Shown here: one piece after another, positions 1 to 51,222 of the stretch
Position numbering within the stretch: position 1 is the first letter of the stretch
Layout of the letters: each line of letters begins with the position of its first letter
Assembly (NCBI GenBank): GCA_003327435.1
Contig: QOQV01000017.1
Span: 1-51,222 of the forward strand
Direction: 5' to 3'
Origin: Ignavibacteriota bacterium
GTDB taxonomy: Bacteria; Bacteroidota; Ignavibacteria; UBA10030; BY39
Length of the DNA stretch: 51,222 bases
Program-made: the position numbers and the translations under genes
The notes under the pieces: generated by a model
Told to the model about the DNA's origin: nothing
Database searches by the model: none
What the model saw: the letters and a program-made list of their open reading frames with translations, nothing else

Positions 1-122
1 AAGAAAAACAATACAAACAATGTTTTTTTTCATTAGAATCTCATTTGTTTTGACTTTACTTCCTCTAAATATATATCAAAGAACTATTTACAGCTATTTC
101 AGCCACACTTTTTGACTATTAT

Positions 123-472
123 ACCCATTCTGAACGAGTCCGTCAGTAGACGGACGAGTGAAGAATCCGACTGAAGCACTGTCAGATGCTTCGCTAACGC
201 TCAGCATGACAACTACAGACTTCTTCCTGAGTGAGTCCGTTGGTAGACGGACGAACGAAGAATCTGACTGAGAGTAATCAGATCCTTCTCCGCCGGAGGC
301 GGATCAGGATGACAGTTCGACTTTGTCATTCTGAACGAGTCCGTCGGTTGACAGATGAGTGAAGAATCTGATTGAGTGTTGTCAGATCCTCCACTATGCT
401 CGGATGACATTAGAGGCGGAGCGGAGGACAATGATCGTGTTGTAAGATGTTTCGCTAACGCTCAACATGACA
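123..472. repeat. Cluster of REP-like imperfect palindromic repeats
   Basis: There are three full units (about 123-212, 219-315 and 325-409) and one right half (about 435-472). In each unit a left arm of the type CATTCTGAACGAG...GAAGAATCTGA faces a right arm of the type TCAGATCCTTC...GGATGACA, so the unit can fold on itself. Units 1 and 2 carry a second, nested hairpin in the left arm (GTCCGTC/GACGGAC at about 138-154 and 235-252). It is degenerate in unit 3. Unit 2 has another in the right arm (CTCCGCC/GGCGGA, about 289-302). The cluster is clearly richer in G+C than its surroundings. Motifs of this kind are, from general knowledge, dispersed in many FCB-group genomes. Short ORFs that cross it are artefacts. 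Confidence 0.75.
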
Positions 473-834
473 GGAAACAAATAGCCGATTCCTATTACCT
501 TCTAACGGTAAAGAATCAACAAATCAAAAATCGAAAATTTCATATCAAAAATTATTCATAGTTTAACAAAACATGCTTTACATGAGTTGTTATAATTTTA
601 TAAAATTGCCTAAAGTGGTGATTTTTTGAGGGTCGTTAAAATAAAGAGCTGGACTTAAAATATTCATATTTATTAAACTAAATAATATGGTATCTTTCTA
701 AAAATTTTTAAATTCATACTTTAAATTCACAGTTTAATGGTATTGGTTTCCATTATCAATATTTGATTTTCACAAAAATACTTCACATATTTTTATATAA
801 AGGTCAGTTAAACTAATTTAAAATACCGAAAACA
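473..834. other. Non-coding AT-rich stretch
   Basis: No coding region, RNA gene or clear terminator is visible. TTTG at 762-765 is followed 22 bp later by TATTTT (788-793), which could be a weak promoter for the lipoprotein gene at 835. The spacing is longer than the 20 bp seen at better promoters in this window. Bases 1-122 upstream of the repeats also show no recognisable gene. A frame open from base 2 to about 115 is low complexity and was not called. Confidence 0.4.
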
Positions 835-1308
835 ATGAAACTTCATATCTCAATATTTTTGGTTTTTCTTTTAATTGGTTGCAGTTCAAAGAAAGAGACA
901 ATCAAAGAAGAAGCCTCAATAACACAACAAACTGAACAACAAATTGAACCGCCGCAACCACCTAAAACTACAACCTATAAAGAGAACAGCACATTGGTAA
1001 GTTGTCTTGTAGATACTCTTGAGATTGTTGACGATTACAAATACAAAATTACGGTAAAAGTAATCACTGCGATACCAGACGATTGGAATGTTTCGATAAT
1101 TGAACCCGAGCAGATTATAACGGTTATTCCTGCATATTTATTAGATGAAAATCAAAATATTGACTTACAAAATCCAATTAATGCAAAGTTATATGAATTA
1201 AGGAATTTAAAGAAGAAGGGATTTTTTATCGGTAAGGTTACATTAGCAAGAGATAATAATTATTATATAACAAAAGTCGAGGCATGGCAAAATCCGCCAG
1301 AGGAGTAA
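835..1308 (+). CDS. Small putative lipoprotein, function unknown
   Basis: This is a 157-residue protein. Its N-terminus is a lipoprotein signal: a hydrophobic stretch ending in the lipobox LIGC, with the lipidated Cys at residue 16. A Lys/Glu/Gln/Pro-rich linker follows to about residue 48, and then a single compact domain of roughly 105 residues rich in beta-type segments. I do not recognise the domain. It ends 2 bp before the start of the large propeller/T9SS protein, and its last codons supply that gene's GAGGAG ribosome-binding site (about 1299-1304). The two are therefore almost certainly co-transcribed. The likely location is the periplasm or the outer membrane. A role in handling the secreted protein next door is inferred from position only. 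Confidence 0.7.
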   Translation: MKLHISIFLVFLLIGCSSKKETIKEEASITQQTEQQIEPPQPPKTTTYKENSTLVSCLVDTLEIVDDYKYKITVKVITAIPDDWNVSIIEPEQIITVIPAYLLDENQNIDLQNPINAKLYELRNLKKKGFFIGKVTLARDNNYYITKVEAWQNPPEE

Positions 1309-1310
1309 AG

Positions 1311-4300
1311 ATGAAACAAAGAAATTTTTTATTGATTATTTTATTAAGCGCTTTAAGCTTTACAATATTTTTTTTATTACAGGATACTGATTCAAGAAAA
1401 ATTCATTCAAGCGATCCAAAGATTGCACGAAAATATGAAAGGTTAAAAAAAGGTTTACCAAAGTCGGATAAACCAGGCGAAGCTGTAAAATGGTTTTTTG
1501 AGCAACGAGCATATCCAGCAGGAAGTATTCCAACCGACTGGCGGGAAAAAGCATTACAACATATTGAAAGAAAAAATCTTCAAAAAAACACAAAACCACT
1601 TTTGAGCTGGATAAGTGTTGGACCGCATAATATAGGTGGTCGTGTTAGAGCAATAGCAATATCTAACCAGAATCCAAATATTGTTTATGCAAGTTCTGTA
1701 AGTGGCGGGATTTTTAAATCTACAAATGCAGGTTCATCATGGATTCCGATTTCCGACTTTGCTGGAAATTTAGCTATATCATCTATCGTGTTAGATCCAA
1801 ACAATAATAACATTATTTATGCTGGAACTGGAGAAGGATTTTTTAACTACGATGCTGTAAGAGGCGAAGGTGTGCTTAAGTCCACTGACGGTGGCGTAAG
1901 CTGGACACTACTCAAAAATTTTAGCGGTCCTGCTGGTTTCCCATACTATATCAATGATCTTTACTTGCGTCCTGATAGTACAAATATTTTATACGCTGCT
2001 ACGAATACTGGACTTTTCAGAACAAACAATTCAGGAAATAACTGGAATTATATTCACAGTGGCAGCTCATATCGCGCCACTCAAATCGTTCCTCATCCAA
2101 CTGACCCAAGGACATTTTATGTATGTTATGGAAACTTTTCAACAGATGGAATTTATAGAACTACAAATGGAGGAACCTCATTCACCAAACTCACCGGTGG
2201 TTTTCCAACAAGCAATTTTAACAGAATTGCACTTTCTATCTCAAAAAGTAATCCGAATATACTTATTGCATCACTTGACTCAGTAACAACACATTATACA
2301 CACAGCATACAAAAATCCACAGATGGTGGAAGTAGCTGGTTTGCAGTTGGTAAACCCATCGACACCCAGCTTGGTGGCTCCCATTTAGGTGGACAGGGTT
2401 GGTACAACAATGTTATTGCAATTCATCCAACAAACCCAGACATCATCTTTGCAGCTGGTATAAATTTGTTTAAATCTACAAACGGTGGTGCAAGCTGGTC
2501 GATGATTGCATTCGGTTACCCTCCATCTCCTTACCCATATGTACATGTAGATCATCACGAAATTGAATTTCATCCAAGTGATCCATCAATAATATACTTT
2601 GGGACTGATGGTGGTGTTTTCAGAACAACAAATACTGGAACAACATTTACTGAGTTAAATAATGGTTTTGCAACGATCCAGTTCTATAGTGGAGCTGTTC
2701 ATCCCACATCAGAAATTTATTATGGTGGAACTCAGGACAACGGTACACTAAAGAGTGGTACGATACCAAATTGGAATGTTGTTTTTGGGGGCGATGGTGG
2801 CGCAACAGCTGTCGATTACAATAATCCCAATATTGTTTACACTGAATATGTAAATCTGAACATACAAAAATCCACCAATTCTGGTGCAAGCTGGTTTAAA
2901 GCGATGACAGGGATTCCAACTGGCTCCAATCAATACGATGGCACTACTGATCGTGTCTTGTTTATCGCACCATTCGTAATGGATCCAAATTCACCTACTA
3001 CTCTGGTTGCAGGTACTTACAAATTATATCGAACAACCACAGGAGCCGCATCCTGGACTGCAATAAGTGGAGATTTAACGGGTGATGGTACTGGTGACGC
3101 AGGTTCAAAAATTTCAGCTATCGCAATTGCAAAAAAATCCTCCGCTGTGATATATGCCGGTACAACGGGAAGTGGTACCTCCCAGTCAAGAGTTGTGGTA
3201 ACAACAAATACCGGCTCAAACTGGTCAACAATCAGTAAATCACCTCTTCCAAATAGATGGGTGACTTGCATCGCGATTGACACTTCAGATTATGAGAGAG
3301 TTTTAGTAACTTTTTCAGGATACAACACAAACACTCCATCAACACCAGGTCATGTATTCTTAACAACAGACCGAGGTACCAGCTGGAAAGATGTAAGTGG
3401 CGATTTACCAGATATACCAGTCAACTCAATAGTTATCAATCCAAACAATCAAAATCATTGGATTGCAGGTACAGATTTAGGAATCTTTGAAACTCAAAAT
3501 GGTGGAATAAACTGGGTACAACAAAATATTGGAATGGCTAATGTAGTTGTGGTAGATTTAGATTTGCGCAAAGATAATCATCTTTTTGCAGCAACACACG
3601 GTAGAGGAATGTTTAAATCGGCCGAACCTCTTGCTGTTTTGGTTCCAAGAGATACCATCTTCCCCGGTGATACCAACGCAGATTGGATTGTTGATGCACG
3701 GGATATTTTACCAATCGCTCGCTACTTAGGTCTAACTGGTTCCCCAAGAACAAATGCATCTCTAAACTGGATCGGACAAAATCTAAGTGGGCCTTTTGAT
3801 CCAATTGAAGCAGCATATGCAGATTGCGATGGCGACGGAAAAGTTGAAGCCGAAGATGTTTTAGGAATAGTTCAAAACTGGTATGCAACTCGCTCCCCAC
3901 TTTACAGACCTCAGGTTAATCAGGTCCTTGCCTGTGAGGAAATTTTACAAAATATAGATCCAAAATCAAATTCATCCGAAATCAAATCAATTAGAAATGT
4001 AATTATAAATTATCGATCCGAACTACTCGGAATACCGAACGAATTCATACTTGAACAAAATTATCCCAACCCATTTAATTCAAAAACAAAAATATCCTTT
4101 ACCAGCCCAATTGAAATTGAAAAACTATCGTTAAATATTTATGATTTAAGTGGACAACTAATAAGGGAACTTAACAAATACAATTTATTACCCGGTAAAA
4201 ATTATTTTGAATGGGATGGCACAAACCAGTCAGGTATTACGGTGTCAAGTGGTGTTTATATATACACCATAACATATGAAAACAAAAATATTTCAAGAAA

Positions 4301-4319
4301 AATGGTATTAATTAAATGA
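1311..4319 (+). CDS. Secreted BNR/sortilin-type propeller protein with dockerin domain and T9SS sorting domain
   Basis: Translation from the ATG at 1311 gives 1002 residues. I chose this start because GAGGAG lies just upstream and the signal peptide (MKQRNFLLIILLSALSF) begins here. A longer frame from 1284 would overlap the previous gene. Residues about 95-775 contain many Asp-box/BNR-like repeats (STNAGSSW, STDGGVSW, TTNGGTSF and similar) as in Vps10/sortilin-type propellers. Residues about 786-865 look like a type I dockerin. Loop one has D787, N789, D791, D795 and D798. Loop two has D838, D840, D842, E846 and D849. The last ~85 residues match the type A T9SS sorting domain (YPNPFN at its start, SGVYIY near the end, final KMVLIK). 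The expected location is the cell surface or medium. The ligand is unknown. Its stop overlaps the start of the cohesin-like gene (ATGA). Confidence 0.88.
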   Translation: MKQRNFLLIILLSALSFTIFFLLQDTDSRKIHSSDPKIARKYERLKKGLPKSDKPGEAVKWFFEQRAYPAGSIPTDWREKALQHIERKNLQKNTKPLLSWISVGPHNIGGRVRAIAISNQNPNIVYASSVSGGIFKSTNAGSSWIPISDFAGNLAISSIVLDPNNNNIIYAGTGEGFFNYDAVRGEGVLKSTDGGVSWTLLKNFSGPAGFPYYINDLYLRPDSTNILYAATNTGLFRTNNSGNNWNYIHSGSSYRATQIVPHPTDPRTFYVCYGNFSTDGIYRTTNGGTSFTKLTGGFPTSNFNRIALSISKSNPNILIASLDSVTTHYTHSIQKSTDGGSSWFAVGKPIDTQLGGSHLGGQGWYNNVIAIHPTNPDIIFAAGINLFKSTNGGASWSMIAFGYPPSPYPYVHVDHHEIEFHPSDPSIIYFGTDGGVFRTTNTGTTFTELNNGFATIQFYSGAVHPTSEIYYGGTQDNGTLKSGTIPNWNVVFGGDGGATAVDYNNPNIVYTEYVNLNIQKSTNSGASWFKAMTGIPTGSNQYDGTTDRVLFIAPFVMDPNSPTTLVAGTYKLYRTTTGAASWTAISGDLTGDGTGDAGSKISAIAIAKKSSAVIYAGTTGSGTSQSRVVVTTNTGSNWSTISKSPLPNRWVTCIAIDTSDYERVLVTFSGYNTNTPSTPGHVFLTTDRGTSWKDVSGDLPDIPVNSIVINPNNQNHWIAGTDLGIFETQNGGINWVQQNIGMANVVVVDLDLRKDNHLFAATHGRGMFKSAEPLAVLVPRDTIFPGDTNADWIVDARDILPIARYLGLTGSPRTNASLNWIGQNLSGPFDPIEAAYADCDGDGKVEAEDVLGIVQNWYATRSPLYRPQVNQVLACEEILQNIDPKSNSSEIKSIRNVIINYRSELLGIPNEFILEQNYPNPFNSKTKISFTSPIEIEKLSLNIYDLSGQLIRELNKYNLLPGKNYFEWDGTNQSGITVSSGVYIYTITYENKNISRKMVLIK

Positions 4320-4873
4320 AAAAATTCCTCGCTATTATAATAATATTCGTATTAGTGGCATCCTGTAAAAAGGAAACAACTACACAACCTCCCGTTGTTA
4401 AACCGGAAGATTTTTCATTTCCTCCATCTTCACGGTTTGCAATCAGTTTAATTACAAATTCTACAAATGTAAATTTAGGAAGCGAATTTGATACAAAAAT
4501 CGTCTTTTACAATGTTCAGGAAGTTTTCGGTAGCGCAATCGAAATCGTATATGATAATAATCTACTTTCCATTCCAAATCAAAGCAAGTTACTGATAGGA
4601 CCATTTTTTAATATTGAAGACACATCCAAAATTTTAATACTAAAAAAGGTAGAAAATCTTTTTGGCAGAGCAAGCCTGGGGATTTCATATGTTAGAAATA
4701 GCGGACTGGTATCGAATGGAAGTGGAGTTGTTTTCAAAATCAAATTTACACCAATCGCTCGTGGAGATACCTGGATAAAAATTAGCAAATGCGAAATCAG
4801 AAAAAGTGACGGTAATTTTATTAATAACTTTTCTAACATCCAGATAGATAGCTTGCAGATTTCAATTAAATAA
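4316..4873 (+). CDS. Lipoprotein with cohesin-like domain
   Basis: This is a 185-residue protein with a lipobox (LVASC, Cys17), a short Thr/Pro-rich linker, and one domain from about residue 40 to the end. The domain has the pattern of a cohesin/CBM-like beta-sandwich. An early strand follows VNLGSEFDTKIVFYNVQ. Next come FGSAIEIVYDNNLLSI, a mid-domain GPFF segment, and SGVVFKIKFTPIARGDTWI near the end. Cohesins are the docking partners of dockerins, and the preceding gene encodes a dockerin. The start codon overlaps that gene's stop by 4 bp, so the two are probably translationally coupled. The simplest reading is an outer-membrane receptor for the secreted propeller protein, but that is inference. 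Remote homologues of this fold also occur without dockerin partners. Confidence 0.72.
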   Translation: MKKFLAIIIIFVLVASCKKETTTQPPVVKPEDFSFPPSSRFAISLITNSTNVNLGSEFDTKIVFYNVQEVFGSAIEIVYDNNLLSIPNQSKLLIGPFFNIEDTSKILILKKVENLFGRASLGISYVRNSGLVSNGSGVVFKIKFTPIARGDTWIKISKCEIRKSDGNFINNFSNIQIDSLQISIK

Positions 4874-4883
4874 ATTGAAACTG

Positions 4884-7139
4884 ATGAGATATAAGCTAAC
4901 ATATATATTAATCTGCATTATTTATATCATTGCACAACCTGCATTGGGTCACAACAAGATTGATAAATCAAAAATTTACAACCTGAAAAACAAAAAACCA
5001 GCTATAGATACAAGTACTTATTTTGATGCCAACAACATTAAAATGGGGATGCGAAATACAGGCCAGTTGATTGATCCTTTTTTGCAATTTGAGTGGCCTA
5101 AAAACTCCGGCTTATATACAATTTTCACAGGTGGACTATGGGTGGCTGGAAAAATAAACAATGAAACACGCATTGCAGCAGTTTTATACGATACTTCAGC
5201 ATATTTACCAGGTACGATAATCAATGGTGTTCCTCAATCACCAAACAATCCAAGATTCAAATTTTACAAAATATTTAAAACTGATTCCACTGGAACAAAT
5301 TCTGATTATGATAACTGGCCAGTGGAAGATGGTGCACCAATTTTACCTGATAGCTCACCAATAAGAAAAAGTTTTCAGAATATTTGGTGTGTATATAACG
5401 ACTCAAGAAATCAATCAAGGGAATTCTCTACACTACCTTTGTCTGTTGAAGTACAACAATATGTTTATGGCGATTCTATTCCTGGTCAGTTAGAAAACAC
5501 AGTATTTGCTGAATTCAAAATTATCAACAAAGGTTCTTCAGTAATTAACGATGCTTACATCGGAATATGGCTGGATTGTGACATTGGTTTCTTCGCTGAT
5601 GATCTTGTTGGAATAGATACATCGCTAAAATTAGCGTACTCATTTAACTATAATGACGAAGATTTATATTATGGCGATGCCCCACCCGCGCTCGGTCTTG
5701 TTATACTAAAGATGCCTGTAGAGAATGAAAATTCTTATTCCTTTATTGGTTTCAAATATCTTGATTCACTCTGGGATGATCCCATCAACGCAAATGAAGC
5801 TTACAATTTTATGAAAGGATTAAAAAGAGATGGGTCTTCAATTATAGATCCCAATACAAATGAAATCACACGCATTATGTATTCTGGGGATCCCATAACA
5901 CAAACCGGCTGGATAGATACATCATCAAATGATAAAAAAATGTTACTTTCTTTTGGACCGATTAATATGCAACCGTATGAATCGCGAAATCTTCACTTTG
6001 TTCTAACCGTCGGCTCAGGAAACGATCGACTAAGCAGCTTATCAAATCTAAAAGAAAATATTCAACAAATTAAAGATTATTATAACGAAAAGCTGATTCG
6101 AACTCTTTTATTCTCTACCTACAATATAAATTTCGACACGCTTGCTGTTGGATTAGAAAGATCCTATGATTTAATCATCAAAAACACAGGCGAAGCAAAC
6201 GTAGAAATTGATAGCATAACTTGTGATAATGACAACTTTACTGTTAATCATTTCAGTTTTTCACTCAACTCAGGTGATTCATCTATAATAAATATAAAAT
6301 TTTTACCACAAATCGCCGAACAACATAATGGCAAAATTATTTTTTATCACAACGCTTTTAAAAATCAGGATACGATTATAGTTCAAGGTAGAGGTATAAT
6401 CTACCAACCATTATGTTACATACCAACGCCAGCAATTGATTTTGATACAGTCTTTGTTGACTCATTCAAAGTTAAAGATTTGAGGATTCATAATTCTGGT
6501 AATGCAGTATTAAAAATCGACTCAATAATTTCGACCAATCCCGATTTTTCTATAATTACAAGAAGTTTAGATGTGGCTCCTTTTGATTCAGCAAATATTT
6601 CTGTTAAGTACTCTCCATCAATAAAAAATTCTGAAATCGGTTTTGCAATAATTTATCACAATGCTCAACCAAACATTGATAGTGTTATACTTTCAGGTAA
6701 AAAATTTATTTCAAAATCCCTTCCATTATTAAATGGTTGGAACTTATTATCACTACCGATCAAATCTTCTAAATCCTATGTGTATAATCTATATCCATCT
6801 GCCTTATCAAAAGCGTATAACTATGATAATGGTTATGTAGCAAATGATTCAGTTATAAGTGGTATCGGTTTCTGGTTAAAATTTCCTAATGCAACTGTCG
6901 TTGAGTATATAGGAAAACCAATCTCTGTAGAAACTCTTTATGTAGAAGCAGGATGGAATCTTATTGGTGCTCCTTCATATAATATAGAGACTGCAAAAAT
7001 CATACAAATACCTGACAATATAATAATCTCGGATTTCTATAAATTCATAGATTCCTATATCAAGAGCTATGTATTAGAACCCGGTTACGGCTACTGGGTA
7101 AAAATAAAGAATCCTGGAACATTAATTTTTAATCCATAA
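4884..7139 (+). CDS. Secreted protein with Hydin-like Ig repeats and a conserved C-terminal module
   Basis: The product is 751 residues from the ATG at 4884. A TTG at 4875 would add three residues. Residues 1-22 form a signal peptide. Residues about 30-400 make a large domain (with FTGGLWVAGKINNETRIAA) of a type I associate with secreted proteins of Ignavibacteria, function unknown. Two ASPM/SPD-2/Hydin-type Ig repeats follow at about 410-500 and 515-605. The N-terminal part of each reads like NINFDTLAVG...LIIKNTGEANVEIDS. The last ~140 residues are an internally duplicated module, GWNLLSLP...GFWLKFP then GWNLIGAP...GYGYWVKIKNPG. The protein at 37546-38961 ends with the same module. It follows the cohesin-like gene by 10 bp and completes the secreted-protein run. 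Confidence 0.78.
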   Translation: MRYKLTYILICIIYIIAQPALGHNKIDKSKIYNLKNKKPAIDTSTYFDANNIKMGMRNTGQLIDPFLQFEWPKNSGLYTIFTGGLWVAGKINNETRIAAVLYDTSAYLPGTIINGVPQSPNNPRFKFYKIFKTDSTGTNSDYDNWPVEDGAPILPDSSPIRKSFQNIWCVYNDSRNQSREFSTLPLSVEVQQYVYGDSIPGQLENTVFAEFKIINKGSSVINDAYIGIWLDCDIGFFADDLVGIDTSLKLAYSFNYNDEDLYYGDAPPALGLVILKMPVENENSYSFIGFKYLDSLWDDPINANEAYNFMKGLKRDGSSIIDPNTNEITRIMYSGDPITQTGWIDTSSNDKKMLLSFGPINMQPYESRNLHFVLTVGSGNDRLSSLSNLKENIQQIKDYYNEKLIRTLLFSTYNINFDTLAVGLERSYDLIIKNTGEANVEIDSITCDNDNFTVNHFSFSLNSGDSSIINIKFLPQIAEQHNGKIIFYHNAFKNQDTIIVQGRGIIYQPLCYIPTPAIDFDTVFVDSFKVKDLRIHNSGNAVLKIDSIISTNPDFSIITRSLDVAPFDSANISVKYSPSIKNSEIGFAIIYHNAQPNIDSVILSGKKFISKSLPLLNGWNLLSLPIKSSKSYVYNLYPSALSKAYNYDNGYVANDSVISGIGFWLKFPNATVVEYIGKPISVETLYVEAGWNLIGAPSYNIETAKIIQIPDNIIISDFYKFIDSYIKSYVLEPGYGYWVKIKNPGTLIFNP

Positions 7140-7145
7140 TAAATT

Positions 7146-7175
7146 TTTGTTTTAACATAAAATTTTATTTATCTT
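7146..7175 (+). promoter_or_regulatory. Putative promoter of the metallopeptidase/kinase unit
   Basis: TTTG (7146-7149), a 20-bp spacer and TATCTT (7170-7175) match the Bacteroidota-type layout seen elsewhere in the window. The -10 region is overlapped by a dyad with arms ATTTATC (7167-7173) and GATAAAT (7179-7185), a possible operator. The start codon is 43 bp downstream. The evidence is motif only. Confidence 0.35.
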
Positions 7176-7217
7176 AACGATAAATTTAACTTACATATCA
7201 AAACCTACAAGATAAAG

Positions 7218-8840
7218 ATGAGATTCGAAATCATATTATTTTCAATTCTAATTTTACTGTTAATAATTTCATCCTGCGAAAAAAGAAAAGAGGAAATTAA
7301 AACGAAAAACCAATTAATTAGCTATTTAGATAGCTTAGAACTGAAATATGAAAACGCTTGTGTACAGATGGGTTCAGCGAACTGGAATTTATACTCTGGC
7401 TCAGGAAAAGCAGATCTGGATCAAGCAAAGCAACAATTCTCAGAAATATTCTTAAATAAAAGCATTCAAAAATTAATTGAGGAATGGAGAGCCCGTTCCA
7501 GTTCACTTGCCGACGATACACTATCTCGCCGACTCGAGCTCTGGTGGAGATGTTTTCTTGGTGGGCAAATCTATTCCGATTCGATTATTGCAGTTAAAGA
7601 AAACAACCTTCAAAAAAAAATCACAAACTTCAAATTTAAGTATTACGATGAAACCATAACACTGGCAGAAATTAATAATCGACTTCGTAAAGAAAAAAAT
7701 CCTAAAATTCGGCAGAAGCTCTGGAATGTGGTATCTCAACTCTCTGCGGAAGCAAAAGATGACTTAATTGAACTTGTAAAACTAAGAAATGAAAGAGCAA
7801 AATCTTTAGGGTTCTACAATTTCTACTCACTCTCTCTTTATCTGCAACAAATTGATGAAGAATGGTTAATCAAAACACTTAACTCGCTGGAAGAACAGAC
7901 AAATCGTAAATTCCAGGAGTTCATCGATGCTTCAAAAAAGAAATACAGAGTTAAAATAATATATCCCTGGGACTTCGATGCAATTATTTACAATTGGGCA
8001 TCCATATCAGACACTCATTTCCCAAAAGATTCAATTTTTCACATTCTACACAAATTCCATGACAATATTGGCTTTAAAACAGATTCCCTACCAATAAAGG
8101 AATTGATACGCAATATACCTTTTGGTGGCTTAAACATTGGAATAAAAATTCCTGACGACTCAAGATTCATTTTAAATCCTATAGATGGAATTCGCTTTTA
8201 CCAGGTTGCCTTCCATGAGTACGGACATGCACTTCAAGTTGTAAACACAAAAATAAAATATCCAATATTAAAAGGATACGAATGGATACCAGGCGCATCC
8301 TGCGGGGCATATTCCGAAGGCATTGCAGAACTGCAGGCACAATTTGTAACTGACCCAGAATGGCTGAAAAGATATACAAATGCAACACAGGATGAAATTG
8401 ATAAATACATTGCAACAAAAAGTTTTGGCGAAATATATGCTCTAAGAAAAACATTAAAGAATTTCTTTTTCGAATATGAAATGTATAAAGCTCCAGACCA
8501 AGACCTTGATTCATTAGAGAAAGCAATGTTTAAAAAATATCTTTTAGTTGATATACCAAACAAAACGCCTCACAGATTTGCAGCATCCATCTGGTATACT
8601 ATGTATCCATGTTATTATCAAAATTACATTTTATCTGAGATGATCGCATCTCAATTATACGAAGTGATAGTTAACAAATTTGGTGAAAAGAGAATCGATA
8701 ACCCAGATGTAAGCAGCTGGATTACTTCGTCCTTATATGCAAACGGTGAAATGGAAGAATGGTATATTCGAATTAAAAATGCTTCAGGGAAATCCCTTGA
8801 AACTGGTGCATACTTAAGAAGACTTAATGTAATCGAATAA
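7218..8840 (+). CDS. Lipoprotein zinc metallopeptidase, M2/M3-like gluzincin
   Basis: This is a 540-residue lipoprotein (lipobox IISSC, Cys20). Its active-site motif HEYGH has H333, E334 and H337. The downstream helix SEGIAELQAQF has E367 (or E371) as the likely third zinc ligand. The N-terminal half is helical and contains NWNLYSG and a RNERAKSLGFYNFYSLSL segment, both reminiscent of the angiotensin-converting-enzyme-like (M2) and oligopeptidase (M3) families. The spacing from H337 to the Glu (29 residues between) is longer than the 23-24 usual in those families, so family assignment is tentative. It probably degrades peptides in the periplasm or at the outer membrane. A separate promoter and the 78-bp gap set it off from the secreted-protein run upstream. 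The kinase gene starts 18 bp after it. Confidence 0.8.
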   Translation: MRFEIILFSILILLLIISSCEKRKEEIKTKNQLISYLDSLELKYENACVQMGSANWNLYSGSGKADLDQAKQQFSEIFLNKSIQKLIEEWRARSSSLADDTLSRRLELWWRCFLGGQIYSDSIIAVKENNLQKKITNFKFKYYDETITLAEINNRLRKEKNPKIRQKLWNVVSQLSAEAKDDLIELVKLRNERAKSLGFYNFYSLSLYLQQIDEEWLIKTLNSLEEQTNRKFQEFIDASKKKYRVKIIYPWDFDAIIYNWASISDTHFPKDSIFHILHKFHDNIGFKTDSLPIKELIRNIPFGGLNIGIKIPDDSRFILNPIDGIRFYQVAFHEYGHALQVVNTKIKYPILKGYEWIPGASCGAYSEGIAELQAQFVTDPEWLKRYTNATQDEIDKYIATKSFGEIYALRKTLKNFFFEYEMYKAPDQDLDSLEKAMFKKYLLVDIPNKTPHRFAASIWYTMYPCYYQNYILSEMIASQLYEVIVNKFGEKRIDNPDVSSWITSSLYANGEMEEWYIRIKNASGKSLETGAYLRRLNVIE

Positions 8841-8858
8841 AAAAAACTTTTCTTAATA

Positions 8859-11045
8859 ATGAAAACAAAAAAATTGGAACAGGAACAATTTAAAGATTTT
8901 GTAGAACAGACATCTGCCTTTGTCTATTTCATCACAAAAACTGGAAAATTCACATTTGTAAATCCAGCCTTCTCTAACTTCACCGGTTACACACAAAATG
9001 AGCTTCTTAAGAAGAATCTCTTCCAGCTTGTACCAAAAGAGTACCTAAAAAATGTAAAAGCTCTATTTAATGCTCAAATAAAACAAACCCATTTTTCAGC
9101 TTATAACGAGTTCCCAATTTTAACAAAATCTAAAAAAATCAGATGGATAGGACAGAGCAGCAAACTCTATACTGCTAAAAATAAATCGACCGTATTCTGT
9201 GTCGGATTTGATATTACAATTAGAAGAATTGTAGACCAGGAAACACTCACCCTTTCAAAGATTATAGATCAAACACTTGAAATGGTTGTAGTTACAGATA
9301 AGGAAGGTTATATTCACTATGTTAATACTGCATTTGAAAAGATAACAGGTTATACCAAAGAGGAAGCATTGGGTAAAAAATTATCCATTCTCGATTCAGA
9401 TCCATCGGTCAGAGAAAAGATGCATCACATCTGGAATCAGGTTTTACAGGGAAAACCCTGGCATGGTATAATAAAAAATCGTAAAAAAGATGGAACACTT
9501 TACGACGAGGAAGTAACAATCACGCCCGTATATGATGATTACGGAAATCTGATTAACATAACAGAAATTAAAAGGGACATAACCCAGGAAATAAAACAAA
9601 AAACCGAATTACTACAAGCAGAAGCAAAATATAAATCAATCTTCGACAACTCCATTGAGGGAATTTATCAAACCTCAATTGATGGAAAAATCATAACTGC
9701 AAACAAAGCTCTTCTTGATATGCTTGGGTATGATAATATGGAAGATTTCTTAAATTTAGATGCAACTCAATTATACGTGAATCCAGATGATAGAAAAGCT
9801 TTTAAAACAATAATGGATCGTGATGGTAAAGTAATCGACTATGAATTAAGATTAAGAAGGAAAGATGGGAAAGAAATTACTGTGGTTGAAAATGCAAGGG
9901 CAGTGAAAGATTATGAAGGCAATATTATTTATTATGAAGGGATGATGCAGGATATAACAAAGAGAAAAGAGGCAGAGAATGCTATCAGATTGTTAAATGC
10001 TCAAAAAGATAAATTTTTATCTATAATATCACACGATCTGAGAGCACCTTTTAATAGTATATTAGGATTTACAGAAATGCTTCTGGATGATAATATGGAA
10101 TTCTCAGCTGAGGAAAAGAAAGAATTTTTAACATATATTAAACATGCTGCGGAACAACAATTACGGTTGCTGAATAATTTACTGGAATGGTCGAGACTTG
10201 AAACAGGACGTATCAGATTTGAACCAAAACCAAGTAATTTAAAGAAATTAGTTGAAAATTCGATGCTTTCACTAATAGGGAATGCTCATCGAAAAAATAT
10301 TGAACTCACATCTGAAATACCAGAAAACATAACTGTAAATGTAGATGAGAATTTAATTCAACAACTCTTTTCTAATCTTATCGGAAATGCGATTAAATTC
10401 ACACCACAGAATGGAAGAGTTTGGATTGAATATATTGCAACAGAGGAAAATTTTGTGAAAATTGCTGTTAGTGATACTGGTATTGGAATTCCGGAAGAAG
10501 ATTTTCCAAAACTCTTTAGAATAGATACTAAATATTTTTCAAGAGGCACAGAAGGTGAAGAAGGTTCTGGCTTGGGGTTAGCGTTATGTGCTGAAATTGT
10601 ACAGAAACACGGCGGTAAAATTTATGTTGAGAGTCAAGTAAACAAAGGTTCAAGCTTCTACTTTACACTACCTGCGGTCAAAAAATCCATTTTGATAGTC
10701 GATGATAACAAAGGTGATAGACAATTAACAGCCCATTATATGCAACAGATATTACCAGATTATCTGTTATATGAAGCATACGACGGTTATGAAGCAATGT
10801 CAATTGCAATATCTAAAATGCCTTCTTTGATTCTTGCCGATTTTGCTATGCCAGGAATGGATGGCTTACGGATGATAAAAGAAATGAAAACTCACATTCA
10901 AACACAGAATATCCCTGTAATTATAATTACTTCTTATGAATCGAAAGCAGATGCAGCCGGCTTATTAGAACACGGTGTGAAAGAAATATTAATTAAACCT
11001 GTAAGCAAAGAAGATTTAGAAAGAGCTGTTCTAAAATATATTTAG
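8859..11045 (+). CDS. Hybrid sensor histidine kinase with three PAS domains and a receiver domain
   Basis: This is a 728-residue protein without a signal peptide or membrane segment, so probably cytosolic. Three PAS domains lie at about residues 10-125, 130-250 and 255-380. They are followed by a dimerisation/phosphoacceptor domain with the H-box SIISHDLRAPFNSILGF (His392). The ATPase domain has N-box NLIGNAIKFTP, G1 DTGIGIP and G2 GSGLGLALC. The C-terminal receiver domain (about 612-728) has acidic residues VDD near its start, the phosphoacceptor Asp661 (LADFAMPGMDG), a T/S switch region (IITSYES) and the conserved Lys in LIKPV. All catalytic landmarks are present. No DNA-binding response regulator is adjacent, so the downstream target is unknown. 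It may be co-transcribed with the peptidase gene (18-bp gap). Confidence 0.93.
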   Translation: MKTKKLEQEQFKDFVEQTSAFVYFITKTGKFTFVNPAFSNFTGYTQNELLKKNLFQLVPKEYLKNVKALFNAQIKQTHFSAYNEFPILTKSKKIRWIGQSSKLYTAKNKSTVFCVGFDITIRRIVDQETLTLSKIIDQTLEMVVVTDKEGYIHYVNTAFEKITGYTKEEALGKKLSILDSDPSVREKMHHIWNQVLQGKPWHGIIKNRKKDGTLYDEEVTITPVYDDYGNLINITEIKRDITQEIKQKTELLQAEAKYKSIFDNSIEGIYQTSIDGKIITANKALLDMLGYDNMEDFLNLDATQLYVNPDDRKAFKTIMDRDGKVIDYELRLRRKDGKEITVVENARAVKDYEGNIIYYEGMMQDITKRKEAENAIRLLNAQKDKFLSIISHDLRAPFNSILGFTEMLLDDNMEFSAEEKKEFLTYIKHAAEQQLRLLNNLLEWSRLETGRIRFEPKPSNLKKLVENSMLSLIGNAHRKNIELTSEIPENITVNVDENLIQQLFSNLIGNAIKFTPQNGRVWIEYIATEENFVKIAVSDTGIGIPEEDFPKLFRIDTKYFSRGTEGEEGSGLGLALCAEIVQKHGGKIYVESQVNKGSSFYFTLPAVKKSILIVDDNKGDRQLTAHYMQQILPDYLLYEAYDGYEAMSIAISKMPSLILADFAMPGMDGLRMIKEMKTHIQTQNIPVIIITSYESKADAAGLLEHGVKEILIKPVSKEDLERAVLKYI

Positions 11046-11051
11046 AGCACC

Positions 11052-11405
11052 TCACTTTTTTGCACTTTCCCAAAGTGCAAGCGGGCAACCATCAGGTGTT
11101 TCAAACTTTGCCCACCACCCCATATCTGCAATTGGTGTTTTATTTATCAGAACCTTACCTTTGTATTTTTTTATTGCTTTAAGAGTTTTTTCAATGGAAT
11201 CTACTTCTATATAAGGAAGTATTGTGTGTCGTTTGGGCATCTTCTTAACAAGGTAGAAACCACCATTAGGCTTATATGGTGCATAAAAAAGCATATACTT
11301 CCATTCTGGTACTTCTTCAAATTTCCAATTAAATATTTTTCCGAAAAAAGATTTCGTGACTTTGAAATCAGTTGATGGTAATTCTATATGACCAATTCCG
11401 AACAT
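11052..11405 (-). CDS. VOC (glyoxalase/bleomycin-resistance fold) family protein
   Basis: The 117-residue protein has one vicinal-oxygen-chelate domain. The N-terminal half is GIGHIELPSTDFKVTKSFFGKIFNWKFE, and the C-terminal half ends in AKFETPDGCPLALWE, the usual metal-site strand. The probable metal ligands are His6 and the Glu in the final strand. The subgroup resembles the many small VOC proteins annotated as glyoxalase-like or lactoylglutathione-lyase-like, whose substrates are mostly unknown. It is the last gene of the unit begun by the CDGSH protein, 15 bp after the zinc-ribbon protein. It ends 6 bp from the convergent kinase gene. Confidence 0.82.
   Translation of the reverse strand: MFGIGHIELPSTDFKVTKSFFGKIFNWKFEEVPEWKYMLFYAPYKPNGGFYLVKKMPKRHTILPYIEVDSIEKTLKAIKKYKGKVLINKTPIADMGWWAKFETPDGCPLALWESAKK
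11060..11080. other. Perfect 9-bp stem-loop at a convergent gene end
   Basis: The arms TTGCACTTT and AAAGTGCAA flank a CCC loop, 15 bp after the kinase stop and inside the last codons of the convergent VOC gene. Neither strand has a T-tract after the stem, so it is not a canonical intrinsic terminator. It may still act as a 3'-end stabiliser or weak bidirectional terminator. Confidence 0.4.
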
Positions 11406-11420
11406 AATGTTATCCCTTTA

Positions 11421-12725
11421 TTATGATACCGGGTTTAATTCTTTTCTATCTACCTGCGTTAACACCGAATCCATACCTTCCTCAATCATTGTATCGAGTA
11501 AACTTTCAGAAAAGTTTGCTGAAGGTTGTTCTAATTTATCTAAATTTTGTATTGCACGATCCGTTTCAGGGACAACAGATTCAGCAAGATTTTTAAACGG
11601 CTCATTATTAATTACTTTTCTTAAGACATTTTTATTTGCAGAACCTTTTACAACTTTCGAACCAAGTTCGTTTATAGACTTTACAACATCCTCGGGCAGT
11701 GCCTGTACACAGGCATTTATCATACGACTCATATCCACATAACTTTCTCTTATAGCTTTGCTTGGTTTGCCAACGGAAGCACCCACAGTATATGCTGACT
11801 GACTTATACTTGCGCTAAGTAAGCCAGCCATACCTTGAAGTGAACGACTTAAACTTCCACCAAATTTTTCTATATGTTCACCAAAAGATTCAAGTCCGTA
11901 TCCAACAGCATTACTCAATATTTCAAGTCCCTTCTTGATTTCCGTACCCTGTGCTTCATTTCCAGCAGCAGCAATCTTTGCAGCTTCAATTTCAGATAAT
12001 CCTCGTGTATATGAAGCAAGCAACTTTGTTGTTTGCTCAATATCAAACTGGATTCTTTCTACAAGTTGATTAGCTTTCTTTTCGAAGTAGTAGTTACGAG
12101 CTTTATAAAAATGCCATAAAGCAATCTGCATCATTGTTTGAAGTAAAACCGGATCAGTACTAATTGTTGCCATTGATTTTTCACCAATGTGTAGATTGGT
12201 GGCAGCTTCCCATTCCTTTGCATCCAATCTTAAAAACCACTGTCTTGCTGCGATTAAATCACCTAAATCTTCTATTGCCTGAATATCCTTCTCAATTCCT
12301 CTCTGGAAATAACCTGTAGCAATCATATAAGCGCAACTTGCGGCAGATTTGTTTAATCCAACCTCGGAAAAAAGTCGAAAACAGAAAATTAATTGCTCAA
12401 TCACCCTATCCGAAACATTTCCCTGATAGTAAATTGGTTGAATTTTTGCATAAATCTCCTTAGCCCTATTTAAATAAAGATCAGCAGTTTCCTTATATCT
12501 TTGTTTTAACACAGCTGCTCTCTTAGTGTACTTATCCAAATACTTTCTATCCTCATTTCGGAGTGAGTTAATTGCATTTCTAATATCACTTAAGGATAGT
12601 GTCTCGGAAATATTTTTTCTCCCGCACATATAACAAAAATCTCGAGCACCTGAATAATCTATCCACTTATGCCCACAATGCATACATCTTTCAACACCAA
12701 TTTTAATAGACATTTTTTGTGGCAT
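11421..12725 (-). CDS. Unknown protein with N-terminal zinc ribbon and long helical body
   Basis: This 434-residue protein is not recognised. An N-terminal zinc ribbon is clear: C14, C17, C31 and C34 (CMHC...CYMC). Residues about 45-235 are predicted helical, with charged segments that look like helical-hairpin repeats. Residues about 235-330 are rich in Ala, Gly and Ser (for example SRSLQGMAGLLSASISQSAY), then comes another helical region. No enzyme motif, signal peptide or true membrane span is visible. AGGAG seven bases before the ATG at 12725 supports the start over an internal ATG four codons later. It follows the other unknown protein by 22 bp. The pair probably works together, with the ribbon contacting nucleic acid or protein. 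This is inference. Confidence 0.72.
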   Translation of the reverse strand: MPQKMSIKIGVERCMHCGHKWIDYSGARDFCYMCGRKNISETLSLSDIRNAINSLRNEDRKYLDKYTKRAAVLKQRYKETADLYLNRAKEIYAKIQPIYYQGNVSDRVIEQLIFCFRLFSEVGLNKSAASCAYMIATGYFQRGIEKDIQAIEDLGDLIAARQWFLRLDAKEWEAATNLHIGEKSMATISTDPVLLQTMMQIALWHFYKARNYYFEKKANQLVERIQFDIEQTTKLLASYTRGLSEIEAAKIAAAGNEAQGTEIKKGLEILSNAVGYGLESFGEHIEKFGGSLSRSLQGMAGLLSASISQSAYTVGASVGKPSKAIRESYVDMSRMINACVQALPEDVVKSINELGSKVVKGSANKNVLRKVINNEPFKNLAESVVPETDRAIQNLDKLEQPSANFSESLLDTMIEEGMDSVLTQVDRKELNPVS

Positions 12726-12747
12726 TTTTAAGCTCCTGTTTGTTTCA

Positions 12748-13911
12748 TTAATGTCTTCTATCTCTAAGTTGTGCTAATAATCTTAAATATTCTTCTTCTG
12801 TAAGTTCTCCAAAAGCATATTTGTTCTCGACTGTTTCTCTATCAAACTGTAACGAAGGAGAAGAAGCTATCCGTTGATAAGATTCATTAGCTCTTATTCT
12901 ATTGAAGCCCTGTAAAGTTTCAAGTTCCTGTTCAAAAAGGTTTTTAATTGTGTTTTCATTTAATTCAGAACTTGAATTAATGAGATGCCGCATCTTTGCG
13001 AGCGCACTAAATTCCTTAATTCCAATATTTTGCAAAATATCCTGAGCTATTTCAAATTCTTTAGCCTTATAATAAAAGTGATAAGCAAACTTAAATTCAC
13101 TTTCAGAAAGATACCAGTCGGCAATTTCCTTGTACTCTGCAGGAGTTAAACTTGCGGAATCATAAAAATAAAATGCTAATTCAAATTCGTTTCTTGAGCG
13201 CCTCATCTCAGCTAAACTTCTTTTATCGTCTTCAGCCCAATAAATCCATTCAAGATATTCACTTCTATTATTATTTTTTGCAAATTCAATCAATTCAGGA
13301 ATTGCATTGAATCCTTTATAAAATAAATACATCAGATGTTCAACATCGCGGTTATGAGGATTTTGCAATACTGATTGTTTAAGAATCTCAAGTAACTCGC
13401 TCAGGTAATTATTTGAGAATGAGAAGAAGAGTTTAATTGGAATTTTTGGAAGCCGTCTGAGAAAACGGTTTTCATCAAGAAAGAGAAAACTTCTCTGTGG
13501 ATTTGAGAAGGGTGGTTCAATTTCAATATGCTCAACAGCTTTACTAAATTTTTCTTTAAGAAAAATTTTTCTTTGACCGCTTAACCACTTTGTTTCAATT
13601 GTTTTAAAAGATGTATCAATAAAAATTCGCCAGCAGGAAAGCGATGATTCAGCATAAGAATTTTCAGCAAGTGGCAAAGTTGTTTTTAAAATATCGATTA
13701 GGTTTCGATCACGTGCTTCTATTATATCGCCTGAACCTAATTCTCTCAAAAGTTGTGTGTAAAAATAATGTCTGATCCATGGTCGGGTAACTTTTTCGTG
13801 CACATCATGTTTTTTTTGACTTCCCTCTTTGTCAATTTCAATAAGTGTATTAGGATAAGCACCATTGGCACCAAGAGTTAACCTGTCTTTTTGAGATAGA
13901 AAGAATTGCAT
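12748..13911 (-). CDS. Unknown TPR-like helical protein with SHOCT-like C-terminus
   Basis: This is a 387-residue protein I do not recognise. The first ~130 residues form a mixed domain (starting MQFFLSQKDRLTLG). Residues about 165-330 are successive helical pairs of TPR/HEAT type rich in aromatic residues (ELAFYFYDSASLTPAEYKEI, FAYHFYYKAKEFEIA). The last ~28 residues (VENKYAFGELTEEEYLRLLA) fit the SHOCT short C-terminal domain, a motif often found at the ends of otherwise unrelated proteins and thought to mediate oligomerisation. There is no signal peptide or membrane span. It sits 21 bp after the CDGSH gene and 22 bp before the zinc-ribbon gene, so the three are very probably one transcript. 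Confidence 0.7.
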   Translation of the reverse strand: MQFFLSQKDRLTLGANGAYPNTLIEIDKEGSQKKHDVHEKVTRPWIRHYFYTQLLRELGSGDIIEARDRNLIDILKTTLPLAENSYAESSLSCWRIFIDTSFKTIETKWLSGQRKIFLKEKFSKAVEHIEIEPPFSNPQRSFLFLDENRFLRRLPKIPIKLFFSFSNNYLSELLEILKQSVLQNPHNRDVEHLMYLFYKGFNAIPELIEFAKNNNRSEYLEWIYWAEDDKRSLAEMRRSRNEFELAFYFYDSASLTPAEYKEIADWYLSESEFKFAYHFYYKAKEFEIAQDILQNIGIKEFSALAKMRHLINSSSELNENTIKNLFEQELETLQGFNRIRANESYQRIASSPSLQFDRETVENKYAFGELTEEEYLRLLAQLRDRRH

Positions 13912-13932
13912 TATCGACTTCAGCTGTTGTGA

Positions 13933-14169
13933 TTATAAATTTTTATGTGTACCATCGCATTTGGGTTTGTTTTTTGTATGCTTACAACCACAGAGTGCAA
14001 TTTTGGTTTTATCATTTATTTCAAAAACAATTGGAGTGATATTGGTTGACTTATGTGAACCATCACAAAATGGTTGGTTTGCCGAAAGTCCACATGCACA
14101 CCAAGCATATTTTCCAGAATTCAGCTCCAAAACAAACGGAGCTTTCTGAACTATTTTTGGCTCTGTCAT
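13933..14169 (-). CDS. Tandem CDGSH iron-sulfur protein
   Basis: The 78-residue protein has two CDGSH-type [2Fe-2S] motifs, C24-x-C26-x8-C35-x3-H39 and C60-x-C62-x8-C71-x3-H75. Each has the three-Cys, one-His ligand set typical of mitoNEET/Miner-type centres. The tandem arrangement in a short soluble protein resembles the class with two clusters per chain (MiNT/CISD3-like). Such proteins are linked to electron or cluster transfer and redox sensing. The start is well supported: GGAGG lies a few bases upstream of the ATG at 14169. It is the first gene of a four-gene unit with two unknown proteins and a VOC protein, behind a promoter with a dyad. Confidence 0.93.
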   Translation of the reverse strand: MTEPKIVQKAPFVLELNSGKYAWCACGLSANQPFCDGSHKSTNITPIVFEINDKTKIALCGCKHTKNKPKCDGTHKNL

Positions 14170-14190
14170 TTATCCTCCATTTTTGCTATA

Positions 14191-14219
14191 AGTATAATGT
14201 TTATTTTTGAAATAAACAA
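14191..14219 (-). promoter_or_regulatory. Putative promoter with embedded dyad for the CDGSH unit
   Basis: On the minus strand, TTGTTT (14219-14214), 17 bp and TATACT (14196-14191) form a good promoter. It lies about 20 bp upstream of the CDGSH start codon. A perfect inverted repeat with arms TGTTTATTT (14198-14206) and AAATAAACA (14210-14218), spacer 3 bp, fills the space between the two boxes and overlaps the -35 box. That is a typical repressor operator position. The regulator is unknown. The rest of the 150-bp gap to the urocanase gene shows nothing clear. Confidence 0.5.
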
Positions 14220-14319
14220 GTTTTTTTGTTTCCTTAATGTAATTTGTTAAATGGATTCTTTAGTTTCATTAGAAATTACAACAATCATAATTAAAATACC
14301 CGATTTTCCTAAATTCTGG

Positions 14320-15969
14320 CTATTTTAACATTGGTATTTTTATATTGTGTTTACGTGCATTCTGAATAGCTATTTCATATCCAGCATCTGAATGTCTGAC
14401 AATTCCCATAGCTGGGTCATAATTTAAAACGCGTTCAAGTCGAGCTTCTGCTGCTTTTGTTCCATCAGCAACTACAACCATTCCAGCGTGAATTGAAAAT
14501 CCAATACCCACTCCACCACCGTGATGGACACTCACCCAGCTTGCTCCACCAACCGCATTTAAAAGAGCATTAAGTATTGGCCAGTCAGCAATTGCATCAC
14601 TACCATCTTTCATTTTTTCTGTTTCGCGATTCGGTGAGGCAACTGAGCCACAATCAAGATGATCACGACCTATCACAATTGGCGCTTTAACTTCTCCTTT
14701 TGCCACAAGATCATTAAAAATTTTACCCATCTTTGCACGTTCACCGTATCCAAGCCAGCATATCCTTGCAGGAAGCCCCTGGAAGTGTACTTGCTTCTGT
14801 GCTTTTTCAATCCATCGAACCAGTGGTTTATTCTCTGGAAATGTTTCAATAACTGCTCTGTCTGTTCTATAAATATCTTGAGGATCACCTGAAAGTGCAA
14901 CCCAACGGAAAGGACCTTTTCCTTCACAGAATAATGGTCTGATGTATTCAGGTACAAAACCCGGAATATCAAAAGCATTTTTCACTCCATTTGCATAGGC
15001 TTCACCACGAATATTGTTACCGTAATCAAATGTTATTGCACCGCGTTTTTGCAACTCAAGCATAGCCTTGAGATGTTCAACAATTGAAGCACGAGCCATT
15101 GCAATGTATTTTTGTGGATCACTCTGTCGTAAAGCAATTGCTTCTTCATAAGGAATACCAGCAGGCACATAACCATTTAATGTATCGTGAGCTGAAGTTT
15201 GATCCGTTAAAACATCAGGTACAATGCCTCTTCGAACAATTTCAGGTAAAACTTCCGCAGCATTACCTAAAAGTCCGACACTTACAGCTTCTTTATTATC
15301 TTTTGCTTTCAGAACAATATTGAGTGCTTCATCCAAACTGTGTGTCATTATATCGAGATAACCTGTTTTCAATCTTTTTTCGATTCTTAATTTATCGACT
15401 TCTACGGCTAGTATTGCTGCACCGTTCATAGTAGCGGCGAGAGGTTGTGCACCGCCCATTCCACCCAAACCAGCAGTTAGTAGAAATTTTCCAGCAAGTG
15501 AACCACCAAAATATTTATTAGCACAGGCAGCGAATGTTTCGTAAGTGCCCTGTAATATTCCCTGAGTTCCAATATAGATCCAGCTCCCTGCAGTCATCTG
15601 TCCATACATAGTTAATCCAAGAGCTTCGAGTCGTCTAAACTCATCCCAGTTTGCCCAGTTTGGAACAAGCATTGCGTTAGATATCAAAACTCTCGGTGCA
15701 TCTGGATAAGTTTTAAAAATTCCGACAGGTTTGCCAGATTGAATTAATAATGTTTCATCATTCTCAAGTTCCTTCAAACTCCTAACAATTGCTTCGTAGC
15801 ATTCCCAATTTCTTGCTGCTTTACCAGTCCCTCCATAAACAATTAACTCCTGTGGTTTTTCGGCAACTTCTGGATCCAAATTGTTCATCAACATTCTCAT
15901 CGCAGCTTCCTGTATCCATCCTTTACAGGAAAAAGCTGTACCTTGTGGAGCTCTAATTTCTCTTATCAT
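14320..15969 (-). CDS. hutU: Urocanate hydratase
   Basis: This 549-residue protein is full length for the family and has its signature segments: [15 protein letters not shown], the NAD-binding [28 protein letters not shown] and [11 protein letters not shown]. The active-site Cys in ARICWLG is residue 404. The enzyme adds water to urocanate to give imidazolonepropionate, the second step of histidine breakdown, using tightly bound NAD+ as electrophile. No hutH, hutI, formiminoglutamase or hut regulator is in the window, so it is an orphan. Its ATG overlaps the stop of the adenosine-specific kinase gene by 4 bp and the two are co-transcribed. This placement next to nucleotide-related genes is unusual. 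Confidence 0.97.
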
Positions 15970-16448
15970 AGCTTATATCCAATTTTTCTTAAAAATTCTT
16001 TTCGATGTTTTATATCTTCTTCTGTTTCGATACTTTTACTTTTCACACCATCAACTACACCAAGGATACCTCTACCCTGTTCAGTTTCAGCGATAACTAC
16101 TTCAACCGGATTTGCAGTGGCACAAAATATCCTGCAAACTTCCGGTATCATCTTTATGGTGTTTAATATGTTAATTGGATAACCATTATCCATAAAAATT
16201 ATAAAAGAATGCCCAGCCGATAAATTGTATGCATTCTTTTTGGCAATATCAATCAAATTCTGATCATTACCAATATATCTTACAAGTGCAGGGCCAGAAG
16301 ATTCACAAAAGGCGACACCAAATTTCATATGTGGATTTGTGGAAACAATTGCCTCATAAATATCTTCGACAGTTTTAATAAAATGTGATTGCCCGAGAAT
16401 AAAATTTAAATTCTCAGGTTTTTCGATTTTTACTATTTTTAGTTCCAT
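15966..16448 (-). CDS. Adenosine-specific kinase family protein (DUF355-like)
   Basis: The 160-residue protein matches this small family from end to end. Landmarks are [54 protein letters not shown] and the hallmark [19 protein letters not shown], then [10 protein letters not shown]. From family knowledge, an archaeal member was characterised structurally and described as an adenosine-specific kinase. The biological role in bacteria is poorly known. The gene ends 4 bp inside hutU and begins 3 bp after the Mut7-C gene, so the three form a tight group. No signal peptide is present, so it is cytosolic. Confidence 0.85.
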
Positions 16449-16451
16449 TTT

Positions 16452-16910
16452 TTACCTCATTATTTTTTCTAACTTCCTGATTGTGTTTTTATAATGAGCA
16501 CCTTTCCAGAAAACTTTTTTACACTTTGGACATTCGTAAAATTCCTGAAATCCTTGCCAGGACATTTCGGGAACACGGTCTTTTACGCTTTCTTTCTCAA
16601 CCTTAACTACTATCTCGTTACAGTCGGTACACCGTGTAAAAATTCCTGATTTAATATCAAGTCCAAATTTTTCAACAACATCTCTAAACTGCTCTTCAAA
16701 ATTCTCACTCATAAGCTTATATAAATTATTTATTGTTACATCCATAGGTAAATATCTTCTACGGGTAACGAAAATTCTATTTTGATAGTTAGCGATTTGT
16801 ATCAGCTCAATTAACTCCATCTTAGGATTAAATATCACATCATAGCCAATTATCCTTAGCCAGCGGGCTAATTTCTCAAGCATAGTATCTAATACAAATT
16901 TTTTTTCCAT
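16452..16910 (-). CDS. Mut7-C RNase-domain (DUF82) protein with zinc ribbon
   Basis: The 152-residue protein begins with the typical PIN-like segment FVLDTMLEKLARWLRIIGYD (Asp8 is a probable metal ligand). Family members usually continue with a TRD motif. Here the corresponding segment is FVTRRRYL, with Arg at position 51. The C-terminal half is a zinc ribbon with C94, C97, C127 and C130. The family is named after the C-terminal domain of Mut7-type exonucleases, and bacterial members are mostly uncharacterised. The Asp-to-Arg change may mean reduced or absent nuclease activity. Its start is 37 bp after lptD. It is followed 3 bp later by the adenosine-specific kinase gene. Confidence 0.85.
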   Translation of the reverse strand: MEKKFVLDTMLEKLARWLRIIGYDVIFNPKMELIELIQIANYQNRIFVTRRRYLPMDVTINNLYKLMSENFEEQFRDVVEKFGLDIKSGIFTRCTDCNEIVVKVEKESVKDRVPEMSWQGFQEFYECPKCKKVFWKGAHYKNTIRKLEKIMR

Positions 16911-16947
16911 ACAAAGTTAAATTATTTTTTCAGTAAAATCAAGTAAA

Positions 16948-19416
16948 TTAATAAGTCGTTCGCTGTTTGGTTATCTTAACATCCTGAAGTTGTGAAGCTT
17001 TAACTCTTATTTCCAATCGGTAGTTTTTATAATATCCAATTGGTACCCAAGTAAAGTTCATAACCCAGCAATGCAAATCTCTATCTATTTGTATCATTGG
17101 TGCAGAAATTTCTTTTCTAACAAGATCATAATTACCATTAACTCTGAACTTCCAGTTTTCCGTTAAATTAAAATCAAGCGAAATTGATAAATTCGCTGAA
17201 CGGTTTTTAGCATCTGGTATAAAACTTTCAGAAAAATTCCAGTTCACAGATAATCTCCAGGGTATATTGAAATCGGGTTCTTCCTGTAAGTACACACCTT
17301 TGTACTCTTTTTGTTTTAGTGCCTGAGAGATAGTATCAATAGTAACCTGTTCTATCTTTTGCTTCCTCTCACCAGATAAAGAAGTTGATAAACTTATTGA
17401 AAAATTTTCAAGTCGGGCTAATTTACCTTCGTTAAACATAAATTTATTAATAGTTCGCTTGGTTGCCTTGTCATACTGGTAAAGATTAAAATTAGTTGAG
17501 CCATAAAAATTGAGAAATTCACCGATACCTGTTCTATAGGATATTCCAAGATTTGAAAAATTCAAACTATCAGCTGAAAAATTATAAGATAAATTCATAC
17601 CCATATTTAATAATTGTATCTTCCTTTCTTCATCACTTTCAGATTTAGGTTTTAATTTCATTTCAAAAACATTACCGACTGATAAGTTAGCTATTGACTG
17701 ACCTTTGCGAATATTTTTTCCATAAACTTGTTTTGAGTATGTGAAAGATAAATTCGGGGAAACAGTATGACGGAAAGCCGATATTCCAAGTATATCAGGT
17801 TGGATAATCCCATAAACTCTTGTCAAAGCTGATACACCTGTACTGAGATTTCCAGAAGAAGAGAATTCCTTCTGGTGCATTGTTTGAAGGGTGCTATCAA
17901 TTTCATTTTTGAAAGGTATTACATTGCTCAATTGTGAACGTTCATCTTTAAAAGAAAAATTTGGTGTAATAGTAAAATATCCAAACTTTGGTGAAATGCT
18001 TATGTCAATTCCTTGAGATAAAGCCTGTCGGTTATCCCTACGAAATGATTTTAAACTTGAAAAATATACATCACCACCAGGTGAAATGTTCTTTACATTT
18101 TCGAATGTAGCTGGAATTTTCGAACGCATATTTGAAAAATTGGCTCTGTAGCTATAGCCAATCTGTTCATACCACCTTAATTCTCCAGCAGCCTTTTTTC
18201 TTCTGAATGGAAAACTCTGACTCCTATTAAACGAGATTGCTGGTAAAACTTCATCAATTCTACCGTTTATTAGTTGCTGTGTGCGTGAGATATTGATAGT
18301 TGCGCTATTGGGTGTACCTTCCCAGTACCTGGACAATGTAGCGTTTGAAACTATGGTTTGCTGTAGAGCTTCAGATAAATAATTTGTTAGCCGATAATTG
18401 TTATCGCTTACAAATGTAAAATTAACATCTGCACGAGTCCAGGGATTTATTTCCTGACTATGACGGATGTTTAGATTATACCCTTCCTGAACATTATAAT
18501 TTGGATCACCTTTCTCAGAAGATATAAATCTTTTGTAACTACCGTTAATGCCTCCATTAAAAGAATATCTCAGAGCATAATTTATTTCTGAATTGATCAC
18601 ATAACTTCCATTTGTATACCAATCGCCATGCAATGCCAAATCATAATAATCACTCATAGCCCAGTAGTATCCAATCTTCTTTAAATATCTTCCATATGTA
18701 GCATTATCTCCATATGCTGGTGCAAAAAATCCTGACCTCCTTCCACTCTTGCTTGGAAAAACACCAAATGGAATAGCAAAGACGGGAACATCCGCAATAT
18801 AAAAATAAATTGGTTCTGCAATTATTTTATCTTTAACAATCAACTTCATTCTTGGAGATTTAAAATAAAAATGTGGATTTTCTTTATCACAGGTTGTGTA
18901 CTTCCCATCCGCAATAAAAAGAACATCCTTCTCGATTTTCTTAACATGAGAACCGTAATAAATGCCTTCATCGGATTTAGTATCTGCAAGTGTGATCTTA
19001 CCTTTCTGAGTTTTGAAATTATAAAGCAATTCTTTTCCGTGAAATTCCTCACCACCATCTATCATAATTGGTGTACCTATCAACTTTGTACCAGTTGTGT
19101 CAGAGGTATCAGCAATGCCTGTAGCTTTTAAGATTGCTGTGTTCCAATCTACTTCAATCCTTTCTGATTTTAACTCCATTAATTTGTATTTAATATTCGA
19201 CTTTCCATAGAGCAACATCTTCTTATGCGAAATGGAATATACAATTGAATCTTCAGATGAATAAAAAATTGTGGTATCAACACCTCTGGCAGTGGGTTGT
19301 GGCTGAATTTTTAAAGTATCTGTAATTTCCTGAGGCAATATTGTCTTACTTGAAAAAAGATTGGTTGAAATTATTAAGGTAAAGTAAAAGAATATTTTTA
19401 TTTTATAGAATTTCAT
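16948..19416 (-). CDS. lptD: LPS-assembly outer-membrane protein LptD (OstA-like)
   Basis: The 822-residue protein has an N-terminal signal sequence (IFFYFTLIISTNLFSS). An OstA/LptA-like beta-taco domain runs from about residue 50 to 185 (KKMLLYGKSNIKYKLMELKS). The conserved LptD junction is GKYTTCDKENPHFYFKSPRM, followed by VPVFAIPFGVFPSKSGRRSG. A long C-terminal beta-barrel region with alternating aromatic strands completes the protein. LptD forms the outer-membrane pore that inserts lipopolysaccharide in the outer leaflet, working with the lipoprotein LptE. No lptE is recognised here. Its ATG overlaps the stop of the ROK-kinase gene by 4 bp. An LPS-type outer membrane fits the FCB assignment. 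Confidence 0.9.
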   Translation of the reverse strand: MKFYKIKIFFYFTLIISTNLFSSKTILPQEITDTLKIQPQPTARGVDTTIFYSSEDSIVYSISHKKMLLYGKSNIKYKLMELKSERIEVDWNTAILKATGIADTSDTTGTKLIGTPIMIDGGEEFHGKELLYNFKTQKGKITLADTKSDEGIYYGSHVKKIEKDVLFIADGKYTTCDKENPHFYFKSPRMKLIVKDKIIAEPIYFYIADVPVFAIPFGVFPSKSGRRSGFFAPAYGDNATYGRYLKKIGYYWAMSDYYDLALHGDWYTNGSYVINSEINYALRYSFNGGINGSYKRFISSEKGDPNYNVQEGYNLNIRHSQEINPWTRADVNFTFVSDNNYRLTNYLSEALQQTIVSNATLSRYWEGTPNSATINISRTQQLINGRIDEVLPAISFNRSQSFPFRRKKAAGELRWYEQIGYSYRANFSNMRSKIPATFENVKNISPGGDVYFSSLKSFRRDNRQALSQGIDISISPKFGYFTITPNFSFKDERSQLSNVIPFKNEIDSTLQTMHQKEFSSSGNLSTGVSALTRVYGIIQPDILGISAFRHTVSPNLSFTYSKQVYGKNIRKGQSIANLSVGNVFEMKLKPKSESDEERKIQLLNMGMNLSYNFSADSLNFSNLGISYRTGIGEFLNFYGSTNFNLYQYDKATKRTINKFMFNEGKLARLENFSISLSTSLSGERKQKIEQVTIDTISQALKQKEYKGVYLQEEPDFNIPWRLSVNWNFSESFIPDAKNRSANLSISLDFNLTENWKFRVNGNYDLVRKEISAPMIQIDRDLHCWVMNFTWVPIGYYKNYRLEIRVKASQLQDVKITKQRTTY

Positions 19417-20384
19417 AGCTCCATAACCAGAGATGCTGCACCTAAAATTCCAGCGTTATTACCTAATTTTGCCTTTATAACAATTGCGTCGTTTTTAATC
19501 GATTTCAGAACACGGCTTCTCAATGATTGTTGAATCTGATTTATAACATACTCACCCGATTCTGAAATTCCGCCACCAATAATAACAACTCTCAAATCCA
19601 GTATATTAAGTATTGATGCTAATGATATGCCGAGCAAGTTAGCAGCTTCGAGGAGAATATTTTTTGCAAACTCATCACCCTGTGCAGCTGCAAGGGAAAT
19701 AATAGCAGGTTCAATCAGCTCTAATTTACCATTTACTAATTGCAAAATTTTAGAATCCTTATAAGGATTTGCTAATCTCATCAATTTCTCGCGAGTTCTC
19801 TCAGAAAGATAGCGTTGACCAATATAACTTTCGATACATCCGCGATTACCACAATTACAAACCGGTCCGTTATAATCTATTGTAGTATGACCTATTTCTC
19901 CTGCACCACCAGAAGGTCCACGAAAAATTTTTCCATCCAAAATTATCCCACCACCAACACCTGTTCCCCAAATCACGAAAAGGAAATCTTTAAAATTGAT
20001 ACCGGCTCCGTATTTTGCTTCTCCCAGAGCAGCAACATTCGCATCGTTCTCGATTAAAACAGGCAAACGAAATTCCTTGAACAATATTTCTCCAACATTT
20101 ATTTCATTCCAGTCAGAAAAATTTGGAGGATTTTTCACAACACCACCGCCAATTTCAACAATTCCAGGTGCGCCTACACCAATTCCAGAAAATTCTCCAT
20201 ATTTGTTTTCAAACATCAGTTCCTTTATTAAAAAATTCAATTGCCTTAAAACAGAGTTTGGTCCCTGCAAAGCAAGTGTTTCTACTTTTTTCTGAAATAA
20301 AATTCTTCCATCCAAAACATCAACAATACCACCTTTAATTGTAGTAGCTCCGATATCAATACCAATTGCTAACCTTTTACTCAT
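19413..20384 (-). CDS. ROK-family sugar kinase (glucokinase-like)
   Basis: The product is 323 residues from the ATG at 20384. An alternative GTG at 20390 would overlap the rarA stop. The ATG is preferred because an AGG motif lies five bases before it. The phosphate-binding motif IGIDIGATTIKGG opens the protein. IENDANVAALGEAKYGAG and WGTGVGGGI follow. The zinc-binding ROK signature GHTTIDYNGPVCNCGNRGC precedes IESY. These match bacterial ROK glucokinases and N-acetylhexosamine kinases, and the exact sugar cannot be told from sequence. It would phosphorylate a hexose with ATP at entry to glycolysis. Overlaps on both sides place it firmly in the rarA-rok-lptD operon. Confidence 0.92.
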   Translation of the reverse strand: MSKRLAIGIDIGATTIKGGIVDVLDGRILFQKKVETLALQGPNSVLRQLNFLIKELMFENKYGEFSGIGVGAPGIVEIGGGVVKNPPNFSDWNEINVGEILFKEFRLPVLIENDANVAALGEAKYGAGINFKDFLFVIWGTGVGGGIILDGKIFRGPSGGAGEIGHTTIDYNGPVCNCGNRGCIESYIGQRYLSERTREKLMRLANPYKDSKILQLVNGKLELIEPAIISLAAAQGDEFAKNILLEAANLLGISLASILNILDLRVVIIGGGISESGEYVINQIQQSLRSRVLKSIKNDAIVIKAKLGNNAGILGAASLVMEL

Positions 20385-20386
20385 AA

Positions 20387-21715
20387 TCACCTTTTCTTCT
20401 TCCAGAGTTGATTTAATCTTTCTTTCAGTGTTTTTTCTCTACCCGAATCAGTAGGTTTGTAATAAATCCTATCCTTCAAATTATCTGGTAAGTACTGTTG
20501 TTCTACAAAATTTTTATCGTAATCATGTGCATATTTATAATCTTCACCATAACCTAATTCCTTCATCAATTTTGTTGGTGCATTTCTGAGATGTACAGGA
20601 ACAGCTTCGTTGGAAAGATTTCTGACATCCTCTATTGCATCCTCAATAGCCCGATACGATGCGTTGCTTTTTGGAACCGAAGCCAGATAAGTTGCAGTTT
20701 GCGCAAGAATTATTCGACCTTCCGGCATTCCCACATAATCCACAGCGGTAAAACAACTCGTAGCAAGTGTTAGCGCATAAGGATCCGCATTTCCAATATC
20801 CTCAGAAGCAAGTATTATCATTCTACGAGCAATAAATTTCGGGTCCTCACCTGCTTCGAGCATTCGCGCCAGCCAGTACACAGCCGCATCAGGATCGCTT
20901 CCTCTTATACTTTTTATGAATGCTGAAATAATATTATAATGCTCCTCACCTGTTTTATCATACTTTACAACTTTTTTCTGGAATACAGATTCAATAAGCT
21001 TTTTGTTTAAAACTTTTTCTCCAGATTTATCCACCTTAGCAATTTTAACAGCTGTTTCAAATCCGTTTAACATTATTCGGGCATCTCCACCAGAAAGTAA
21101 AATCAAATGCTCAACAACTTCATCGGAGTATTTAATTTTTTCCTGTTTTAAATATTCATCTTTTTTAATTGCTTGATTTAGAATTTTTATTAGCTCTGCT
21201 TTAGAGAGTGGTTCAAGTGTATAAACCCTACATCTGGAAAGTAACGGCGAGATAACTTCGAAAGAAGGATTTTCGGTGGTAGCACCTATTAATGTAATGA
21301 TTCCATCTTCTACGCTATGCAGTAGAGCATCCTGCTGTGCTTTATTAAATCTGTGAATTTCATCAATGAATAATATCGTTTTTTTGTGTAGATGTTTTAT
21401 ATTCTTTTCGGCATAATCAATTACATCCCGTACTTCCTTGATGCCTGAGGCAACGGCACTTAGCTGAAAAAAATCCGCTTTAGTGTGCTGAGCTATAAGT
21501 CGTGCCAGAGTTGTCTTTCCGCTACCGGGTGGTCCCCAAAAAATTAAAGATGGAACCTGATCCGCTTCGATGAGCAATCTGAGTGGTTTCCCTTCGCCGA
21601 GAAGATGTTCCTGGCCGATAAACTCATCGAGATTATTGGGGCGTATTCTTTCGGCAAGAGGCGCATAATTTTTATTTTTCTCAGAATTATTATTTTGAGT
21701 GTTAAACAAATCCAT
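20387..21715 (-). CDS. rarA: Replication-associated recombination protein A (RarA/MgsA) AAA+ ATPase
   Basis: The 442-residue protein is the usual length. It begins with APLAERIRPNNLDEFIGQEHLLGEGKPL, then Walker A WGPPGSGKTTLARL, Walker B ILFIDEIHRFNKAQQD, sensor IGATTENPSFEV, and the C-terminal tetramerisation region (IRGSDPDAAVYWLARMLEAGEDP). RarA acts at stalled replication forks and resembles clamp-loader ATPases. The start codon lies 1 bp after the stop of the FtsB-like gene. The stop is 2 bp upstream of the preferred ROK start. Confidence 0.96.
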   Translation of the reverse strand: MDLFNTQNNNSEKNKNYAPLAERIRPNNLDEFIGQEHLLGEGKPLRLLIEADQVPSLIFWGPPGSGKTTLARLIAQHTKADFFQLSAVASGIKEVRDVIDYAEKNIKHLHKKTILFIDEIHRFNKAQQDALLHSVEDGIITLIGATTENPSFEVISPLLSRCRVYTLEPLSKAELIKILNQAIKKDEYLKQEKIKYSDEVVEHLILLSGGDARIMLNGFETAVKIAKVDKSGEKVLNKKLIESVFQKKVVKYDKTGEEHYNIISAFIKSIRGSDPDAAVYWLARMLEAGEDPKFIARRMIILASEDIGNADPYALTLATSCFTAVDYVGMPEGRIILAQTATYLASVPKSNASYRAIEDAIEDVRNLSNEAVPVHLRNAPTKLMKELGYGEDYKYAHDYDKNFVEQQYLPDNLKDRIYYKPTDSGREKTLKERLNQLWKKKR

Positions 21716-21716
21716 C

Positions 21717-22064
21717 TTACTGGTTCTTTTTCAGTTTATAAACTGTTTCACCCTCTTTAGCCATATTGTGTTTTTCTCGTGCAGCTTTTTCGATATAAAA
21801 ATTATCCGTTTCGAGTAATTTTAACTGATTTTTCAATCTTTCCTGTTCAGCCTTTGCTTGTTTAACTTTTTCCTCAAGTATTTTCCTTTCGTTTTCAAGT
21901 TGGATACGTTTCAATGGACCTTTATCGCTGATAAAGAAAAAGAAAAGCATAATAAATAATGGCAGCAAAACAAACTTAAAAAAATTATTTGAGATTAGCT
22001 TTTTGAACCAGCTTTCTGGTCGACGCCATAGCGGCTTTTCTTTTCTGTAAAATTTTTCATCCAT
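21717..22064 (-). CDS. FtsB/DivIC-family septum formation protein
   Basis: The product is 115 residues from the ATG at 22064. The longer frame from 22118 was rejected because the putative promoter lies inside it. The layout is a basic N-terminus of about 28 residues, one transmembrane segment (FVLLPLFIMLFFFFIS, about 31-46), a coiled coil (about 52-95, LENERKILEEKVKQAKAEQE) and a short C-terminal segment with AREKHNMAKEGETVY, the usual end of FtsB/DivIC proteins. These bitopic proteins link the divisome subcomplex with FtsL and FtsQ. It is the first gene of the run to hutU. The start codon is only 7 bp after the putative -10 box, so the mRNA may be leaderless. Confidence 0.85.
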   Translation of the reverse strand: MDEKFYRKEKPLWRRPESWFKKLISNNFFKFVLLPLFIMLFFFFISDKGPLKRIQLENERKILEEKVKQAKAEQERLKNQLKLLETDNFYIEKAAREKHNMAKEGETVYKLKKNQ

Positions 22065-22071
22065 TATATAA

Positions 22072-22102
22072 GAAATGTAACTGAATTTTTGAGATTTTGC
22101 AA
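22072..22102 (-). promoter_or_regulatory. Putative promoter of the FtsB-like/rarA/lptD operon
   Basis: On the minus strand, TTG (22102-22100), exactly 20 bp and TACATTTC (22079-22072) match the Bacteroidota TTTG/TAnnTTTG promoter. The ATG of the FtsB-like gene begins at 22064. Confidence 0.5.
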
Positions 22103-22152
22103 GTAAGAAATGGGACATTTTTTTAAAATTAACACTGACCTAAATTTTTCCT

Positions 22153-22184
22153 TTTGTTTAACTCCTTCAAATTCAATATATTTA
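22153..22184 (+). promoter_or_regulatory. Putative promoter of the heme operon
   Basis: TTTG (22153-22156), 20 bp and TATATTTA (22177-22184) closely match the Bacteroidota promoter pattern. The site lies 21 bp upstream of the hemE ATG, divergent from the FtsB-operon promoter. Confidence 0.55.
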
Positions 22185-22205
22185 GGAAAAATAATTTTTT
22201 GTAAT

Positions 22206-23252
22206 ATGAATATTCAAAATGATTTGTTCTTAAAAGCTGCAAAACGACTTGAATGTGAACGCACGCCTGTATGGATGATGCGTCAAGCCGGCAGATATTT
22301 GCCAGAATACAGAGCAATTCGAAAGAAATACGACTTCCTTACAATGTGCAAAACTCCAGAACTTGCCGCAGAAGTCACAATTCAACCAGTCGATATCTTA
22401 GGTGTGGATGCCGCAATAATCTTCTCAGATATTCTCGTTTTGCCAGAAGCAATGGGTATGAAATTAATTATTGAAGAAGGCAAGGGTGGTCCGCGATTCC
22501 CAAATCCAATTCGCACAACAACCGATATAAATGATCTATCCATACCAGATCCTTATGACAAATTAAAATATTTACTGGATGCAATTGCTCTCACAAAAAA
22601 GAATTTAAGCGGAAGAGTACCACTAATTGGTTTTTCTGGTTCATCCTGGACTCTTGCAACATATATGGTTGAAGGTAAAGGAAAAGAAAATTTTCACTTA
22701 ATGCGGGATCTAATAGTTGAGCAACGAAAAGATTTACATAAATTACTTGATATGCTGGCTCGTGCTATTGCAAAATATCTCAGTGCACAAATTGAAGCCG
22801 GAGCAAACGCAGTTCAAATCTTCGATACCTGGGGCGGAATTTTACCAGAAGACAAATTCGAAGAATTTTCACTCAATTACATCGAGCAAATTATTTCAGA
22901 AATCCAAAGAAAAGATGAACCAATTATTGTATTCTGTAAGGACAGCTCACATTCACTTGAAAAAATTGCTAAGACAGGCTGTGATGTGGTCGGTCTGGAT
23001 TGGACAGTAGATATTGGTGAAGCAAGAAAAACTATTGGTCATCTAACTGCTTTACAGGGTAATCTAAATCCTCATATTCTCCTTGAAAACCCGGAAGTCA
23101 TAATCGAAAACACAAAAGTTATTCTTGAAAAATACGGTAAAGGCACAGGCCATATATTCAATCTTGGTCATGGAATTTTACCAGAAACACCGGTCGAAAA
23201 TGCAAAAATTTTAATTCAAACAGTCAAAGAAGAAAGTAAAAAATACCATTAA
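22206..23252 (+). CDS. hemE: Uroporphyrinogen decarboxylase
   Basis: The product is 348 residues from the ATG at 22206, the normal size. A longer frame from 22110 would put the promoter inside the gene. The signature RTPVWMMRQAGRYLPEYR is complete, including the Arg residues that bind substrate carboxylates. IIFSDILVLPEAMG carries the essential Asp, and GFSGSSWTLATYMVEG and FNLGHGILPETP follow. The enzyme removes four acetate carboxyls from uroporphyrinogen III to give coproporphyrinogen III in the cytosol. It is the first gene of hemE-hemH-hemY, and its stop overlaps the hemH start (TAATG). Confidence 0.97.
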   Translation: MNIQNDLFLKAAKRLECERTPVWMMRQAGRYLPEYRAIRKKYDFLTMCKTPELAAEVTIQPVDILGVDAAIIFSDILVLPEAMGMKLIIEEGKGGPRFPNPIRTTTDINDLSIPDPYDKLKYLLDAIALTKKNLSGRVPLIGFSGSSWTLATYMVEGKGKENFHLMRDLIVEQRKDLHKLLDMLARAIAKYLSAQIEAGANAVQIFDTWGGILPEDKFEEFSLNYIEQIISEIQRKDEPIIVFCKDSSHSLEKIAKTGCDVVGLDWTVDIGEARKTIGHLTALQGNLNPHILLENPEVIIENTKVILEKYGKGTGHIFNLGHGILPETPVENAKILIQTVKEESKKYH

Positions 23253-24226
23253 TGAATAAAGAAAAAATTGCAGTCATATTATTTCAGTTAGGTGGTCCTG
23301 ATTCTATAAATTCAGTCGAAGAGTTCCTGTACAACCTGTTCTCAGACCCAGACATATTTGATTTTCCATTTGCATCTTTAATAAGAAAACCACTTGCTTT
23401 TTTAATTTCTTCAAGAAGAGTGCGCACTGTTCAACATCATTACATCAGCATTGGAGGTAAATCTCCAATTCTTGATATAACAAACCAACAGGCAGCTGAA
23501 CTTGAAAAAGAACTCAAAAAATCCTATGATGCTAAAGTGTTTGTTGCGATGAGGTACTTTTATCCAAAAATAGAATCTGTAGTCGAAAAATTATCCAAAA
23601 CAAATTTTGATAAACATATACTGCTTCCTCTCTATCCCCAATATTCAAAGACGACCACAGGTTCAAGTTTAAAAGAATGGGAACGACAGTGTCGCAAACA
23701 AAAGTTTTTACCAAAAAATCAAAAAATTATAAATAATTTTTATGATAACGAACTTTACATCGAAGCGATCGTAGAACAAATAAATAATACACTATCGAAA
23801 TTCAAAGTTAACCATGAAGATATAATGATCGTTTTCAGCGCACATGGTGTACCTCTCAATTTAATTGAAAATGGCGATCCATACAAAGAAGAAATCGAAA
23901 AAACTGTTAATTATGTAATTCAAAAAGGAATGTGGAAATCAGAACACATTCTCTGTTACCAGAGCAAAGTTGGTCCTTTAAAATGGTTAGAACCGTCACT
24001 GATTGATACAGTTACGAAGTTGGTCACCGAAGGAAAGAAAAATTTGCTTATTGTTCCAATTTCATTTGTAAGCGAGCATCTTGAGACATTATACGAAATA
24101 AACATTCAGGTTCGCCAATTAGCAAATGAATTAGGGGTCGAGCAATACGAGATGATGCCAGCTTTAAATACCCATCCAAAGTTTATAGAAGCATTAAAAA
24201 ATCTTGTGATTAAATCATGCCAATAG
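23252..24226 (+). CDS. hemH: Ferrochelatase
   Basis: The 324-residue protein shows the family features: VILFQLGGPDSINSVEEFLYNLFSDPDI at the N-terminus, LLPLYPQYSKTTTGSS, the active-site His198 in VFSAHGVP, and FVSEHLETLYEI with the second metal-site Glu. It inserts Fe2+ into a porphyrin. Depending on the pathway used by this organism, the substrate is protoporphyrin IX or coproporphyrin III. The start overlaps the hemE stop by one base and the end overlaps the oxidase gene by 10 bp, so expression is coupled. Confidence 0.96.
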   Translation: MNKEKIAVILFQLGGPDSINSVEEFLYNLFSDPDIFDFPFASLIRKPLAFLISSRRVRTVQHHYISIGGKSPILDITNQQAAELEKELKKSYDAKVFVAMRYFYPKIESVVEKLSKTNFDKHILLPLYPQYSKTTTGSSLKEWERQCRKQKFLPKNQKIINNFYDNELYIEAIVEQINNTLSKFKVNHEDIMIVFSAHGVPLNLIENGDPYKEEIEKTVNYVIQKGMWKSEHILCYQSKVGPLKWLEPSLIDTVTKLVTEGKKNLLIVPISFVSEHLETLYEINIQVRQLANELGVEQYEMMPALNTHPKFIEALKNLVIKSCQ

Positions 24227-25599
24227 GAAAAAAAGTTATAATAGTTGGTTCTGGAATTTCTGGTTTAACCTGCGCATATTGGTTAAGCAAACATGGTTTC
24301 GACGTAAAAATTTTAGAAAAGGAAGACATTATCGGCGGAACTATGCAGACATATAAAGAGGATGGTTGGTTAATTGAGAAGGGACCAAATAGTGCACTCG
24401 AAACCACACCACTCTTTCAAGAACTTTTTCAGGATCTGGATATTCTTAATCAACGAATTTATGCAAACAAAGAATCTGATAAACGATACATATTAAGAAA
24501 TTCTATATTACATCCAATACCGATGAGTCCACCTGCATTTTTAAAGTCAAAACTCTGGAGCACAAAGGGAAAACTCCGAATTCTAAAAGAACCATTCATC
24601 GGAAAAGCTAATAAAGAAGAAACTGTTGCAGAATTTGTAGAAAGAAGATTAGGAAAAGAAATTCTGGATTACGCAATCAATCCATTTGTAGCCGGTGTAT
24701 TTGCAGGGAATCCAGAAGAACTTTCTGTAAGATATGCTTTTCCAAAACTTTATGCACTCGAAGAAAAGTATGGCGGACTTATTAAAGGAATGATCAAAGG
24801 CAGAAAAGAACGCAAACAAAGAGCTGAAAAGGCAAAAGATAGAGCAAAGATGTTTTCTTTTATAGATGGAATGCACACGCTACCTGCAGCTATTTACAAC
24901 AAACTTAAAAATAATTTTTATCTCAATTCCTTCGTGGAGAGTATAATTCCATACAGGTCGGATAAAAATACGAGATATGTTATTAATTATTATCAAGACG
25001 GAGAAAGCAAAACTCTTGAGAGCGACATTGTTATTCTTTCAATACCTGCGTATTCTGCTGCAAAGATAATTAATCCTATTGATCCTGAAACATCAAAAAT
25101 TCTGGAGCAAATTTACTACCCACCTGTAGCAGAGATTTTTCTTGGATTCAAGAACGATGCAATTCAGAGAAATTTAGATGGCTTTGGATATTTAATACCT
25201 GCTAAGGAGGGAAGAAAGATACTTGGAACAATTTGGTCATCGACCATTTTTCCCAATCGTTCACCAGAAGGATACTCTGCTTTCACAACCTTTGTTGGTG
25301 GTTCAAGAAATCCAGATGTTGTAGAGTTAGACGATAACGAACTGCTTAAGATTACCACTTCGGAAGTTAAAAACATTATTGGCATAAGTGGACATATACA
25401 ATTTCATAAAATCATCAGGTGGGAAAGAGCAATCCCTCAATACAATTTAGGTTACGGTAAAGTTTTAGATGTAATAGAAAAATTCGAAAGAAGTTACAAA
25501 GGTATCTTTATTTGCGCAAATTACAGAGGAGGTATTTCGGTAGGCGATTGCGTGATGAGTGCAGATAGAACTGTAAAAAGAATTTTAGATTTGATTTAA
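24217..25599 (+). CDS. hemY: Protoporphyrinogen/coproporphyrinogen oxidase, HemY-type flavoprotein
   Basis: The 460-residue flavoprotein begins with the dinucleotide-binding motif VGSGISGLTCAYWLSKHGFDVKILE, then IGGTMQTYKEDGWLIEKGPNS, typical of PPOX/HemY. IRWERAIPQYNLGY and the FAD-contacting end YRGGISVGDCVMSA complete the family pattern. It oxidises a porphyrinogen to a porphyrin using O2. The gene order hemE-hemH-hemY is the same as in Bacillus, where HemY acts on coproporphyrinogen III, so either substrate is possible. Some databases call this family hemG. The stop overlaps by 4 bp the stop of the convergent Yip1-like gene, and no terminator is visible between them. Confidence 0.93.
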   Translation: MPIGKKVIIVGSGISGLTCAYWLSKHGFDVKILEKEDIIGGTMQTYKEDGWLIEKGPNSALETTPLFQELFQDLDILNQRIYANKESDKRYILRNSILHPIPMSPPAFLKSKLWSTKGKLRILKEPFIGKANKEETVAEFVERRLGKEILDYAINPFVAGVFAGNPEELSVRYAFPKLYALEEKYGGLIKGMIKGRKERKQRAEKAKDRAKMFSFIDGMHTLPAAIYNKLKNNFYLNSFVESIIPYRSDKNTRYVINYYQDGESKTLESDIVILSIPAYSAAKIINPIDPETSKILEQIYYPPVAEIFLGFKNDAIQRNLDGFGYLIPAKEGRKILGTIWSSTIFPNRSPEGYSAFTTFVGGSRNPDVVELDDNELLKITTSEVKNIIGISGHIQFHKIIRWERAIPQYNLGYGKVLDVIEKFERSYKGIFICANYRGGISVGDCVMSADRTVKRILDLI

Positions 25600-26258
25600 T
25601 TCAAACCGATACCAACATTTAGAAAATAAGAAACAACAAGTATCAGAATCCAGGAAAGATTCACAAGAGAAAATATAGCGATAAATTTTTCCTGGTATAT
25701 AGCTGATGCATATTTTGAAAAGATAGCAATAGTTAACAATGTAAAAAGGTTATATCCTTTAGAAAGTTTTTTAACTATTGGCTCAAGTGAGAAATAATCG
25801 AAATAAGCACCAAATTCAAACCATGAAACAGGGCTATAAGTCAAATACATCACACCAAAATTTATTATAGCACCAAATAGCAAAAAAATTAATGCTGTAG
25901 ACATACAATAATATATCTCCAATATTGAAATCCATTTGTCAGTAAAAAACGAAATTATCAACCAGGATAAAAAAATTAAAATCAATAGAGAATAAAAATT
26001 TTGAAACACTGGTTTTAAACTAAAGGAAACTATCATAGCCGGATTTTGTAACATAGCTTCCATTCCCCGTTCAGTCATTTCTACGACCTGCCTGTTCTCA
26101 ATATTAGATTTGATATTCTCCATTACTCCCCTCATATAATTTTCGTTAGATAAGAGAAAATAATTAGTTAAAAATATCACAAGCAAGTAAAATAAGAAAA
26201 GAATATTTTTATACCCTTTGCTTAATAAATTATCCAGATTTAGAAGAGTATTAATCAT
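25596..26258 (-). CDS. Multi-pass membrane protein, Yip1-like
   Basis: The 220-residue protein has five or six transmembrane segments. One is near the N-terminus (ILFLFYLLVIFLTNYFLL), then comes a soluble loop of about 50 residues, and the others lie at about 90-110, 120-140, 165-185 and 190-215. The segment ALIFLLFGAIINFGVMYL and the later FDYFSLEPIVKKLSKGYN resemble Yip1-domain membrane proteins, but the match is by eye. It is the last gene of the propeller/redox/ABC cassette, 7 bp after the permease, and may be an accessory subunit of the transporter. Function is not known. Confidence 0.6.
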   Translation of the reverse strand: MINTLLNLDNLLSKGYKNILFLFYLLVIFLTNYFLLSNENYMRGVMENIKSNIENRQVVEMTERGMEAMLQNPAMIVSFSLKPVFQNFYSLLILIFLSWLIISFFTDKWISILEIYYCMSTALIFLLFGAIINFGVMYLTYSPVSWFEFGAYFDYFSLEPIVKKLSKGYNLFTLLTIAIFSKYASAIYQEKFIAIFSLVNLSWILILVVSYFLNVGIGLN

Positions 26259-26265
26259 CCTTAGG

Positions 26266-27075
26266 TCAGGTTAAATCTTTCTTTCTATATATAAATATCG
26301 TGATTGAGATATATACAAGAATGTAAACCAGGTTAAACCCAATCTTGAACATATCTAAAGAGTAATCACTTGTATATTCTAAAGATTCTATATTAGCAAA
26401 TTTATTATAACCTTCAAACTTAATAATTGGCGGGAGTGTATATTTTATTATATTGAACAGCAAACCGTCTTCGATTGTTATATTTTCAATTCTATATGCT
26501 AAAAAGAATAGAAGCATAATGCCCACAGCAGCAATAAATGTCTCACTATCAATTACCACACCTAATAATGAAAAAATCATTGTATAGGAAGACATCAGAA
26601 TTGCGACATACAAACAGGGGATAACAATTTCCTCCAATAATGGTACGCTGGTTTTTAAATACAGAATGATAAACATTAACGACCCAAAAATTAACATATG
26701 TAAAAATATAAACAGGTTGTAACTAATGTATTGTGATATGATGTATTTACCCCGTGTAATATTTTTTGTTAAAATTATTGAAGATATAGTATTATTAACA
26801 ATACTGTGTGTTATTGATGCAGTAGTTATTAAATATAAAAAACTGTGAATTAATAGGTAAAGTGAAAAAAAACTTGGTAGTATGAAATTAATAAACATAC
26901 CAATATCATCCCAATTTTTACCTAATATTATAAGCGATGTAACAATACCATTATCAACTTCCAGCTTTGTACCAAATATTAAAACCAATAACACAGGTAC
27001 TTCAATTATATACATTAAGATTACAACAGGATTAATTGCTAAGCTTTGAATGTTATTTTTTATTACAGTCCACAT
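26266..27075 (-). CDS. ABC-2 type transporter permease
   Basis: The 269-residue protein has six hydrophobic segments (starting about residues 15, 55, 105, 135, 170 and 240), in the layout of ABC-2/NatB/NosY-type permeases. It starts with a cytosolic helix (MWTVIKNNIQSLAINPVV), as those proteins do. The ATPase gene overlaps its start by 23 bp, which makes a functional pair very likely. The substrate is unknown. The adjacent thioredoxin-like and propeller genes suggest export of, or energy for, an extracytoplasmic maturation step, an inference from context only. Confidence 0.8.
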   Translation of the reverse strand: MWTVIKNNIQSLAINPVVILMYIIEVPVLLVLIFGTKLEVDNGIVTSLIILGKNWDDIGMFINFILPSFFSLYLLIHSFLYLITTASITHSIVNNTISSIILTKNITRGKYIISQYISYNLFIFLHMLIFGSLMFIILYLKTSVPLLEEIVIPCLYVAILMSSYTMIFSLLGVVIDSETFIAAVGIMLLFFLAYRIENITIEDGLLFNIIKYTLPPIIKFEGYNKFANIESLEYTSDYSLDMFKIGFNLVYILVYISITIFIYRKKDLT

Positions 27076-27964
27076 TTTTTTTAAAAATATTTTGTAAAAA
27101 TAAATCTTCTAAATTGAGTGTATTCACTATAATGTTATGGACTTTAACTGAATAATTGTTAAGGTCGTTTAGCAGTGAATTTAATTCTTCCGGTGTACTT
27201 ACAGAGCACTTCCACATCGAGTTATGCTCAAAGAATTTCCATTTACTTAAACCTGGATCTGATAGAGTAATTACATCATATGTAGATTTTCCGTGTAATA
27301 GCTCCTCAACTTTACCTATGTTTATGATCTCACCTTGATGGATTATGGCAAATCTATCAGCTACAAGTTCAATTTCAGAAAGTAGATGGGAATTAATAAT
27401 TATCGTACTTCCTTTTTCCCTCAACTTTTTTATTATATCCCTTACAATTTTTCTTCCCATTGGGTCAAGACCTTCTGTAGGTTCATCAAATATATAAAGA
27501 GTATAATCTTTCAACAAGGTTTGTGCTATTCCCAATTTCAACATCATTCCCTTAGAATATTTTTTGGTTAAATGATTCAACCATTTTGTTAAATCCAGGA
27601 TATCGCACACATTTTTAATTTTATTATTTAGGTCATCTTCAGGAATTCCACTTAACTCTCCCATATATTTTAAGAATCTATATCCAGTCATTGTAGGGGG
27701 TGCCTTAAACAACTCCGGTAAATACCCAACTGAATCCCTGATACCATTTTTGCCGAAATACTTATTGTTTAAAACCAATTCACCAGAATCAAGCCATATA
27801 AGTTGAAGAATAATTTTTACAAGTGTCGACTTTCCAGCACCATTCAATCCAATTAATGCCAAAACTTCGCCTGAATACACATCAAGAGAAACATTTTTTA
27901 AAGCATGAATTTTACCACTATAGGTTTTACTCAAGTTTTTTATTTCAATTAATTTTTCATGCAT
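27053..27964 (-). CDS. ABC transporter ATP-binding protein
   Basis: The 303-residue protein has a complete nucleotide-binding domain: Walker A GLNGAGKST (from residue 39), Q-loop region VGYLPE, signature YSKGMMLKLGIAQ (an SKGM variant of LSGGQ, common in the NatA/CcmA class), Walker B LYIFDEPTEGLDP and switch His in INSHLLSEIE. A C-terminal extension of about 80 residues (YDVITLSDPGLSKWKFFEHN) is of the type seen in ABC-2 exporters. It pairs with the overlapping permease gene. The start is 16 bp after the MauE/thioredoxin fusion gene. Confidence 0.95.
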   Translation of the reverse strand: MHEKLIEIKNLSKTYSGKIHALKNVSLDVYSGEVLALIGLNGAGKSTLVKIILQLIWLDSGELVLNNKYFGKNGIRDSVGYLPELFKAPPTMTGYRFLKYMGELSGIPEDDLNNKIKNVCDILDLTKWLNHLTKKYSKGMMLKLGIAQTLLKDYTLYIFDEPTEGLDPMGRKIVRDIIKKLREKGSTIIINSHLLSEIELVADRFAIIHQGEIINIGKVEELLHGKSTYDVITLSDPGLSKWKFFEHNSMWKCSVSTPEELNSLLNDLNNYSVKVHNIIVNTLNLEDLFLQNIFKKNVDCNKK

Positions 27965-27980
27965 TGATGAAAATTTACAC

Positions 27981-28895
27981 CTACAATTTTTTTAAAATAT
28001 TTATAATTCTATTATAATCCTGGTTTCTCAAAGGCAACCTGCTTGCAAACAATACATTACCTGATTTATTTAAAAGAACTATATAATTTTTTATTTCTTC
28101 AACTTTACATTCTAACCTATGGAAATAAATAGGGAATTTAATTTGATTAATTTCCATCAATCTGTTTATTTTTTGTAAAAAATCAATAGAATCTCCATCC
28201 GAATTTGTCAGAAAAGTAACATTAATTGTAACCTTATTAAATATATGTTCATCGCTTGATAAAAATTTCAAAAATTCAGGTATTCTTTCAAAACATAATC
28301 CGCAATTAATATCAGCATCGTTAAAATAAACTCTTAACTTACCTGCTTTTTCGCTTCCTAAATCATTAAACGAGTCAGAAATCTTTGAAAACAATCGAAG
28401 CTCGTTTTCCTGTTTTGCTTTTAGTTTAATACAGCTTGAAATTAATTCATACTCATAATAAAGTACGGTTCCTGTTATAACGATAAGGAGCAACAAATTT
28501 ATTAATTTGTAATGAAATTTTCTTTCATTTTGTGAAAATAAATAGGCAATCAAAGCTGATAGATTGAATAAAATTAACAAGACTATAATATTTTCAATAC
28601 TCAAAAACAGACAACCGGAAAAAAAGCCAACTTGTATTGTTTTGCTTGAATAATTGAATATTTGAAATGAAAATAACAATAAAAGGATAATCGCAAAGAT
28701 ATAAATTTTCCTTTTAAATATTAACATTAATGCGCTCAGACATTCGAGAAAAATTAACACTGTACCCAAAATATTAGAATTCCATATTAAAGAAAATAAA
28801 AATTCGTTAAAATAAACTACTTTGATCATATTATAAACAATTATTGATGAACCAATAAATACAGAAAGCTTTTTTGGTAAGTTTGACAGTATCAT
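27981..28895 (-). CDS. MauE/DoxX-like membrane protein fused to a thioredoxin-like domain
   Basis: This is a 304-residue two-part protein. Residues about 10-150 form five or so membrane spans with the layout of MauE/DoxX redox-associated proteins (a Cys at 95 in GFFSGCLFLS, where MauE has a Cys-rich turn). Residues about 160-304 form a soluble domain with a CGLC motif (C198, C201) after a strand (LRVYFNDADINCGLC), then IYFHRLE and YIVLLNKSGNVLFASRLP. This fits a thioredoxin-like fold exposed to the periplasm. A role in supplying or moving disulfides is likely for the family but unproven here. The start overlaps the propeller gene's stop by 4 bp (ATGA), so translation is coupled. Confidence 0.68.
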   Translation of the reverse strand: MILSNLPKKLSVFIGSSIIVYNMIKVVYFNEFLFSLIWNSNILGTVLIFLECLSALMLIFKRKIYIFAIILLLLFSFQIFNYSSKTIQVGFFSGCLFLSIENIIVLLILFNLSALIAYLFSQNERKFHYKLINLLLLIVITGTVLYYEYELISSCIKLKAKQENELRLFSKISDSFNDLGSEKAGKLRVYFNDADINCGLCFERIPEFLKFLSSDEHIFNKVTINVTFLTNSDGDSIDFLQKINRLMEINQIKFPIYFHRLECKVEEIKNYIVLLNKSGNVLFASRLPLRNQDYNRIINILKKL

Positions 28896-29857
28896 TTTAG
28901 CAAATATTTTTTTATCATATTTCGCTTCTCAACGATTAGGTAAAGATTATTCTTATCAATTCCTATAATTTTCCATATCTTGTCCGGCATTGTAATTTTA
29001 TTGATTAATTCTCCGTCAATGTTCATTACATAGATATCCTGAAATGGTTTTTCAGAATAGTGTGCTCCAATTAAGAAAATGTTACACATACTGTCCACAC
29101 TACAATTCTTTACAATTAAACCCTCAGGAACTTTAGTACTTGAAAATAGTCCTGTAGATATTTTTTTATAGTCAGCTTCATCTTTCAATCCTGGTATTTT
29201 AAAATCCCGGACAAAGGTACCGGATCTGTTCCATATTTCAATTTTGTTAATTACCCTGTAAGCCACAATAATATATCCATCCTTTGAAATTGCGAGTGAA
29301 AAAAAATCCTTAAAGGGTATCCCACTTGAGTATTTAAGTGGTATAATCTGAAGTATCCTGTTGCTTTCTTTTGCATATTGAAAAAGGGATTTATTTTTTT
29401 TCCCTGTGTTTGCAGCTACCCACAAGCATTCTTCAGAATCAAAAGCCAGATCAAAAACTACTCCCTGTGCATAAATTGTTCGAATGTATTTAAAATCTAT
29501 TGAAAAAATTTGTATTCTGGAGGATGTATAATCGGCTACAGCAATAAAATTTGGTGATACAGCTATTTCACCTATTGTATTAAATTCACTGTTTCCCTTT
29601 CCTTGCTTACCAAACTTATTTATCAGTTTACCATTTTTATCAAAGACCTTGATACAATTTTCTATCTGGTCTGTTATATAAATATTTCCCTGTGAGTTGA
29701 CAGAAAAATCATACGCATCGAATAAAGTATCTTTGTGTAAGCTGGTTATTGTCAATAAATGCTTAACCTCATTTGGAAATTTTTGATTAGATTGAAAATT
29801 TAATTTTTGGAATAAAAGTAATCCTGTACCTATTAAAAGTAAACTAGTTATTTTCAT
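28892..29857 (-). CDS. Membrane-anchored NHL-type six-bladed beta-propeller protein
   Basis: The product is 321 residues from the ATG at 29857. A TTG at 29875 would add six residues. An N-terminal hydrophobic segment (ITSLLLIGTGLLLF) acts as signal or anchor. The rest is a propeller of NHL-like repeats, for example FSVNSQGNIYITDQIENCIK, VFDKNGKLINKFGKQGKG, and IAVADYTSSRIQIFS. Such six-bladed propellers are common in Bacteroidota next to small secreted peptides, thioredoxin-like proteins and transporters, which fits this operon. The ligand is unknown. Confidence 0.78.
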   Translation of the reverse strand: MKITSLLLIGTGLLLFQKLNFQSNQKFPNEVKHLLTITSLHKDTLFDAYDFSVNSQGNIYITDQIENCIKVFDKNGKLINKFGKQGKGNSEFNTIGEIAVSPNFIAVADYTSSRIQIFSIDFKYIRTIYAQGVVFDLAFDSEECLWVAANTGKKNKSLFQYAKESNRILQIIPLKYSSGIPFKDFFSLAISKDGYIIVAYRVINKIEIWNRSGTFVRDFKIPGLKDEADYKKISTGLFSSTKVPEGLIVKNCSVDSMCNIFLIGAHYSEKPFQDIYVMNIDGELINKITMPDKIWKIIGIDKNNLYLIVEKRNMIKKYLLK

Positions 29858-29945
29858 TTCTTTATGCCAATTCAATAACAGGAATATTAAAACTCTTTAT
29901 GTGAGAATACATAGAAATTTTCAGTCTAAATAAGCAATATAAAAG

Positions 29946-30038
29946 CTAATCAATGCTTTGATATTTATGGTTACACTCTGTTCCATATCTACTCAGAGCT
30001 ATTAGAGACAAGTTTTCAGTTTCAGCACATGTATTCAT
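29946..30038 (-). CDS. Possible 30-codon peptide ORF at the head of the ABC cassette
   Basis: An ATG at 30038 has GGAG (30051-30048) nine bases upstream and opens a 30-residue frame ending TAG at 29946. The peptide starts MNTCAETENLSLIALSRYG and has two cysteines (positions 4 and 22). It has no signal peptide. It lies between the putative promoter (30084-30056) and the propeller gene, in the same direction. In Bacteroidota, small peptides often precede six-bladed propeller genes, but this one is not a clear member of any family. It may be chance. The rest of 29858-30197 holds the regulatory sites listed separately. Confidence 0.25.
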   Translation of the reverse strand: MNTCAETENLSLIALSRYGTECNHKYQSID

Positions 30039-30055
30039 ATGAAATTACTCCATTT

Positions 30056-30102
30056 AAAATACATTCTTATACTTATAAAGTCAATACCCCATTTGGGGTA
30101 TT
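30056..30102 (-). promoter_or_regulatory. Putative promoter and operator-like dyad of the propeller/ABC cassette
   Basis: On the minus strand, TTG (30084-30082), 20 bp and TATTTTAA (30061-30054) fit the Bacteroidota pattern. TTGACT-17-TATTTT also fits a sigma-70 pattern. A perfect dyad with arms AATACCCCA (30083-30091) and TGGGGTATT (30094-30102) overlaps the -35 element. It is the only G/C block in an AT-rich gap. Read on the plus strand it ends in five Ts, so a weak terminator or attenuator is the alternative. Confidence 0.42.
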
Positions 30103-30122
30103 TTTAAAAAGTTTTATTAAAA

Positions 30123-30176
30123 TTTGCTTAAATCCAATATCCTTATTATCTTTCAAAAGTTAAAATTAATTTTAAC
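30123..30176 (+). promoter_or_regulatory. Putative fumarase promoter and downstream palindrome
   Basis: TTTG (30123-30126), 20 bp and TATCTTTC (30147-30154) form a promoter of the same type as those of hemE and the peptidase. A perfect 18-bp palindrome (arms GTTAAAATT and AATTTTAAC, 30159-30176) follows between the expected transcription start and the ribosome-binding site AGAGGAG (30187-30193). Confidence 0.5.
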
Positions 30177-30197
30177 GAAAATAATCAGAGGAGTTTT

Positions 30198-31709
30198 ATG
30201 GAACAATTTAAACAGAGTATGTTCGAACTGATTAGCGAAACATCCGCTAACCTGCCACCAGATGTACGCCGGGCAATTGCAAAAGCAATTCAGGATGAAA
30301 CACCAAATACTCAGGCTGCTCTTGCACTTAGCACAATTGCAATAAACATTGATATGGCTCAGCAAGACATTGCACCAATCTGCCAGGACACAGGTATGCC
30401 CACATTCTACATTCACACACCTGTAGGTGTAAACCAAATTCGGATGAAAAGAGCAATAGAAGAGGCAATTGCAGAAGCTACAAAAATTGGGAGATTAAGA
30501 CCCAACTCAGTTGATTCAATAACTGGAAAAAATTCTGGTAACAATCTCGGTCCAGGTACACCAGTATTCCATTTCGAACAATGGGAAAAAGATGAAATCG
30601 AAGTAAAACTATTACTTAAGGGTGGTGGATGTGAGAATAAGAACATACAATATTCTCTTCCTACAAATCTTGAACATTTAGGTAGAGCCGATCGCGACTT
30701 AGAGGGTGTGCGAAAATGTATTATGCATGCTGTGTGGCAGGCACAAGGTCATGGTTGTAGTGTTGGCGCTATCGGTGTATGCATTGGCTCAGATCGAGCA
30801 GGTGGTTACGACTTAGCCAAACAACAACTTTTAAGAACGCTCGACGATATAAATCCTGATCCAAAATTAGCAGAATTAGAAAATAGAATTATGGAAGATG
30901 CTAATAAACTGAACATAGGCACAATGGGTTTCGGAGGAAGAACCACTTTAATTGGTTGTAAAATTACTGCAGCTAATCGACTTCCTGCCAGCTTCTTTGT
31001 TTCGGTAGCATACGACTGCTGGGCATTTAGAAGATTGGGCGTAATAATTGATCCAAATACTGGCGATATTAAAAGATGGCTGTATAAAGACACTGAACCG
31101 ATCCGAAGAATGGCAGCAGAACATAAAATAAAATTAACAGGAAAAGAGATAAAACTTGAAACACCTATTAGCGAAGAAAAAATTCGTTCATTAAAAGTAG
31201 GTGATGTTGTATTATTGAACGGCATCATCTATACCGGCAGAGATGCAATTCATGCTTATCTATCAAAACACGATTCTCCAATTGATTTGAAAGGAAGCGC
31301 AATCTATCACTGTGGACCAGTGATGTTAAAGAAAGACGGAGAATGGTTTGCCAATGCTGCTGGTCCAACTACGAGCAGCAGAGAAGAACCATATCAGGCT
31401 GATGTAATCAAGAAATTTGGAATTAGAGCAGTAATTGGTAAAGGTGGAATGGGCAAGAAAACACTTGAAGCATTAAAAGAACACGGTGCGGTATATCTAA
31501 ATGCAATTGGTGGTGCGGCACAATTTTATGCAAAGTGTATTGTTAAAGTTGAAGGTGTAAATTTCCTCGAGGAATTTGGAATCCCAGAAGCAATGTGGCA
31601 TTTGAGAGTTGTGGATTTCCCTGCTATTGTAACAATGGATTCCCACGGCAACAGTTTACACGCAGATATTGAAATCGCTTCAGGAAAAGAGCTTGAAAAG
31701 TTTGTTTAA
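30198..31709 (+). CDS. Fumarate hydratase, class I (iron-sulfur)
   Basis: The 503-residue protein carries both halves of class I fumarase in one chain. The N-terminal alpha part has ICQDTGMPTFYIHTPVG, with Cys62 as a likely cluster ligand, and GKNSGNNLGPGTP. The C-terminal beta part has LNGIIYTGRDAIHAYL, the catalytic-region IYHCGPVM, AAGPTTSSREEPYQAD and GKGGMGKKTLEALKEHGAVYL. It interconverts fumarate and malate in the TCA cycle with an oxygen-sensitive [4Fe-4S] centre. AGAGGAG four bases before the ATG gives a strong start. SDH, which makes its substrate, and citrate synthase are in the same window. The CBS-pair gene follows 36 bp later. Confidence 0.95.
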   Translation: MEQFKQSMFELISETSANLPPDVRRAIAKAIQDETPNTQAALALSTIAINIDMAQQDIAPICQDTGMPTFYIHTPVGVNQIRMKRAIEEAIAEATKIGRLRPNSVDSITGKNSGNNLGPGTPVFHFEQWEKDEIEVKLLLKGGGCENKNIQYSLPTNLEHLGRADRDLEGVRKCIMHAVWQAQGHGCSVGAIGVCIGSDRAGGYDLAKQQLLRTLDDINPDPKLAELENRIMEDANKLNIGTMGFGGRTTLIGCKITAANRLPASFFVSVAYDCWAFRRLGVIIDPNTGDIKRWLYKDTEPIRRMAAEHKIKLTGKEIKLETPISEEKIRSLKVGDVVLLNGIIYTGRDAIHAYLSKHDSPIDLKGSAIYHCGPVMLKKDGEWFANAAGPTTSSREEPYQADVIKKFGIRAVIGKGGMGKKTLEALKEHGAVYLNAIGGAAQFYAKCIVKVEGVNFLEEFGIPEAMWHLRVVDFPAIVTMDSHGNSLHADIEIASGKELEKFV

Positions 31710-31745
31710 AAGAATTAGACAATTATTAAAAGTTAGAGGTATATT

Positions 31746-32192
31746 ATGAAAGCAAAAGAAATCCTAAATTTAAAAGGGAGGAATGTTATCGTCGTTGCAG
31801 AAGATGCAACTGTAACAACAGCGGTTTCAGAACTGGTAAATAACAAAGTTGGACTTCTCCTTGTTAAAAACATTGCAGGAGAAATTGTCGGTGTCGTATC
31901 GGAGCGTGATATTATAAAGAAATGTTTATATTTGAAAAAAGATCCTGACCAAGTAATAATTAAAGATATAATGACAACAAAAGAAAAAATAGTTGCTGCT
32001 TCTGAGGAAGATGATATACAAATATTAATGAATATAATGACCTCCAAAAGGATCAGACATATTCCAATTTTTCGAGGTACAGAGCTGACTGGAATAATTT
32101 CAATTGGGGATATAGTTAAGAATTTGCTTGAACAAAAAGATTACGAGATTAAAACATTAGTTGATTACATAACTGGGAAATATCCAGTATAA
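31746..32192 (+). CDS. CBS-pair domain protein
   Basis: The 148-residue protein consists of two CBS domains (about 5-62 and 73-132) and little else. Each has the typical end, VGVVSERDIIKK in the first and TGIISIGDIVKNLL in the second, where ribose-phosphate-binding residues lie. Stand-alone CBS pairs bind AMP, ATP, SAM or similar nucleotides and often modulate another protein. It is downstream of fumarase with an AGAGG ribosome-binding site, probably co-transcribed, and could tie TCA flux to energy charge. That last point is inference. Confidence 0.92.
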   Translation: MKAKEILNLKGRNVIVVAEDATVTTAVSELVNNKVGLLLVKNIAGEIVGVVSERDIIKKCLYLKKDPDQVIIKDIMTTKEKIVAASEEDDIQILMNIMTSKRIRHIPIFRGTELTGIISIGDIVKNLLEQKDYEIKTLVDYITGKYPV

Positions 32193-32803
32193 AATTTATT
32201 CTTCCTCTGGTAAATGATAAAAAATATTTTGTAGATTAATTCATAAGTTCTTTTTTAATATAAAGTTTATTAACCTAAACAATTTGTTAATATTTTATAT
32301 ACATAAATTTAGTAAAAAACTTCTTAACTTTTACCTCATACTTTACCTAAATTAACTCTTTTAATTTTAAACCGTATAATTCCAACAATCAAACTTGTTA
32401 CAAACTTTTCCCTGAATAATAATAAATAAGACAAAAAACTATGATAAAATATGTAAGTATAGATATAGCACTACCATTTTATAAATGGAATAACAAATTA
32501 CTATGAAACCGTTAATTCAGAATTCATTTGTTTATAAAACGCCTAATAATCAATAATAATACTATTTTTAAGCGATTTTTAAAGATTTCGAACAAACTTA
32601 TTTCCTGCATAAAATAATTATTTTATAAACATAAATACTTGAATTTTTGATAGCATTCTATTATATTACTGTAAAATTATTTTTCCCTAAAATTTCCATC
32701 AGCACCAAGGACAAATCAGTCTAAAAATAAGTAGGTTCTTCATATATTCATCAAAATAATTCCAAGTTCATTAAATACCTTAAACAAAATAGGAGATTTA
32801 CAA
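32193..32803 (+). promoter_or_regulatory. 611-bp intergenic region with putative citrate synthase promoter
   Basis: The gap is very AT-rich and has no gene I can support. TTG (32639-32641), 20 bp and TATATT (32662-32667) match the local promoter pattern and would give a 5' leader of about 130 bases. AGGAG about eight bases before the ATG at 32804 is the ribosome-binding site. No riboswitch-like conserved structure was recognised. A 21-codon ORF at 32441-32506 is discussed under rejected items. Confidence 0.35.
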
Positions 32804-34084
32804 ATGGCTTTATTAAAAGAGAAACTTGCACAGGTTATTCCAGCTTGGCGTGAAGAGGTAAAAAATCTGGTAAAGGAACACGGCTCAAAGGTAATTTCAG
32901 AAGTAACTGTTGAACAACTTTATGGTGGACAAAGAGGTGTAAAGTGTCTGGTCTGTGATACTTCTGAAGTTCCACCCGACAAAGGTTTAATAATAAGGGA
33001 AAAACCAATAGCGGAGTTGCGGGATCGACTACCTGAAGAGATATTTTATCTGCTTTGCACAGGTGAGCTTCCAGATGCTGCTGCACTAAAAGATCTTCAA
33101 GCAGAATTAGAAGCAAGAATGGAAGTACCATCATATGTCTGGGATGTATTACGAGCTATGCCAAAAGATTCTCATCCAATGGCAATGTTAAACACTGCAA
33201 TCCTTGTTATGGAAAGAGAATCAATTTTCAGAAAGAAATATAATGAAGGGATGAAAAAAGAAGTATTCTGGGAAGCAATGCTTGAAGATGCACTTAACCT
33301 CATCGCCAGAATTACAAATGTAGCAGCCGGTGTGTATCGAATGAGATATAACAAAGGTGATTTGATACCTCCAAAGAAAGGTGTTGATTGGGCTGCAAAT
33401 TATGTTCATATGTTGGGATTACCTGATCCAAATGGTGATTTCACAAAACTAATGCGGTTATATCTTACCCTACATTCTGATCATGAAAGCGGAAATGTAA
33501 GTGCTGCAACAACAGCAACTGTATCTTCTGCGCTGTCGGATTTATACTATGCTGTTTCCGCCGGATTAAACGGACTTGCAGGACCATTACACGGATTGGC
33601 AAATCAAGAGTGTCTGGCATGGATATTAGATACAATTAAAAAATTTAACGGGGTCCCAACACATGAACAGCTCAAAAACTATGCATGGGAAACTTTAAAC
33701 GCGGGCAGAGTAATTCCTGGATATGGACATGCAGTTTTGAGAATCACAGACCCACGCTTTGATGCATTCCTGGATTTTGGTAAAAAATATTGTGCTGGTG
33801 ATCCAGTTTTTGAAACAGTTGCTCGAGTATTCGAAGTAGTACCAGATGTTTTAAAACAGGTCCAGAAAATCAAAGACCCATGGCCAAATGTAGATGCTGG
33901 TTCTGGTGCTCTCTTGTATCATTTTGGTATGACAGAATTCGAATATTACACTGTTCTATTCAGTGTTTCGCGTACACTTGGAGTCTCAGCACAGGCAATA
34001 ATTGCTCGAGCAATGGGATACCCAATCGTAAGACCAAAATCAGTAACAACTAAATGGGTTAAATCCCAAGTAACTGCAAAATAA
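32804..34084 (+). CDS. gltA: Citrate synthase, mitochondrial-like (Si) type
   Basis: The 426-residue protein condenses acetyl-CoA with oxaloacetate to start the TCA cycle. All three catalytic residues are visible: His263 (PLHGLANQE), His309 (GYGHAVLR) and Asp364 (VDAGSGAL). They are offset by exactly 11 from the pig enzyme's His274, His320 and Asp375. The N-terminal VTVEQLYGGQRGVKCLVCDTS and the long LHSDHESGNVSAATT segment match the eukaryote-like subgroup rather than the E. coli GltA type, which has an N-terminal NADH-binding domain and allosteric hexamers. A monocistronic transcript is likely, with a strong terminator immediately after. Confidence 0.95.
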   Translation: MALLKEKLAQVIPAWREEVKNLVKEHGSKVISEVTVEQLYGGQRGVKCLVCDTSEVPPDKGLIIREKPIAELRDRLPEEIFYLLCTGELPDAAALKDLQAELEARMEVPSYVWDVLRAMPKDSHPMAMLNTAILVMERESIFRKKYNEGMKKEVFWEAMLEDALNLIARITNVAAGVYRMRYNKGDLIPPKKGVDWAANYVHMLGLPDPNGDFTKLMRLYLTLHSDHESGNVSAATTATVSSALSDLYYAVSAGLNGLAGPLHGLANQECLAWILDTIKKFNGVPTHEQLKNYAWETLNAGRVIPGYGHAVLRITDPRFDAFLDFGKKYCAGDPVFETVARVFEVVPDVLKQVQKIKDPWPNVDAGSGALLYHFGMTEFEYYTVLFSVSRTLGVSAQAIIARAMGYPIVRPKSVTTKWVKSQVTAK

Positions 34085-34101
34085 CAAGAAAAATTTAACT
34101 C

Positions 34102-34145
34102 AGGGCTGTCACCTCTAATTGCTATTTGAGTGGCAGCCCTTTTTT
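34102..34145 (+). terminator. Intrinsic terminator after citrate synthase
   Basis: AGGGCTGtCA (34102-34111) pairs with TGgCAGCCCT (34131-34140) around an A/T-rich loop of about 19 bases, followed by TTTTTTC. It starts 17 bp after the stop codon. This is the clearest terminator in the window. The following ~195 bp up to the next gene are AT-rich and show no other clear element. Confidence 0.88.
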
Positions 34146-34338
34146 CTTTTTCATTAATTTTCTTTAATTTCTAATGAATATGAAAAATATAATGTTTGAA
34201 ACATCCTATATTTTAAATTTATCTGAAGAATATACAAAAACCAAATAAAGAAACTTATTCTGTCTTTGTGAAGAAGTCGCACCTGAAAATTTTTTGTATA
34301 TTTATATAAATCTTCACAGGTAGTTACCTTAATAAAAT

Positions 34339-35148
34339 ATGAAAGTAATCATAAACAATTTAAATATAAATTGTAAAGTCTCAGGAAACCCCAATGGATT
34401 GCCTGTTATATTCATTCACGGATTTCCGTTCGATCATCAGATGTGGCAACCTCAATTAAGGTCAATCCCCGAAAAATATTTCACAATTGCTTATGATATT
34501 CGTGGACATGGTGAAAGCGATTATGGTGATGGTCAATACTTAATAGAGTTTTTCGTTGATGATCTAATAGAATTAATGAATCATTTTAAAATCCCCAATG
34601 CTGTTATTGTAGGTTTATCAATGGGAGGTTACATTGCTCTTAGAACTATTGAAAGAAACCCTGAGAGAGTGAGAGCATTAGTGTTATGCTCAACAAAATC
34701 ATCTGCAGACACAAATGAAGCAAAAATTCGTAGAGCTCGACAAATCAAAATTGTTAAACAGGATGGTATCCATAGATTTTCCGAAGAATTCTTAAAATCC
34801 ATTTTTAGTGAAAATACTTTTACACGGTCACCCAGTATGATTGATATAATAAGAAACATTATTAATAAAACTTCACCACTATCAATTGCATCTACATTGA
34901 TTGCCTTATCAGCCAGAACTGATACAACTGAAGTCCTAAAAAATATACAAGTCCCTACATTAATAATGGTAGGAGAGAAAGACACGCTCACTACTCCAGA
35001 AGATGCAATAAAAATGCAAAATTTGACTTCAAACTCTGAATTACATATAATTCCTGATGCAGCACATATGATAAATATTGAAAATTCTGTATTATTTAAT
35101 AAATTCCTTTTTGAGTTCTTAAATAAGCTTGAAACAACTAAAGGATAA
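34339..35148 (+). CDS. Alpha/beta-fold hydrolase
   Basis: The 269-residue protein has the oxyanion segment HGFPFDHQMW, the nucleophile elbow GLSMGG (Ser94), an acid in VGEKDTLT (Asp215) and the catalytic His243 in PDAAHM, so the triad is complete. The closest general group is the 3-oxoadipate enol-lactonase/esterase-like hydrolases. The substrate is not predictable. No signal peptide is present. It is the first gene of a four-gene run and is followed 4 bp later by the VOC gene. Confidence 0.9.
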   Translation: MKVIINNLNINCKVSGNPNGLPVIFIHGFPFDHQMWQPQLRSIPEKYFTIAYDIRGHGESDYGDGQYLIEFFVDDLIELMNHFKIPNAVIVGLSMGGYIALRTIERNPERVRALVLCSTKSSADTNEAKIRRARQIKIVKQDGIHRFSEEFLKSIFSENTFTRSPSMIDIIRNIINKTSPLSIASTLIALSARTDTTEVLKNIQVPTLIMVGEKDTLTTPEDAIKMQNLTSNSELHIIPDAAHMINIENSVLFNKFLFEFLNKLETTKG

Positions 35149-35152
35149 AAAA

Positions 35153-35545
35153 ATGCAAATTGATCATTTTGTTCTGACAGTTAAAAATATTGAAGAAATA
35201 TTAAGCTTTTACAAGAGAGTGCTTGGTGCTGAATTAATTGATTATGAAGCATGGAGGAGTGGACAGATTCGTTATCCTTCGATGTTATTCTCAATGCAAA
35301 AAATAATTTTACATTCCGATTCAACCAAAGCACAGCCTAAAGCAAAAAATCCAACCAGCGGTTCGGCTGATATATGCTTTCTCTGGGAAGGCAATATCTC
35401 ATCAGCAATTGATCATCTTGCTCAGCACGGAATACCAATTGAATTAGGACCAGTTGAAAGAGTTGGCACACACGGTAAAGGCAAAAGTGTTTACTTTCGA
35501 GATCCGGAAGGTAATTTGATTGAATTAATAAGTTATTTACCATAA
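35153..35545 (+). CDS. VOC family protein
   Basis: The product is 130 residues from the ATG at 35153. AAGGA at 35141-35145 is the ribosome-binding site, which rejects the longer frame from 35129 that overlaps the hydrolase. One VOC domain has metal-site residues in [12 protein letters not shown] (His5) and [14 protein letters not shown] (the Glu). It resembles the group often annotated as VOC-family virulence protein or glyoxalase-like. The substrate is unknown. It is co-transcribed with the hydrolase and hemB. Confidence 0.88.
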
Positions 35546-35565
35546 AAAATTTTAAAGGGATAAAA

Positions 35566-36537
35566 ATGAAAGAATTCAACTTTAAAAGGCATAGAAGAAC
35601 CAGAATGAACCCCATAATCCGCTCAATGGTTCGAGAAACGGAACTATCCAAAAACGATTTCATATATCCACTATTTGTAGCACCTGGTAATAAATACAAA
35701 AAAGAGGTATCATCAATGCCTGGGGTTTACCAGATGTCGATTGACGAAATAGTAAAGGATTGTGAAGAGGTAATAAAGCTTGGCATTCCGGCAGTCATAC
35801 TCTTTGGGATTCCTGAGCACAAAGATGAGCTTGGAAGCGATGCATACAACCCAGATGGAATTATTCAAAGAACAGTTCGAACTATAAAAAAAGAGATTCC
35901 AGAACTCTATGTAATTACTGATGTATGTTTATGTGAATACACTTCACACGGACATTGTGGAATTGTAAAAGAAGATGAAATTGTAAATGATGCCTCTATA
36001 GAACTTCTTGCAAAGGAAGCACTTACACATGCTCAAGCCGGTGCAGATATGGTGGCACCCTCGGATATGTTTGATGGAAGAGTTAAAGCAATTAGAAATA
36101 TTTTAGATCAGAATGGGTTTACAAACATTCCAATAATGTCGTACGCTGCAAAGTATGCGTCAGGATTTTATGGACCGTTTAGGGAAGCTGCCGAAAGTAC
36201 ACCTCAATTTGGGGATCGCCGCTCACACCAGATGGACCCAGCAAATTCGGATGAAGCTCTAAGAGAAGTTCAAACTGATATTGAAGAAGGTGCTGATATT
36301 GTAATGGTTAAACCAGCTCTTCCATATCTGGATATTATCAGAAGAGTGAAGGATAATTTTCATATGCCAACTGCAGCATATAATGTTAGCGGTGAGTACT
36401 CGATGATAAAAGCAGCATCTAAACTTGGATGGATTGATGAACAAAGAGTTATGATGGAAGTACTAACTAGTATTAAGCGTGCCGGTGCCGATTTAATTCT
36501 TACATACTTTGCAAAGGATGCAGCAAAACTTCTTTAA
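35566..36537 (+). CDS. hemB: Porphobilinogen synthase (delta-aminolevulinic acid dehydratase)
   Basis: The 323-residue protein joins two 5-aminolevulinate molecules to make porphobilinogen. The two Schiff-base lysines are Lys196 ([18 protein letters not shown]) and Lys249 ([11 protein letters not shown]). The metal site is the zinc type, with Cys121, Cys123 and Cys131 in [29 protein letters not shown] near the start is also diagnostic. It complements the hemE-hemH-hemY operon 10 kb away. hemA, hemL, hemC and hemD are not in the window. Confidence 0.97.
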
Positions 36538-36543
36538 GAAACC

Positions 36544-37539
36544 TTGCACAACGATAAAATACAAAATGTTCTTATTACAGGCGGCTCAGGATTCATCGGC
36601 ATCAACTTAGCTTCAGCTTTGTTAAAGACAGGTTATAAAGTAAAAGTTTTAGTTAGAAGAACATCTAACTTAAAATATCTTAACAATCTGAATGTTGAAT
36701 ATAGATTTGGTGATCTATTTAATAAAGATTCACTTCAGCAAGCGATTGAAGATTGTGACATGGTATTCCACACTGCTGCAGTTGTTGCAATGTGGAAAGG
36801 CAAAGAAGAACAACAATATCAAACAAATGTAATTGGAACACGCAACATAGCCGAAGTAGCTTTAAAATCGGGAATAAAAAAATTCATTCACACAAGCTCT
36901 ATCGCAACACTTGGATGGAAACAGGATGGTTTACTGATTGATGAAAACACTCAATTTAACCAGAATAAAAATCTTACTTACAATTACACAAAATTTTTAG
37001 CTGAAAAAGAAATTTTATCCTATGTCGATAAAGGTTTACCTGCAGTAATTGTTAATCCATCAATTATTATCGGTCCTGGCGATTATAACTTTCACGGTGG
37101 TGCATTAATCAAAAGATTAAAAAACAAAACTATCCCATTCTATTTTGATGGAGGAATAAACATTGCATTTATAGATGATGTTGTCAATGGTCATATTAAT
37201 GCTGCTTACTACGGAAAAGTTGGAGAAAGATATATCTTAGGTGGACATAATTTAACAATAAAAGAAGCATTGTATCAGATAGCTGAAATTATAGGCGTTT
37301 CACCACCTCATTATAAAATCTCTACAAGATTGATTAAAGCTATATCAAAGTTTTTTGATTTATATAGTACAATCTTCAAAACGAGACCCCTCATAAGTTC
37401 AGATCTTGCCGCTTATATAGGAAAAAATTTCTGGGTAAACTCGGAAAAAGCAATCAAAGAACTGAATTATAAAATTACTCCGTTTGATGAAGCTGTCAGA
37501 AATACTTATAATTGGTATTTTCAAGAAGGTTTGATATAA
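36544..37539 (+). CDS. NAD-dependent epimerase/dehydratase (extended SDR)
   Basis: The protein has 331 residues. The start is a TTG at 36544, forced by the sequence: the frame has no ATG or GTG between the hemB stop and the Rossmann motif (LITGGSGFIG, residue 10 onward). The catalytic pattern is TSSIATLG then YTKFLAEKE (the YxxxK pair). VNPSIIIGPGD follows. The family includes dihydroflavonol-4-reductase-like and hopanoid-associated sugar epimerase-like enzymes. The substrate is unknown. It lies 6 bp after hemB and ends 6 bp from the convergent propeller gene. Confidence 0.9.
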   Translation: MHNDKIQNVLITGGSGFIGINLASALLKTGYKVKVLVRRTSNLKYLNNLNVEYRFGDLFNKDSLQQAIEDCDMVFHTAAVVAMWKGKEEQQYQTNVIGTRNIAEVALKSGIKKFIHTSSIATLGWKQDGLLIDENTQFNQNKNLTYNYTKFLAEKEILSYVDKGLPAVIVNPSIIIGPGDYNFHGGALIKRLKNKTIPFYFDGGINIAFIDDVVNGHINAAYYGKVGERYILGGHNLTIKEALYQIAEIIGVSPPHYKISTRLIKAISKFFDLYSTIFKTRPLISSDLAAYIGKNFWVNSEKAIKELNYKITPFDEAVRNTYNWYFQEGLI

Positions 37540-37545
37540 AAACTT

Positions 37546-38961
37546 TTACTTTAAAATTATAAAGCCATCCTCTTTAACTTTAACCCAATAACCAAGGAAA
37601 GGTTTTAAAGTATCAGCCATTTTATATCCATTTTCATAATAGAAGAAATTTGAGTTTATAATTCCATCGGGAGATGTAGAGATATTTGAAACTGCGACAG
37701 GATTAGATATTGAGCCAATTATATTCCAACCTTTTTTAACATTAATTGAATCAACAGGTCTGCGAGCCCCGAAAATATTTAAAACTGTATCTATTGGAAA
37801 TTTTATCCAATAACCATATCCATTTTTTATTGAATCTTGAACTCGATATCCTACACCAGGTAGATATTGATATGCTTGCGAATTAGAATTCGGGAATAAC
37901 TGATCCCGACTAAATGAATTTGTATTAACTGGAATTGATAATAGATTCCAGTTATTTGTTACTTCAATTTTAAAATACTCAGCGTATTTTAAAATAGTGC
38001 CTTCATCACCAACCATAAAACCATAATTTGGATTTGGGAATGAAACACTATAAACTCTTATTGAATCAGGGGTATATACATCGGTCCAATTATATCCACC
38101 ATCTGTAGTGTACATATAAGTTCCAGAATACCCCAGAGCTACAAAACCTGTATCGGGATTTTTAAAAGCTACACTTCTCCCTTCCCCCCAGATACCAATA
38201 AATTGATAATCCCAGTTTAAACCTGCATCTGATGAGCGTACAACACTTGCACCAAATTCAAAATCTCCACCGAAAGCAATAATTTCAGAACTGTTTTTAA
38301 AATGAATATCATATAAAGGTTCGGTTCCCTGAAGAGAAACATACCAGACATCACCACCATTTGTTGTTCTCCATACAACTGCTGCAAGATCCCTAACACC
38401 GCCAACAGCAATCCCAAATGATGGAGAAAAAAACTTAACTTTGTGAACGGTCAACCTGGGATATTCTGATGGTTCTACACGAACATCTGACCAGCTTACG
38501 CCTCCATCCTGAGTACTCACAACTGTACCAAAATCACCACACATCCAACCGTACAATGAATCAAAAAAGAATACTGATAGAAACAACTTGTCTGGTTCTG
38601 GATAAACAGTACTTACCCAGTTTTCACCTCCATTTGTAGTTTTAAGAATTTTTGTAAAATAATTTCCATTGGAAATAAAATGACTTAAACCCCATCCATA
38701 ATTCTTATCTAACATAAAGAGTTCAACAATATTTTGATTTATATTAGAGTTCTGCCGAATCCAGCTTAAACCACTGTTTGTTGTCTTCATAATTAAACCG
38801 CTATCTCCAGCTATCCATCCAGTTAAACTATCGCAAAATACCACCCTGTGAATTTTAACTGTATCCACCTGTATCAGTTTTATCCAATGCTGCTGAGAAA
38901 ACATTAACATTGGAAATGCAAGTAAAACAAAGTATTTTAATTTTAAAGTTACAATTCTCAT
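37546..38961 (-). CDS. Secreted Ycf48-like propeller protein with conserved C-terminal module
   Basis: The product is 471 residues from the ATG at 38961, chosen because a signal peptide (LKYFVLLAFPMLMFSQQ) follows directly. The frame could extend to 38994. Residues about 20-330 contain six or seven Ycf48/BNR-like blades (DSLTGWIAGDSGLIMKTTNS, TTNGGENW, SQDGGVSW). Residues about 335-471 form the same duplicated module as at the end of the protein at 4884-7139: WNLLSIPVN...YGYWIKFP, then KGWNIIGS...LGYWVKVKEDG. No classical T9SS CTD is present, so this module may be an alternative sorting or attachment domain. It is the last gene of the run starting at 47260. Confidence 0.8.
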   Translation of the reverse strand: MRIVTLKLKYFVLLAFPMLMFSQQHWIKLIQVDTVKIHRVVFCDSLTGWIAGDSGLIMKTTNSGLSWIRQNSNINQNIVELFMLDKNYGWGLSHFISNGNYFTKILKTTNGGENWVSTVYPEPDKLFLSVFFFDSLYGWMCGDFGTVVSTQDGGVSWSDVRVEPSEYPRLTVHKVKFFSPSFGIAVGGVRDLAAVVWRTTNGGDVWYVSLQGTEPLYDIHFKNSSEIIAFGGDFEFGASVVRSSDAGLNWDYQFIGIWGEGRSVAFKNPDTGFVALGYSGTYMYTTDGGYNWTDVYTPDSIRVYSVSFPNPNYGFMVGDEGTILKYAEYFKIEVTNNWNLLSIPVNTNSFSRDQLFPNSNSQAYQYLPGVGYRVQDSIKNGYGYWIKFPIDTVLNIFGARRPVDSINVKKGWNIIGSISNPVAVSNISTSPDGIINSNFFYYENGYKMADTLKPFLGYWVKVKEDGFIILK

Positions 38962-39026
38962 AACACTATGAAAATTATAAAGAATTATTTTCAATATTCC
39001 AATTAAAGAATTTCCAGTATCAAAAA

Positions 39027-39986
39027 TTATTTGAGGTCTCTTGAGTTATAATTTTTTAATAATTGTTCAACCAGTTCGTAAGGTGTGAGGTGTTTTTCAA
39101 TCACAGCTTTGAGCTTTGTATTAAGAATATTTTCCCTTTCTTTATCCCAGAATTCTATATGTAAATGTTCTGCGATAATGTTACGGATTTGGATAGCTAA
39201 TCTTTGCTCTCTCTTTTGATAAAGAGTTCCGGTTGAGATTAAGAATTGTTTATGTTTTTCGATAAGCTCAGCAAGCTGTTCAATCCCTTTACCTTCACTG
39301 GCAATGGTTTGTATAACATCTGGATGCCAGTTGATTATTTGTTGCTTTAAATTAAGTATTGTTTTAATGGACATAACAGCCTGGTCTGCACCAGCTCGGT
39401 CAGATTTATTTAGAACAAAAATATCACCTATTTCCATCAATCCAGCTTTCATCGCTTGAATAGAGTCACCAGATTCGGGAACAAGAACCACAATCGTAGT
39501 ATCAGCTGTTGAAGCAATATCTAATTCCGATTGACCAACACCGACTGTTTCAATAATTAGGATTTGGAATCCTCCAGCATCCAAAATGTCCACTGCTTCA
39601 GATGTTTTTTTACTCAAACCTCCGAGACTACCACGTGATGCCATACTGCGAATAAAAACATTCCCATCCAGCTCAACATCGGTCATCCTGATTCTATCAC
39701 CAAGTATCGCACCACCTGTAAACGGGCTTGTTGGATCAACTGCAATTATTCCAACTTTTAGATTTTTTCTGCGATAAAACGCAGCAAGTTTGTTTGTAAG
39801 TGTACTTTTACCTGCACCGGGTGGACCTGTAATACCTATTCTATAACCGTTACCTGTATTTTTAAATATTTTATTCAACAAAAACATTGAATCAGGGTGC
39901 TCGTTTTCAATCATCGAGATTCCACGGGATATAGATATTCTATCCCCTGCAATTATTTGGTTGCTTATTTGTTCAACTGTATACAT
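39027..39986 (-). CDS. meaB: MeaB/ArgK-family P-loop GTPase (cobalamin-enzyme chaperone)
   Basis: The 319-residue protein has the G3E-type P-loop GPPGAGKST (from residue 54), AVDPTSPFTGGAILGDRIRM, FIRSMASRGSLGG, ETVGVGQSE and the base-recognition NKSD. These are diagnostic for MeaB, which protects and loads cobalamin-dependent methylmalonyl-CoA mutase. No mutase or epimerase of that pathway is present in the window, though an acyl-CoA dehydrogenase is in the same operon. The start is directly after the stop of the epimerase gene (39987). Confidence 0.93.
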   Translation of the reverse strand: MYTVEQISNQIIAGDRISISRGISMIENEHPDSMFLLNKIFKNTGNGYRIGITGPPGAGKSTLTNKLAAFYRRKNLKVGIIAVDPTSPFTGGAILGDRIRMTDVELDGNVFIRSMASRGSLGGLSKKTSEAVDILDAGGFQILIIETVGVGQSELDIASTADTTIVVLVPESGDSIQAMKAGLMEIGDIFVLNKSDRAGADQAVMSIKTILNLKQQIINWHPDVIQTIASEGKGIEQLAELIEKHKQFLISTGTLYQKREQRLAIQIRNIIAEHLHIEFWDKERENILNTKLKAVIEKHLTPYELVEQLLKNYNSRDLK

Positions 39987-40916
39987 TTATGGTCTTAAAA
40001 TTATTTTTTTAAAATAATCGACTGTTAATTTTAAACCTTCTTCAATATACACCTTGGGTTCCCATCCAAGTTCATTTTTTATCTTTGTATAATTCAACAC
40101 ACTTCTTAACTGTTCCCCTTTTTTGGGAGGTGCATGGTATTCCTCACATTTTGAACCAGTGTATTCACGAAGTTTGAAGAAAAGAGTATTTACATCTGTC
40201 TCAATACCGGTACCAATATTAAATATTTCTGATTTATTGTAATTTAACGCAAGCAGATTGGCTTTAACAACATCATCGACATAGACATAGTCGCGTGTTT
40301 GTTTCCCATCTCCATTGATTTGTGGTTGTTTGCCTTCAAGCATCTTTTGTGTAAAAATTGCAACAACACCCGCTTCACCATGGGGATTTTGTCGTGGCCC
40401 ATATACATTGGCATATCTTAGAATTATATATTGCAAACCAAAAACCTTTTCGTAATAATAGAGATACTTTTCGGTTGCAAGTTTTGTAATCCCATACGGT
40501 GAAAGTGGCCTTAAAGGATGTTCCTCATCAGCAGGAAAATAATCCTGCTCCCCATAAATTGCACCACCTGTTGAAGCAAAAATAAATTTTTTTACTCCAT
40601 AATTCTTACAACTTTCAAGCAAGTTTAGTACACCAAGAATATTTACTGAAGCATCGAAGAGAGGGTCCTCTACAGATTTTCGTACATCCATTTGTGCAGC
40701 ATGATGATTTACAATGTCAAATTTTTCATCTTGAAAAATTTCTTTTAATTTTTCATCTCTAATATCAAGTTTTAAGAACTTCGCTTCCGGATTTACATTT
40801 TTTAGATTTCCCATAGATAGATTATCTATCACTACAACTGAATGCCCTGCATTAATGTAGGCATCTACTACATGTGAACCTATAAATCCAGCACCACCAG
40901 TTACTAATATTTTCAA
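39987..40916 (-). CDS. NAD-dependent sugar-nucleotide epimerase (GalE-like)
   Basis: The 309-residue extended SDR has the Rossmann motif VTGGAGFIGSHVVDAYINAG and the catalytic YGITKLATEK (YxxxK), with ASTGGAIYGEQD before it and LRYANVYGPRQNPHGE after. These mark UDP-glucose 4-epimerase-like enzymes acting on nucleotide sugars, probably for surface polysaccharide. The exact sugar cannot be assigned. It sits between purD (16-bp gap) and meaB (adjacent). A glycosyltransferase is two genes upstream. Confidence 0.9.
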   Translation of the reverse strand: MKILVTGGAGFIGSHVVDAYINAGHSVVVIDNLSMGNLKNVNPEAKFLKLDIRDEKLKEIFQDEKFDIVNHHAAQMDVRKSVEDPLFDASVNILGVLNLLESCKNYGVKKFIFASTGGAIYGEQDYFPADEEHPLRPLSPYGITKLATEKYLYYYEKVFGLQYIILRYANVYGPRQNPHGEAGVVAIFTQKMLEGKQPQINGDGKQTRDYVYVDDVVKANLLALNYNKSEIFNIGTGIETDVNTLFFKLREYTGSKCEEYHAPPKKGEQLRSVLNYTKIKNELGWEPKVYIEEGLKLTVDYFKKIILRP

Positions 40917-40931
40917 ACTGTTATCTCCATT

Positions 40932-42212
40932 TTATTTAAAATAGACATTTTTTCCAATATCACTTCTATAGTAAGCACCATCAAAAGTAATTTGTTCAAC
41001 CGCAGCATATACATTTGAAACTGTTTGTTGAAACTTTTCCTTCCTGCCTGAAGATGTAACACCAAGAACTCTACCACCAGAAGTTATTACATCGCCATTA
41101 TCAAACTTTGTGCCTGCATGAAATATTAAAATATCTTGAAACTTTTTCTCCAATCCAAAAATTTTCTTTCCAACTTCATAATCATCGGGATAACCGTGAG
41201 AAGATAAAACCACACACACAGATGCTTCGTCATCTTTAACTTTTAATTTTATTTGATTCAATCTGTTTTCTATTGAAGCTAACATTATTTCGACAAGATC
41301 ATTTTCAATTAGAGGTAACACCACCTGTGTTTCTGGATCTCCAAATCTTGAATTGTACTCAACCACTCGTGGTCCAGTTTCAGTAACCATTAGTCCAAAA
41401 TACAAACATCCCCTGAACGGAGATCCTTCCTTAATCATCCCTGAAATAGTTGGCTTAATAATATTGCGCTTAATTTTATTCATTAAATCTTCATCAACAT
41501 ATGGAACCGGTGAATAAGAGCCCATTCCTCCTGTGTTTTTACCTTTGTCGCCATCCAGAATTTTTTTATAATCATGCGCGGGAGGCAATATTAAAAAATT
41601 TTCTCCATCTACAATTGTAAAGACCGATAATTCTTCACCGACCATATAATCTTCAATCACTATGGAGCTACCTGCCTCTCCAAACTTTTGATGTACAAAT
41701 ATATTATCAAGTTCAGCAATAGCTATTTCTTTAGATTCACATATCAATACACCTTTTCCTGATGCTAAACCATCTACTTTTATTACTATCGGTACAGGAG
41801 TTTCATTTATATATCTCTCTGCATCAAATTTTTGGTTGCGATTAAATGTACGGTAATTTGCAGTTGGAATTTTGTATTTTTTCATAAATTCTTTTGCAAA
41901 GACTTTACTTGATTCAAGGCGGGCAGCTGCCTGAGTCGGTCCAAAAATTTTCAAATTCTTTTCAAGAAACAAATCTACTATTCCATCATTCAATGGCTGT
42001 TCAGGTCCAACAACCGTAAGATCTATGGAGTTTTCCAATGCAAATTTTAGTAATTGTTCCTTTTTCTCTAATTTGATTGGCACTATTTCAGCTAACTGAG
42101 AAATACCTGCATTTCCTGGTGCACAAAAAATTTTTTTTACCATCGGACTCTGACTTATTTTCCAGGCTAAGGCATGTTCTCTGCCACCTGAGCCAATAAT
42201 TAAAATTTTCAT
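40932..42212 (-). CDS. purD: Phosphoribosylamine-glycine ligase
   Basis: The 426-residue ATP-grasp enzyme has the family landmarks IIGSGGREHALAWKISQSP, VVGPEQPL, KVDGLASGKGVLIC, EDYMVGEELSVFTI, KGKNTGGMGSYSPVP, CLYFGLMVTETGPRVVEYNSRFGDPE and SSHGYPDDY. It joins glycine to phosphoribosylamine in step two of de novo purine synthesis. The ATG overlaps the glycosyltransferase stop by 4 bp. guaB, another purine enzyme, is in the same run. Other pur genes are not in the window. Confidence 0.97.
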   Translation of the reverse strand: MKILIIGSGGREHALAWKISQSPMVKKIFCAPGNAGISQLAEIVPIKLEKKEQLLKFALENSIDLTVVGPEQPLNDGIVDLFLEKNLKIFGPTQAAARLESSKVFAKEFMKKYKIPTANYRTFNRNQKFDAERYINETPVPIVIKVDGLASGKGVLICESKEIAIAELDNIFVHQKFGEAGSSIVIEDYMVGEELSVFTIVDGENFLILPPAHDYKKILDGDKGKNTGGMGSYSPVPYVDEDLMNKIKRNIIKPTISGMIKEGSPFRGCLYFGLMVTETGPRVVEYNSRFGDPETQVVLPLIENDLVEIMLASIENRLNQIKLKVKDDEASVCVVLSSHGYPDDYEVGKKIFGLEKKFQDILIFHAGTKFDNGDVITSGGRVLGVTSSGRKEKFQQTVSNVYAAVEQITFDGAYYRSDIGKNVYFK

Positions 42213-43498
42213 GTTTCTAAGGCAAATCCTAAAATGTTTGCAAGTTTGTTTGTTAATTGGACTCTATTATAAGCATTGATTTTATCTTCATCAAATTGAT
42301 ATTTTTGATTCTTCTGAAATTTCTCAAAATAAGCGTAAATTGCTTCCTTTGTTCCATCAACATCAAATGGAGGTAGAACTGTATTATACTCAAATTCTTC
42401 CAGTGTTTGTTTGATGAATCCATCAGGCACATTGGCAAGTATGGGTTTATGAGCGCCAATATATTCATATACTTTACCTGGCGACTGGGTTTCATTATCC
42501 AGCATAAGCCATAACAAATCTGAGGACATCAGATATTGAATGCATTTTTGATGATCTAAATAACCTAGCAACCTCACGACACTACCCAGGTTGTATTTAT
42601 CAATTAGCTTTTTATCTTCGTCTTTAAAATTTCCAATGAAATATACTTCAATTTTATCCATTAATTCAGGTTTTTCTTTAAGAAGTTTTTGAAGTGCCAG
42701 AAAGAAATATTTTGGTGTACGGTTTCCATAAAAAACTCCTGCATGTGTAATTCGCATCTTGTTAACTGGCGAACGTGGTGCAGGTTTGTTTTTCACAAAA
42801 TCTTCAGGGTCAAAACCCTGTGGAACAATATCTATATCATTATATTCTAAAAATTTATGTTTCTTGAGAATCAGTTCTTTGACTTTTCGATTTGTGGTAA
42901 TAATTTTCTTAGCACTATGTAATACATCTCTTTCATATCTATAATTCAAATATTTATGAATTGGTGTCGGATAATATTTTAATGGATAATCTAACCAGGC
43001 ATCTCTATAATCAAGGACATATGGAATTTTATATTTTTGAAATATTTCATAAGCAATAATGAAATCGGTAAATGGAGGAGCAGTTGAAAACACCAAGCTA
43101 TACTTGTTATTTTTCAACAATTCACCAACTTTTTTTAAAACATTTTTTTTCCAACCAATTTTATTGTCAGGTATAAAAAACATATCGCTTAAAAAAGAGA
43201 AAATTTTGCGCACCCTTTCAGAGGGCATTTTAACAATCCCTTTCTTTTTGAATAAGCGATTGGGATCAAGCGAGCCAACTCGAACTATCTCAACTGGTTT
43301 GTCTTTTAATTCATCTAAAAGAGTATAATCCTGAGCAAAATAGCCAGTCGGTGTAACTGTAATTACTGTTGGTCTCCATCCAAATTGTGGAAGATACTTT
43401 ACAAATTTCTGAGTCCTCTGGACACCGCTTAAACCCATTGGAGGAAAATAATATGCAATCACTAATAAATTTCTGAAATCATTATTTTCAGTACTCAT
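42209..43498 (-). CDS. GT4-type glycosyltransferase
   Basis: The 429-residue protein has the two-domain GT-B layout. The N-terminal domain starts LLVIAYYFPPMGLSGVQRTQKFVKYL, with the glycine-rich loop typical of GT4. The C-terminal domain has ITHAGVFYGNRTPKYF and the segment LLWLMLDNETQSPGKVYEYIGAHKPILA, where the Glu and the PGKVYEYIG helix bind the nucleotide sugar. It probably adds a sugar to an outer-surface glycan. The acceptor is unknown. It overlaps pepP by one base (TAATG) and purD by 4 bp. Confidence 0.88.
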   Translation of the reverse strand: MSTENNDFRNLLVIAYYFPPMGLSGVQRTQKFVKYLPQFGWRPTVITVTPTGYFAQDYTLLDELKDKPVEIVRVGSLDPNRLFKKKGIVKMPSERVRKIFSFLSDMFFIPDNKIGWKKNVLKKVGELLKNNKYSLVFSTAPPFTDFIIAYEIFQKYKIPYVLDYRDAWLDYPLKYYPTPIHKYLNYRYERDVLHSAKKIITTNRKVKELILKKHKFLEYNDIDIVPQGFDPEDFVKNKPAPRSPVNKMRITHAGVFYGNRTPKYFFLALQKLLKEKPELMDKIEVYFIGNFKDEDKKLIDKYNLGSVVRLLGYLDHQKCIQYLMSSDLLWLMLDNETQSPGKVYEYIGAHKPILANVPDGFIKQTLEEFEYNTVLPPFDVDGTKEAIYAYFEKFQKNQKYQFDEDKINAYNRVQLTNKLANILGFALET

Positions 43499-44592
43499 TA
43501 TAAAATAATAAGTTCCTTACTTGCTTTTGTTAATATCTTTGGTTTATTATCTGTAATTAATAAAACATCTTCAATGCGAACGCCACCAATATTTTGCATA
43601 TAAATGCCAGGTTCAATAGTAATGACATTCCCTTTTTGAAGAACTTCAGAGCTTCTATAGCTTATATGTGGCGCTTCATGAATCGATAATCCAATTCCGT
43701 GGCCCAATGAGTGAGTAAAATATTTACCAAATCCAAGTTTGTTTATAAAATCTCTTGCTACAAAATCCAAATCCTTGCATTTGACACCGGCATATGCAGT
43801 TTCGATACCCTTATTCTGTGCCTCTAAAACAATACCGTAAAGTTTCTTCAATCTCTCATCAGGTTTACCTAAAAATACTGTTCTTGTCATATCACTATGA
43901 TAACCTTTATACACACAACCGAAATCAAGTGTTACCATTTCTCCATATTTTAACTTCTTTTTTGTAGAATGAGAGTGAGGATATGCAGAGTTTTTACCAC
44001 TTGCCACAATGGGAGGAAAGGCATCGCCTTCTGCACCAAAAACTTTTTGTAGATAAGAAATTTCCGCTGATATTTCCAGTTCTCTAATATCTGGTTTTAT
44101 TAAATCAAGAATTTTTTCAAAAACTTTACTCGATATGTCAACAGCAGTTTTAATACATTCTATTTCGTAAGGTTCCTTTACTGAAGCACAATCTTCAATT
44201 AATTCAGATATTGGCAATATTTTGCTCTCATTAAAAATGCTTTTCATTTCCAGGTATTTTGTATAAGCTGTATGATTACCATCAATTCCTATACGGTAAG
44301 ATTTTTGTAGTATTTTTTTCCCAATAATCGTTTTAAGAACATCGCTATCGGATTCTACAATTTCCCATCCAAATGTTTCGTTCTGGGCTTGTTGTAAATA
44401 TCTTTTGTCAGTAATTAGATAATTATTTCTCTCTGTAATGATGCATATTGCATTGCTTCCAGAAAATCCTGATAAATATTTAATGTGAGGCAGGAAAGTA
44501 GTTATGAACGCATCAATTTTGTATTTGGGAAAATGACTTTTAATTTTTCGTAAAACACGGAGATAGTGTTTCTTTCTTAGAACGCTTTCCAT
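43498..44592 (-). CDS. Xaa-Pro aminopeptidase/dipeptidase (M24 family)
   Basis: The 364-residue protein has an N-terminal creatinase-like domain (YLSGFSGSNAICIITERNNYLITDKRY) and a C-terminal pita-bread domain. All five metal ligands of M24 peptidases can be placed: two Asp in TLDFGCVYKGYHSDMTRT, His in HSLGHGIGLSIHEAP, Glu in ITIEPGIYM and Glu in VRIEDVLLI. It cleaves an N-terminal residue from X-Pro peptides, probably with Mn2+ or Co2+, in the cytosol. It is 6 bp downstream of guaB. Confidence 0.94.
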   Translation of the reverse strand: MESVLRKKHYLRVLRKIKSHFPKYKIDAFITTFLPHIKYLSGFSGSNAICIITERNNYLITDKRYLQQAQNETFGWEIVESDSDVLKTIIGKKILQKSYRIGIDGNHTAYTKYLEMKSIFNESKILPISELIEDCASVKEPYEIECIKTAVDISSKVFEKILDLIKPDIRELEISAEISYLQKVFGAEGDAFPPIVASGKNSAYPHSHSTKKKLKYGEMVTLDFGCVYKGYHSDMTRTVFLGKPDERLKKLYGIVLEAQNKGIETAYAGVKCKDLDFVARDFINKLGFGKYFTHSLGHGIGLSIHEAPHISYRSSEVLQKGNVITIEPGIYMQNIGGVRIEDVLLITDNKPKILTKASKELIIL

Positions 44593-44598
44593 AATAAT

Positions 44599-46077
<1,479 letters not shown>

Positions 46078-46090
46078 TTAATTCCCTCTT

Positions 46091-47260
46091 TTATTCAAAT
46101 GCCGATATTCCTGTAATATCTTCACCAACGATTAAAGTATGCATTTCGTGAGTACCTTCATATGTTTTAACCGATTCAAGATTTGCCATATGTCGCATAA
46201 TTGGATATTCGTTTAAAATACCATTTGCTCCTAAAATCTCACGAGCGATTCTTCCGATTTCAAGAGCATGATGTACATTATTTCTTTTAGCCATTGACAC
46301 CTGTTGATATCGCGCTTCACCTTTATCTTTTAATCTACCCAATTGCAAAGTGATAAACTGCATTTTTGTAATTTCAGTTAACATATGTACAAGTTTTTCC
46401 TGTGTAATCTGAAAAGATGCAATAGGTTTCCCAAATTGAATTCTGGAGAGAGAATATTTCAGTGCTGTGTCGTAACATGCCATTGCTGCACCAATTGCCC
46501 CCCAGGCAATTCCGTAGCGAGCTTGATTCAGACACATAAGAGGTGATTTTAAACCTGATGTATTTGGTAATATATTTTCCTTGGGAATCTCACAATCTTC
46601 AAATATTAACTCAGAAGTGATTGAAGCTCTCAAAGAATGCTTTCCTTTCATTTCAGGAGCGGTGTAACCTTTAGTTCCTTTCTCAACTAAAAATCCGTGA
46701 ACAACTCCATTAAGTTTTGCCCATACAACAGCAACATCTGCGATAGTACCGTTTGTTATCCACATCTTAGCACCATTTAGCACATAACAATCTTTTTTCT
46801 CTTCTGCTTTTGTAATCATTCCGGCAGGGTTTGAGCCATAATCAGGTTCGGTCAAGCCAAAGCACCCTATTTTTTCACCACGGGCAAGCTTGGGAAGCCA
46901 GTAATCTTTCTGTTCCTCTGAACCAAAAGTATAAATTGGATACATTACTAAAGCACTCTGAACAGATGCAAAGCTTCTCACACCGCTGTCTCCCCTTTCG
47001 AGTTCCTGCATAACCAAACCGTATGCAACATTATTCATTTCTGCGCATCCATATTTTGCCGGAAGTGTTGCACCAAAGATTCCTAATTCAGCCATTACTG
47101 GTATCAGCTGATTAGGAAATTCCCCTTTCATATAATAATCCTCAATAACTGGTAAAACTTTATCATCAACAAATTCCCGAATTGTTTGTCTGATCAAAAT
47201 CTCTTCTTCACTCAATAGTGAATCAAAATTGTAATAATCTACTCCTTTAAATTTATCCAT
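46091..47260 (-). CDS. Acyl-CoA dehydrogenase, glutaryl-CoA dehydrogenase-like
   Basis: The 389-residue protein is a complete FAD-dependent acyl-CoA dehydrogenase. FGLTEPDYGSNPAGM and KMWITNGTIADVAVVWA are FAD/substrate-contacting segments. The catalytic base is Glu368 in YEGTHEMHTLIVGEDITG, the position and motif of the glutaryl-CoA dehydrogenase subgroup. That subgroup both dehydrogenates and decarboxylates glutaryl-CoA, although related enzymes act on other acyl-CoAs. It is the first gene of the eight-gene run. On the minus strand TTGCCA-16-TATAAA (about 47319-47292) is a weak candidate promoter in the 243-bp gap upstream, which shows nothing else clear. Confidence 0.92.
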   Translation of the reverse strand: MDKFKGVDYYNFDSLLSEEEILIRQTIREFVDDKVLPVIEDYYMKGEFPNQLIPVMAELGIFGATLPAKYGCAEMNNVAYGLVMQELERGDSGVRSFASVQSALVMYPIYTFGSEEQKDYWLPKLARGEKIGCFGLTEPDYGSNPAGMITKAEEKKDCYVLNGAKMWITNGTIADVAVVWAKLNGVVHGFLVEKGTKGYTAPEMKGKHSLRASITSELIFEDCEIPKENILPNTSGLKSPLMCLNQARYGIAWGAIGAAMACYDTALKYSLSRIQFGKPIASFQITQEKLVHMLTEITKMQFITLQLGRLKDKGEARYQQVSMAKRNNVHHALEIGRIAREILGANGILNEYPIMRHMANLESVKTYEGTHEMHTLIVGEDITGISAFE

Positions 47261-47503
47261 AATTTAATCCTTTTCAATTTTTATAATTGAATTTATAAAT
47301 AACTCATTCAATTTGGCAATAAATTTTTATAAATTTAACACATTCTTTCAAGATTTCCGAATTTTTTAATAACCATCCCCGGATTGATAGATCTGGAACA
47401 TTTTTAATATTAATAAGATATTAACAGGTTAATTTTTAAGTAAAAAAATTATTTTATTGTTATAACAAATAAAGAAATTGCTAATATATAAAATGAAATG
47501 ATT

Positions 47504-48202
47504 CTAAAATTCTCTCTCAACCATTTTTTTCTTAAGTTGAGAAATATGCCAGGTGAGATTAATTTCTTTTGGGCAGGCTTCCACGCAGTTAAAAATTGTA
47601 TGGCAACGCCACACACCATCGTTTGTATCAATTGCTTCAAGATGTTCAGCTGGTGCTTCATCACGACTATCGAATGCGAAGCGATACGCCTTTAAAAGAG
47701 CAGCAGGTCCAAGATAATTTGGATTCCCCCACATAGACGGACAGGAACTTGTGCAGGCGCCACATAAGATACAATTAACGGCTTCATCGATCAAGGCACG
47801 TTCAGCTTGAGATTGTAAACGCTCCTTTGCAGGTGGATTTTTTGCGATTAAATATGGTTTTACTACTTCATATTTATTAAAAAAATCGGTCATATCAACT
47901 ACTAAATCTTTTATTACAGGCATACCAGGTATTGGATCAATCTTAATGTATTTTTTCTTTATATCCTGAATCAGAACCTGACAGGCTAACATATTCTTTC
48001 CGTTAATATTTATTGCATCCGAACCACATATCCCATGTGAGCAGGATCTTCTATAAGTTAAACTCCCATCATAATCCCACTTTATACGGTCAAGACAATC
48101 AAGTATACGATCTGTGGGTTCAACTTCTAAAGTGAACTCCTGCCTATACGGCTTTTCATCTTTTGATGCATCATATCTAAATATTGAAAATTTAACTTGC
48201 AT
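47504..48202 (-). CDS. sdhB: Succinate dehydrogenase iron-sulfur subunit
   Basis: The 232-residue protein has the [2Fe-2S] binding motif RRSCSHGICGSDAININGKNMLAC and, in the C-terminal half, CILCGACTSSCPS (for [4Fe-4S]) and CVEACPKEINL (for the [3Fe-4S]/[4Fe-4S] centres). It passes electrons from SdhA flavin to quinone at the membrane. It is the last gene of sdhC-sdhD-sdhA-sdhB, 19 bp after sdhA. A TTGTTATAACAA palindrome with a T-rich stretch follows but is not a convincing terminator. Confidence 0.97.
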   Translation of the reverse strand: MQVKFSIFRYDASKDEKPYRQEFTLEVEPTDRILDCLDRIKWDYDGSLTYRRSCSHGICGSDAININGKNMLACQVLIQDIKKKYIKIDPIPGMPVIKDLVVDMTDFFNKYEVVKPYLIAKNPPAKERLQSQAERALIDEAVNCILCGACTSSCPSMWGNPNYLGPAALLKAYRFAFDSRDEAPAEHLEAIDTNDGVWRCHTIFNCVEACPKEINLTWHISQLKKKMVEREF

Positions 48203-48221
48203 ATTACTTGCCTGTAATTTT

Positions 48222-49970
48222 TTAATACTTTCTTTCTTGCGGTTGATATTTTGTAACTGTAACTGGTTTATATCTTAACTCGATACCTTTTTCTGTTCTA
48301 AATGCAAATGTGTGTTTCATCCAATTCTGGTCGTCGCGCTTCGGGAAATCAGTTCTCCAATGAGCACCGCGACATTCCTGCCGGGCAATTGCACCTTCCA
48401 CAATTACATCTGAAAATTCAAGCAGGTTACCAAGCTCTAAAACTTCCATAAGCTCTGTATTGAAATTCTTACTTTTATCTCTCAAACCAACATTTTTATA
48501 TCTGTGCCTTAAATCAAGTATGATATCTTTCATTTCTTTTAAATCTTTTTCATTTCTGAAAACACCAGCTTTAACCATCATATTTTCACGGAGTGTATCT
48601 TTAATTTTATGGTAAGATTCTTTAGAATCAGTTGAATTAAACAACTCATCAATACGTTTTTTAACATCTTCATCTGCATTAACGGGTAAGTCGCTAAATT
48701 CAGCCGTCTGAAGGAATTTAGCTATTTGTTTTCCTGTCCTCCTACCGTGAACGACTGCATCAAGTAACGAATTTGTACCAAGTCGGTTGGCACCGTGAAC
48801 ACTTACACATGCACATTCGCCGGCTGCATAAAACCCTGTTAAAATTTTTCCTTTTTCATCCAGCAAAACTTCACCGTAAAGTGATGTAGGAATTCCACCC
48901 ATTGAATAATGTGCTGTTGGCTGAATTGGAATTGGAGCTTTTACTGGATCGACTCCAACATATGTTTTTGCAAATCCAATGATTTCAGGAAGTCGTTCTT
49001 TCAAAGTTGCTTCACCAACATGTGTTAAATCCAGATGCACATAATCTTTACCATCAATTCCTCTCCCTTCTAAAATTTCTGTTGTAATGGAGCGGGTAAC
49101 CAAATCTCTTGGAGCAAGTTCCATAACAGTTGGTGCATATTTTTGCATAAATCTTTCGCCGTAGCGATTTCTTAAGTAACCACCCTCACCGCGTGCACCT
49201 TCAGTAACCAATATGCCGAGTTTCCATAAACCGGTTGGATGGAATTGAACAAACTCCATATCTTCAAGCGGGATACCTGCTCGAAAAGCAATTGCGACCC
49301 CATCGCCTGTATTTGAATATGCATTGGATGTTATCTTCCATGCTCTGCCATAACCACCTGTTCCAAACATAACTGCTTTTGCATGAAAAGTATGCACTTC
49401 GCCTGTTTTCAAGTCAAAAGCAACCACACCACGACATATATCATCTTTGATAATCAGGGACATTACATAAAATTCTGAATAAAAGTGAACTTTATGTTTA
49501 ACACATTGCTCGTATAAAGTATGAAGGATTACATGTCCTGTTCTGTCTGCAGCGTAGCAAGCGCGTTGAATTGCTACACGGGTTTCTTTACCATCAGGAC
49601 CGATGATTGGGCGAGTGTGGCCACCAAACTGACGCTGTGCAATTCTACCATCCCTGGTTCTGCTGAAAGGCACTCCCATATGTTCAAGTTCATATATTAC
49701 CTCAGGAGCTTCATTGATCATCATTTCTATTGCATCTTGATCTCCAAGGTAATCGCTACCTTTGACCGTATCAAAGATGTGCCATTCGATATGGTCTTCT
49801 TCTTCGTTGCCGAGTGCTGCTGCTATTCCGCCCTGTGCAGCACCGGAATGTGAGCGAGTTGGAAATACTTTTGATAGGACTGCAATGTCAGCTTTATCAG
49901 CCAATTCAACAGCTGCTCTTAAGCCAGCCAGGCCGGCACCTACAATTATAACATCATGTTTGTGAATCAT
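48222..49970 (-). CDS. sdhA: Succinate dehydrogenase flavoprotein subunit
   Basis: The 582-residue protein starts with the FAD-binding [17 protein letters not shown] and has the FAD-linking His41 in [17 protein letters not shown], the catalytic-region [12 protein letters not shown], and HYSMGGIPT all match SdhA/FrdA. The C-terminal [18 protein letters not shown] is also typical. The enzyme oxidises succinate to fumarate on the cytosolic face of the membrane. Together with class I fumarase and citrate synthase in this window it supports an oxidative TCA cycle, although reversal as fumarate reductase cannot be excluded from sequence. Confidence 0.98.
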
Positions 49971-49988
49971 AATCTTTTCTTTTTATTG

Positions 49989-50342
49989 TTAGAATACAAG
50001 TACATTCATAAAACCTAATGTTGCGAAGCTAATACCTGCAATAATGATAAACCCCAGAATTGTAATGCTAACCCAGGGTTTCATTTTAAAATCTCGTACG
50101 ATTCCCCAAATTCCATTCAAACCATGATAAAGTCCAATTACCACAAAAGTGAGATAAAAAATCTTCCAGAGTGGGTTTTGCATCCTTTCAAATGTTGAGG
50201 CATACTCGTGACCGGATGTTGGTGTGTAGTGCATCAAAATATAATGACCAACCATCGCAACTATTAAAACAATTCCGGTAATTCTCTGAAATAACCAACC
50301 TGGTGCACCAGAATTTCTCGAACCTAAATGTTTATATGACAT
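49989..50342 (-). CDS. sdhD: Succinate dehydrogenase membrane anchor, SdhD-type
   Basis: The 117-residue protein has three transmembrane segments (about 17-35, 60-80 and 93-115). It carries GWLFQRITGIVLIVAMVGHY near the start and GLYHGLNGIWGIVRDF in the second span, where the His is a candidate heme ligand. With SdhC it anchors SdhAB and forms the quinone site. It is 18 bp upstream of sdhA. Confidence 0.9.
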   Translation of the reverse strand: MSYKHLGSRNSGAPGWLFQRITGIVLIVAMVGHYILMHYTPTSGHEYASTFERMQNPLWKIFYLTFVVIGLYHGLNGIWGIVRDFKMKPWVSITILGFIIIAGISFATLGFMNVLVF

Positions 50343-50362
50343 AACTTCTTCCTAAATTTTTA

Positions 50363-50794
50363 TTAATTTGGTGATGAGAATAAAAATGCAGTTGTTTGAT
50401 TTATTTGATGACTGAAAATTACATAGCCCATAACAAGAAAAGCGATGATACCCACAGTAAGGACTGCATAGTGTAGTTTCTTATGATAGCGCGCACCATT
50501 AGCAAAATCTATTAAGACAATTCTTATTCCATTTAATGAATGAAATAAGACAAAAGCAAAAAGTAACCATTCAAGAAACAGAAAAAAGGGTGAGGAAAAA
50601 AGTGCCATCTCTTCGTTGAAAGCTTTGCCATCATCAATTTTATGTTTTTGTAAGCTTGAGAGTGCAATTATGTGAAGCATTATATATCCTGTTAGAGCTA
50701 TACCAGTAATGCGATGTAGTATCCAAGCCCAGCTACCAGAAAATCGATGGTATAACATTAAAACTTTTGTCCAGTTATATTGAAAATATTTCAT
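50363..50794 (-). CDS. sdhC: Succinate dehydrogenase cytochrome b subunit, SdhC-type
   Basis: The 143-residue protein has three spans and the SdhC signature HRFSGSWAWILHRITGIALTG followed by LHIIAL. FHSLNGIRIVLIDF lies in the second span with the likely heme His. The presence of two separate anchor genes points to a four-subunit complex II. AGGAGAAG seven bases before the ATG is a good ribosome-binding site. It is the first gene of the operon. Confidence 0.92.
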   Translation of the reverse strand: MKYFQYNWTKVLMLYHRFSGSWAWILHRITGIALTGYIMLHIIALSSLQKHKIDDGKAFNEEMALFSSPFFLFLEWLLFAFVLFHSLNGIRIVLIDFANGARYHKKLHYAVLTVGIIAFLVMGYVIFSHQINQTTAFLFSSPN

Positions 50795-51100
50795 ATGAAG
50801 CTTCTCCTGTTAGTGAAGAGATATTAGATAATTTTCAAAAATTTGTTAGAATTTAAGAAATATAGATTTAAAAAGCAACTATAAATAATCATCGCATATC
50901 ACTTAACGATGCCAATTTGTTTCATATATAGATTATTTAAGTTTAGTACAATTCAAGTATTATGATAGCAAATTTTTTATTGCCATCGTAAAAAAAAATT
51001 GAAAGTAAGTACTCAATGGTATAAAACCCCTCAAAATTTCATCATTTTAAGCAATTTTATAAAATTTTAACAATTTTTGAAAAATTTTTTAGTTAAACTC
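50795..51100 (-). promoter_or_regulatory. Intergenic region with candidate sdh promoter
   Basis: This gap has no gene. On the minus strand, TTGCTA (50971-50966), 17 bp and TACTAA (50948-50943), or TTG (50951-50949), 20 bp and TATATG (50928-50923), are candidate promoters for sdhC. Neither matches as well as the hemE site. A 14-bp palindrome (AATTTTATAAAATT, 51053-51066) is likely chance in such AT-rich DNA. Confidence 0.28.
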
Positions 51101-51131
51101 TTGACTTCATCCAGAATATTTTTTATATTTT
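51101..51131 (+). promoter_or_regulatory. Putative promoter of the truncated gene at the window end
   Basis: TTG (51101-51103), 20 bp and TATATTTT (51124-51131) match the local promoter pattern. TTGACT-17-TATATT also fits sigma-70. The ATG at 51155 follows 23 bp later. Confidence 0.45.
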
Positions 51132-51154
51132 GTCAGAATTTAAAAGTGGAAAAA

Positions 51155-51222
51155 ATGATTATGGTTGGCAAAAAAACTATTAAAAATAAGATAACAATAT
51201 TGGGCATACTGCCCCCCCCGCA
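51155..51222 (+). CDS. Truncated ORF at the window end
   Basis: An ATG at 51155, or the in-frame ATG at 51161, opens a frame that runs off the window after 22 codons. GGA is just upstream, and a good promoter match ends 23 bp before. The residues read MIMVGKKTIKNKITILGIL, a basic N-terminus leading into a possible hydrophobic segment, such as a signal or membrane anchor. The last bases are a run of eight C just before the end, which may be a sequencing or assembly artefact, so the final codons are unreliable. Function cannot be told. Confidence 0.4.
   Translation, partial: MIMVGKKTIKNKITILGILPPP

Follow-up and report, generated by a model that had tools for sequence, protein, structure and literature searches.

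In the window, by which we mean the whole analysed stretch of 51,222 nucleotides from an Ignavibacteriota bacterium, two overlapping genes encode a large cargo protein of the type IX secretion system (T9SS) and a small lipoprotein. The lipoprotein is probably a dedicated, one-to-one receptor of cohesin type, anchored by its lipid, whose ligand would be the dockerin on the product of the upstream gene; we infer calcium-dependent binding, at the cell surface, to a cargo cleaved at its sorting domain. The two genes have been kept together in several distantly related genomes, and the lipoprotein therefore probably serves as a dedicated hook for this cargo.

The gene pair and its secreted cargo

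The first operon of the window consists of a gene for a small lipoprotein (835-1308), a gene for a 1002-residue protein (1311-4319), and a gene for a 185-residue lipoprotein (4316-4873). Its features are as follows:

835..1308, + strand: small lipoprotein gene upstream of the cargo (open reading frame, family conservation; membership of the unit uncertain)
1311..4319, + strand: T9SS cargo, 1002 aa (open reading frame, Pfam, NCBIfam, residue check)
3663..3863, + strand: Dockerin_1 domain, residues 785-851, with two F-hand-type calcium loops (Pfam)
3669..3704, + strand: calcium loop 1, D787-D798 (residue check)
3822..3857, + strand: calcium loop 2, D838-D849 (residue check)
3864..4034, + strand: conserved segment from dockerin to sorting domain, two helices predicted with low confidence
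4062..4307, + strand: T9SS type A C-terminal sorting domain, residues 918-999 (TIGR04183, Por_Secre_tail)
4316..4319, + strand: ATGA overlap of four bases between cargo stop and lipoprotein start (sequence)
4316..4873, + strand: lipoprotein assigned to the cohesins, 185 aa (open reading frame, homologues, profile comparison)

The cargo gene starts at the ATG at 1311, which has AGGAG just 5′ of it; the mechanical open reading frame runs from 1284. The initial annotation had placed the gene pair correctly and had noticed that the second gene overlaps the first; the overlap is four bases (ATGA). It had also read a T9SS C-terminal domain at the end of the cargo, and this assignment stands, as both TIGR04183 (34.9 bits, cut-off 23) and Por_Secre_tail (34.7 bits, cut-off 27) match residues 918-999 above their cut-offs.

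The small lipoprotein gene at 835-1308 ends 2 bases ahead of the cargo gene, and its product has 49-69% identity among members of the family. Small lipoproteins occupy the same position before the cargo in G014 and G026 (G numbers denote genomes of the class), with no detectable sequence similarity to the 835-1308 product, and for this reason we did not count this gene in the pair. On the 3′ side lies a gene for an ASH/choice-of-anchor D protein (4875-7139). It is present in G001, but G003 and G004 have nothing of it between the pair and the peptidase gene, and it is therefore not part of the unit. Upstream of the operon, intergenic stretches that recur at positions 120-480 follow the pattern 'gaacgagtccgtc..gaagaatctgactga..gtcagat' and resemble a dispersed repeat.

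The cargo protein is built of an N-terminal hydrophobic signal, propeller repeats of the Sortilin/Vps10 type (98.6 bits for the Sortilin-Vps10 match), a long dockerin, the helical segment, and the type A sorting domain. A GH74 xyloglucanase was considered and rejected as the identity of this protein. The similarity of its propeller to the GH74 type is only partial and weak, and therefore no enzymatic role is claimed for the cargo.

The dockerin, proposed at first from its calcium loops, scores 29.7 bits against Pfam Dockerin_1, above the cut-off of 22.9, over residues 785-851. A residue-by-residue check found all ten calcium ligands as the initial annotation had listed them (D787, N789, D791, D795 and D798 in the first loop; D838, D840, D842, E846 and D849 in the second). 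Both loops carry D, N or E at positions 1, 3, 5, 9 and 12, and the loop motif occurs at just these two sites in the entire cargo protein. The wide spacing of the loops was also noticed rightly: it is 51 residues, versus about 34 (34-35) in dockerins of related genomes, so that the cargo dockerin departs from the compact type I layout, a repeat pair of about 60 residues with loops about 34 apart. What had been described as a divergent type is a dockerin with a long insert that is common across the class. Our class-wide search found long-insert dockerins in 75 of 391 genomes; as a rule, a cohesin-like domain accompanies them, either within the chain or as the product of the following gene. One residue of the first loop deserves mention. 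Position 6 is Trp792 (3684-3686), in contrast to Gly in most relatives, including the close relative G001; this residue may weaken the calcium site of loop 1, or it may be a sequence error.

The lipoprotein and its place in the host genome

Is the product of the second gene a cohesin? It comprises a signal peptide with a lipobox (Cys17), a Pro-rich linker, and the putative divergent cohesin domain. The lipobox was recognized by inspection (...VLVASC17KKET), and relatives have it likewise. Searched alone, the window lipoprotein had no match in Pfam or among PDB sequences, no NCBIfam match over the cut-off, and nothing usable from PADLOC; the cohesin model PF00963 was among those that gave no match. 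The initial annotation had called the protein cohesin-like, with the lack of a significant cohesin profile match as its first refuting condition. No cohesin model recognized the protein on its own, which by this condition would seem to tell against a cohesin, but the resemblance was recovered as homology through its relatives.

The homologue of the lipoprotein in G054 (E 3e-15) is itself a Pfam cohesin, with 40.4 bits for PF00963 at a cut-off of 24.1, and two further homologues match this model weakly. In profile-profile comparison, a profile of eight homologues reached 94.2% (E 1.2e-7) against a profile of local PF00963 cohesins. Five rows, only those without a Pfam match, gave 90.6% (E 1.3e-6). 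The four rows closest to the window lipoprotein, taken alone, gave 7.6% (E 0.005), so the cohesin signal depends on the diversity of the family. The decoys were the reversed cohesin profile, 30 column-shuffled versions of it, and three unrelated local profiles; they scored 10.8-16.3, with a probability near zero, and the real profile comparisons scored 41.7-48.5. A profile search of PDB with the lipoprotein family had the cohesin 5g5d as its top match, at a non-significant E of 0.15, and we gave this match no weight. Cohesins fold as a nine-stranded beta-sandwich; the AlphaFold model of the lipoprotein, with a pLDDT of 31, has no usable fold, and the single-chain models of both proteins are of low confidence, each having been computed from the window protein and one close relative only. 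The sequence comparisons, taken together, indicate that the lipoprotein is almost certainly homologous to cohesins, and we classify it on this basis as a divergent cohesin.

The host genome encodes SprA (1114 bits), PorU (964 bits), and about 96 T9SS sorting domains over the cut-off. It has one dockerin only. The PF00963 search of this genome gave no match, and the family of the cohesin lipoprotein has one member in it even at E 10. Should the dockerin have such a partner in the cell, the lipoprotein is the only candidate from the PF00963 and family-profile searches, although more distant cohesins may lie beyond their reach. A single dockerin and a single cohesin in this genome would make the pairing unambiguous, and tests of binding and by knock-out unusually clean. 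A cellulosome was rejected for this genome: a multi-cohesin scaffoldin and several dockerin enzymes were not found in it, only the one dockerin and one lipoprotein cohesin, with no PF00963 match.

The pair suggests the following route. The cargo would cross the inner membrane by means of its N-terminal signal. Its C-terminal domain would direct it through the T9SS (SprA) across the outer membrane, and PorU would then probably cut off this sorting domain, so that the dockerin and the helical segment come to lie close to the new C-terminus. The lipoprotein would go to the outer membrane, where its cohesin, if exposed at the surface, would bind the calcium-loaded dockerin and so hold the propeller protein at the cell surface.

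The two proteins may also bind each other as parts of a wider surface assembly, in which the cargo is anchored covalently by the usual route of PorU and A-LPS, and the cohesin lipoprotein, rather than being its chief anchor, joins it to other surface parts. The sorting domain is indeed of type A, the class that is attached covalently to A-LPS (PMC9143113); PorU is present, and about 95 other cargos do without a dockerin. However, the genome has a single dockerin and a single cohesin of this kind, from which no multi-part scaffold can be built, and we consider such an assembly rather unlikely.

Another arrangement places the cohesin of the lipoprotein in the periplasm, as a chaperone or a stop for the cargo dockerin before export by the T9SS. 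The tight operon would suit this role equally. The mature N-terminus of the window lipoprotein, CKKET, carries no clean signal for surface export behind the lipid-bearing Cys, nor do most members of the family, which agrees with a periplasmic role; the homologue of G026, however, begins with CKKDD, close to the known surface-export motif. Cohesins of known role act outside the cell, and in relatives one exported chain often contains both cohesin and dockerin. We regard a periplasmic role as improbable.

Distribution of the pair across the class

The survey covered 391 genomes of the class, and lipoprotein matches over 180 bits were taken as strong. Strong matches occur in eight genomes, and these same eight are the ones in which the long dockerin of the family lies directly upstream. 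The lipoprotein gene is always directly 3′ of an open reading frame that ends with the long dockerin, the conserved and probably helical segment, and the T9SS domain. The eight pairs span five gene neighbourhoods, with different flanking genes outside the window's own family. Related sequences are not independent, and we therefore argue from how many distinct contexts there are instead of from a p-value.

It is instructive to follow the pair and its components along the different lineages. For example, the N-termini of the cargos have been exchanged: most are propellers, while G014 has an M30 peptidase and G063 has ASH-type domains. The pair is patchy even inside genera: G026 has it, while G013 and G018 of the same genus lack it. 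G002, although its assembly is fragmented, shows no lipoprotein, and of the cargo only broken pieces (residues 628-962) are left between the same flanking genes. A single fused chain in G391 combines a C10 peptidase with the long dockerin, a cohesin (27 bits), and the sorting domain, and the gene after that of a long-dockerin cargo in G132 encodes a protein whose cohesin is clear (42.5 bits). Scans for further loci gave none in viral contigs and one in genome contigs.

At the level of presence and absence, 54 of 100 relatives have both dockerin and cohesin, 32 have neither, and 14 are discordant. Most of the listed cohesins (57 of 88) lie within 6 kb of a dockerin. In a mirror-tree comparison, the distances of lipoprotein and dockerin correlate no better than those of lipoprotein and sorting domain, so there is no specific co-evolution signal beyond shared ancestry. 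That the two domains are mere common building blocks of co-transcribed genes, with no mutual binding, would fit this background-level signal, the wide spread of both domains in the order, and the cohesins that have no dockerin nearby, but it is very improbable in view of the exact co-occurrence in 8 of 391 genomes and five neighbourhoods, the joint loss in G002, and the fused forms.

A dedicated receptor may be part of something that travels. The long dockerin and the helical segment before the sorting domain, together with the matching lipid-anchored cohesin of the next gene, could form a general, portable module for surface retention of T9SS type A cargo, which would pass between genomes as one piece and be joined to various secreted proteins. 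We see the case for and against such a module as evenly balanced. If it is true, type A cargo gains the cargo-specific anchoring that is known only for type B.

Other arrangements of these domains occur in the class. Widespread proteins of 450-520 residues, usually one per genome (L128, L130-L140, L157-L159), have an N-terminal domain that is cohesin-like by profile comparison (93.7%) and then a long dockerin in one chain. The split form in the window, in which a lipoprotein bears the cohesin, looks like a specialised version of this older same-chain combination. A recurrent gene pair was found at L162 9998-17275 (G005), and also in G004:C126, G024:C9, G040:C39 and G012:C9. Its first gene codes for about 1,750-1,900 residues with dockerin, cohesin and sorting domain, and its second for about 670-860 residues with two or three cohesins; this looks like a larger conserved cohesin-dockerin assembly of the T9SS. 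A second kind of cohesin protein, of about 280 residues with a C-terminal cohesin (L103, L105, L106, L107, L108), includes a Y_Y_Y domain in some cases and a lipobox-like start in several. The one at L108 overlaps the stop of a T9SS cargo of 1561 residues, in which half a dockerin is weakly recognizable.

Comparison with known systems

Cohesins and dockerins are reportedly known outside cellulosomes as well. The pair in the window would extend their biology well away from cellulose degradation, and the class of long-insert dockerins may supply orthogonal binding pairs for protein engineering. A lipid-anchored cohesin reserved for just one of roughly a hundred cargos points to a second way of placing secreted proteins, which would be non-covalent and selective.

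The cellulosomal type I pair of Clostridium and Ruminococcus is alike in having a two-loop calcium dockerin on the cargo and a cohesin on a separate cell-attached protein. In contrast, a single cohesin and a single dockerin here take the place of the multi-cohesin scaffoldin; the loops are spaced by 51 residues, there are the T9SS and a lipid anchor, and no cellulase is shown. Proteins with a single cohesin in scaffoldin surveys are likewise attached to the membrane (PMC11557425), but they have C-terminal membrane helices, many possible dockerin partners, and no T9SS (PMC11557425).

A cellulosome-like complex has been inferred in Ca. Stygibacter (Cloacimonadota), with the T9SS proposed to work together with cohesins and dockerins (PMC8542988). 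There, as here, dockerin proteins, in that case enzymes, are combined with a C-terminal domain of T9SS type (PMC8542988). The difference lies in the distribution of parts: in Ca. Stygibacter the C-terminal domain and tandem cohesins are on a scaffoldin of 3,755 aa (PMC8542988), whereas in the window the C-terminal domain is on the dockerin cargo and the cohesin is a single domain on a lipoprotein. The open-access papers searched, with most subscription papers outside this scope, describe no pairing of a cohesin lipoprotein with a T9SS cargo that bears a dockerin.

Within the T9SS itself, type A cargo shares the common shuttle PorV and is, as a rule, attached covalently to A-LPS, while type B cargo has cognate PorP/SprF-like partners that are often adjacent (PMC9143113, PMC12618676). 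The present pair would resemble type B cargo, whose PorP/SprF-like shuttle is a surface partner specific to that cargo and in many cases the product of a neighbouring gene (PMC9143113, PMC12618676). However, the partner of type B is a 14-stranded outer-membrane barrel that binds the type B C-terminal domain (PMC9143113, PMC12618676), and here the C-terminal domain is of type A and the partner would be a cohesin lipoprotein. With type A cargo, a cargo-specific partner would be something new. Pairs of cohesin and dockerin have been proposed before both outside cellulosomes and together with the T9SS; the new part is a putative receptor that is a lipoprotein and whose gene stays paired with that of the cargo.
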